The notes beneath the pieces are model-generated. The model was not told the DNA's origin. It did not search any database and saw only the letters and a program-made list of their open reading frames with translations. From Bacteroidota bacterium (GTDB lineage Bacteria; Bacteroidota; Ignavibacteria; UBA10030; BY39), in assembly GCA_030017895.1 (NCBI GenBank), contig JASEGV010000027.1, positions 1 to 38,174 on the forward strand: a stretch of DNA of 38,174 nt. Reading direction: 5' to 3'. Positions within the stretch are counted from its first letter, which is position 1. Every line of letters starts with the position of its first letter. The position numbers and the translations under genes were made by a program. Positions 1-38,174 of this stretch are shown piece after piece.

Positions 1-379
1 CAGGAACAGCAAAATTAGATTATAGCGAATTAAGCAATAAACTTAATTTGGATTATACACTACATGAATCTGAGTTAATTTCAGCCGAACATACGCGAAA
101 CGGAGACGTTACACCTACTTTACAGAATAGCGATGGAAACATTGTAGAGTTAAATCCACAGGAATGGGTTGATTTAGTTTTCACATCCCCACCTTTATCA
201 GAGGGTATGAAACGTTCGTTTATATTTGTATCGCGCGGCAGGTATGAAAAGATTGAAAAGTTAAAAGAAAACTTAGTAATCAAGAAGCAGCAGACAATTT
301 CAAGTGCTGGACAGAATATTCCAACTAAGTACGACTTGCATCAAAATCATCCAAACCCATTTAATCCTGTAACAATCAT

Positions 380-414
380 CAATTATCAATTGCCAATTGC
401 CAATTAACAATTAT
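380..414 (+). repeat. Five-unit heptamer array inside the sorting-domain gene
   Basis: Consecutive units CAATTAT, CAATTGC, CAATTGC, CAATTAA, CAATTAT fill 35 bp exactly. The two identical middle units are the extra copy that causes the frameshift. The sequence looks like the reverse complement of units 2-5 of the 63-bp element found at 15494, 16602 and 17044. Confidence 0.85.
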
Positions 415-531
415 ACAACGCTCAAAGTTTACGATGGTTTAGGTCGTGAAGTAGCCACACTTGTGGATGGGTACAAAGAAGCCGGATATTATGAGGTTAC
501 TTGGGATACGATGAATATTCCGAGTGGTGTT

Positions 532-561
532 TCCGCCAGAGGCGGATACGCCTCAGGCGTA
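532..561 (+). repeat. Two back-to-back 15-bp palindromes inserted in frame
   Basis: TCCGCC-AGA-GGCGGA (532-546) is followed at once by TACGCC-TCA-GGCGTA (547-561). Each has 6-bp perfect arms and a 3-base centre. Together they add 30 bp (10 codons, giving SARGGYASGV) to a sorting domain that normally reads SGVYFYKL without them. Confidence 0.8.
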
Positions 562-653
562 TATTTTTACAAACTAACCGCAGGTCAGTTTACATCTGTG
601 AAGAAGATGATCATGATGAGGTAAGTTGAATAAATAGCAAGAATTAAACAGGC

Positions 654-704
654 TGGGCGACGAGCACTCTTACGATGCCGTAATCCGTAAGAATTCGTTG
701 CCCA
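654..704. terminator. Long imperfect hairpin between convergent genes
   Basis: The arms TGGGCGACGAGCACTCTTACG (654-674, 20-base core) and 686-704 pair over 17 positions (one G-T, a small internal loop) around the loop 675-685. It lies between the secreted-protein tail (plus strand) and the end of pgeF (minus strand). A bidirectional terminator role is plausible, but neither side has a clear T-run, so it may instead be a REP-like palindrome. The rest of 625-801 shows only a degenerate heptamer-like stretch near 728-748. Confidence 0.5.
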
Positions 705-801
705 AAATTAATGAACCGATTTAACAATCTACAATTAACCATCTGAAATCTAAGCAGTGGTTTTAACCTTGCTTTGTTCTTTGCGTGATTCACGAAAACT
801 G

Positions 802-1542
802 CTATAGAACTAATCCGATTACGCCCATCATCCTACCCGATTTTTCCTTATCGCGGCGGTGCGAATGGAATAAGTTAGCGTTGCATATCGTGCAATATTC
901 GGAAACTTCGATATTCTCTTCACTAACTCCTGCATTTAGCATCAGAGTTTTGGCGTGTTGCTTCAAATTAAGATGCAGCTTTGGATTTCGAACAAGAACC
1001 TCTTTCGAAAATCTGTTTGCCACATCTTCACCAACTTCATAACAACATACACTGGCGGCAGGCGCAATATACGAAATCAGGTCTGTGGGAGATGTTCCAA
1101 ATTCTTCCCTCATCATCCGGATTGCCCGTGATACGATATTCATCTCGCTTCCACGCCATCCTGCGTGCACAGCTCCTATTGATTTCGTTACTGGATCGAA
1201 CAGGAACACAGGTAAACAATCGGCGGTGCTAATAGTTAAAAAAATCCCTTTTGAGTCAGTAATCAATCCATCGCACGAGTCGTAGCCGCCTTGAACATAT
1301 ACTCTCTGAACTACGCCACCCTGAACTTGTCGAGGTATTGCAAGCTCGTCCAATCCGATTTTCAAGGCGCCAAAAAATCGCTCACGGTTTTCTAAAACGT
1401 TCAGCCGTTCATCTCCAACATTGAAGCTCAAATTCATTCCGAATGGTTCCGGGCTAATTCCACCAAGCCGTGTGCTAAATCCAAATTTTATTTCGTTGAA
1501 CTTTGAAAATTTTTCTGATGCGATTATTACTATTTCACTCAT
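802..1542 (-). CDS. pgeF: PgeF/YfiH family (DUF152, 'laccase domain') peptidoglycan editing factor
   Basis: This 246-residue protein has the full YfiH/PgeF layout: FSTRLGG near residue 22, ADCLPV (Cys109), AVHAGWRG (His126) and the C-terminal CTICNANLFHSHRR with GR. Family members remove wrongly incorporated residues from peptidoglycan precursors, and some have purine-nucleoside activity. The family's first catalytic histidine, in the QVHG motif (His71 in E. coli YfiH), is Gln74 here (QVQGG; codon CAG where CAC would give His). Activity may therefore be altered. The start ATG overlaps the stop of the upstream sensor kinase by 4 bp (ATGA), so the two are probably translationally coupled. Length is normal for the family. 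Confidence 0.85.
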   Translation of the reverse strand: MSEIVIIASEKFSKFNEIKFGFSTRLGGISPEPFGMNLSFNVGDERLNVLENRERFFGALKIGLDELAIPRQVQGGVVQRVYVQGGYDSCDGLITDSKGIFLTISTADCLPVFLFDPVTKSIGAVHAGWRGSEMNIVSRAIRMMREEFGTSPTDLISYIAPAASVCCYEVGEDVANRFSKEVLVRNPKLHLNLKQHAKTLMLNAGVSEENIEVSEYCTICNANLFHSHRRDKEKSGRMMGVIGLVL

Positions 1543-4500
1543 ATTGGTAAGGTGATAATAAATGTAGTTCCTGTATCTTTATTTGTAATAAACGAAATCG
1601 CTCCACCTGAATCATCAATCGTTTTTTTCACAATAGCTAACCCTAATCCCATTCCGTCGGTTTTTGTAGAAAAGTTTGGTTCAAATATTTTGCTTTTTAT
1701 TTCGTCTGAAATTCCCTGACCTGTATCGTGAATATTTATCTGAACATTTTTATCAACTTGTTCTACGATAACAGACACAGTCCCCTGTTCATTCATAGCT
1801 TGAATCGAATTCCGGATGATGTTAATAAAAGCACGCCGTAATTCTTCTTTGTCTGCGTTCACTCGAAATTCATTTTCAGAGCTATTAAATTTGAAATTAA
1901 CGTTTTTGTATTGTTCAAAGAGATGGATTGCTTCTTTGAGAATTTCGTTAAGATCGCACTTTTCTATTTTTCGGAATGGCAAACGTGCAAAGTTCGAAAA
2001 CTCAGAGGCAATTCTTGTAAGTGTTTCGACCTGTTCAGTAATCATCGACACTCCCTTCTTCAATATATCATCAAAATTATCGGCTTTATCTTTATACGCT
2101 TGTTGAAGATGTTGTACTGCTAATTTTATTGGCGTAAGCGGATTTTTAATTTCGTGTGCAACTTGTTTCGCCATTTCTTTCCAGGCTAATTCTTTTTCGT
2201 ATTTTATTAACTCTTCTCGTTTTTGTTTTATTTCGTCAATCATCTCATTGAAGGTCTGTTCAAGTTTACCAAGTTCATCGGTGCGTGTAAATGGTATTTT
2301 GTAATCATAATTACCTTCCCCAACCTGTATTGCTGCATCTGTCAACCGGCGAATTGGTTTTGATATTTGTCCAGCGAAAAAGATACCGAGTAAAAATGCG
2401 ATTAACAATACTACCGTATAAACTCCTAATAAATATGCATTTCGTTCTTGCAAATCTTCCTCGATACTCGCCTGATTGTAAAGTGTAGGAACGGCAATTA
2501 TTCCCACTAATTGATCTTGCTTATTTATTACAGCTTGATAACCGACTAAATACCCGAAAGTTCCTATCGCTTGCGATTCAACAAAAAAGTGCCTGCCTAA
2601 TATATTTATGTTGTAGTAAACATCAGGTGAGATTCGTCGATCAATAAGCTCAGCATCAAGCAGTTCCGGTTTACTGCTCGCTACGATTTCACCATTGCTG
2701 TATAAACTAAAATCTACTCCTGTGCTGGCAGCAATTTCGGATATCAGTTTATCATCGGGCAAAGGATCGGATTTCAGTGTGTAATATTTTTTGATATGTG
2801 AAAGGATTACGTCGGTTTGTTTTTCCAAATTAGTGCGATTTGTTTCGCTTGCCCGTTGTGTTGCAAACTCACGATTGTAGTAACTTATTACTATAATTGG
2901 AATTACCGACACCATAATGAAAGCTATCAGCAATTTTGTACGGAAATTGAATTCGAGTTTTCGCTTCCGATAACCAGCTATTCCTACCCACAACATAAAA
3001 TAAATACTACAACACACTACTAAAAAGAAAAGCAACAACCTTAGAAAATTCAAAACATCACTAACAACACCCCCTCTTTCTCCGCTTATTGCGATATATT
3101 TATTTGGTTGATCAACTGCCTTTACGTAAACCATTTCATAATTTTTACTGTCAACTTTTTCTTCAACGAAAAAACTTTTTTGACTTCTCAGCGAGGTATC
3201 CGATAAATAAGGCGACCGGTAAACACTCTCGAACTCCCGGTTGGATGTGTATATCCGCCAGTCATTAATATATTCTGAATAAAATAAATTTTTATAATAT
3301 GGTTTGAAGTCGAACCCTGTGTAAGTTTTTAGGATATCATACGAATCGCTTCGAAATAATTCACCTCGTACGGCAGTAACTTCCATTCGAACGCTTCCTG
3401 CGGGAGTTCCATCTTCAAAATATACCGGTGCATTACCAACATAATGTTTTACAAAACCATCCTCGTCTTCCCTGACCATAATCGATCGCGAAGTTGTTAT
3501 AATTGGTTCCTTCTCAATCGGTTCCATCGAACCGACTTGAAAATTACTTGCAATACGTGAGTCGCCATTAATAATTGTAATCCGACAATTGTAACCTTCG
3601 CGACTTAAAATAGTTTTTGCCCATTCAGTGAAAGCATAATTTTTTAAATCATCGTTCGATTTCAGACGATCTGCCGTTTCTTTTGTTGCGATTTGATTTA
3701 ATGCCTCGTCTATCATAAATGCAATCCAGTTATCTACAGGACGAGCAACTTCGCTTGCATACGATTTTAACTTTGAACGCATATCAATTTGTACGGCTGC
3801 GAACAGAAAATAAGCTGCCAACAAAACCGCACTCAAGCTAAACACAAGTGCATTCTTTTGGTTGATTGCTTGACCTCGTATGATGAATTTTTGTGAAAGA
3901 ATCCCAAGTATTAACAAACCGGATACTATCAAACTTCTTTCGAGGTTAGATGTAAGTGGATTAGGATGAAGTTCGCCGTAAATAAAACTGGCTGCTATAA
4001 ATATCCCGAAAACAGACAGCCAGCCGAGGTAGTTATTTTTATTCCAATATGAATAAAGAATTAACAAGGTTGAAAGCAAAACAAAAGCTGCCGAAATTAA
4101 AAACAAACACAAATACATTATCAACAATACGAAAGGTGGAAATGCAGGATCGATGTAGCTCAAACTTGAATCAAACACCACACTGTGAGTAATAGCCACA
4201 TATCCTCGTAAAAGAAAAAGAAAAATGAATGAAAAAATAATTGTGATACTTAGCGAGATTACACGGTTTAAATTTAAGTTGTTATTTTGATTAATAAATT
4301 TTACGGCATAGTATCCGATATAAACAATGCTGGTGATTAGAATGATTGAGGTAATCAGCAATTCACCTATGGATTTTGCAACACCAAATCCAAAACCCGA
4401 TGCAAAATATGACGGATCGAATATGCTTATTGGGAACAAGCCGGTTGGAAAATCGATAGCAAGCCAGAGAAACCTAACAATCCATAAAACTGCGACGGCA

Positions 4501-5363
4501 ATCAGCGCCCGGTAGAACAATCTTATGCGTATATGAACAATTTTGAAAGTATAAAATAAAACGAGAAGAGATAAAAATATAATCAAGAATACCCGCACCG
4601 ATGAAAAATTCTGTTTAACCTCATCTATTACCCCGGCCTTTGTATTTGCCTGCCGGTAACCATAGCCAAGTATGTTTCCATCCAATGCTTTAAACGGAAT
4701 TGATATTACCCCTTTTTCCTCGCTCGCTTTCGATCTGTTTGAAAAATCGAAACTAACAGGATAATTCAAACTTTGTGTAAATGCTTCTTCGAAAATTTCG
4801 GAGCTAATGAAACGATTGCTTAACGGATAATTTACATCGAAAAGTTTCTTAACGAAAACGTACCCTATAGGCAAATCGTTTTTCATAATCGGATGGACAA
4901 CCAATAGCCAAGAAAAAATCGAACCTTGCTCGATGTAGGAAAATGGTTTTGTTGAGGTTCGATTTAATTTAATATCCGACCCGATGCTTTTCGACCATCC
5001 CAATAAATACAATTCGCTATCATAAACTTCGATGCTTCCACCTTTAACTTCAAATATTTTTAGCGATCGAAATAATGCTTGTTCATCGCCACCCGAAACT
5101 GCATCTATAATGGATTTATGATTGGTAATTTGGGCTGCTAATGAAGCTGCATAGTTCTGAAATTTTTGAAATTGATTTTGTGTTTGTGAAATTAGCAGTG
5201 CTGTTTTTTCTTTTAAAATTGCTCCCCAATTACTCTCAATTGATTTGATAAAAAATTTTTCAACCAAAAAAGAAAGAACAATTATCAACAAAATAAAAAA
5301 GACGATATAAATAAATCGTCTTTTAACAAATTGTTTATAAAGCTTAAAAATTAAGTTCGACAT
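1539..5363 (-). CDS. Giant NtrY-like membrane sensor histidine kinase
   Basis: The protein has 1274 residues. It starts with one transmembrane segment (about 16-38) and a large extracytoplasmic part, followed by a central block of several hydrophobic helices (about 255-510). A second periplasmic region follows, then a membrane segment (KLLIAFIMVSVIPIIVISYY), another sensor stretch and a last membrane helix. A HAMP domain (QISKPIRRLTDAAIQ) leads into HisKA with phospho-acceptor His1070 in VAHEIKNPL. The ATPase domain has N-box Asn1185, DTGQG 1213-1217 and GMGLGLA 1237-1243. The AHEIKNPLTPIK form is typical of NtrY/AtoS-type kinases. No response regulator lies nearby, so the output is unknown. 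It sits 6 bp after the DUF4783 gene and overlaps pgeF, and the company of envelope genes hints at cell-envelope sensing (inference). Confidence 0.88.
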   Translation of the reverse strand: MSNLIFKLYKQFVKRRFIYIVFFILLIIVLSFLVEKFFIKSIESNWGAILKEKTALLISQTQNQFQKFQNYAASLAAQITNHKSIIDAVSGGDEQALFRSLKIFEVKGGSIEVYDSELYLLGWSKSIGSDIKLNRTSTKPFSYIEQGSIFSWLLVVHPIMKNDLPIGYVFVKKLFDVNYPLSNRFISSEIFEEAFTQSLNYPVSFDFSNRSKASEEKGVISIPFKALDGNILGYGYRQANTKAGVIDEVKQNFSSVRVFLIIFLSLLVLFYTFKIVHIRIRLFYRALIAVAVLWIVRFLWLAIDFPTGLFPISIFDPSYFASGFGFGVAKSIGELLITSIILITSIVYIGYYAVKFINQNNNLNLNRVISLSITIIFSFIFLFLLRGYVAITHSVVFDSSLSYIDPAFPPFVLLIMYLCLFLISAAFVLLSTLLILYSYWNKNNYLGWLSVFGIFIAASFIYGELHPNPLTSNLERSLIVSGLLILGILSQKFIIRGQAINQKNALVFSLSAVLLAAYFLFAAVQIDMRSKLKSYASEVARPVDNWIAFMIDEALNQIATKETADRLKSNDDLKNYAFTEWAKTILSREGYNCRITIINGDSRIASNFQVGSMEPIEKEPIITTSRSIMVREDEDGFVKHYVGNAPVYFEDGTPAGSVRMEVTAVRGELFRSDSYDILKTYTGFDFKPYYKNLFYSEYINDWRIYTSNREFESVYRSPYLSDTSLRSQKSFFVEEKVDSKNYEMVYVKAVDQPNKYIAISGERGGVVSDVLNFLRLLLFFLVVCCSIYFMLWVGIAGYRKRKLEFNFRTKLLIAFIMVSVIPIIVISYYNREFATQRASETNRTNLEKQTDVILSHIKKYYTLKSDPLPDDKLISEIAASTGVDFSLYSNGEIVASSKPELLDAELIDRRISPDVYYNINILGRHFFVESQAIGTFGYLVGYQAVINKQDQLVGIIAVPTLYNQASIEEDLQERNAYLLGVYTVVLLIAFLLGIFFAGQISKPIRRLTDAAIQVGEGNYDYKIPFTRTDELGKLEQTFNEMIDEIKQKREELIKYEKELAWKEMAKQVAHEIKNPLTPIKLAVQHLQQAYKDKADNFDDILKKGVSMITEQVETLTRIASEFSNFARLPFRKIEKCDLNEILKEAIHLFEQYKNVNFKFNSSENEFRVNADKEELRRAFINIIRNSIQAMNEQGTVSVIVEQVDKNVQINIHDTGQGISDEIKSKIFEPNFSTKTDGMGLGLAIVKKTIDDSGGAISFITNKDTGTTFIITLPI

Positions 5364-5369
5364 CAGGAA

Positions 5370-5789
5370 TTAATAAAAATTAATCTTATCAATCACCCAT
5401 TTACCGTTTGATTTAGAGAGAGCTGCATATACCTGCACACTTTCGCGGTTACCTTTAATCCGGAATAATGCGCGTCCGGTTGCAAAAGGAATTTCGTCAG
5501 CGAAACCGTAAGTAGTAAATGAAAAACCGAGTGGTTTGCGTGCTGTTAAAAAATTCTTGATGATGTAATATGTCTGATTGCTGCTGAAATAACCGCTCTC
5601 GCCGCCTCGTATGCTTACATATACCTGTTGTGCGAAATAGCCTGCAAATCTGTCGATTTCGCCTGCATCAACACCCGATTCAATGGCTTTAAATATTTCC
5701 CGATTTTTTTCCTGCCCATCCTCCTGCGCCTTGAGGTCCAATGCGATTAGAGTTATCAGTATGAGCGATATGTAAATAATTTGTTTCAT
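5370..5789 (-). CDS. DUF4783-like exported protein
   Basis: About 139 residues with an N-terminal signal peptide (MKQIIYISLILITLIALDLKAQ). The mature part resembles the DUF4783 / NTF2-like small exported proteins of Bacteroidota (GEIDRFAGYFAQQVYVSI, GKWVIDKINF at the end). The open frame runs up to 5855, but the signal peptide begins at the ATG at 5787-5789 and the longer form would overlap the preceding lipoprotein gene, so this start was chosen. It lies directly upstream of the sensor kinase, 6 bp away, and probably shares its transcript. Molecular function is unknown. Confidence 0.75.
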   Translation of the reverse strand: MKQIIYISLILITLIALDLKAQEDGQEKNREIFKAIESGVDAGEIDRFAGYFAQQVYVSIRGGESGYFSSNQTYYIIKNFLTARKPLGFSFTTYGFADEIPFATGRALFRIKGNRESVQVYAALSKSNGKWVIDKINFY

Positions 5790-5826
5790 CGTTGCTGTGT
5801 AAAAATAAAGCATATATACATAAAAG

Positions 5827-6636
5827 TCAATTCCTTCCTTCGGCGCCTGGCCCAAATTTCAATTCCAGCCGACCTTCAACTACATTACGCTTTAAGTATG
5901 GATTCCCTTTTTGCAATTGATACGACCAGTCAAAAACCGCTCTTGTAGATGAGATAGATATAACACGAAACTTCGCATAGTGGTCGTCGTTAGTCCATAC
6001 AACATAAGTTCTTCCAACACGGAGTATTGCATCTTTAGTTGCCGACCAGCCGCTGCTTGGAGCTTTTGTAATATCATAGAGAGAATTAGTGGCGCCCATA
6101 TCTTTGATGTCGGTATCATTCCAAACGTTCATATAATATTCGCCGTTGTAATATTCGAAAAATATATCAGTGTATTGATCATTATATTGCCCGATGGTAT
6201 AAGTTGAAAAGTCGTAGCCGGCGGTTGCCGGACGAGTCCGGTAATCGTTTATTGATACTCCAAATCCTTCGGGGCGTGGCGTAGCAAATGCAACTGCATC
6301 GCTCAACTCGCTTTCATTATTTGTATAATCGTATGCTGAAACAGCATAGTAATATGTTGTCCCGTTGCGAGCATCTTTGTCGTTAAAATAATTTCCGCCA
6401 GTTGTACCAATCAATTCATACCGTCCGCTGTATGAATAACTTACCCAAACTTTGTAACCTGCCACGTCACGCTCAGGGCTATGATTCCAATCCAAGTACG
6501 CTTTACTATCTCGCGCTTCTGTATACAAACCCGATGGGGGTGATGGCGCCTTTGTGTCGGGGACTTCGACATCAATATAGCAGCCGCTTAATAAACTTAT
6601 TGCAATTCCTGTGAGTAAAAATTTTAATTTTTTCAT
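5827..6636 (-). CDS. Lipoprotein with a fibronectin type III domain
   Basis: A 269-residue protein with a lipoprotein signal ending in LLSGC (Cys19). A fibronectin type III fold follows (about residues 30-118: APSPPSGLYTEARDSKAYLDW, then DVAGYKVW and NGTTYYYAVSAYDYTNNES). The C-terminal 145 residues are rich in Tyr and Asp and match nothing I can name. It is likely anchored in the outer or inner membrane and involved in binding or scaffolding (inference). It is the first gene of the group leading to DUF4783, the sensor kinase and pgeF, with a 37-bp gap to the next gene. Confidence 0.75.
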   Translation of the reverse strand: MKKLKFLLTGIAISLLSGCYIDVEVPDTKAPSPPSGLYTEARDSKAYLDWNHSPERDVAGYKVWVSYSYSGRYELIGTTGGNYFNDKDARNGTTYYYAVSAYDYTNNESELSDAVAFATPRPEGFGVSINDYRTRPATAGYDFSTYTIGQYNDQYTDIFFEYYNGEYYMNVWNDTDIKDMGATNSLYDITKAPSSGWSATKDAILRVGRTYVVWTNDDHYAKFRVISISSTRAVFDWSYQLQKGNPYLKRNVVEGRLELKFGPGAEGRN

Positions 6637-6681
6637 TTTCGAATCCTTTCATATTAATCTGCTGTGAACATAACTCCCAAA

Positions 6682-6699
6682 TCCTGTGCCAGCACAGGA
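6682..6699. repeat. 18-bp inverted repeat in the lipoprotein upstream region
   Basis: TCCTGTGC-CA-GCACAGGA has two perfect 8-bp arms around 2 bases. It lies about 50 bp upstream of the lipoprotein start and about 85 bp after the pyrC stop. No T-run follows on either strand, so it reads better as an operator or a palindromic repeat than as a terminator. Nothing else stands out in 6637-6784. Confidence 0.55.
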
Positions 6700-6784
6700 A
6701 GCTCAGAAATACTTATGAAATATTCAAAGTAAGTAACTTTATAAATACGTTTCTGTATAAAAATTTAGACACCTTGCAAATTTA

Positions 6785-8068
6785 TCAATCCGAAAAATGT
6801 ATCATCCCATTGTTTATGATAGCATAACATTTTCCAATCAAAGTTCTGCCACCGAACGGTGTATTTTTTGATTTTGATTTGAATTTCTTTGCATCCACAT
6901 TCCATTGTTTTTGTATATCAAGGATTGTAAAGTTTGCTTTTTCTCCGACTATAATTTTTACAGAAGGTAAGCTTAATATTTTTCTTGGATTGATAGAAAA
7001 TTTTTCAATCAACTGATTGATTGATAATATTTTGGGAATTACTAATTCAGTAATTGCTAACCCAACTGCTGTTTCTAATCCCACTATTCCGAAAGGTGCT
7101 TCCAAGAATTCAACTTCTTTTTCATCAAACGAATGCGGTGCGTGGTCGGTTGCGATTACATCTATAGTTCCATCACGCAATCCTTCTCTGATTGCATCCA
7201 CATCAACTTGCGTACGTAAAGGAGGATTCATTTTAGTGTTGGTATCGAATGTTCGAACAGCATCATCAGTAAGCGTAAAATGATGAGGTGTAACTTCGCA
7301 AGTAACCGGAAGATTTTTCTTTTTTGCCTGTCTGATTATTTCAACCGATCCTGCAGTGCTGATATGAGCAGCATGATAAGGTGCGCCAACATACTCAGCA
7401 ATTCTGATATCCCTATCTATCAAAATTTCTTCGGCAATTGAAGGTATCGGTGGTAAACCGAGGGACGTTGATACAAGTCCTTCGTTCATCACACCCAATT
7501 TTGCAAGAGCGCGATCTTCGGAATGTTGGATTATTATTTTACCGAGCATATTCGAGTATTCTACCGCACGGCGCATCATTTCCGGGTTTTCTATCGGTGA
7601 GCCATCATCCGAAAAGGCAACTGCACCTGCTTCAACAAGTTCAATCATTGGTGATAGTTCTTTACCTTCACGATTTTTTGTAGCTGCTGCGACAGGGTAA
7701 ACATCGACTAAACCATTCAAAGCTTTTGCTGATTTTTCTTTAATAAATTTAACCACTGACGCATCATCAATCGGCGGATTTGTATTTGGCATACAGCAAA
7801 CCGCTGTAAAGCCACCTGTAGCTGCAGCACTTAAACCTGTTTCAATTGTTTCCTTGTGCTCATAACCGGGTTCACGCAGATGAACATGCATATCAATGAA
7901 ACCAGGGGCAACAATTTTTCCATCCAAATCATACTCTTGAACATTTTCACTCGCTGAAATCTTTGGTGCAATTTTTTTAATAATACCATCAACTATTAAT
8001 ATGTCGGCAACTTGGTCGATGTTTTCAGATGGATCGATTATGTGTGCATTTTTTAATAATATTTTCAT
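6785..8068 (-). CDS. pyrC: Dihydroorotase
   Basis: A class I dihydroorotase of 427 residues (normal length), which closes carbamoyl-aspartate to dihydroorotate in de novo pyrimidine synthesis. Metal ligands are in place: HVH at 61-63 in DMHVHLREPG, the AFSDDGSP aspartate, QHSEDRA and AAHIST histidines, and the catalytic Asp in ATDHAPHS. With all ligands present it should be active, unlike the inactive PyrC' that partners PyrB in some bacteria. It is the last gene of pyrR-pyrB-pyrC, 35 bp after pyrB. It is most likely not the amidohydrolase of the purine cluster further right. Confidence 0.95.
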   Translation of the reverse strand: MKILLKNAHIIDPSENIDQVADILIVDGIIKKIAPKISASENVQEYDLDGKIVAPGFIDMHVHLREPGYEHKETIETGLSAAATGGFTAVCCMPNTNPPIDDASVVKFIKEKSAKALNGLVDVYPVAAATKNREGKELSPMIELVEAGAVAFSDDGSPIENPEMMRRAVEYSNMLGKIIIQHSEDRALAKLGVMNEGLVSTSLGLPPIPSIAEEILIDRDIRIAEYVGAPYHAAHISTAGSVEIIRQAKKKNLPVTCEVTPHHFTLTDDAVRTFDTNTKMNPPLRTQVDVDAIREGLRDGTIDVIATDHAPHSFDEKEVEFLEAPFGIVGLETAVGLAITELVIPKILSINQLIEKFSINPRKILSLPSVKIIVGEKANFTILDIQKQWNVDAKKFKSKSKNTPFGGRTLIGKCYAIINNGMIHFSD

Positions 8069-8103
8069 TTCTGTTCCCTAAACATTTTTTTTATTCCATT
8101 AAT

Positions 8104-9024
8104 TCAGTTTCCGGTTCCAAGCAAATAAAGTACAGCCATTCGGACTGCAACACCGTTTAGCACCTGTTGCAAGATTACGCTTTGTTCCCCGTCAGCAACA
8201 TCTGCAGAAATTTCGACATCGCGATTTATAGGACCGGGATGCATGATCACCATTGGTTTCATTGCTCTCAACAATCTTTCTTTTGTGATCCCAAAATAAT
8301 TATGATACTCACGAGTCGATGGTAAAAACGAACTGTCCTGCCTTTCAAGTTGAATACGCAGTACATTCAGGATATCCGCATCTCTGATAGCATCATCAAT
8401 ATTATGGTAAACTTTTATACCTAATTTTTGTATGGCTCGCGGAATCAGAGTTGTAGGACCGCACACAGAAACATTCGCACCCATTGTTTGCATTCCGTAA
8501 ATATTTGAGAGAGCAACGCGGCTATGCGAAATATCTCCAACAATACAAACGTTTAAACCATCCAACTTTCCAAACTTTTCGCGTATTGTGTACATATCGA
8601 GTAATGCTTGAGTTGGGTGTTCGTGAGTTCCGTCGCCGGCATTAATGATGTTAGCGTTCATCACACGACTTAAAAAGAGAGCAGCACCGGGAGATGAATG
8701 GCGAACAACAACCATATCAATTTTCATAGCTTCAATGTTGCGGGCAGTATCTTTAAGAGTTTCACCTTTTGCAACACTACTTCCGGCGACTGAGAAATTC
8801 ACAACATCAGCCGAGAGCCGCCGCTCGGCAAGCTCGAATGATATTCGTGTGCGTGTCGAACTTTCAAAAAATAAATTTACAATAGTTTTACCCTGAAGAG
8901 TCGGAACTTTCTTGATTGGCCTTTCTAAAACTTCACGAAAGTTAATTGCAGTATCTAATATTAATTGGATGTCGTCCTTCGACACTCCTTCGAGTCCAAG
9001 TAAATGTTTACTTTGTAAAGCCAT
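8104..9024 (-). CDS. pyrB: Aspartate carbamoyltransferase catalytic subunit
   Basis: 306 residues with the carbamoyl-phosphate motif FFESSTRTRISFE, HPTQALLD, and the aspartate-specific MHPGPINRDVEI near the C-terminus (ATCases have HPGP where OTCases have HCLP). It transfers the carbamoyl group to aspartate, the committed pyrimidine step. It lies between pyrR (31 bp upstream) and pyrC, the usual order for PyrR-controlled operons. No pyrI regulatory subunit is present in the window. Confidence 0.96.
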   Translation of the reverse strand: MALQSKHLLGLEGVSKDDIQLILDTAINFREVLERPIKKVPTLQGKTIVNLFFESSTRTRISFELAERRLSADVVNFSVAGSSVAKGETLKDTARNIEAMKIDMVVVRHSSPGAALFLSRVMNANIINAGDGTHEHPTQALLDMYTIREKFGKLDGLNVCIVGDISHSRVALSNIYGMQTMGANVSVCGPTTLIPRAIQKLGIKVYHNIDDAIRDADILNVLRIQLERQDSSFLPSTREYHNYFGITKERLLRAMKPMVIMHPGPINRDVEISADVADGEQSVILQQVLNGVAVRMAVLYLLGTGN

Positions 9025-9055
9025 TGTCGTTCCTAATTTTTTAAATTTCGAATAA

Positions 9056-9601
<546 letters not shown>

Positions 9602-9645
9602 TTAAAAATAAAATGCCTCAAGCTCCGCAATTGGAACTGAGGCAT
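9602..9645 (-). terminator. Intrinsic terminator-like hairpin in the pyrR leader
   Basis: Read on the minus strand, ATGCCTCA (9638-9645) pairs with TGAGGCAT (9613-9620), and five further inner pairs form past a bulged base, closing a 6-base loop. The stem is followed at once by TTTATTTTTAA. The tract ends just before the pyrR Shine-Dalgarno. That fits a pyr attenuator; alternatively it terminates the tRNA transcript. Confidence 0.7.
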
Positions 9646-9685
9646 GTTCTGAATTTTATTATTTGATTTTTTCATATTTTCCTTT

Positions 9686-9703
9686 CCTATCTCACTGAAT
9701 AGG
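9686..9703 (-). promoter_or_regulatory. Possible PyrR-binding hairpin
   Basis: On the minus strand CCTAT and ATAGG pair, then a U-G pair closes a six-base loop CAGTGA. This loop fits the CNGNGA hexaloop described for PyrR-binding RNA, and it lies 40 bases before the terminator hairpin. The wider consensus is only partly matched and I found no clear antiterminator pairing, so this is tentative. Confidence 0.4.
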
Positions 9704-9715
9704 TTTAAAGGTTAG

Positions 9716-9789
<74 letters not shown>

Positions 9790-9802
9790 AATTTTCGCTA
9801 TG

Positions 9803-9834
9803 CAAATTTATAGAAAATATACCCGAAAGGCAAA
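9803..9834 (-). promoter_or_regulatory. Bacteroidota-type promoter for tRNA-Val / pyr operon
   Basis: On the minus strand TTTG (9831-9834) is followed after 20 bases by TAAATTTG (9803-9810), matching the TTTG / TAnnTTTG pattern. The -7 element is about 13 bases before the tRNA 5' end. It is back to back with the mgsA promoter. Confidence 0.55.
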
Positions 9835-9837
9835 TAT

Positions 9838-9866
9838 TTGAAAGATAATTATTAAATACATATATT
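9838..9866 (+). promoter_or_regulatory. Promoter of the mgsA operon
   Basis: TTGAAA (9838-9843), 17-base spacer, TATATT (9861-9866). The mgsA ATG is only 9 bases after the -10, so the transcript would be almost leaderless. The same ATACATATATT context recurs at the other plus-strand promoter near 29806. Confidence 0.5.
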
Positions 9867-9875
9867 AAATCAAAA

Positions 9876-10322
9876 ATGGAAACTCGTATATTAAAATCTC
9901 ATAAGAAGATAGCCCTTGTTGCACACGACAACAAAAAAAATGATTTGATAGAGTGGGCGCGATTTAACAGAGGACTACTTGCGGAACATAAATTATTTGC
10001 AACGGGAACGACGGGACGACTATTAGAAAATGAACTCAATTTAGAAATTGTAAAATTAGAAAGCGGTCCCCTCGGCGGCGACCAGCAAATCGGGGCGAAG
10101 ATAGTTGAAGGCGAAATCGATTTTTTGATTTTCTTTTGGGATCCTCTCGAATCACTTTCGCACGACCCTGATATAAAAGCGCTGCTACGATTAACCGTCG
10201 TTTGGAATATACCCGTTGCCTGCAACCGCGCAACAGCCGACTTCATAATTTCCTCGCCGTTGATGTCGAACGAGTATGAAAGAGCAATGCCCATTTACGA
10301 AGACTATAAAAAACGGATGTAA
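9876..10322 (+). CDS. mgsA: Methylglyoxal synthase
   Basis: 148 residues, the usual size. It shows the MgsA pattern IALVAHDNKKNDLIEW, the phosphate-binding TGTTGRLL, GPLGGDQQIGAKI with the catalytic Asp, and FFWDPL near residue 86. It converts dihydroxyacetone phosphate to methylglyoxal plus phosphate in the cytoplasm, relieving phosphate stress from blocked glycolysis. It heads a plus-strand operon with asnA (10 bp gap) and an FAD-linked glycolate/D-lactate dehydrogenase-type gene. If the latter uses D-lactate, the operon would hold both ends of the methylglyoxal bypass (inference). Confidence 0.95.
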   Translation: METRILKSHKKIALVAHDNKKNDLIEWARFNRGLLAEHKLFATGTTGRLLENELNLEIVKLESGPLGGDQQIGAKIVEGEIDFLIFFWDPLESLSHDPDIKALLRLTVVWNIPVACNRATADFIISSPLMSNEYERAMPIYEDYKKRM

Positions 10323-10332
10323 TCGCAAATCC

Positions 10333-11394
10333 ATGCACAAACAAATCATTATTTCAAACGGCAAGCTAACACTCCCAAAAGGATACAAACCTTCCTTAAA
10401 TTTACGCACTACGGAAGAGGCAATAAAATTCATCAAGGATTTTTTTCAAATTAATTTAGCTAAAGAATTAAATCTAAAAAGAATCTCTGCGCCTATTATC
10501 GTATTAAGTAACACCGGTCTCAACGATAACTTAACGGGCACCGAAACACCGGTTAGTTTTAACGTTAAATCGATAAACGAAACGGCTGAAATTGTTCAAT
10601 CGTTGGCGAAGTGGAAACGTAACGCTCTTGCCGACTATGGATTCAAATACGGCGAAGGACTTTATACCGATATGAATGCCCTGCGCCCGCATGAAATTCC
10701 AGATAATTTACATTCAATCTATGTTGACCAGTGGGATTGGGAAAGAATTATTAATGATAAAGAAAGAAATTTAGATTTCTTAAAAACTGTAGTTCGTAAA
10801 ATCTACAAAGTAATTAAACAAACCGAGAAAAAGGTTTGCAACAAATATGAACAGATAGGACAATCATTCCTCCCGACCAATCTACACTTCATACACAGTG
10901 AAGAACTTGAAAGTAAATACCCATCACTTTCGCCACAGGAACGCGAACATGCCATTTGCAAAGAAAAGGAAGCTGTTTTTGTAATCGGTATCGGTGCGAA
11001 ATTAAGCAACGGTTCACCTCACGACAGTCGAGCAGCCGATTATGATGATTGGTCAACCGAAACTCGAAATGGTTACAAAGGTTTGAACGGCGATATACTT
11101 GTTTGGAATCCTGTTCTCGGTCGTGCGTACGAACTTTCGTCGATGGGTATAAGAGTGAATAAAGATACCTTATTACAACAACTACACATTAAAGGTGAAA
11201 CAGCCAAAGTAAAATTATATTATCATCAGAGATTGTTAAAAGGAGAATTACCTCTGACTATCGGCGGCGGTATTGGACAATCAAGATTATGTATGTTCTT
11301 TTTAAGAAAAGCACACATCGGTGAAGTTCAGGCGAGTATCTGGACCAACGAAACAAGAGATATCTGCAAGAAAAATAATATATTTTTGTTGTGA
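10333..11394 (+). CDS. asnA: Aspartate-ammonia ligase (asparagine synthetase A)
   Basis: A class-II-tRNA-synthetase-like AsnA of 353 residues. It makes asparagine from aspartate, ammonia and ATP. Clear motifs are QSLAKWKR, GEGLYTDMNALRP, YVDQWDWE, DYDDWSTE, GLNGDILVWNPVL, ELSSMGIRV and GGGIGQSRL. The frame is open from 10276, but the family's N-terminus fits the ATG at 10333 and the longer form would overlap mgsA. The end overlaps the next gene by 4 bp if that gene uses its GTG start. Located in a window with many ammonia-releasing enzymes, though the operon link is to mgsA. Confidence 0.95.
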   Translation: MHKQIIISNGKLTLPKGYKPSLNLRTTEEAIKFIKDFFQINLAKELNLKRISAPIIVLSNTGLNDNLTGTETPVSFNVKSINETAEIVQSLAKWKRNALADYGFKYGEGLYTDMNALRPHEIPDNLHSIYVDQWDWERIINDKERNLDFLKTVVRKIYKVIKQTEKKVCNKYEQIGQSFLPTNLHFIHSEELESKYPSLSPQEREHAICKEKEAVFVIGIGAKLSNGSPHDSRAADYDDWSTETRNGYKGLNGDILVWNPVLGRAYELSSMGIRVNKDTLLQQLHIKGETAKVKLYYHQRLLKGELPLTIGGGIGQSRLCMFFLRKAHIGEVQASIWTNETRDICKKNNIFLL

Positions 11395-12806
11395 AGCAGA
11401 TGATGGAATTTAATTACAACAAAATTAAACACTCAGATATAGAAAAGATAAAAGAGATTGTCGGCAGTGAAAATATTTTTACTGAAGAAGAAACAAGAAA
11501 CATTTACGGCAGCGATGAAACTGAAGATTTCAAATTTCCACCCGAAGTTGTTGTAAAACCAATTGACACACAACAGGTTTCAAAAATTCTAAAATTAGCA
11601 AACGAAATTAATATTCCTGTAACTCCGCGAGGTGGCGGCACCGGACTTTCGGGAGGCGCACTTCCGATTTATGGTGGGATATGTCTTTCGATGGAAAAAT
11701 TTAACCGCATAATTGAGATTGATGAGAAGAATTTTCAAGCTGTAGTCGAGCCGGGGGTGATAACACAAAAATTCCAGGAAGAATTAGAAAGCCGTGGTTT
11801 GTTCTATCCGCCGGATCCGGCATCGCGAGGGAGCTGTATGTTAGGTGGCAATTTGGCTGAAAACTCTGGAGGTCCACATGCTGTGAAATATGGAGTTACA
11901 AAAGATTACGTGCTGAGTATAGAAGCAGTTTTGCCTACCGGCGAGATAATAAGCACCGGCTCAAGAACTCTGAAAAATGTAAGTGGCTACAATCTAACCC
12001 AACTTATTATTGGCAGCGAAGGAACTTTGGCAGTGATTACAAAAATCATAGTTCGTTTAATTCCGCTCCCAAAACTTCGAAAAGTTATGTTAGTAGCTTT
12101 CAACTCCATTGAAGATTCCGTGTCGGCAGTTGCGAGCATATTTCAGGAAGGGATAACTCCCGCTGCAATCGAGTTTATGGAGAAGTCGGCAATAAAAGCC
12201 ACAGAGGAAAAAAATGATAAAAAATTTCCAAACAGCAATGCAGAAGCACATCTTCTGATTGAAGTTGATGGAAACTATGAAGAGATTTTGAATAAAGAAA
12301 TAGAAACAATTGCCAGAGTAGTTGAACGACACAATTCACTCGATATTTTACTTGCGGAAGATAGACAAAAAGTTAATGATGTTTGGGATTTACGAAGAAG
12401 TATAGGTGAAGCGGTAAAATCTATTTCAGCATATAAAGAGGAAGATACGGTTGTTCCGCGTGCACACTTACCTCAGCTCGTGAAAGGTGTGAAAGATATT
12501 TGCAACAGATATGGAATTACATCCATTTGTTACGGACACGCAGGTGATGGTAATGTTCACGTGAATATTTTAAAGGATAAACTGGATGATAAAACGTGGG
12601 ATGCTAATATAGATAAAGCCATACGAGAAATTTTTCAACTGACAGTTTCATTAGGAGGAACAATCTCAGGCGAACATGGTATTGGTTACTCACAAAAATC
12701 GTATTTACCGATTGCTCTTTCTGAAATCGAAATAGAATTAATGAAAAAGATAAAACACTTATTTGACCCGAAAAATATTTTGAACCCGGGGAAAATATTC
12801 GCATGA
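11391..12806 (+). CDS. FAD-linked glycolate/D-lactate dehydrogenase (GlcD-type)
   Basis: 471 residues, VAO-type FAD enzyme. The FAD-binding half has TPRGGGTGLSGGALP (about 80-94) and GGNLAENSGGPHAVKYG (about 154-170). The C-terminal half has CYGHAGDGNVHVNIL and SGEHGIGYSQK, where family members bind metal and flavin. It oxidises a 2-hydroxyacid such as glycolate or D-lactate. Given mgsA two genes upstream, D-lactate from methylglyoxal detoxification is an attractive substrate (inference). The frame opens with GTG overlapping the asnA stop (GTGA). In-frame ATGs at 11400 and 11403 are equally possible starts. Confidence 0.88.
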   Translation: MKQMMEFNYNKIKHSDIEKIKEIVGSENIFTEEETRNIYGSDETEDFKFPPEVVVKPIDTQQVSKILKLANEINIPVTPRGGGTGLSGGALPIYGGICLSMEKFNRIIEIDEKNFQAVVEPGVITQKFQEELESRGLFYPPDPASRGSCMLGGNLAENSGGPHAVKYGVTKDYVLSIEAVLPTGEIISTGSRTLKNVSGYNLTQLIIGSEGTLAVITKIIVRLIPLPKLRKVMLVAFNSIEDSVSAVASIFQEGITPAAIEFMEKSAIKATEEKNDKKFPNSNAEAHLLIEVDGNYEEILNKEIETIARVVERHNSLDILLAEDRQKVNDVWDLRRSIGEAVKSISAYKEEDTVVPRAHLPQLVKGVKDICNRYGITSICYGHAGDGNVHVNILKDKLDDKTWDANIDKAIREIFQLTVSLGGTISGEHGIGYSQKSYLPIALSEIEIELMKKIKHLFDPKNILNPGKIFA

Positions 12807-12816
12807 AACTCTTTTG

Positions 12817-13707
12817 ATGTCTATTATTGGTGAAATATCTGCATTAATTACAGCATTTTGCTGGTCGGGTTCGTCAATTTCGTTCGCCGAAGCAACAAAA
12901 AGAGCCGGGTCGGTATTAGTCAATGTTGCACGTTTGATCGTTGCGGCATTTTTTCTACTAATCACAATTCTAATTGCTCAAATCAGTTTACAACTTTCAT
13001 CAACACAATATACTTGTTTAGTAGTTAGCGGAATTATTGGTTTAACTTTCGGCGATACATTTCTCTTCAAAGCATATCAACAACTCGGTGCACGAGTAAC
13101 TTCGTTGATAATGTCGTTTGCTCCGGCAGTGAGTGCTTTGTTGGCATTTATATTTTTAGGCGAGGTTCTGTCAATTCAGGATATCATAGGAATACTTATA
13201 ACAATCGCAGGTATCGCAATTGTGGTTCTCGAAAAAAATGAAAACGTTTCGCTCAGGCGGACATTTTTTAACATCGGTTTATTGATGGCATTTTTAGGTG
13301 CAGTCGGTCAAGGGAGTGGATTAGTCTTCGCAAAAATGGCTTTTAACGAAGGTGATATTAACGGTTTTGCTGCAACTTTTATACGAATAGCTGCCGGTTT
13401 AATTACTTTATTTCCGATAGCTTTAATTTCGGGACGATTAAAAAATCCTTTCAAAACATTCTTAGCCGACAAACAAGCTTTTAAATATACAGTGTTAGGT
13501 GCGCTGATGGGTCCTTACTTCGGTATAACATTTAGCTTAATCGCAATTTCGCATACGAAAGTCGGTATTGCGGCGACGATTATGGCGATCGTTCCGATAT
13601 TAATGCTGCCGTTAGTAAAATATTTTTATAAAGAAACAATAACTAAGCGGGCAGTTGTGGGAGCTTTTGTGGCAGTAGCTGGTGTTGCTTTATTATTCTT
13701 GTTTTGA
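12817..13707 (+). CDS. EamA-family (DMT superfamily) transporter
   Basis: About 296 residues, almost entirely hydrophobic, with ten predicted membrane helices arranged as two EamA halves. The first half includes GEISALITAFCWSGSSISFAEA and SFAPAVSALLAFIFLGEVLS, and the second starts near NIGLLMAFLGAVGQGSGLVFAK and has IMAIVPILMLPLVKYFYKE. Both halves show the typical acidic residue near the end of helix 4. Likely an inner-membrane exporter of metabolites or amino acids, substrate unknown. The frame starts at a TTG (12814), but the ATG three bases later is preferred. Last gene of the mgsA operon, 10 bp after GlcD and convergent with xdhC only 10 bp away. Confidence 0.85.
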   Translation: MSIIGEISALITAFCWSGSSISFAEATKRAGSVLVNVARLIVAAFFLLITILIAQISLQLSSTQYTCLVVSGIIGLTFGDTFLFKAYQQLGARVTSLIMSFAPAVSALLAFIFLGEVLSIQDIIGILITIAGIAIVVLEKNENVSLRRTFFNIGLLMAFLGAVGQGSGLVFAKMAFNEGDINGFAATFIRIAAGLITLFPIALISGRLKNPFKTFLADKQAFKYTVLGALMGPYFGITFSLIAISHTKVGIAATIMAIVPILMLPLVKYFYKETITKRAVVGAFVAVAGVALLFLF

Positions 13708-13717
13708 TTAGTGATTT

Positions 13718-14767
13718 TCAATTTGAGATTTTTTTGTGGCTCACACTATGAGTAATATTTTTTCTTCTCACACTCACCATTTCGGCAACAATACTCACCG
13801 CAATCTCCTCCACCGAAATTGCACCGATGTCTAATCCGACAGGTGCAAATATATTTTTCAGTCTCGATTCGTCTAATCCCTTCGCTATTAGATTTTTGTA
13901 AGAAACTAATACTTTCCGTTTACTTCCAATCATCCCGATATATTTTGGTTTGAATTTTAGAATCTGCTCAAGCACTAACTCATCGTAGCTGTGCCCGCGA
14001 GTTACGATTATCACAAAAGCTGTTTCTTCGATTTTAAGATGTTCAGAAATATTTCTGAAAGGTAAGCATATCGTTTTGTCAGCCTCCAGAAATTTATCAC
14101 GGTTGGTGTATTCAATTCTATCATCAACTATAGTAACGCTGAAACCGCACGGGGCAGCAAATTTAGAAACAGCTTTGCCGACATGCCCGCCTCCGAAGAT
14201 ATAAAGCGGTGCCTTTCCCTCGATTGGCTCATAGATGTATAAATCATCTTCAATATTTTGCATCACCGGAATAAATTTTTCTAATACATTTTTAGGGAAC
14301 GATTTAATTTCACTTAAATTGCCTAACAGCAATCGGTTAGCTTTATCGTATATCGATTTTTCAGAATTATTATCTTTACCAATTTTGGATACGAGTATGG
14401 TTTCTAGTCCGGCATCGCATCTCTCAGAAAGTTTTTTGAACAACTGTTGATGCGAAATGTTTATTGGTTCGATTAATACTTTCAGAGTACCGCCGCATAT
14501 TAACCCGGTTTCTGCGTCGTCGTCATTCAATTCGAAATCCAAAATTACAGCTATATTTTTATCTTGAATTGCAGCCGCTCTTCGCATAACTGCATCCTCG
14601 ACACATCCTCCGCCGATTGTTCCGGCAATCCGGTTTCCGTCTATGCCGAGCAGCATTTTCGATTGTGCGGGGGCGGGAGTTGAGCCAGACGTCCACACAA
14701 TTGTCGCAAGCATGCCATGCTGGTTTAACTCAAGGAAATTACATATTTTTTCGAATATACTTTTCAT
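13718..14767 (-). CDS. xdhC: XdhC/CoxI family molybdenum-cofactor insertion and sulfuration factor
   Basis: 349 residues. The N-terminal XdhC/CoxI domain has IVWTSGSTPAPAQSKMLL and GTIGGGCVEDAVMRRA (about 25-70). The C-terminal Rossmann domain has YIFGGGHVGKAVSKFAAP (about 209-226) followed by VTIVDDR. Known XdhC proteins bind molybdenum cofactor, hand it to the cysteine desulfurase for sulfuration and insert it into xanthine dehydrogenase. The gene overlaps mocA by 4 bp (ATGA), and both lie on the strand of the molybdenum hydroxylase genes to the right, which they presumably mature. Confidence 0.92.
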   Translation of the reverse strand: MKSIFEKICNFLELNQHGMLATIVWTSGSTPAPAQSKMLLGIDGNRIAGTIGGGCVEDAVMRRAAAIQDKNIAVILDFELNDDDAETGLICGGTLKVLIEPINISHQQLFKKLSERCDAGLETILVSKIGKDNNSEKSIYDKANRLLLGNLSEIKSFPKNVLEKFIPVMQNIEDDLYIYEPIEGKAPLYIFGGGHVGKAVSKFAAPCGFSVTIVDDRIEYTNRDKFLEADKTICLPFRNISEHLKIEETAFVIIVTRGHSYDELVLEQILKFKPKYIGMIGSKRKVLVSYKNLIAKGLDESRLKNIFAPVGLDIGAISVEEIAVSIVAEMVSVRRKNITHSVSHKKISN

Positions 14768-15366
14768 TCAATATTCATTTGGTTAATATATTTTTCAAAA
14801 ATCTCTGGTGTATCAACATTAATAAGAATCCCTTCTTCCCCGGTAGGAACTTCGATAACTTCATTATGATGTGCCCAGACTACTGCGCGGGCACCAATAT
14901 CGTGAGGCGCTCGCATTAATTCAGAGAATAAAGAAGATGAAAATATTATAGGGTGGCCTCTCTTTGCATCGAATATCGGTACAACGATCGGTGGTTTTGT
15001 TTTCGAGTATGCCTCAATCAGTTTTTTAATCAATTCGGATGAGATTAAAGGTCTATCAATCGGACAAATCATAATCGCATCGCAATCATTGGGTGCACTT
15101 TTTATAGCCACTTGTATCGAAGAGAGTTGTCCTTTTTGATAATTCTCATTTATAACGAAATCAATTTTCAAGTCTGGAAGTTGAGCTATGATTTTATCAG
15201 AATCATGTCCTAATACGACACTAATTTCATGTAACCCTGCATTTCGCAATGTTGCTACGAGATGTTGAAGAAAAGTCTTCCCTTTAATTTGTAGAAGCGC
15301 CTTCGGTGAACCCATCCTTATGGATTCTCCAGCGGCGAGTATAACTCCGTAAATTGATGTATTCAT
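14764..15366 (-). CDS. mocA: MocA-type molybdenum cofactor nucleotidyltransferase
   Basis: A 200-residue NTP-transferase with the N-terminal loop GVILAAGESIRMGSPKALL (about 7-25), CPIDRPLI for metal/substrate binding and RGHPIIFSSSLF. Family members (MocA/MobA-like) add CMP or GMP to the molybdenum cofactor, giving the dinucleotide form that molybdenum hydroxylases carry. Some relatives have other sugar-nucleotide substrates, but the 4-bp overlap with xdhC makes the cofactor role very likely. A terminator lies between this gene and the carbamoyltransferase upstream, so mocA-xdhC probably has its own promoter in 15367-15430. Confidence 0.88.
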   Translation of the reverse strand: MNTSIYGVILAAGESIRMGSPKALLQIKGKTFLQHLVATLRNAGLHEISVVLGHDSDKIIAQLPDLKIDFVINENYQKGQLSSIQVAIKSAPNDCDAIMICPIDRPLISSELIKKLIEAYSKTKPPIVVPIFDAKRGHPIIFSSSLFSELMRAPHDIGARAVVWAHHNEVIEVPTGEEGILINVDTPEIFEKYINQMNIE

Positions 15367-15430
15367 TTGTTATTCTAATAATTTTCTGAAATGGCTAAGT
15401 TATGTACAAATATAAAAATTAAAACACATA

Positions 15431-15472
15431 TTAAAAAAAATCAGATAGCAGAAGATAGTTTCTACTATCTGA
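15431..15472 (-). terminator. Intrinsic terminator after the ygeW-like gene
   Basis: On the minus strand TCAGATAG (15465-15472) pairs perfectly with CTATCTGA (15441-15448), with an alternative nested AGATAG/CTATCT pairing in between, and is followed directly by eight T residues. It would end transcripts of the pathway cluster before mocA. Confidence 0.7.
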
Positions 15473-15493
15473 TTACGTTCACTATTAAAATTT

Positions 15494-15556
15494 AAATTGT
15501 TAATTACTAATTGTTAATTTTCAATTGACAATCGACTATTAACTATTGACCATTAT
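15494..15556 (-). repeat. Nine-unit heptamer element, copy A
   Basis: Exactly nine consecutive 7-bp units (63 bp): AAATTGT, TAATTAC, TAATTGT, TAATTTT, CAATTGA, CAATCGA, CTATTAA, CTATTGA, CCATTAT, read on the plus strand. It ends right at the stop codon of the carbamoyltransferase gene (15557). Units correspond in order to those of copies B and C. Confidence 0.88.
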
Positions 15557-16558
15557 TTACATCGTTAAAGCCATAACCGCTTTACAAGTGTGCAAACGAT
15601 TTTCTGCTTCGGGGAATACACGTGAGTGTGAACCATCAATAACAGCATCGGTTACTTCGTAACCGCGGTCTGCTGGTAAGCAGTGCATGTAGATTGATTT
15701 TTTTGCAGTGAGTTTCATTTTTTCTTCGTCGCAAATCCAATTTTTGTATTTCTTCGAAATCTCTAAAGCTTTTTCGGGTGTATGGAAAAGAGATTCAATT
15801 CCCCACGATTTTGGATAAACTATATGAGCGCTTTCGAAAGCTTCATCCATATTATCTACTATTTCGAATTTCGTTCCGTTTTCTTTTGCAGCTTTCTTCG
15901 CGTATTCAACTTCGCTATCCATCAGTTTGTATTCCGGCGGATGTGCAAGTACTACATCAAGTCCGAAGCGCGGCATCAAAGTTATCAAACCTTGCGGGAC
16001 GGACATCGGCTTTGCGTAACTCGGTGCATAAGCCCACGACACGGCAATTTTTTTACCGCGTAAATTCTTTCCGAACTCTTCCCGGATTGTCATCAAGTCG
16101 GCAAGCGCCTGGAAAGGATGGTCGATATCGCATTGCAAATTCATAACCGGCACATCGGCATGTTCAGCAACTTCCCGCATATACTTGTTGCCTTCGCCCG
16201 GAACCAAGTCGTGGCGGATGGCGATTGCATGTCCGTAGCTCGAAAGTATTATTCCCATATCTTTCGGCGATTCACCGTGCGCAACTTGTGAGGTTTCGGC
16301 AGAGATAAAGTGAGCGTGACCTCCGAGCTGTGTTAAACCAGCTTCAAACGAGTTTCTTGTTCTTGTCGATTTGTCGAAGAAAAACAAGAAGTTTGTCTTG
16401 TCCGGCAGGTAGCGATGTGGCTGACCTTTTCTGAAACGTATTTTTAAATCGGCTGCAACTTTCAGTGCAAGCTCGATTTCTTTTACTGACCAGTCCTTTG
16501 TTTCGATGTAATCTTTCCCCCGGACTGTGTTCGGGAGTTTTGGTAGTTTTGTTGGCAT
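15557..16558 (-). CDS. ygeW: YgeW-family carbamoyltransferase of the purine-catabolism cluster
   Basis: 333 residues. Carbamoyl-phosphate motifs are STRTR (64-68), HPFQ (147-150) and HCLP (292-295). The second-substrate loop is VYPKSWG instead of the SMG of ornithine transcarbamylases. It matches E. coli YgeW closely in AHGES, RHDL...NKYMREV, NLQCDIDHP, SWAYAPSY-KP-SVPQG and RFG-DV-LAHP, so an argF label would be misleading. YgeW-type enzymes are proposed to remove a carbamoyl group from a ureido intermediate and yield carbamoyl phosphate, usable for ATP. It follows the ygeY homologue, separated only by a repeat-flanked four-helix-bundle gene. The exact substrate cannot be read from sequence. 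Confidence 0.85.
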   Translation of the reverse strand: MPTKLPKLPNTVRGKDYIETKDWSVKEIELALKVAADLKIRFRKGQPHRYLPDKTNFLFFFDKSTRTRNSFEAGLTQLGGHAHFISAETSQVAHGESPKDMGIILSSYGHAIAIRHDLVPGEGNKYMREVAEHADVPVMNLQCDIDHPFQALADLMTIREEFGKNLRGKKIAVSWAYAPSYAKPMSVPQGLITLMPRFGLDVVLAHPPEYKLMDSEVEYAKKAAKENGTKFEIVDNMDEAFESAHIVYPKSWGIESLFHTPEKALEISKKYKNWICDEEKMKLTAKKSIYMHCLPADRGYEVTDAVIDGSHSRVFPEAENRLHTCKAVMALTM

Positions 16559-16601
16559 TGTGTTTCCTTTAATTTTAGATGATTATTTATTTCAAGAATT
16601 C

Positions 16602-16664
16602 TAATCGTTAATTGTTAATCGCTAATTGGCAATTGAAAATTGACTATTAGCCATTGACCATTAA
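16602..16664 (-). repeat. Nine-unit heptamer element, copy B
   Basis: Nine 7-bp units: TAATCGT, TAATTGT, TAATCGC, TAATTGG, CAATTGA, AAATTGA, CTATTAG, CCATTGA, CCATTAA (plus-strand reading). Its last unit supplies the stop codon of the four-helix-bundle gene (16661-16663). It lies 43 bp upstream of the ygeW-like start. Confidence 0.88.
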
Positions 16665-17023
16665 ATATTTTTTTTACCTTTTGCAGTTGTAATACTCGAA
16701 TTAATTATTTTTGAAAGCTGAATACATTCTTCCGCGATTGGACCAATAATCTCGTTTGAGATTATTTTGCTTCTTTTTATTATCTCAAGCGAAATTTGAG
16801 TTTCATTCAGCTCTATCAAAACAATTCCCAACTTATGTAAAAAATCTCTTTTGCTCTCAGCACCTCTAGCCTCACCATAATTGTGAGCAGGTGAGGTTCC
16901 ACATCGTAGAAGTTGATTTGAAAGATGCCTACCCGTATAGTTGTCAGGCAATTTTTCACAGAGCTTTATAATACTAACAGAAAAGTTGATGAATCTCTCT
17001 TGTATATCGTCTCCTTTTGCCAT
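16661..17023 (-). CDS. Four-helix-bundle protein of the S23/IVP-Avd family
   Basis: 120 residues, all helical in appearance, matching the 23S-rRNA-intervening-sequence / four-helix-bundle family: DDIQERFINFSVSIIKLCEKLP, GRHLSNQLLRCGTSPAHNYGEA, SKRDFLHKLGIVLIELNET. Relatives include Avd of diversity-generating retroelements and stand-alone proteins of unknown role that probably bind nucleic acid. The frame is open to 17074, but the ATG at 17021-17023 gives the family's N-terminus and the extra residues come from repeat DNA. The gene is bracketed by copies B and C of the heptamer element in direct orientation and splits the ygeY-ygeW pair, which suggests a small mobile or recombination-inserted cassette. 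No reverse transcriptase is nearby. Confidence 0.85.
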   Translation of the reverse strand: MAKGDDIQERFINFSVSIIKLCEKLPDNYTGRHLSNQLLRCGTSPAHNYGEARGAESKRDFLHKLGIVLIELNETQISLEIIKRSKIISNEIIGPIAEECIQLSKIINSSITTAKGKKNI

Positions 17024-17043
17024 ATTATCGCTAATTTTTTTCG

Positions 17044-17106
17044 AAATTGTTGATTGTTGATATCCAATTGTCAATTGATAATTGACTATTAACCATTGAC
17101 CGTTAT
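17044..17106 (-). repeat. Nine-unit heptamer element, copy C
   Basis: Nine units: AAATTGT, TGATTGT, TGATATC, CAATTGT, CAATTGA, TAATTGA, CTATTAA, CCATTGA, CCGTTAT. It lies 442 bp from copy B in the same orientation, just upstream of the four-helix-bundle start. Confidence 0.88.
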
Positions 17107-17121
17107 TTTTTGAACATATTC

Positions 17122-17156
17122 TAATTGTTAATAGCTAATGGCTAATTGTCAATTTG
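17122..17156 (-). repeat. Partial (five-unit) heptamer element overlapping the ygeY 3' end
   Basis: Units TAATTGT, TAATAGC, TAATGGC, TAATTGT, CAATTTG correspond to units 1-5 of the 63-bp element. The stop codon and last residues (QIDN) of the M20 hydrolase are written by this repeat. Confidence 0.75.
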
Positions 17157-18350
17157 AAGATACTCAAATGGAAAAGCCGCATACCATGCCGCTGCTTTTA
17201 CTAAATGTTCTACGGGAATTTGTTCGGTTGCCATGTGTGCATGGATTTCATTTCCGGGTCCGAAGCCGACACATGGAATGGCGTGCATTCCCATAATTGC
17301 AACACCGTTCGTGCTGAACACCCATCTGTTCACAACCGGTTGTTCGTTAAATAATTTTTCATACGTACTAACTCCCGCCTTTAACACTTGATGGTCTTCA
17401 GGCAAAAGCCACGTTGGATAATATTTTTTTGTCGGATATGTTAAGCCCTTCCAACTTGGAACGGCATAATCGAGCACAACAACTTCGGCATTTACTTTTT
17501 TAACACTTTCTAAATCTTGAATTTCTTTTACTGCAGATTCCCATGTTTCCGTGGCGGCAAGGCGTCTATCAAGATGAATTGTGGCAGAGTCGGCAACAGC
17601 GCAAAGCGAGGGGGTTGTCGAACGAATTTCTGAAATCGTTACTGTTCCTTTTCCAAGGAACGGTTCACCGGTAAGCCGTTCATTTAACTTTTCAATGTCT
17701 AATACGATGGGCGCAATTTTGTAAACCGCATTATCGCCACGCTCGGGTGCAGAGCCATGACAAGAAATTCCTTTAACGCGAACTTCTATTTCCATCCTTC
17801 CTCGCTGACCACGAAAAACACCAAGATTTGTCGGCTCTGCAATAACAACAACTTCTGGTTTTAATTTTAATTCGTTGATAATATATTGCCAGCACAAACC
17901 GTCGCAGTCTTCTTCCTGAACACTGCCTACAATATAAAGTGTAAAGTCATCTTGCAATTGTAAATCTTTAATAATTTTTCCCCCGTAAACGAGGGATGCC
18001 ATAGCACCTTTCATGTCGCAAGCGCCTCGGCCATAAATAATACCGTCTTTCATCGCGCCAACGAACGGATCGACAGTCCAATTTTCAGGGTTGCCAACAT
18101 CTACGGTATCGATGTGTGCATCCATTGCGATGATATGTTTACCGTTTCCGATTCGTCCGAGAATATTGCCCATCCCATCGATTACAATTTCGTCGTAACC
18201 GATTTTTTCCATTTCTTGCTTAATGCGTTCAACAACTTTTCCTTCCTGACTGCTTACAGATTTGATTGCGATAATGTCGCGAAGGAATTGTGCAACTTCT
18301 TTTTCATTTTTCTTTGCTGTTTCAAGAATTTTTTCATATGGAATATTCAT
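17142..18350 (-). CDS. ygeY: YgeY-type M20 metallohydrolase
   Basis: 402 residues, M20 zinc hydrolase. Metal ligands and catalytic residues are MDAHIDTV (His79, Asp81), GRGACDMKG (Asp112) and VQEEDCDGLCWQYI (Glu146/147), the last nearly identical to E. coli YgeY. RGQRGRMEI, SCHGSAPERGDNA and WVFSTNGVAIMG also match YgeY rather than ArgE/DapE. In the proposed anaerobic purine route this enzyme cleaves a ureido/amide bond of an open-ring intermediate before the carbamoyltransferase acts. The gene precedes the ygeW homologue, as in E. coli (there with ygeX), with the four-helix cassette in between. The extreme C-terminus is built from heptamer repeat DNA. Confidence 0.92.
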   Translation of the reverse strand: MNIPYEKILETAKKNEKEVAQFLRDIIAIKSVSSQEGKVVERIKQEMEKIGYDEIVIDGMGNILGRIGNGKHIIAMDAHIDTVDVGNPENWTVDPFVGAMKDGIIYGRGACDMKGAMASLVYGGKIIKDLQLQDDFTLYIVGSVQEEDCDGLCWQYIINELKLKPEVVVIAEPTNLGVFRGQRGRMEIEVRVKGISCHGSAPERGDNAVYKIAPIVLDIEKLNERLTGEPFLGKGTVTISEIRSTTPSLCAVADSATIHLDRRLAATETWESAVKEIQDLESVKKVNAEVVVLDYAVPSWKGLTYPTKKYYPTWLLPEDHQVLKAGVSTYEKLFNEQPVVNRWVFSTNGVAIMGMHAIPCVGFGPGNEIHAHMATEQIPVEHLVKAAAWYAAFPFEYLQIDN

Positions 18351-18374
18351 AATGTGTTTTTGCCTGTTATTTAT

Positions 18375-18614
18375 TTAACGAATTTTAACTTCTTTTTGGG
18401 ATAGTGTTACTAATTTACCTGTGTAATTTTCGAATGGATAATTTGAGATAAATTTTTCAATTAGTAAACTGGACTCTTCTTTTACAAGAGACCACACTTC
18501 TTCATCGCTCATCCCCCGATCTGCGATTTCTGCAATAGCTGTAACTGTAAACCCTCTTCCTCTTAATAAAGATGCTAATCCTAAACTTACATTTTCATCG
18601 ATAACAATTTTCAT
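18375..18614 (-). pseudogene. DUF5615 PIN-like toxin, internally shortened
   Basis: 79 residues. The N-terminus (MKIVIDENVSLGLASLLRGRGFTVTAIAEIADRGMSDEEV, 20-residue core at the start) is a normal DUF5615 PIN-like toxin. The C-terminus (EKFISNYPFENYTGKLVTL) also fits the family's last helix and strand. The middle, about 30-40 residues that usually include the TRDxDF segment, is missing right after SSLLI without loss of frame. The protein probably lacks part of its active site. It overlaps the DUF433 gene by 4 bp, as such pairs do. Confidence 0.75.
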
Positions 18615-18829
18615 TCAGCGGGAACTGTCTTTTCCGTTGCTAGAAACGCAGCGAATTCCAATACCGCTAATATATCTTCTTTATTCAATCGTGGGAAATT
18701 TTTTAAGATATTTTCATAAGTTTCACCAGCAGCCAAATGCGAAAGAATTACCGACACAGGGATCCTTGTATCAGAAATACACGGCTCACCACTACAAATA
18801 TCCGGGTTTGATGTGATTCTATTATTCAT
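18611..18829 (-). CDS. DUF433 antitoxin
   Basis: 72 residues with the DUF433 pattern: NPDICSGEPCISDTRIPVSVILSHLAAGET, then ILKNFPRLNKEDILAVLEFAA. These winged-helix-like proteins are the usual partner of DUF5615 PIN-like toxins and are thought to repress the pair. ATG overlap with the following toxin remnant indicates one bicistronic module. The pair sits between the PLP enzyme and the ygeY homologue, breaking an otherwise continuous pathway operon. Confidence 0.88.
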   Translation of the reverse strand: MNNRITSNPDICSGEPCISDTRIPVSVILSHLAAGETYENILKNFPRLNKEDILAVLEFAAFLATEKTVPAE

Positions 18830-18897
18830 TGCTTTATCTCATCTTATTACAATTTGATATAATATAAAAAAGATTTAATAATCTCACAAAAAAAAAG

Positions 18898-20355
18898 TTA
18901 AACAGCTTCAACCATACGGTTAAACTCATTTATCAATTGATCAAAATACTCAACTTCATCCTCGAACAAACTACGCCAGTATTCAGGATTCCATTGTTCA
19001 TTAATCTCTTCATAAGTTTTGCCCTGTTGTTCAACCCAAGTGTAATACTTGAGATTATGGATAGATTTTCGGTCATAGTATGTAAGCTCTTTGAAAAAGT
19101 CTGTGGATTGATGGAGTATTGGAGCATTGTGTCCTTTTGCGGCTTCAATGAAAGAATATTTTCCGTGTTCTTTTTCCAATTCAATCACGCGAGATGCATA
19201 CATATCCGCCGAGTCTGTGAACATTGTGAAGATAACATCATCCTCAGTCATCTCGAAATATTTTGCAGTCTTTATCGCTGCAAGCATATTGGCGATACCT
19301 GAAATACCGAGCAATGAGAGTTCTTTGTACTTTGTACTTTGTACTCCAATACTTTCCAAATATTTCTTTCCTTCATCTTCATTGAATAATCTAAGAACTC
19401 GCATGCAATCCTCATCATCGATTGCCGCAACCGCATCGGTATTTCGGACGTTGTGAACCCACGGAACATGCTTATCTCCAATACCTTCTATGCGATGACC
19501 GCCGAAGCCGTTCATAAAAAGTGTCGGACACTGGAGCGCCTCTGTGGCAACAATTTTTAAGTGAGGGTATTTTGATTTGAGATAATCTCCGGCGGCAATT
19601 GTACCGGCAGAACCTGTGGCAGAGATGAATGCAGCCGCCCGACCATTTTTCATCTTGAGTGATTGAAATACTTCTTCAACAGCAGGACCTGTTACGTTAT
19701 AATGCCAGATTGGATTTCCGAATTCTTCAAATTGATTGAAAATAATATTAAGAGGATCCTTTTTGAGTTCCCAGCATTTATCATAAATTTCTTTCACGTT
19801 TGACTCGCAGCCGTGTGTTGCAATTACTTCTGCGCCGATTTCTTTCAGCCAATCAAAACGTTCTTTGGACATTTCTTCGGGAAGAATTGCAACAGCAGTA
19901 CAGCCGAGTAAAGCAGAATTGAATGCACCACCACGACAGTAATTACCCGTGGAGGGCCAAACGGCTTTATGTTTTTCAGGGTTGAATTCTCCGCTTACGA
20001 GTCGTGGTACAAGGCAACCAAATGCCGCACCGACTTTATGCGCACCTGTTGGGAAATATTTGCCTACTAGTCCGATAATCCTTGCTTTGACTCCTGTGAT
20101 TTCTTTCGGAATTTCAAGATAATTTACACCGCCAAACAATCCGGTTTTAACATCGTTCTTCCAAGTAATTCGGAAGAGATTGAGCGGATTAACATCCCAC
20201 AAACCAACTTTCGGAAGTCTTGATTTTAATTTATCCGGAATCGTTTCAGGGTTTCTCATTTGTTTAAAAGTTGGGACAACAATTCCTTTTTCCCGGCAAC
20301 GATTTGCAGTCTTTTTTACTACTTCAGAATTTATTTGTTTGATTATTTTTGACAT
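18898..20355 (-). CDS. Fold-type II PLP-dependent enzyme in the slot of YgeX (diaminopropionate ammonia-lyase)
   Basis: 485 residues. PLP-enzyme features: probable Schiff-base Lys107 in PTGAHKVGAAFG, substrate/carboxylate loop STGN (135-138) and phosphate-binding glycine loop GSAGT (248-252). The layout is that of the cysteine synthase/threonine deaminase fold, but it is longer than CysK (about 310) and shows no clear match to YgeX (about 400), so I cannot name the family. Its position directly upstream of ygeY-ygeW suggests it takes the YgeX part: elimination of ammonia from a diamino acid to pyruvate. A 21-bp triple heptamer (19324-19344) encodes residues VQSTKYK (338-344) within it. It starts exactly after the DUF1016 stop. 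Confidence 0.75.
   Translation of the reverse strand: MSKIIKQINSEVVKKTANRCREKGIVVPTFKQMRNPETIPDKLKSRLPKVGLWDVNPLNLFRITWKNDVKTGLFGGVNYLEIPKEITGVKARIIGLVGKYFPTGAHKVGAAFGCLVPRLVSGEFNPEKHKAVWPSTGNYCRGGAFNSALLGCTAVAILPEEMSKERFDWLKEIGAEVIATHGCESNVKEIYDKCWELKKDPLNIIFNQFEEFGNPIWHYNVTGPAVEEVFQSLKMKNGRAAAFISATGSAGTIAAGDYLKSKYPHLKIVATEALQCPTLFMNGFGGHRIEGIGDKHVPWVHNVRNTDAVAAIDDEDCMRVLRLFNEDEGKKYLESIGVQSTKYKELSLLGISGIANMLAAIKTAKYFEMTEDDVIFTMFTDSADMYASRVIELEKEHGKYSFIEAAKGHNAPILHQSTDFFKELTYYDRKSIHNLKYYTWVEQQGKTYEEINEQWNPEYWRSLFEDEVEYFDQLINEFNRMVEAV
19324..19344 (-). repeat. Triple heptamer TTTGTAC inside the PLP-enzyme gene
   Basis: Three perfect copies of TTTGTAC (plus strand), 21 bp or seven codons, so frame is kept. 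It encodes VQSTKYK in the protein. The unit differs from the AATT-type element. Confidence 0.85.
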
Positions 20356-21513
20356 TTATTTATCCTGTTTTCTTTTAGTGTCTTTCTTTTTCTCTGGAGA
20401 TGTTTTAGTTAGTTCATTTTTAAGTGCTTCGATTGTTGGGAGACTTCCTTTTAGGTTTTTCGGCAATAACTTTGTCAATCGGTATGCCGCTACACCAATT
20501 GGCTTACTCGTATTTCGCAGTGCATATTCAACAATCATTTTGTTTTTCGATTTGCACAGAATTATCCCGATGCTTGGTTGATCATTCGATTGGTAAAGTA
20601 TATCATCGACAGCCGAAAGATAGAAGTTCATCTTCCCGGCAAACTCCGGCTGGAACTCTGAAACCTTTAGATCGATAACAATATAACAATGTAGTCGAGT
20701 ATGGTAGAAAAGCAAATCAAGATAGTAATCTTGTCCACCGACTTCCAAGTGGTACTGCTGACCGACATATGCAAATCCAACACCTAGTTCCAGTAAAAAC
20801 TCTTTAAGATGCTCAACGAGAGATCTTTCAAGATCGCGCTCGTTCGCTTTCGTTCCGATATTGAGAAAATCAAACGAGTACGGATCCTTTAATAATTGCT
20901 GAGCAAGATCGGACTGTGGGGATGGCAATGACTTTGGGAAATTTGAAATTGCTTTTCCTTGTCGTTTGTAAAGACCACTTTCAATTTGGTGAAATAGAAC
21001 ATTACGACTCCAGCCATTTTGAATCGTTTGTTCAGCGTACCAGAGACGTTCATTTGTATTTTTCAATTTTTCAAGCAAAGTCACGTTGTGACCCCAGGGT
21101 ATTTCTGCCACAGCTTGAGGCAGATTAGCGGTAGTCAATTCTCGCACAGGTTGTGCGAGAATTTGAGATTGCTCAGAATAGGATACATATAGTGCCCTCA
21201 TTCGCCAAATATTGCCAGAGGAGAATCCATGCATATCCGGAAATTCGCGCTGAAGGTCAACCGCAAGTCGTTCAACTATAGACTTACCCCAACCTTCACG
21301 TTCCTGGCGTTCCACAATCATTTTACCGATGTACCAGTAAAGTTCAATAAGCTCTCGGTTGACCGAAAGTGAAGCACGTACTCTTGCTTGAGCAATGCAC
21401 TCCTTGATATTTGATAAAAATCTGGGATAACCTGATGGAATATTCTTCAATTGTGCATGAGCTGCTTGCACAATTGGACTTTTCCTCAGTACGGATTTTT
21501 TCTTAGAAGCCAT
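20356..21513 (-). CDS. DUF1016/YhcG-type PDDEXK nuclease
   Basis: 385 residues. The N-terminal DUF1016 helical domain includes ELIELYWYIGKMIVERQEREGWG, VERLAVDLQREFPDMHGFS and NIWRMRALY. The C-terminal nuclease domain has YYLDLLFYHTRLHCYIVIDLK, with Asp and the DLK motif of the PDDEXK fold, then KMNFYLSAVDD. Such proteins are scattered in bacterial genomes, often near ORF6N/KilA-N genes or restriction systems, and are probably defence or mobile-element linked. It ends at the base before the PLP gene starts and lies next to a truncated ORF6N gene, so it is an insertion between ssnA and the PLP gene rather than a pathway member. Confidence 0.88.
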   Translation of the reverse strand: MASKKKSVLRKSPIVQAAHAQLKNIPSGYPRFLSNIKECIAQARVRASLSVNRELIELYWYIGKMIVERQEREGWGKSIVERLAVDLQREFPDMHGFSSGNIWRMRALYVSYSEQSQILAQPVRELTTANLPQAVAEIPWGHNVTLLEKLKNTNERLWYAEQTIQNGWSRNVLFHQIESGLYKRQGKAISNFPKSLPSPQSDLAQQLLKDPYSFDFLNIGTKANERDLERSLVEHLKEFLLELGVGFAYVGQQYHLEVGGQDYYLDLLFYHTRLHCYIVIDLKVSEFQPEFAGKMNFYLSAVDDILYQSNDQPSIGIILCKSKNKMIVEYALRNTSKPIGVAAYRLTKLLPKNLKGSLPTIEALKNELTKTSPEKKKDTKRKQDK

Positions 21514-21531
21514 AATTTAATATTTTAGAAT

Positions 21532-21939
21532 TTACTTTCCATTCTTATCTTCCTGTGTTATAAAGCCAATCGGTCTGCGTTTTGGCTCCGGCAAAGGTAA
21601 CGGCATCAATTTTTTTATTTCTTTTAATATGTGGATAATCGCTTTTTCATGAACATCCAATCTGCTCGTAAGTTTCTTTTCTAATTCTGCTAACTTCTCT
21701 GTAATCGCCTTATTTGCGGTGAATACTTCCCTCATTTTTACGAAAGCACGAACTACGAACACACTCATTTGTACCGCTCTCGGACTGTTAAGAACATTTG
21801 CCGCCATTATAGCACCGTGTTCAGTAAAAGCAAATGGCAATACCCGGCGACCACCGCGACCTTTCTTTGACCTCGCAAATTGCGATGTCAAAGTTTTATA
21901 TTCTTCATCAACAGGAATATTATTGCTTTTCTTAATCAT
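21532..21939 (-). pseudogene. ORF6N-domain protein, N-terminally truncated
   Basis: 135 residues matching the second half of ORF6N-domain proteins: GRGGRRVLPFAFTEHGAIMAANVLNSPRA, an amphipathic helix with NKAITEKLAELEKKL, and the proline-rich PEPKRRPIGF tail. The DNA-binding N-terminal part usual in the family (about 60 residues, around MLDxDLAxLYGV) is absent, and I could not find it in the 140 bp upstream. Either a decayed gene or one restarted at an internal ATG. It pairs with the DUF1016 nuclease 18 bp downstream. Confidence 0.7.
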
Positions 21940-22002
21940 AAATCTCTACATCTGATGCGGTCGCAATTTGCTGCCACATGGTCGATATTCACTATTGATC
22001 CT

Positions 22003-22017
22003 ATCACAATTTGTGAT
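22003..22017. repeat. 15-bp perfect palindrome upstream of the ORF6N remnant
   Basis: ATCACAA-T-TTGTGAT has 7-bp arms around one base, in the gap between ssnA and the ORF6N remnant (21940-22078). It could be an operator of the ORF6N/DUF1016 module. Its half-sites are inverted relative to the CRP site, so it is not a CRP-type site. Confidence 0.45.
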
Positions 22018-22078
22018 CGCATGTTCATCTCGTGACTTTCATTTCAGCACATCGATCCGCCGTAACAACATCCTTTAC

Positions 22079-23404
22079 CTACATTCTATCCCATAGTTTT
22101 TGAGCACATTCTCTGGATCGAGCATTTATTCTTTCTTCATCTATATCTATTTTTAATTGCCGGTTCTCCATAAGCACTTTTCCACCGGCTATGGTTGTGT
22201 CGACTGTAGATTGTGAAATGCCGAAAGCGAGATGACCCAGAAATGTCGTTTCGTCAAATATCGTTGGAGGATAGTAATCTATAAGAACGACATCAGCAGC
22301 ATAGCCTTCCTTCAACTCACCAACAAAAGGTTTCCAGTAGCGGTTGGCTATGCGTGCATTGTTAACAAGAAGTGTAGATAAAGCTTCCGTAAATCCAACG
22401 CTTGGGTTCTTCTGCGCTAAATGTTGCACCCAAAGAGCTGAGCGAACTTCTTCAAGCATATTGACCGTCATGGCATCAGTTCCAAGTCCGACCATAATAC
22501 CTTTTTCATTCATCTTAATAATATCAGCAACACCAACCGCATTGTTCATGTTTGATTGAGGATTATGAGCAACTGCGGTACCCGTTTCAGCTAATATCTC
22601 CATCTCTTTTTCGTTTACATGAACACAATGAGCAGCAATAGTCTTTGATCCCAGAATTCCGAACTTTTTAAACCTCTCAACAACACGCATCTTGTACTGA
22701 GATTCGGAGTGTATCTGGTCTGAGTTCGCTTCTGCTGTGTGGACATGAAAACCAACGCCCAAATCTTTTCCGAGAGATGCGGCTTTTTCAAGTGTCGCGT
22801 CTCCGACAGTAAATGATGCATGAAGTCCGAACAAAGCTTTAAACTGATTTTGTTTATCATTATTACAGCGAGATATGAAGTCAGTGTTTTCCTTAACTCC
22901 CTCATCGACAATTTTTTGTCCATCGCGATCCGACACTTCGTAACACAAAGATGCGCGGAGTCCGACTTCTTTTACTGCATCAGCAATTCTTCCTAATGAT
23001 CCGAGTACCGCAAATGGACTTGCATGGTGATCGATTAATGTTGTAGTACCGTGCCTGACTGCATCGATCGCCGGTATCAATGTGCTGTAATAGCAATCAT
23101 CTAAAATTAATTGCTTATCAAGACGCCACCAAAGATTGTGCAGAACTTCATTGAAGTCCTTCGATGGAGCTGCTTTACCGTAGCCACGTACCATAGTAGA
23201 GTAAAAGTGCATGTGGGAATTTATAAATCCCGGCATTACAACCTTACCAGCCGCATCGATGACTTTATCATAAGTACCGGTAAAAGATTTTACAGGAGCG
23301 ATTGATTTAATTAATCCATCCTCACATAGTACGGCATGATCGTAAAGTACCCGGTTTTTTTCGCCGAGTGTAATTATTATTCCATTTTTAATTAGTAGTG
23401 TCAT
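22079..23404 (-). CDS. ssnA: SsnA-type amidohydrolase, copy 1
   Basis: 441 residues, a cytosine/guanine-deaminase-like amidohydrolase. Metal site: HMH at 64-66, HVH 220-222, His259 in AAHCVH, Asp310 in GLGTDA. SsnA signatures are LIDHHASPFA, YEVSDR and NPQSNMNN. E. coli SsnA lies next to ygfK, and here the gene begins 1 bp after the PreT-PreA fusion. The family is proposed to deaminate or open a (dihydro)purine-type ring in anaerobic purine breakdown, though substrate proof cannot come from sequence. A second, diverged copy lies at 30385-31686, so the two may act on different intermediates. Confidence 0.9.
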   Translation of the reverse strand: MTLLIKNGIIITLGEKNRVLYDHAVLCEDGLIKSIAPVKSFTGTYDKVIDAAGKVVMPGFINSHMHFYSTMVRGYGKAAPSKDFNEVLHNLWWRLDKQLILDDCYYSTLIPAIDAVRHGTTTLIDHHASPFAVLGSLGRIADAVKEVGLRASLCYEVSDRDGQKIVDEGVKENTDFISRCNNDKQNQFKALFGLHASFTVGDATLEKAASLGKDLGVGFHVHTAEANSDQIHSESQYKMRVVERFKKFGILGSKTIAAHCVHVNEKEMEILAETGTAVAHNPQSNMNNAVGVADIIKMNEKGIMVGLGTDAMTVNMLEEVRSALWVQHLAQKNPSVGFTEALSTLLVNNARIANRYWKPFVGELKEGYAADVVLIDYYPPTIFDETTFLGHLAFGISQSTVDTTIAGGKVLMENRQLKIDIDEERINARSRECAQKLWDRM

Positions 23405-23405
23405 A

Positions 23406-25925
23406 TTAAGCCTCGTTTAGTATTTGAAGTTCATGCTTCGTCCGTTTACGCATATACAACGCACCCGAGAAACACTTTTGAGCGCAGATCGAGCAGCCGA
23501 TACAATGTTCAGGATCGGTTACAGGTATTTTCTTTGAATCGAGTTCGATTGCAAAGTAAGGACATCGCGTACAATTGCCGCAGTGTTGACATAACTCAGC
23601 ATTGACTGCAGAGATTTTTTTCACCTGAGTTAATTCCATAAAACCGGTAATTGGATCCGGAAGTGCATATCCGATAAGTTCATTAACTGAACTGATACCT
23701 CTTTCCTGCATAAGATAACTTAAACCTGAATGAAGCTCATCAATTATACCGTATCCGTATTTCATTACGATAGTACAAAATTGTACAGTTCTTGCACCGA
23801 GCGCTAAAAAATTAGCAGCCGATTTGTAGTCCATCGGACCACCATTCCCGGAAACTGTTACACCCAATTTTGAAACGTTCGAGAGTGTCAGATTTGAGAT
23901 TGGAATAACACCTTCCCCACTCATTCCTACAACAACTCCTTCTTCCCATGATTTTTTATCACCTTGTCTGAATGCAAGCGTCGGGAAAGTATTCGCAAGC
24001 GTAACACCGGCTTTTTTATTAGGATATTTAGAAAAAACTTCTTTGATGGCAGTAATTATTGGATAAATCGCCGTAACTGCTGCCGTTAATTTGAATAGCT
24101 TCGGAACACCGGCATCGCCGACTTCCATTATCCAATCTATTATCTTTGCAGTCAATTCAGCATCCTGAGAAACGATGTCGCCCTTTGTTCCATCTCCGCC
24201 TTGCGGACAAGAAAGACTATACTCGATTCCCATAGCGCCCGCTGCCTCTAACTTTTTAGTGTTAGATTGCCAGACTGCTTTATCAAGTTCATCATTCCCG
24301 GTTACCGGACCGCCCGTTGAAGCAATTGTTAATCTGTCAGGGAATTCCTTTACCAACTTCTTTACTTCGCGACAAACGCGTTCAAGTTGATGTCCCGAAA
24401 CATTGTCGCAATTAGCATAAGTCGATTTCGAGAAAGCGAACATGTACTCCGAAGGGATGTGAATAGGAATGTTATCGAATGCGGTTTTCATCACGCCGCC
24501 AGCCCAACCCGCTTCGTAAGCTTTTTTCATTTGCTCGTAACCGTCGGATGGCGGAGCGGCAGAAAGTAAGAATGGCGATAATATCTTGCGCCCAAAGAAC
24601 TCTGCATCGATCGGAACCGGCAGCATAACCCGCCCCGACATAATTACACGACTCTTTGTTTTTCCATCGAATTTAGTAATATCCGGTTTATAGCGCCTTC
24701 CGGAAATATACGCATCAATTTCCAGGGCGGAATTTTTTCCCGCTGCTACTGCTTCAACGACTGTAGTCGGACCGGTTACCATGTCGCCTGTGTAAAACAC
24801 TCGAGCATCATTTGTTTTTATATCAGACGAACGAGCACCGGTTGCAATAATTACGTAATCTACGTTCGGAAGGACTTGTTCTGTTCCCTTCAAATCAATT
24901 ATGTTTTTCGGATGGAACTTCTTGCCGCGCGGCAACACAACTTTAATAGTTTTTAATCCGACAATGAATTTACCTTTTTTCAGAATTTCTGAAACTCGTA
25001 CTCTTCCTGATATGGCAATACCCAACTCCTGTGTTGCTTGTCTTTCTTTCGCAGTCAGCGGCATCTCCGACCAGGTTTCGAGAGCAAACATCTCGACGTT
25101 TGATGCGCCGTGTGCGAGAGCTTCCTCAGCACAATCAAGCGCAACCGCACCACCTCCAATAATTGCAACTCGCTTTCCCTTTACTGAATATCGTTTAGCG
25201 TTACTGAGATATTTCATCCAGTCGATCGCTGATTCGCTGCCAATCATGGGAGGAATGAATACTTCATCTAATCCCGTGGCATTGAGAACGGCATCATATC
25301 CTTTCATACCCGCGGGTAATTTTTTCATATCCTTGAAAGAAATTTTTCCTAAAGTTAAAAAGAAATCTAAGTCGGTCTTCAAAACATTTGGTGATAGTCG
25401 TGAGTCCGGAATCAAGTTACACATTCCCCCCAAAGTATTTGACTTATCAAAAATATCGATAGTATAACCCTTTTGAGCAACGACGGCTGCCGCTCCGATT
25501 CCTGCCGGACCCCCACCTATTATTGCAACTTTCTTACCAATAAGTTCTGCGTTAGCTGACGGAACAAACTTCGGCATTACATCCAGTTGTTTTGCTTTTT
25601 CAATAATAGTTGCCTGCACAGCCGGAATATTTACCGCAGAATCAAAAGTTCTGTGAACGCACGCCTTCATGCAATGTGTATCAGGACAAACTGCACCGCA
25701 CACTCCGCCAAGAGGATTGCTTCCCATGATGAGTGCGGCAGATCGTCGGTAATCAGCACGACTGCCGACTTTCACAGCCATAATAAAATCAGCCGGGGAA
25801 CAATCCACCGGGCATGCTTCCTTACAGGGTTTTTCTTCACAATATTCACATTTCTCAATCTCTGCACGAAGCTTTGCATCGGTAAGAAATTCTGTTACAA
25901 ATTTAGATTTTTTATCTTTTCTCAT
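23406..25925 (-). CDS. PreT-PreA fusion oxidoreductase (DPYD-like domain order) in the YgfK position
   Basis: 839 residues from the ATG at 25925, preferred over the 25982 start because AAGGAA lies just upstream. Order: N-terminal Fe-S helical domain (Cys26, 29, 34, 38, 42 in CEYCEEKPCKEACPVDC, with CGAVCPDTHCMKAC later), FAD site AIIGGGPAGIGAAAV, NAD(P)H site AIIGGGAVALDCAEEA, dihydroorotate-dehydrogenase-like FMN barrel (SPFLLSAAPPS to SGNGGPMDYKSA), and two [4Fe-4S] motifs (Cys779-789, Cys808-818). This is the layout of dihydropyrimidine dehydrogenase (PreT plus PreA). YgfK of E. coli has the barrel first and the GltD-like half second. The loop matching the mammalian active Cys reads DIVSQD, with Val at that place. 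It is followed by ssnA, so it likely reduces or oxidises a purine-derived ring using NAD(P)H. Confidence 0.85.
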   Translation of the reverse strand: MRKDKKSKFVTEFLTDAKLRAEIEKCEYCEEKPCKEACPVDCSPADFIMAVKVGSRADYRRSAALIMGSNPLGGVCGAVCPDTHCMKACVHRTFDSAVNIPAVQATIIEKAKQLDVMPKFVPSANAELIGKKVAIIGGGPAGIGAAAVVAQKGYTIDIFDKSNTLGGMCNLIPDSRLSPNVLKTDLDFFLTLGKISFKDMKKLPAGMKGYDAVLNATGLDEVFIPPMIGSESAIDWMKYLSNAKRYSVKGKRVAIIGGGAVALDCAEEALAHGASNVEMFALETWSEMPLTAKERQATQELGIAISGRVRVSEILKKGKFIVGLKTIKVVLPRGKKFHPKNIIDLKGTEQVLPNVDYVIIATGARSSDIKTNDARVFYTGDMVTGPTTVVEAVAAGKNSALEIDAYISGRRYKPDITKFDGKTKSRVIMSGRVMLPVPIDAEFFGRKILSPFLLSAAPPSDGYEQMKKAYEAGWAGGVMKTAFDNIPIHIPSEYMFAFSKSTYANCDNVSGHQLERVCREVKKLVKEFPDRLTIASTGGPVTGNDELDKAVWQSNTKKLEAAGAMGIEYSLSCPQGGDGTKGDIVSQDAELTAKIIDWIMEVGDAGVPKLFKLTAAVTAIYPIITAIKEVFSKYPNKKAGVTLANTFPTLAFRQGDKKSWEEGVVVGMSGEGVIPISNLTLSNVSKLGVTVSGNGGPMDYKSAANFLALGARTVQFCTIVMKYGYGIIDELHSGLSYLMQERGISSVNELIGYALPDPITGFMELTQVKKISAVNAELCQHCGNCTRCPYFAIELDSKKIPVTDPEHCIGCSICAQKCFSGALYMRKRTKHELQILNEA

Positions 25926-26011
25926 GATTATTCCTTTTGATTGATTACTAATATTGAAACCTCCGTGTGAGAGAGGAATCACAACGTGTTTATCAGTTCT
26001 TCCTATTTTTT

Positions 26012-26467
26012 TTAAACTTCTTTAATCGCATCGACAATTTGAACATAACCTGTGCAGCGACATAGATTACCCGATATCGCCGTTCGTATTTCTTCTTCAG
26101 TCGGATTCGGATTTTCATCAACTAATTGTTTTGCACTCATTATCATCCCCGGGGTGCAGTATCCGCAATGAACGGCATCGTGCTTCATGAATGATTTTTG
26201 TAGTGGGTGAAGTTCGCCTTTCTCAGCTAATCCTTCGATCGTCAAGACTTCTTTTCCTTCGATTTGAGGAGCAAGCACAAGACAGGAATTCACTGCCTCA
26301 CCGTTGATGAGAACGGTACAAGCGCCGCACTCGCCAACTTCACATCCACGTTTAGTGCCTGTTAAACCAAATTCATCTCGGAGCAAGTCAAGCAGAGTTT
26401 GATTAGGATTGATTTCGAGTTTGCGAGGTTTGTTATTTATAGTTGTGGTTATTTGAATTTTTTTCAT
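26012..26467 (-). CDS. Molybdenum hydroxylase [2Fe-2S] subunit
   Basis: 151 residues with both clusters of the family: CEVGECGACTVLING plus the later Cys in VNSCLVLA for the N-terminal plant-type cluster, and HCGYCTPGM with GNLCRCTGY for the C-terminal cluster. It passes electrons from the molybdopterin subunit to the FAD subunit in a three-part xanthine-dehydrogenase-like enzyme. It lies 22 bp after the FAD subunit gene and 86 bp before the PreT-PreA fusion, which may accept or provide its electrons (inference). Confidence 0.94.
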   Translation of the reverse strand: MKKIQITTTINNKPRKLEINPNQTLLDLLRDEFGLTGTKRGCEVGECGACTVLINGEAVNSCLVLAPQIEGKEVLTIEGLAEKGELHPLQKSFMKHDAVHCGYCTPGMIMSAKQLVDENPNPTEEEIRTAISGNLCRCTGYVQIVDAIKEV

Positions 26468-26489
26468 TTATTAACGATTGTAATAATTT

Positions 26490-27356
26490 TTAATAATTGT
26501 AATTGCTTGCTTTTTCCAACGCCCTTCTCACTAAAGCCCCAATCACTGGTTCTTTATACTCGGTCGACCAACGACGTCCGGTAAAAGAGATCATTACCTC
26601 AGAAACTTTTTTTCCGGCAGCTTCAAACAATTTCGTGGAAGGTTTTTCACCTATTAGAATTTGTTCAGCTTCAGTAACTCGTTGCCAAACGGGTAAGGCC
26701 GCACCGGGAACAATCCTCGCTTCGATAATCTTACCAGCGTCATTATAGAGGAGAATTGTTGCAACACTTAATCTTGAAATCGAAAGCGCATTGCGCCTGC
26801 CAAGTTTGATGAATGAACTTTTTGCATATCTCGGAAGTTTTTGAAATTTAATCTCCGTTAAAATTTCGTCAGGATTTGCTTGTGTTTTGTATGGCTTGAT
26901 AAAAAAATCAACAATCGGCATCGTTCGGGCTGCAGCAACTGATTGAAGTGTAACGTCAGCGCCGAGCGCAACTAAAGCCGGAACCGTATCGGCACAAGTA
27001 GCAGCATTCATTACATTTCCGCCAACAGTTCCGCGGTTTCGGATTTGGGGTGCCCCGATTACAGAAGCCGCCTCGCCTAATAGTCCAGCATACTTTTTAA
27101 TTATATTGGATTTTTGAATTTCGGTGTGAGTTGCAAGTGGTTTCAAAATTATCGAACCGTTCGATTCGGAAATTCCTCTCAACTCATCGATAGATGTTAT
27201 ATCGATAATTGTTTGTGGAGTTTTTGCATTCGGACGGCGAAGTTCAATCAATACATCAGTGCCACCGGCTATTATTCGCGCTTCGCTTTGAAGTACTTTC
27301 AGTACTTCGGTTGCTTCATTAATTGTTTTTGCAGATATGTATTCAAATGGTTTCAT
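26490..27356 (-). CDS. Molybdenum hydroxylase FAD subunit (YgfM/CoxM/XdhB-type)
   Basis: 288 residues, FAD-binding PCMH-type fold: IIAGGTDVLIELR (about 31-43), IGAPQIRNRGTVGGNVMNAATCAD (about 104-127) and the C-terminal CO-dehydrogenase flavoprotein domain. No Fe-S motif, so this is the stand-alone medium subunit, equivalent to YgfM beside XdhD in E. coli. ATGA overlap with the molybdopterin subunit upstream marks tight coupling. The C-terminus (SNYNY) lies in a short AT-rich repeat-like stretch (26470-26510). Confidence 0.92.
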   Translation of the reverse strand: MKPFEYISAKTINEATEVLKVLQSEARIIAGGTDVLIELRRPNAKTPQTIIDITSIDELRGISESNGSIILKPLATHTEIQKSNIIKKYAGLLGEAASVIGAPQIRNRGTVGGNVMNAATCADTVPALVALGADVTLQSVAAARTMPIVDFFIKPYKTQANPDEILTEIKFQKLPRYAKSSFIKLGRRNALSISRLSVATILLYNDAGKIIEARIVPGAALPVWQRVTEAEQILIGEKPSTKLFEAAGKKVSEVMISFTGRRWSTEYKEPVIGALVRRALEKASNYNY

Positions 27357-29722
27357 TTCTCAATCGTTCGGGTTTTACAGGAATCAAGAATTAGAGTTTC
27401 TTCCTTTTCTTTTTGAACGGATCCGCGTTCACCTGTGCGGGTTAATTTATGACCAAGAAGAACTCTCTCAAGATTTGCGGGTATTTCATAAATTCTTTTT
27501 CCGGTAGCATTGTAAATTGCATTTACAAGTGCAGGAGCTGCCAATTCAGTTGCTGGTTCGCCAATCGATTTTGCACCGAAGGGACCTGCAGCGTCTTCAT
27601 TTTCTACAATAATCGCTTTAATTGGAGGGACATCCATCGCCGTTGCAATCAGATATTCATCAAAATTTAATTGTTTAGGAATTCCATTCTCGAATTCAAA
27701 TTCTTCAAGCATTCCGTAACCCAGCCCCATTGCAACACCGCCGTAAATTTGTCCGAGAACAGTATTCCGATTTATTGCTTTTCCAACATCGTGTGCCGAT
27801 ACAAAATCGATAACATTTACTTTGCCGGTTTCAGTATCCACTTCAATCTCGGCGATGTTTGTTCCGTAAACGAATGTATAGTACGCATCACCCTGCCCGT
27901 GCTCTTCGTCCCAACTCGTGTGCGGTGATTTGTGCCAGCCGAGTCCATACATCGGTTTGCCTTTGTTAAAACACTCATCCGCTAATTCTGAAAATGAAGC
28001 GAGCTTCTGATCATTCAACACATCAACGAGATAATTATTTTTAATATCGAGATTTTGCAGCGCGACTCCTGTCATTTCGGAGGCAACGCTCAATAAAGTT
28101 GATTTTACTATCTCTGCCGCTTTCTTCGCCGCACTCCCCGACATGATAGTTCCGCGCGAAGCAACCGTCGGACCTGAATCAGGAACACGACTTGTATTCG
28201 TATTGAGAAATTGGATTCGCTCCATCGAGATCCCGAGTACCTCGGCGGTAATCTGAGACATCTGAGTTTGCGCACCTTGTCCCATATCTGTAATTCCGGA
28301 TGATACTATTACACTGCCATCAGTTTGAACAGACACGATTGTTCCGACTGCGTCGGTACCTTCGGCGCCCAACGAAACTCCGCGGTAACTACTCGCCAAG
28401 CCGATACCTTTTTTAATCGGTGTGTTTTGTGCAGAACGATACTTTTCCCACTTCTCTTCAAAGTTAATTGCTTCAGCAGCTTTCCTGAGAACTTCTTTAT
28501 AACTTACATTGTGATCTAATTTTTGTCCTGTAGCAGTTACTGCACCACGCTCGTATCCATTTTGAAGTCGGATTTCAATCGGATTCTTACCTACTTTCTC
28601 TGCCAACTCATCCATCATCGATTCGATTGCAAAATTCACTTGCGGTGAACCAAATCCGCGCATCGCACCAGTGTAGTTGTTGTTCGTGTAAACAGCGTAA
28701 ACATCTGTCTTCACATTTTCACAATAATATGGACCTGTTGCCTGAACAACCGATCGCCATGTAACAAATGGACTCATCGATGCATAAGCGCCGCCGTCTG
28801 CGATGCACTTTATTTCCATTGCCGTTATCGAGCCGTCGTTCTTTACACCCCATTTATAGTAGAGAACGTACGGATGCCGTTTGTAACTTTCCAACATCGA
28901 CTCTTCGCGAGTGTTCACCATCTTAACCGGTTTACCTGTTTTCAAACACAAAAGAGCAGCGCGGCAGCACATCGATGTCATTACTTCATCCTTACCACCG
29001 AATGACCCGCCAAGTGTAGCTTGAATAATTTGAACTTTATTCAAATCTAAGTTTAACGCTGCGGCGACTGAGCGGCGACTTGAAAAAAGATTTTGAACCG
29101 AACCGGTTATTTTTACTCCACCGTGTTCTGCAAGTTCTGCAAGAACTGCTTCCGGCTCAATGTATGAATGTTCGATGAATTGAGTTTTGAATTTCTTTTC
29201 TAAAATAAAATCTGCTTCGGCAAAACCTTTCTCGATATCACCCTTACGAACTTTGTGGTGAACAAATGTATTATCGTCTCCGTGAATTTTGACTGCATCG
29301 GTTTTAATTGATTCTTCGGGGTCTGCGATTATAGGAAGAGGTTCATATTCGACATCAATTAAAGCTATTGCCTGTTCGGCAATTTCATTTGTCTTGGCAG
29401 CAACCAGCGCGATGCCATCGCCTAAATATCGAACCTTATCGATGGCAAGAATCGCTTGATTTTTGACTACAATGCCAAAAACTTTATTGCCGGGGATGTC
29501 GTTTGCAGTAAGAATTGCTTCAACACCTTCCAACTGTTCGGCTTTGGATGTATCAATACTAAGAATTTTTGCGTGGGGATATTTGGATCGCAGCACCTTT
29601 CCATATAACTGATGGAGAACATTATAATCCTCTGCAAATTTGGCGGTTCCGGTAACTTTTCCAATGGAATCGACCCGCCTTTGGGGGCTTCCGATTATTT
29701 TATTTTGATTTTGACTATCCAT
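27353..29722 (-). CDS. Molybdopterin-binding subunit of a three-part molybdenum hydroxylase (XdhD-like)
   Basis: 789 residues. Starts with IGSPQRRVDSIGKVTGTAKFAEDY, the aldehyde-oxidase a/b hammerhead. Cofactor region motifs are LGGSFGGKDE, GAMRGFGSPQVNFA, SSGITDMGQGAQT and the catalytic glutamate in AKSIGEPATELA. The large subunit binds MoCo and hydroxylates, or in reverse dehydroxylates, an N-heterocycle such as a purine. Together with the FAD and Fe-S genes that follow it resembles E. coli XdhD-YgfM. It starts a transcription unit that may run through to the ygeW homologue, and a divergent secreted-protein gene lies upstream. Substrate is inferred from context only. Confidence 0.9.
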   Translation of the reverse strand: MDSQNQNKIIGSPQRRVDSIGKVTGTAKFAEDYNVLHQLYGKVLRSKYPHAKILSIDTSKAEQLEGVEAILTANDIPGNKVFGIVVKNQAILAIDKVRYLGDGIALVAAKTNEIAEQAIALIDVEYEPLPIIADPEESIKTDAVKIHGDDNTFVHHKVRKGDIEKGFAEADFILEKKFKTQFIEHSYIEPEAVLAELAEHGGVKITGSVQNLFSSRRSVAAALNLDLNKVQIIQATLGGSFGGKDEVMTSMCCRAALLCLKTGKPVKMVNTREESMLESYKRHPYVLYYKWGVKNDGSITAMEIKCIADGGAYASMSPFVTWRSVVQATGPYYCENVKTDVYAVYTNNNYTGAMRGFGSPQVNFAIESMMDELAEKVGKNPIEIRLQNGYERGAVTATGQKLDHNVSYKEVLRKAAEAINFEEKWEKYRSAQNTPIKKGIGLASSYRGVSLGAEGTDAVGTIVSVQTDGSVIVSSGITDMGQGAQTQMSQITAEVLGISMERIQFLNTNTSRVPDSGPTVASRGTIMSGSAAKKAAEIVKSTLLSVASEMTGVALQNLDIKNNYLVDVLNDQKLASFSELADECFNKGKPMYGLGWHKSPHTSWDEEHGQGDAYYTFVYGTNIAEIEVDTETGKVNVIDFVSAHDVGKAINRNTVLGQIYGGVAMGLGYGMLEEFEFENGIPKQLNFDEYLIATAMDVPPIKAIIVENEDAAGPFGAKSIGEPATELAAPALVNAIYNATGKRIYEIPANLERVLLGHKLTRTGERGSVQKEKEETLILDSCKTRTIEK

Positions 29723-29787
29723 TTCGGGTTAAATATAAAAAAATTTGAGAGAAATTCATAACATTTTGAAGACTATATTATGTTTTT

Positions 29788-29816
29788 TTGATATTGCTTT
29801 AAATAATACATATATT
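29788..29816 (+). promoter_or_regulatory. Promoter of the small exported-protein gene
   Basis: TTGATA (29788-29793), 17-base spacer, TATATT (29811-29816), about 34 bp before the ATG. Spacing and the AATACATATATT context equal those of the mgsA promoter. Confidence 0.5.
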
Positions 29817-29850
29817 CAAAATAGAAATTAACTTTCAAGATAGGTTTTAT

Positions 29851-30372
29851 ATGAAAACAACAGGTATATTTTTGAGATTGTTACTTATTTTACTTTTCAT
29901 TTTAATAAGCTCTAACTTAATTCTCGCACAAACCAAAAAAGAGAAAATATTAGAGAGAAGAGTTGATAGTCTAGCCAATGTTATAAAAAATTTGAATAAT
30001 CGAATTATCATACTTGAAGGGCGGACTGCTGATATAGAAAAAGGGAGATATGTAATTTCAGCCGAACGGCTATATCAAGAATCAATAATTGCCAGTAAGA
30101 ACATGATTATTTCAGAGATTATGCATTTATCCGCTTCTGCTTATCAATTTAGAATACGTCCCAAATCAATGGGTGGCGGCGGAGGTAGTTTTGAGGGATT
30201 TCAAATCTCATCTAATATGAATACTACCGAAAATGCTTTCTATACGTCAGAAGTATTTTCTGAAAAAATTATTTTTACAGGAACCTCAAAATTAAATTAT
30301 GGAACTATAAAGTTTAAATTAGATGAGAAAGGAAAAACTGAACAGTTGGAATGCACTGGCGAATTTAAGTAA
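29851..30372 (+). CDS. Small exported protein of unknown function
   Basis: 173 residues with a signal peptide (KTTGIFLRLLLILLFILISS, cleavage probably at ILAQ). A coiled-coil-prone stretch follows (KILERRVDSLANVIKNLNNRIIILEGRTADIE), then ASAYQFRIRPKSMGGGGGSFEGF and a beta-rich tail. The Gly-rich patch after RIRPKSM is distinctive, but I cannot assign a family. It is the only plus-strand gene within the purine cluster, set between the second ssnA-like gene (convergent, 12 bp apart) and the XdhD-like operon (divergent), so it splits the cluster. It has its own promoter. Confidence 0.75.
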   Translation: MKTTGIFLRLLLILLFILISSNLILAQTKKEKILERRVDSLANVIKNLNNRIIILEGRTADIEKGRYVISAERLYQESIIASKNMIISEIMHLSASAYQFRIRPKSMGGGGGSFEGFQISSNMNTTENAFYTSEVFSEKIIFTGTSKLNYGTIKFKLDEKGKTEQLECTGEFK

Positions 30373-30384
30373 CAATTTCGAAAA

Positions 30385-31686
30385 TTAATCATTCATCCTT
30401 TTCCAAAACTTCTGTGTAACCTTTTGTGCTTCTCTCATCACAACTTCCTCATCGACTCCAAAAAATTGCCGGTTCCACATCACCCATTTGCCGTTTATCA
30501 TTACACTCTCGACAATTGATGAGTTCATACCGAAAATAAAATGCCCGATTAAATTTTCTTTAGATAATGGCGTAGGAGATTTGTAATCGAGTATAACTAA
30601 ATCGGCTTGACTGCCTTTTGAAATCACCCCAAACTTTTCTCCGAAAAACTCAGAGACAATCATCTGTCCGGTTTGAAGCATTTCAGCAATTCTTGTGAAT
30701 CTTGTTTGATGAACTGATTCCTGATTTCTAAAAAAACCTATCTTTGCTTCCTCGAACATATCGGCAGGAAAACCGTCAGTTCCGAGAGCGGTTCGTTCAC
30801 CGAATAAATTCAGCGGCGCATAACCAACTCGGTTATTCATATTCGATCTTGGATTATGAATTAACCACGTCTTATATTTGCTGACTTTAGAAATCTCTTT
30901 CGCGGTAAGGTGAACACCATGAGCGATAATTGAACTATTTGTAAGTAAGCCGTGATTTTCCAATCGGTCAATGATGTTAACTTTGTAATTTTCTTCTGCA
31001 TCAAACACATCTGCCTTAGCTTCAGCAACGTGGATATGTATTCCGCTTTTATGCTTTTTAACCAACTCACCCAGTTTTTTCATGGAATCTTCGCTCAAAG
31101 TAAAAGATGCGTGCGCGCCAATCATTCCCCTAAAATTCGGATTGTTCTGATTCTTTAAAAGAAATCTTTCGTTCTCCTGCAACCCTTTATCTCTTTTTTT
31201 CATTCCGCCGCGGTCGGTGGTTTCGTAACAAAGGATTCCACGCATACCTATGTCGCTCATCGCCTTTTGAATTACATCTAGTGATCCTGAAATAAAATTT
31301 GGCGCTGCGTGGTGGTCGATTAAAGTTGTGGTACCATATTTAACAGCTTCAATTGCGCCAACGAGTGCGCTGTAGTAAACCGATTCTTCATCTAATGCCT
31401 CATCAAGTTTCCACCATACTTTATCCAGGATTTCAACGAAGTTTGCAGGAGGCTTTTTGGTACCCGACATTCCTCGCGCAAGCGCAGAATAGAGATGAGT
31501 GTGCGAGTTCACGAGTCCGGGCATAATGAATTTACCGGAACAATCGACTACTTCCTCGCCCGCTTTTTGCTTTAAAGATTTCCCTGTTTCAATAATTTTT
31601 CCATCTGAAATTCGAACATCATTTTGTTTAAATTCAGAGGGGAATAAATTTAGAATAGTACCGTTTTTAAGTAAGTATTGAGACAT
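30385..31686 (-). CDS. ssnA: SsnA-type amidohydrolase, copy 2
   Basis: 433 residues. Metal ligands: HTH 62-64, HIH 217-219, His256 in AHGVH, Asp304 in ALGTDG. Compared with copy 1 it is nearer to E. coli SsnA in the stretch YETTDRGG, IHNPRSNMNNRVGY and ALGTDGFPADMFEE-K. Both copies share LIDHHA and the WWKLD/WWRLD motif. Having two intact, diverged copies in one cluster suggests two deamination or ring-opening steps, one perhaps tied to each molybdenum hydroxylase. It follows the threonine-synthase-like gene by 12 bp, likely in the same transcript. Confidence 0.9.
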   Translation of the reverse strand: MSQYLLKNGTILNLFPSEFKQNDVRISDGKIIETGKSLKQKAGEEVVDCSGKFIMPGLVNSHTHLYSALARGMSGTKKPPANFVEILDKVWWKLDEALDEESVYYSALVGAIEAVKYGTTTLIDHHAAPNFISGSLDVIQKAMSDIGMRGILCYETTDRGGMKKRDKGLQENERFLLKNQNNPNFRGMIGAHASFTLSEDSMKKLGELVKKHKSGIHIHVAEAKADVFDAEENYKVNIIDRLENHGLLTNSSIIAHGVHLTAKEISKVSKYKTWLIHNPRSNMNNRVGYAPLNLFGERTALGTDGFPADMFEEAKIGFFRNQESVHQTRFTRIAEMLQTGQMIVSEFFGEKFGVISKGSQADLVILDYKSPTPLSKENLIGHFIFGMNSSIVESVMINGKWVMWNRQFFGVDEEVVMREAQKVTQKFWKRMND

Positions 31687-31698
31687 TGTTTTAATATA

Positions 31699-32955
31699 TC
31701 ATTTTAATTTCTTTTCCAAATCAATCAGGTTTGGTTCAATATCGATAACCTCACCTGTTGCCTTTTTTGCTGACTGAATATCTTTCAATCCATTTCCGGT
31801 AATTACAACTAACGCTGATTCGTTCGCCTTCACAATACTTTTTTGAAGAGCTTTGTGCAAACCTGCTGAACCCGTTACTCCAGCCGGCTCACCAAACACT
31901 CCACCGAGTCGGGCTGTAACCCGCATTGCTTCTAAAATTTCTTCGTCGCTCACTGTTATCATCTCACCGTGCGACAATCTAACTTGCTGAATCGCCCTTC
32001 TCCAGTTACGTGGTGTTCCAACTGCGATACTATCAGCTATTGTGTTCGTAACGGATGGGATCAAATCCTTTCCCGAATTAAAAGCATTATAAATTGGTTT
32101 GGCGCCTTCTGCCTGAACGCCCAACAATCTCGGAACACGATCAATAAATCTAAGTTTTTTCATTTCCTGCAAACCCTTGCCGATGCCGCCTATTGTGCAG
32201 CCATCGCCAACAGAGACAACAACCCAGTCGGGCATATTTTTGCGAAGTTGTTCAGCGATTTCAAGTCCGGCGGTCTTTTTACCTTCAACTAAGTATGGAT
32301 TAATTCCGCTGCTTCGGTTGTACCAACCAAACTTCTTACACGCTTCTCCACATAAATCAAATGCTTGCTCGTAAGTTCCGTTAACCCGTAAAACAGTCGC
32401 ACCAAAAATTAGTAACTGGGTTAACTTTGGCTCGGGCGCACGCTTTGGAACAAATATAAAGCTTTTCAAACCAACCGCCGCTGAAAATCCTGCAAGCGAT
32501 GATGCGGCATTTCCAGTGGAGGCGCAAGCGATTTCACCGAAACCAAACTCGATTGCTTTCATCACACCAACAGAGCTTGCCCTATCCTTAAATGAATTAG
32601 TTGGATTTCGACCGTCATCCTTAAGATAAAGTTTTGAGATACCAATATACTTTGCGAGTCTTGGGACATCGTAAACCGGAGTCCAGCCGATGTGAAGATG
32701 AGGGAATGGAATACTAGGGGAAACCGGGAGAAGTTCTTTGTAACGCCAGTGGTCGAAGGGACGATTTCGAATTTCGAATTCCGAATTTCGAATTTTGCCA
32801 TAGTCGTATTGCACATCAAGTATTCCTTGAATTCCGCAATCAGTACAGGTAAAGCGATTATCAGCGGGATATTCTTTGCCGCATTTAAGACATTTGAGTG
32901 AAGTAACAAAGTTGGTTAACATATTTTGTAATCTTTCTGATGTTTCTGCCAGCAT
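31699..32955 (-). CDS. thrC: Threonine-synthase-like PLP enzyme
   Basis: 418 residues. An N-terminal zinc ribbon (Cys22, 25, 37, 40 in KCLKCGKEYPADNRFTCTDC) precedes a fold-type II PLP domain with Lys123 in NPTNSFKDRA, STGNAASSLAG and SVGDGCTIGGIGKG. By family it makes threonine from O-phosphohomoserine. Neither thrA nor thrB is nearby, and it sits between ssnA copy 2 and a nucleotidyltransferase pair within the purine cluster, so an elimination reaction on a pathway amino acid is a fair alternative (inference). Residues IRNSEFEIRN (55-64) are an insert written by heptamer DNA (32765-32792). An in-frame ATG at 32922 would give the N-terminus more usual for the family. Confidence 0.8.
   Translation of the reverse strand: MLAETSERLQNMLTNFVTSLKCLKCGKEYPADNRFTCTDCGIQGILDVQYDYGKIRNSEFEIRNRPFDHWRYKELLPVSPSIPFPHLHIGWTPVYDVPRLAKYIGISKLYLKDDGRNPTNSFKDRASSVGVMKAIEFGFGEIACASTGNAASSLAGFSAAVGLKSFIFVPKRAPEPKLTQLLIFGATVLRVNGTYEQAFDLCGEACKKFGWYNRSSGINPYLVEGKKTAGLEIAEQLRKNMPDWVVVSVGDGCTIGGIGKGLQEMKKLRFIDRVPRLLGVQAEGAKPIYNAFNSGKDLIPSVTNTIADSIAVGTPRNWRRAIQQVRLSHGEMITVSDEEILEAMRVTARLGGVFGEPAGVTGSAGLHKALQKSIVKANESALVVITGNGLKDIQSAKKATGEVIDIEPNLIDLEKKLK
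32765..32792 (-). repeat. Four-unit TTTCGAA heptamer array inside the thrC-like gene
   Basis: Units TTTCGAA, TTTCGAA, TTCCGAA, TTTCGAA (plus strand) follow without gaps. They encode the polar repeat IRNSEFEIRN between the zinc ribbon and the PLP domain, a position likely to tolerate insertions. Confidence 0.85.
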
Positions 32956-32989
32956 TTATTTCGCCCTACTGATGATAAAATGTATTTAT

Positions 32990-33571
32990 TCATAATATTT
33001 CTTTTTCAGACTGAATTTTTTCGGCTTGGTTGAGAAGATTTTCTATGGCTCCTTGTATATTTAATTCAACTGCCCATATCCGTAAATATTCTTTATCTAA
33101 CTCTTTCCATTGCACAACTGCAACACCTAGTGCATCTTGAAATTGTTTTTCCGATAAAGTTTCTTTTGCCCATTCAAGCTTACTGAGAATTGCATCTTCA
33201 GGCGACACAATAAACACATTTATATCACCAAACTGGTGTAACTTCCGGCGTTTAAATTCTTGAATACTAAAAGGGCGCATTTTTAAAATTATAAAATCTG
33301 CCTTCCATCCTGTTTTATTATCAATTACGTTGAACATCGTATGGCGATCAAAAGCATCATAGGCTGCTGACTCACTTACATAATAGTCGTTACCAAAAGA
33401 ATTAATTAATTTGTGCAATTGTTCCTGAGTTAATGTAATGACCACATCAACATCATTTGTTGCTCGCGGCTCTCCGTGGAAACTAGAGCCGATAGAGCCG
33501 GTGAACATATAAGGTATTTCTATCTTCTCCAATATCTCTACAACCCTTGTAATAAATTCTTTATGACTCAT
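32990..33571 (-). CDS. MNT/AbiEii-like nucleotidyltransferase
   Basis: 193 residues. The nucleotidyltransferase core reads YMFTGSIGSSFHGEPRATNDVDVVI, with the GS pair at 25-26 and Asp40/Asp42 as metal ligands. A third acidic residue lies in GWKADFIIL. Later come FIVSPEDAILSKLEWAK, as in AbiEii/DUF6036-type enzymes that act as toxin or antitoxin-modifying partners. It overlaps the small gene 33568-33825 by 4 bp (ATGA), making a two-gene module of toxin-antitoxin style. It interrupts the stretch between the two-subunit xanthine dehydrogenase and thrC/ssnA. Not a pathway enzyme as far as visible. Confidence 0.8.
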   Translation of the reverse strand: MSHKEFITRVVEILEKIEIPYMFTGSIGSSFHGEPRATNDVDVVITLTQEQLHKLINSFGNDYYVSESAAYDAFDRHTMFNVIDNKTGWKADFIILKMRPFSIQEFKRRKLHQFGDINVFIVSPEDAILSKLEWAKETLSEKQFQDALGVAVVQWKELDKEYLRIWAVELNIQGAIENLLNQAEKIQSEKEIL

Positions 33572-33825
33572 TTTTCTTCATTACTTTTTGTTTTATTTAT
33601 TTCATTAAATAATTTTTCACCCAAAATAAGACGAACTAATTCGAGCCGAATTTTACTATCATCATATTCTGGATGGCGAGAACGGATTCCATATTCTGTA
33701 ATTGCCCGCAAATTATCGCTTAATTCAAATGTCATCTCTGCACGTTTCGCAATTCCAATCCTCCGTAAAATTTGAAATTGAATCCGCTTGGCTTCTAAAG
33801 AAGTATCTTTGTAAAATGATTCCAA
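33568..33825 (-). CDS. Small partner protein of the nucleotidyltransferase
   Basis: 85 residues, charged and mostly helical (EAKRIQFQILRRIGIAKRAEMTFELSDNLRAIT, then GIRSRHPEYDDSKIRLELVRLILGEKLF). I do not recognise a named family. The RHPEYDDSKIRLELVRLILGE end looks like small genes often seen before AbiEii/DUF6036-type nucleotidyltransferases. Overlap with the nucleotidyltransferase (ATGA) implies cotranslation. It begins 1 bp after the stop of the molybdopterin subunit gene, so it is embedded in that transcript. Confidence 0.7.
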   Translation of the reverse strand: MESFYKDTSLEAKRIQFQILRRIGIAKRAEMTFELSDNLRAITEYGIRSRHPEYDDSKIRLELVRLILGEKLFNEINKTKSNEEK

Positions 33826-33826
33826 A

Positions 33827-36169
33827 TTAAATAATTCGTCCTTTCATATTTTTTTCAATCCTTGTCCGTTTCAACTTTTCAATCGCCATCAGAATTACTT
33901 CATTAGTCGCAGGCAGAGAAAACTCCGGCTCCATCTCGTGATTCGCAACCGAAGAAATCGCATCTTTAATCGCAAGCCAAACAGAAAGCGAAAGCATAAA
34001 CGGCGGCTCACCAACCGCTTTGCTCCGCCGTATTGTGCCGATAGGATTTGGCACATTTTCCAAAAGTCCAACACGAAAATCTTTAGGAATATCCTGAACA
34101 GTTGGAATCTTGTATGTATCCGGCGAGTGAGTCATCAGATTCCCTTTACTGTCCCATTTAATTTCTTCCGTTGTGCACCAGCCAACGCCTTGGATGAAAC
34201 CGCCTTCAACCTGTCCTATATCAATTCCGGGATTTATCGAATCGCCTACATCTTGGACAATATCTGTTCTTAAAAGCGTGTGCTGACCGGTTAAAATATC
34301 TACTATAACTTCCGATACTCCCATCCCGAAAGAATAGTAAAAGAAAGGCTTGCCTTGCCCTCTGATTTTATCCCAGCCGATATCGGGAGTTTTGTAAAAA
34401 CCTGTTGAACTTAAACTCACTTGCCTCAAGTTCATTTGTCTCATTGCATCGACAAACGAAATTCGACGATCGGAATTGTCGGAGTCGATAATGAAATCAT
34501 CTCTAAAGATGACGGATGATTGGATTGATGGATTAATGGATTGTTGTTCATTAAATAATTTTACAACTTCTTCCGAAATTCTATTTTTTATTTTATCGAT
34601 TGCATTTTTAACTGCCATACCATTCATATCGGAACCTGAAGATGCAGCCGTAGCTGAAGTGTTAGGAATTTTGGAAGTATTGGTCGCATTTACTTTTACT
34701 TTTTCAGTACTCACTCCAAACTCAGCTGCGGCAATTTGCTGGATTTTTGTATTAAGTCCTTGTCCCATCTCAGTGCCGCCATGATTGACGAGAATTGTTC
34801 CGTCAGTGTAAACATTCACTTGCGCCCCGGCTTGATTGAGAAATGTGGTCGTGAAAGAAATACCGAACTTCACAGGCGTAAGAGCTAACCCCTTTTTACA
34901 AAACTCATTCTTCGAATTAAAATCGTCAATTTCTTTCCGTCGTTTTTCGTACTCAGAGGATTTGATCAACTTGTCATATATCAGATAGAGTCGATTGTTT
35001 TCGACTGTTTGTCCGTAGTGTGTAACGTTGCGTGTTTCAATTCCATAAAAATTCTTATATCGAATTTCTGTTGGGTCTTTATGTAGATATTTTGCGACAC
35101 GGTCTATTACGGTTTCCATTGCAGCCATTCCTTGTGGTCCGCCAAATCCCCGAAATGCAGTATTGGATGGAAGATTCGTTTTCCAAACGAGCGCAGTAAC
35201 TGACATATTTGGAATGTAGTAAGAATTATCGGCGTGAAGCATTGTTCGTTCCATAATCGCGAATGATAAATCCGTTGCCGCTCCACCATCGCTATTAAAC
35301 TCGAGTTTCAATGCTGTAATTTCACCTTCATCATCAAACCCGACTTCATATTTCGTAATATAACGATGCCGCTTACCCGTCATTATCATATCGTCATCAC
35401 GGAACAATCTGATTTTTACAGGACGTTTAGCAGCGTTGCACAATAGCGCCGACCAACACGCAACGTGATTACCTTGAGTTTCCTTACCACCAAAGCCGCC
35501 GCCCATACGTCTGACTTCTACTACGACTTCATTTCGATTGATACGGAGAACTTCGGCAACCAGTGTTTGAGTTTCTGACGGATGCTGAGTTGAACTGAAA
35601 ACGTTGATTTCATTCCCTTCGCCAGGAATACTGAGACATGCCTGAGTTTCAAGATACCAATGTTCCTGCGCACCCGTTCGAAGTTCACCGCGAATAATAT
35701 GCTTCGCCAATTTAAAAGCCGAGTCGGCATCACCCCTTTCCATTTTACGTGGTGGACCTAACAAATTATTTTTTTCTATTGCTGTCTCGATATCCAAAAT
35801 AGCATCGAGAGGTTCGTACTCTACTTTTATTAATTTTTCAGCTTGGCGGCATTGTTCTTCAGTTTCTGCGGCAACGAGGAACACCGCCTGACCGACACAA
35901 GTTACTTCGTTTTCTGCGAGCACCGGTTCATCTTTTATGACCGGTCCCATCTGATTGTGTCCGGGAATATCTTTATACGATAAAACTGCATGGACACCAT
36001 GAACTTTCTTGGCTTCAGTCAAATCAAACGACTTGATTTTTGCATGAGCATAAGGACTGTAAACTACTTTGCCGATGAGAAGTTGCTCGTTCACGAGTAT
36101 GTCGTCTATATACACGGCTTCACCGGTAACATGACCAAAAGCGGAATCGTGGGGAATAGAATCTTTCAT
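33827..36169 (-). CDS. xdhB: Xanthine dehydrogenase molybdopterin subunit
   Basis: 780 residues, close to classical XDH large subunits: GHVTGEAVYIDDI at the start, GAQEHWYLETQA, RMGGGFGGKETQGN, SIMERTML-like (FAIMERTMLHADNSYY), KTNLPSNTAFRGFGGPQGM with the substrate-binding Arg, and the catalytic Glu in VGEPPFML. This fits true xanthine dehydrogenase (hypoxanthine/xanthine to urate) better than the XdhD-like subunit at 27353-29722. The ATG overlaps the HicB-like stop (ATGA), and GAGG for ribosome binding lies within the end of hicB. A 24-bp octamer repeat (34521-34544) adds residues near QQSINPSIQSS. Its Fe-S/FAD partner is upstream beyond the TA genes. Confidence 0.92.
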   Translation of the reverse strand: MKDSIPHDSAFGHVTGEAVYIDDILVNEQLLIGKVVYSPYAHAKIKSFDLTEAKKVHGVHAVLSYKDIPGHNQMGPVIKDEPVLAENEVTCVGQAVFLVAAETEEQCRQAEKLIKVEYEPLDAILDIETAIEKNNLLGPPRKMERGDADSAFKLAKHIIRGELRTGAQEHWYLETQACLSIPGEGNEINVFSSTQHPSETQTLVAEVLRINRNEVVVEVRRMGGGFGGKETQGNHVACWSALLCNAAKRPVKIRLFRDDDMIMTGKRHRYITKYEVGFDDEGEITALKLEFNSDGGAATDLSFAIMERTMLHADNSYYIPNMSVTALVWKTNLPSNTAFRGFGGPQGMAAMETVIDRVAKYLHKDPTEIRYKNFYGIETRNVTHYGQTVENNRLYLIYDKLIKSSEYEKRRKEIDDFNSKNEFCKKGLALTPVKFGISFTTTFLNQAGAQVNVYTDGTILVNHGGTEMGQGLNTKIQQIAAAEFGVSTEKVKVNATNTSKIPNTSATAASSGSDMNGMAVKNAIDKIKNRISEEVVKLFNEQQSINPSIQSSVIFRDDFIIDSDNSDRRISFVDAMRQMNLRQVSLSSTGFYKTPDIGWDKIRGQGKPFFYYSFGMGVSEVIVDILTGQHTLLRTDIVQDVGDSINPGIDIGQVEGGFIQGVGWCTTEEIKWDSKGNLMTHSPDTYKIPTVQDIPKDFRVGLLENVPNPIGTIRRSKAVGEPPFMLSLSVWLAIKDAISSVANHEMEPEFSLPATNEVILMAIEKLKRTRIEKNMKGRII
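34513..34544 (-). repeat. Octamer array inside the xanthine dehydrogenase gene
   Basis: CGGATGAT, TGGATTGA, TGGATTAA, TGGATTGT in series (plus strand). The last three form 24 bp, eight codons, so frame is kept. It encodes the polar segment SINPSIQSS. Confidence 0.7.
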
Positions 36170-36369
36170 AAATAAACCTCAGAAGGAATAGGTAAACCTT
36201 GCTCTCGCAACAGATTTACACGTTCTATCATACCAAATCTTGCTTTATATAAACAATCTTCGATTGAATGACCGATTCCGGTAAATCCTTCTAACTCCGG
36301 TGAATAAAAACCGAAATAGTCAGGTTCTTCAGTCGCTTCAATAATTAATGAATAATTTAATTGTAACAT
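36166..36369 (-). CDS. HicB-like antitoxin-type protein
   Basis: 67 residues with the HicB fold pattern: YSLIIEATEEPDYFGFYSPELEGFTGIGHSIEDCLYKARFGM and a short ending ERVNLLREQGLPIP. HicB proteins neutralise HicA mRNA interferases. No hicA is seen next to it, so this is an orphan or a partner of the PIN gene 4 bp upstream. The DNA-binding C-terminal domain of full-size HicB is missing, as in short HicB forms. It overlaps the xanthine dehydrogenase start. Confidence 0.75.
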   Translation of the reverse strand: MLQLNYSLIIEATEEPDYFGFYSPELEGFTGIGHSIEDCLYKARFGMIERVNLLREQGLPIPSEVYL

Positions 36370-36373
36370 GATC

Positions 36374-36796
36374 TTAACTTTTTAATTTGGTTTTTAAAAG
36401 ATTCTCAAACCTCATTTGTTCAAAATGCTTATCGCAAGAAAAAACCCTTTTGATAGAACGATTCTGCATAACAACGAACGAAGTACAATCAACAAAAGAA
36501 AAATCTTTGTCGGAGTATTTTTTAAACAAATACCATGCTTTCGCCTCAATATCTGTATCGATATAAATAATCTCGATATTCTTAGAAGAAAAAAGCATTT
36601 CTCCAAATGCAACAGCATTCTTATGGTGTGTGTCAAACAATAAGTGTGTTATAGTCTCGGCGATTACATAATTCGTTGTTATAAACTTGAATGGGAACAG
36701 TAAAGATAATATTTTATCGGCTTGTGCGTGAAAACTATCATCTTCATTACCAAGTGCCACAAAACCGCTCGTATCTGCAAAGATTTCTTCGATCAT
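36374..36796 (-). CDS. PIN-domain (VapC-like) ribonuclease toxin
   Basis: 140 residues. PIN acidic residues are present: Asp8 in FADTSGF, Glu47 in NYVIAET, Asp96/Asp98 and Asp103 in KDFSFVDCTSF. The order Asp-Glu-Asp-Asp is that of VapC toxins that cut tRNA or rRNA. The start overlaps the stop of the small upstream gene by 4 bp (ATGA), as in VapBC modules. With all catalytic residues kept it appears active, in contrast to the DUF5615 remnant at 18375. It is an insertion between the two xanthine dehydrogenase subunit genes. Confidence 0.85.
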   Translation of the reverse strand: MIEEIFADTSGFVALGNEDDSFHAQADKILSLLFPFKFITTNYVIAETITHLLFDTHHKNAVAFGEMLFSSKNIEIIYIDTDIEAKAWYLFKKYSDKDFSFVDCTSFVVMQNRSIKRVFSCDKHFEQMRFENLLKTKLKS

Positions 36797-37020
36797 CGTT
36801 TCTTTCCATATAAGGATTTATTATGGTTTTGAGAAGCATTTTTTACACCTTTACCGGAACCTTTAATTGGTTTCCATTGAAACAGAGAATCGGTTTCTCG
36901 CAAGGCGAACCATTCGAGAATTTCTCGCACGTAATCATCGAGCTGTTTCGCATTCCTTTTCGCAGCGAGTTTAAGTATACGTGCAGAATTATTATTTATT
37001 TTAATAGTTAATTGTTCCAT
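36793..37020 (-). CDS. Small antitoxin partner of the PIN toxin
   Basis: 75 residues. The N-terminal half (MEQLTIKINNNSARILKLAAKRNAKQLDDYVREIL, a beta strand then two helices) looks like a ribbon-helix-helix DNA-binding domain. The C-terminal half is basic and Gly/Asn-rich (GSGKGVKNASQNHN), likely the toxin-binding or flexible tail. Placement just before and overlapping the PIN gene supports an antitoxin role. It begins 12 bp after the Fe-S/FAD xanthine dehydrogenase gene. Confidence 0.75.
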   Translation of the reverse strand: MEQLTIKINNNSARILKLAAKRNAKQLDDYVREILEWFALRETDSLFQWKPIKGSGKGVKNASQNHNKSLYGKKR

Positions 37021-37032
37021 AAAATCTACCTT

Positions 37033-38174
37033 CTATTTAATAGTTGTTTCCTGCCAGAATTTTATCAACAAATTTCTCGCAGCCACTCTTCTAAACTCCG
37101 CACTTCCTCGCACATCTGAAATCGGCGTAAAATCTTTATCAATTAATTGCATTGCTTCTTCGATGGTGTCTCTTTCCCAGAATTTTCCGATGAGAAAATT
37201 TTCAGTCGCGCTTGCACGTTTCGTGGTTACTGCCATTCCACCGTAAGCTAATGTAATTGACTTTACAACGCCTTTATCTAAATCCAAACTAAACCCGGCG
37301 CTTAATGTGGAAATATCTAAATCCTTCCGTTTGGAAACTTTATACGATTTTACAATTGCACCAATTTTTAGTTTTGGAATTATTACTGAGGTGATTAATT
37401 CATCCGGCTGGCGGAGAGTTTTCCGGTAACCTATAAAATAATCGTTTAGCGAAACTTCGCGTTTACTGTTTATACTCTGTAATTCAAGTTTAGCATTATA
37501 AGCCATCAATATCGGAAGTGCATCTCCTATTGGCGAAGCAGTCCCAAGATTTCCACCAAGCGTTGCAACATTACGAATCTGATTTGAAGCAAAAACATTT
37601 AACATTTGATGCAATGCCGGGAAATTTTTCTCCACACTTTTCCGGACATCGTTCAGTACAACACCGGCACCGATAGCAAGTTCCGATTTCGTTTCTTTGA
37701 CAACTTTCAATTCTTCTATACCGGATATATCAATGAGGTCTGTAAGAAGTTCATGCCCCTTTGTAACTCTGAGGGCAACGTCTGTGGCACCACTTAAAAC
37801 AATCGCATCTGGATATTTTTGCTTTAGCAATAACGCTTCTTCCAAATTTGCTGGACGGAAATATTGTTGATTATTAGATTTAATATGAATTGATTCACTC
37901 GGGATCGACTTTAGCATTTCAATAATTCGAAGTTCATCAGAGGTGAAGTGATCAACTCCGTTGTGTGTGCAGGCATGCGATGCTGCATCGACAATTGGTC
38001 GGTAACCTGTGCAGCGACACAGATTGCCTGTGATGGCATCATCAATTTGAGCACGTGATGGATTTGGATGTTCTTTGTACAACCCGAACATCGCCATTAC
38101 TATACCGGGTGTGCAAAATCCGCATTGACTTCCGTATTCCTCTACCATAGTTTGCTGAACAGGATGAAGTTTGC
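37033..38174 (-). CDS. xdhA: Xanthine dehydrogenase Fe-S/FAD subunit (5' end outside window)
   Basis: The frame runs past the right edge: codons before the internal Met give KLHPVQQT, as in XDH just before the second cluster. Visible parts are the C-terminal [2Fe-2S] motif SQCGFCTPG and NLCRCTGYRP, then the FAD domain (LSGATDVALRV, ASNQIRNVATLGGNLGTASPIGD) and the C-terminal flavoprotein domain. The fused Fe-S plus FAD layout is that of XdhA in two-subunit bacterial enzymes, unlike the separate subunits at 26012-27356. The missing part should be about 100 residues with the first cluster. Three accessory genes separate it from its molybdopterin subunit. Confidence 0.93.
   Translation of the reverse strand, partial: KLHPVQQTMVEEYGSQCGFCTPGIVMAMFGLYKEHPNPSRAQIDDAITGNLCRCTGYRPIVDAASHACTHNGVDHFTSDELRIIEMLKSIPSESIHIKSNNQQYFRPANLEEALLLKQKYPDAIVLSGATDVALRVTKGHELLTDLIDISGIEELKVVKETKSELAIGAGVVLNDVRKSVEKNFPALHQMLNVFASNQIRNVATLGGNLGTASPIGDALPILMAYNAKLELQSINSKREVSLNDYFIGYRKTLRQPDELITSVIIPKLKIGAIVKSYKVSKRKDLDISTLSAGFSLDLDKGVVKSITLAYGGMAVTTKRASATENFLIGKFWERDTIEEAMQLIDKDFTPISDVRGSAEFRRVAARNLLIKFWQETTIK

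Follow-up and report, generated by a model that had tools for sequence, protein, structure and literature searches.

A putative PyrR-controlled pyr leader behind a tRNA-Val gene in the Ignavibacteria order UBA10030, with a leader reading frame that spans the terminator

The window, by which we mean the whole analysed stretch of 38,174 nucleotides from a member of the Bacteroidota (class Ignavibacteria, order UBA10030), carries a tRNA-Val gene followed by a leader and the pyrimidine biosynthesis genes pyrR, pyrB and pyrC. The features of the locus are the following.

9833-9803, minus strand: promoter-like site TTG-N20-TAAATTTG, ending 13 nt upstream of the tRNA.
9789-9715, minus strand: tRNA-Val with anticodon CAC; the 3' CCA is not encoded.
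9711-9681, minus strand: putative PyrR binding loop, starting 3 nt after the tRNA end.
9686-9680, minus strand: Shine-Dalgarno sequence GAAAGGA of the leader ORF, mostly within the 3' strand of the PyrR loop.
9675-9592, minus strand: leader ORF of 27 codons, which spans the terminator and whose stop TGA overlaps the pyrR ATG (ATGA).
9645-9604, minus strand: intrinsic terminator hairpin and U-tract (UUUUAUUUUU), inside the leader ORF.
9595-9056, minus strand: pyrR, 179 amino acids, identified by profile match and alignment to solved structures.
9024-8104, minus strand: pyrB, aspartate carbamoyltransferase catalytic chain, identified by profile match.
8068-6785, minus strand: pyrC, dihydroorotase, with TIGR00857 above its cut-off and other dihydroorotase models matching below theirs.

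The pyrR product matched the profile NF003549 with 246.8 bits (cut-off 138) and aligned over nearly its full length to solved PyrR proteins, among them 1ufr. The database entry of the latter, which we take to be a Thermus protein, is entitled 'pyr mRNA-binding attenuation protein'. The TTG-N20-TAAATTTG motif, presumably a Bacteroidota-type -33/-7 promoter, recurs ahead of the tRNA in all four further loci of the window's family (f1), and its 20-nt spacing is repeated in three of the genomes (G001, G002 and G004). The tRNA sequence of the window has no second copy in the genome, the next matches reaching 82% over 59 and 78% over 72 bases. On the plus strand, divergent from the tRNA-pyr unit, an ORF for methylglyoxal synthase and a partly overlapping one for AsnA (aspartate-ammonia ligase) occupy positions 9876-11394.

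All elements of a PyrR site were found in the RNA behind the tRNA. The lower stem CCUUU/AAAGG (9711-9707 and 9685-9681) bears a purine-rich AAA bulge on its 5' side, and the upper stem CCUAUU/GAUAGG carries the hexaloop CAGUGA (9697-9692). A stem with a hexaloop of this CNGNGA type is kept across the order, and pyrR, pyrB and pyrC follow downstream. Judged by these elements, the putative protein-binding element is an ordinary PyrR site. The terminator stem (AUGCCUCA.../...UGAGGCAU) extends from 9645 to 9613 and is followed by a U-tract (9613-9604), by AAGAGG and by the pyrR ATG at 9595. Only 8 nt separate the U-tract from the pyrR start, which leaves no room for a separate pyrR promoter after the terminator, the arrangement that the earlier note had named as a refutation. 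The predicted fold of the RNA between 9714 and 9585 yields both hairpins with -28.4 kcal/mol, compared to a mean of -17.25 kcal/mol in shuffled sequences (z = -3.94; 0 of 200 shuffles as low). Sequence and fold thus confirm the hairpin with a CAGTGA loop and the terminator with a T-tract ending at the pyrR ribosome site that had been noticed earlier, and the upstream gene is indeed a tRNA-Val, ending at 9715. A simple terminator scan of positions 9500-9900 listed no terminator, probably because the stem is interrupted and the loop long.

The Rfam model RF00515 'PyrR binding site' aligned over its full length to positions 9715-9606, scoring 40.7 bits (E = 1.7e-4 when 271 nt were searched); alignment confidence was low in the middle, that is the antiterminator part. 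The score lies below the curated gathering cut-off of 54 bits, so that the leader is no member of the family as curated and is absent from the default Rfam listing of the whole window. In the 3.2-Mb genome it is the sole match above 25 bits, next to 11 weaker ones of at most 24.8 bits. Among 20 loci scanned the cut-off was reached by a single one, L012 (55.2 bits), and RF00515 at its cut-off misses leaders of such a type.

A search of 98 genomes of the order gave some PyrR match in 90, weak matches to other phosphoribosyltransferases included. Upstream DNA was taken from the 87 strong matches (E <= 3e-63) in 86 genomes, with the broken pyrR of G063 omitted. After the loop pattern had been widened to take in variant loops, a PyrR loop was found ahead of pyrR in 81 of the 87 loci; here as in the other counts, loci of near relatives are not independent. 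Three of the six misses have only a short upstream contig (40, 68 and 145 nt), and no loop was found in the three loci of family f2. Across 66 distinct loops, 96.4% of the upper-stem cells are paired. Both sides vary in five of the six pairs, a count that 3 of 500 shuffles reached. The stem has a covariation score of 0.463; shuffles gave 0.264, none of the 500 attaining the observed value, and slid partners gave no more than 0.107. The count of further pair types in the stem was not exceptional, 64 of 500 shuffles being as high. The lower stem, which is nearly invariant and was used for finding the loops, was excluded from the covariation count. The covariation rules out a chance match, and the conservation across relatives which the earlier note had asked for is borne out. 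Outside the order, the loop was present in all of the 11 best-scoring loci from a draw of 294 genomes of the class.

The earlier note had described the locus as a candidate PyrR attenuator. The loop, the terminator and the pyrR context support that description, but a leader ORF had been missed, and therefore the likely mechanism changes. The sequence GAAAGGA, composed of the 3' strand of the lower stem and its neighbours, is the complement of the 16S rRNA 3' end CACCTCCTTTC, an anti-Shine-Dalgarno sequence present in all four 16S ends examined. Such a match alone proves little, because the AAGG strand belongs to the general PyrR consensus; on the sequence level, the discriminating feature is a start codon after it. 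Of 81 leaders, 60 have an ATG no farther than 14 nt behind the loop, while random windows of the same leaders contained one in 12.8 cases on average and in 22 at most (500 draws). For the ORF ends we considered the first ATG or GTG located 1-12 nt after the loop, a codon present in 67 of the 81 leaders and lacking in 14. Of these 67 ORFs, 35 have their stop no more than 13 nt from the pyrR start (other frames 1 and 11; shuffles: mean 16.9, maximum 25, n = 300) and 32 end elsewhere. The frame stays open at least as far as the pyrR start region in 42 of the 67 leaders (15 and 29 for the other frames; shuffles: mean 24.3, maximum 34). The commonest end, observed in 15 of 67 leaders, is a stop beginning at the second base of the pyrR start codon, the ATGA type of the window. 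The 40 ORFs ending at pyrR (35 from the order, 5 from the 11 class loci) belong to leaders in which loop and pyrR lie 60 to 188 nt apart.

The signal differs between families. ORFs ending at pyrR were counted in 9 of 14 leaders of f3 (shuffles 2.5), 13 of 16 of f6 (shuffles 7.5), 7 of 14 of f5 (shuffles 4.3) and 2 of 4 of the window's f1 (shuffles 0.6; both from one genus); in f4 the signal is weak, with 4 of 19 (other frames 1 and 4; shuffles 1.7). Among all five loci of the window's family, the ORF ends at pyrR in the two of one genus, stops in the 5' arm of the terminator in two and has a long insert in one. The 27-codon open frame of the window, taken alone, is not improbable by chance. 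In eight ORF pairs that could be aligned, and which overlap, substitutions were spread as 45, 47 and 50 over codon positions 1, 2 and 3. There is no third-position excess and therefore no sign of selection on the leader peptide. The flat counts fit a leader whose translation, rather than its product, would matter, and are neutral on translation itself. The window has what a ribosome-coupled leader would contain, namely a leader ORF that reaches the terminator and a ribosome site in or beside the PyrR loop.

The comparison outside the order counted ATG starts only, as opposed to ATG or GTG in the order. An ATG leader ORF reading to pyrR was found in one of 13 Bacillales controls, in three of five Chloroflexota loci and in both Omnitrophota loci. 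The loop pattern found 9 loops in 40 'other Firmicutes' loci and missed L013, L016 and L021, whose upstream sequence visibly holds a loop; the loop counts beyond Bacillales, Chloroflexota and Omnitrophota are therefore lower bounds. In one Omnitrophota record (L022, upstream of position 3001), the leader frame continues in phase and without a stop into pyrR, which would place the terminator hairpin inside coding sequence.

The presence of the tRNA was assessed in order loci with a loop and at least 300 nt before it, counting same-strand tRNAs within 400 nt upstream. Such a tRNA occurs in 39 of 78 loci and is missing from the other half; in all 39 it is a tRNA-Val with anticodon CAC. By family, it was found in 5/5 loci of f1, 6/13 of f3, 18/29 of f4, 10/14 of f5 and 0/17 of f6. 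Three loci were not scored as tRNA loci, L115 with an N-interrupted tRNA, L095 with a tRNA cut by the contig end and L111 with a remnant. On a quick tree of the 87 PyrR proteins, where five of the six families each form one side of a branch and f3 needs two changes, the tRNA label needs nine changes. Named database records included four from the order: L009 (Bacteroidota bacterium C1_metabat.bin.52), with a PyrR 97% identical to that of the window, L010 (Bacteroidetes bacterium OS_PC_MetaG.mb.146), L011 (Ignavibacteria bacterium NC_groundwater_29) and L012 (Bacteroidota bacterium STD1_190). Upstream sequence was sufficient in 79 of the named-record loci, of which L009 and L010 carry the tRNA-Val. 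No same-strand tRNA was found within 500 nt upstream in any of the 76 loci other than L009-L012, a set judged free of order members by titles and similarity; two of them have a tRNA-Leu on the opposite strand. The 11 class loci likewise have no same-strand tRNA. In six loci (L150, L102, L161, L091, L114 and L101) the tRNA-Val upstream of the PyrR loop appears by eye to be split or duplicated, with tRNA pieces flanking an intact copy. Some of these loci hold palindromic inserts rich in GC (CCCGCC...GGCGGG), which give the impression that a small element has inserted itself into the tRNA.

The gap between tRNA and loop ranges from -1 to 155 nt; it measures at most 5 nt in 8 of the 39 tRNA loci, the window with its 3 nt included, and at most 35 nt in 24. 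Promoters were sought with a single self-chosen motif, TTG-N19..21-TAnnTT, within 60 nt before the tRNA or the loop. Where the gap is at most 35 nt, the motif precedes the tRNA in 20 of 24 loci and lies between tRNA and loop in none of the 24, in most of which it would not fit. Of the 15 loci with longer gaps, 7 have it ahead of the tRNA and 2 in the interval from tRNA to loop. Where no tRNA was called (L095, L111 and L115 included), 29 of 42 loci have it no more than 60 nt ahead of the loop. Random windows of the same loci contained the motif in 3.7 of 81 cases, at most in 10. The tendency of the motif to precede the tRNA if there is one, and otherwise the loop, supports a single transcript. 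The suggestion of the earlier note that the pyr leader may begin with a tRNA is thereby strengthened, and membership of the tRNA-Val in the pyr transcription unit is supported by this comparison.

A further element was observed in the sister family f4. There, 26 of 30 leaders have GTTCTTT at a distance of 10-16 nt ahead of the loop, with or without a tRNA (L176, L179, L167, L169, L166 and 21 more), mostly in the form GTTCTTTGA. It was found at this place in none of the 51 leaders of other families, the five of the window's family among them, and random windows contained it in 1.4 of 81 cases, at most in 5. The same element, as TGTTCTTTGAAAA, occurs 108-131 nt before the 16S primer site in all four rRNA leaders examined (f1, f3 and f4). 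This position is presumably where the rRNA antitermination element boxA is to be expected. Published examples of boxA upstream of non-rRNA genes include prsA (PRPP synthase) in three genera (PMC5725501).

The best explanation of the locus, to which we assign a probability of roughly two in three, is a tRNA-led transcript on which PyrR would hide the ribosome site of the leader ORF and a translating ribosome would keep the terminator open. Transcription would start shortly before tRNA-Val(CAC), cross the tRNA and continue into the pyr leader. With UMP in good supply, PyrR would bind the loop directly behind the tRNA. Because the lower stem holds the Shine-Dalgarno sequence of the 27-codon leader, binding would keep ribosomes off, the terminator would form and essentially the tRNA alone would be made. 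When UMP is scarce, PyrR would be released, a ribosome would translate the leader through the terminator sequence and the RNA polymerase would read on. The ribosome would stop on the pyrR start codon (ATGA) and could restart there.

This proposal has to be weighed against attenuation as in Bacillus, where the antiterminator arises from pairing between the 3' half of the loop and the terminator's 5' arm, and PyrR stabilises the loop as an anti-antiterminator; the leader ORF would then be incidental. Loop, gene order and terminator are the same in both cases, and partial complementarity exists in every family, reaching 9 pairs in two genomes of the window's family, G001 and G002. A pairing of at least 5 bases between the two segments is possible in 4/5 loci of f1, 7/13 of f3, 18/30 of f4, 11/15 of f5 and 11/13 of f6, but it matches the stability of the loop state in only 0, 0, 4, 2 and 1 loci, respectively. 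In the window, the alternative fold with the 5' half of the loop blocked reached -1.9 kcal/mol with 3 relevant pairs, compared to -8.5 kcal/mol for the loop state. It is thus worse by 6.6 kcal/mol, whereas a Bacillus-type antiterminator should be about as stable as the loop state: the 13 Bacillales controls had a median difference of 0.0, and the alternative was as stable in 7 of them. The much weaker alternative fold argues for a hidden leader ribosome site and against an antiterminator. Furthermore, the occurrence of leader ORFs in the order, their start position and their end point are above chance. The readout is probably different from the Bacillus antiterminator, and we consider the latter an unlikely account of the window; in loci with partial pairing, a mixed antiterminator and ribosome mechanism may operate.

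The overlap of the leader stop with the pyrR start, in the window as in relatives, would also suit a control of pyrR translation itself, with the leader ORF coupled to pyrR through the overlapping stop, PyrR mainly shutting off pyrR translation and the terminator in a secondary role. Two f6 species (G091 and G094, loci L152 and L156) speak in its favour: no U-tract terminator was found between loop and pyrR, a hairpin CCUCCG.../...GGAGG covers the pyrR Shine-Dalgarno sequence GGAGG, and the leader stop overlaps the pyrR start. In these leaders the same switch seems to act on translation. The terminator of the window is complete, with a U-tract, and a separate pyrR Shine-Dalgarno sequence (AAGAGG) lies outside the hairpin; translational control as the main function is improbable there. 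Still less credible, and in our view hardly to be expected, is that the hairpins merely terminate the tRNA while pyrR is read from a promoter of its own. Their place behind a tRNA gene would agree with such a role, but room for a promoter after the terminator is lacking, the conserved and covarying loop precedes pyrR also in loci without a tRNA, and where no tRNA was called the promoter-like motif mostly stands ahead of the loop.

Leaders of other lineages showed further arrangements. In six Kryptoniota-like records (L014, L015, L017, L018, L020 and L042), a visible PyrR loop is followed by CACCUCAC or a near form of it, complementary to GUGAGGUG in the 3' half of the loop itself; no U-tract terminator was seen by eye close to the loop in these records, which possibly use another readout. 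In L013, L016 and L021 (Melioribacteraceae, Ignavibacteriales and Bacteroidetes records), GUUGAC stands, as judged by eye, after a loop whose hexaloop is shortened, and is complementary to GUCAAU within the terminator's 3' half. This pairing is a possible antiterminator.

The surprise of the earlier note at PyrR attenuation outside Gram-positive bacteria was overstated, given that PyrR regulation occurs in Thermus. Van de Casteele et al., in J Bacteriol in 1997, reportedly proposed for Thermus strain ZO5 that the PyrR leader uses a translating ribosome and not an antiterminator. That scheme would match the ribosome coupling proposed for the window, which differs in coming from another phylum, in the tRNA-Val ahead of the leader and in a leader-ORF end at pyrR that is testable over an order. 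In Mycobacterium, PyrR represses translation and its binding hides a ribosome site; unlike there, the hidden site of the window would belong to a leader ORF containing the terminator and not to a structural gene. With the Bacillus pyr attenuator (RF00515) the window shares the CNGNGA loop, the purine-rich 5' bulge, the CCUUU/AAAGG lower stem, the terminator and the position before pyrR-pyrB-pyrC; it differs from it in lacking a competitive antiterminator, in having a leader ORF in its place and in scoring under the cut-off of the model. Mixed tRNA-mRNA operons are known from E. coli, where thrU-tufB and metY-nusA also have a tRNA at the 5' end of a protein-coding transcript, but in the window a putative metabolite-controlled attenuator lies directly behind the tRNA. 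RF00515 is among the motifs covered by a published survey of several phyla (PMC3766115). A partial literature search yielded, by title or abstract opening, no report of a tRNA ahead of a PyrR leader, and no paper on both Ignavibacteria and pyrR. Compared with these systems, the unusual parts of the putative switch are its ribosome-coupled readout and the recurrent tRNA-Val heading the transcript.

A wider interpretation can be offered tentatively, and we hold it to be somewhat doubtful as a whole. A stable-RNA promoter would drive both tRNA-Val and the pyr genes, maturation of the tRNA 3' end would set the mRNA 5' end at the PyrR loop, and PyrR would decide between the tRNA only and the tRNA together with the pathway. 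In this manner, pyrimidine synthesis might be coupled to how fast stable RNA is transcribed, and in f4, via boxA, to rRNA antitermination as well. If the proposed mechanism is true, PyrR control through a translating ribosome instead of an antiterminator, reportedly proposed for a single strain, becomes testable across an order, and a metabolite-controlled attenuator on a tRNA transcript would link the transcription of stable RNA to the supply of its own building blocks.
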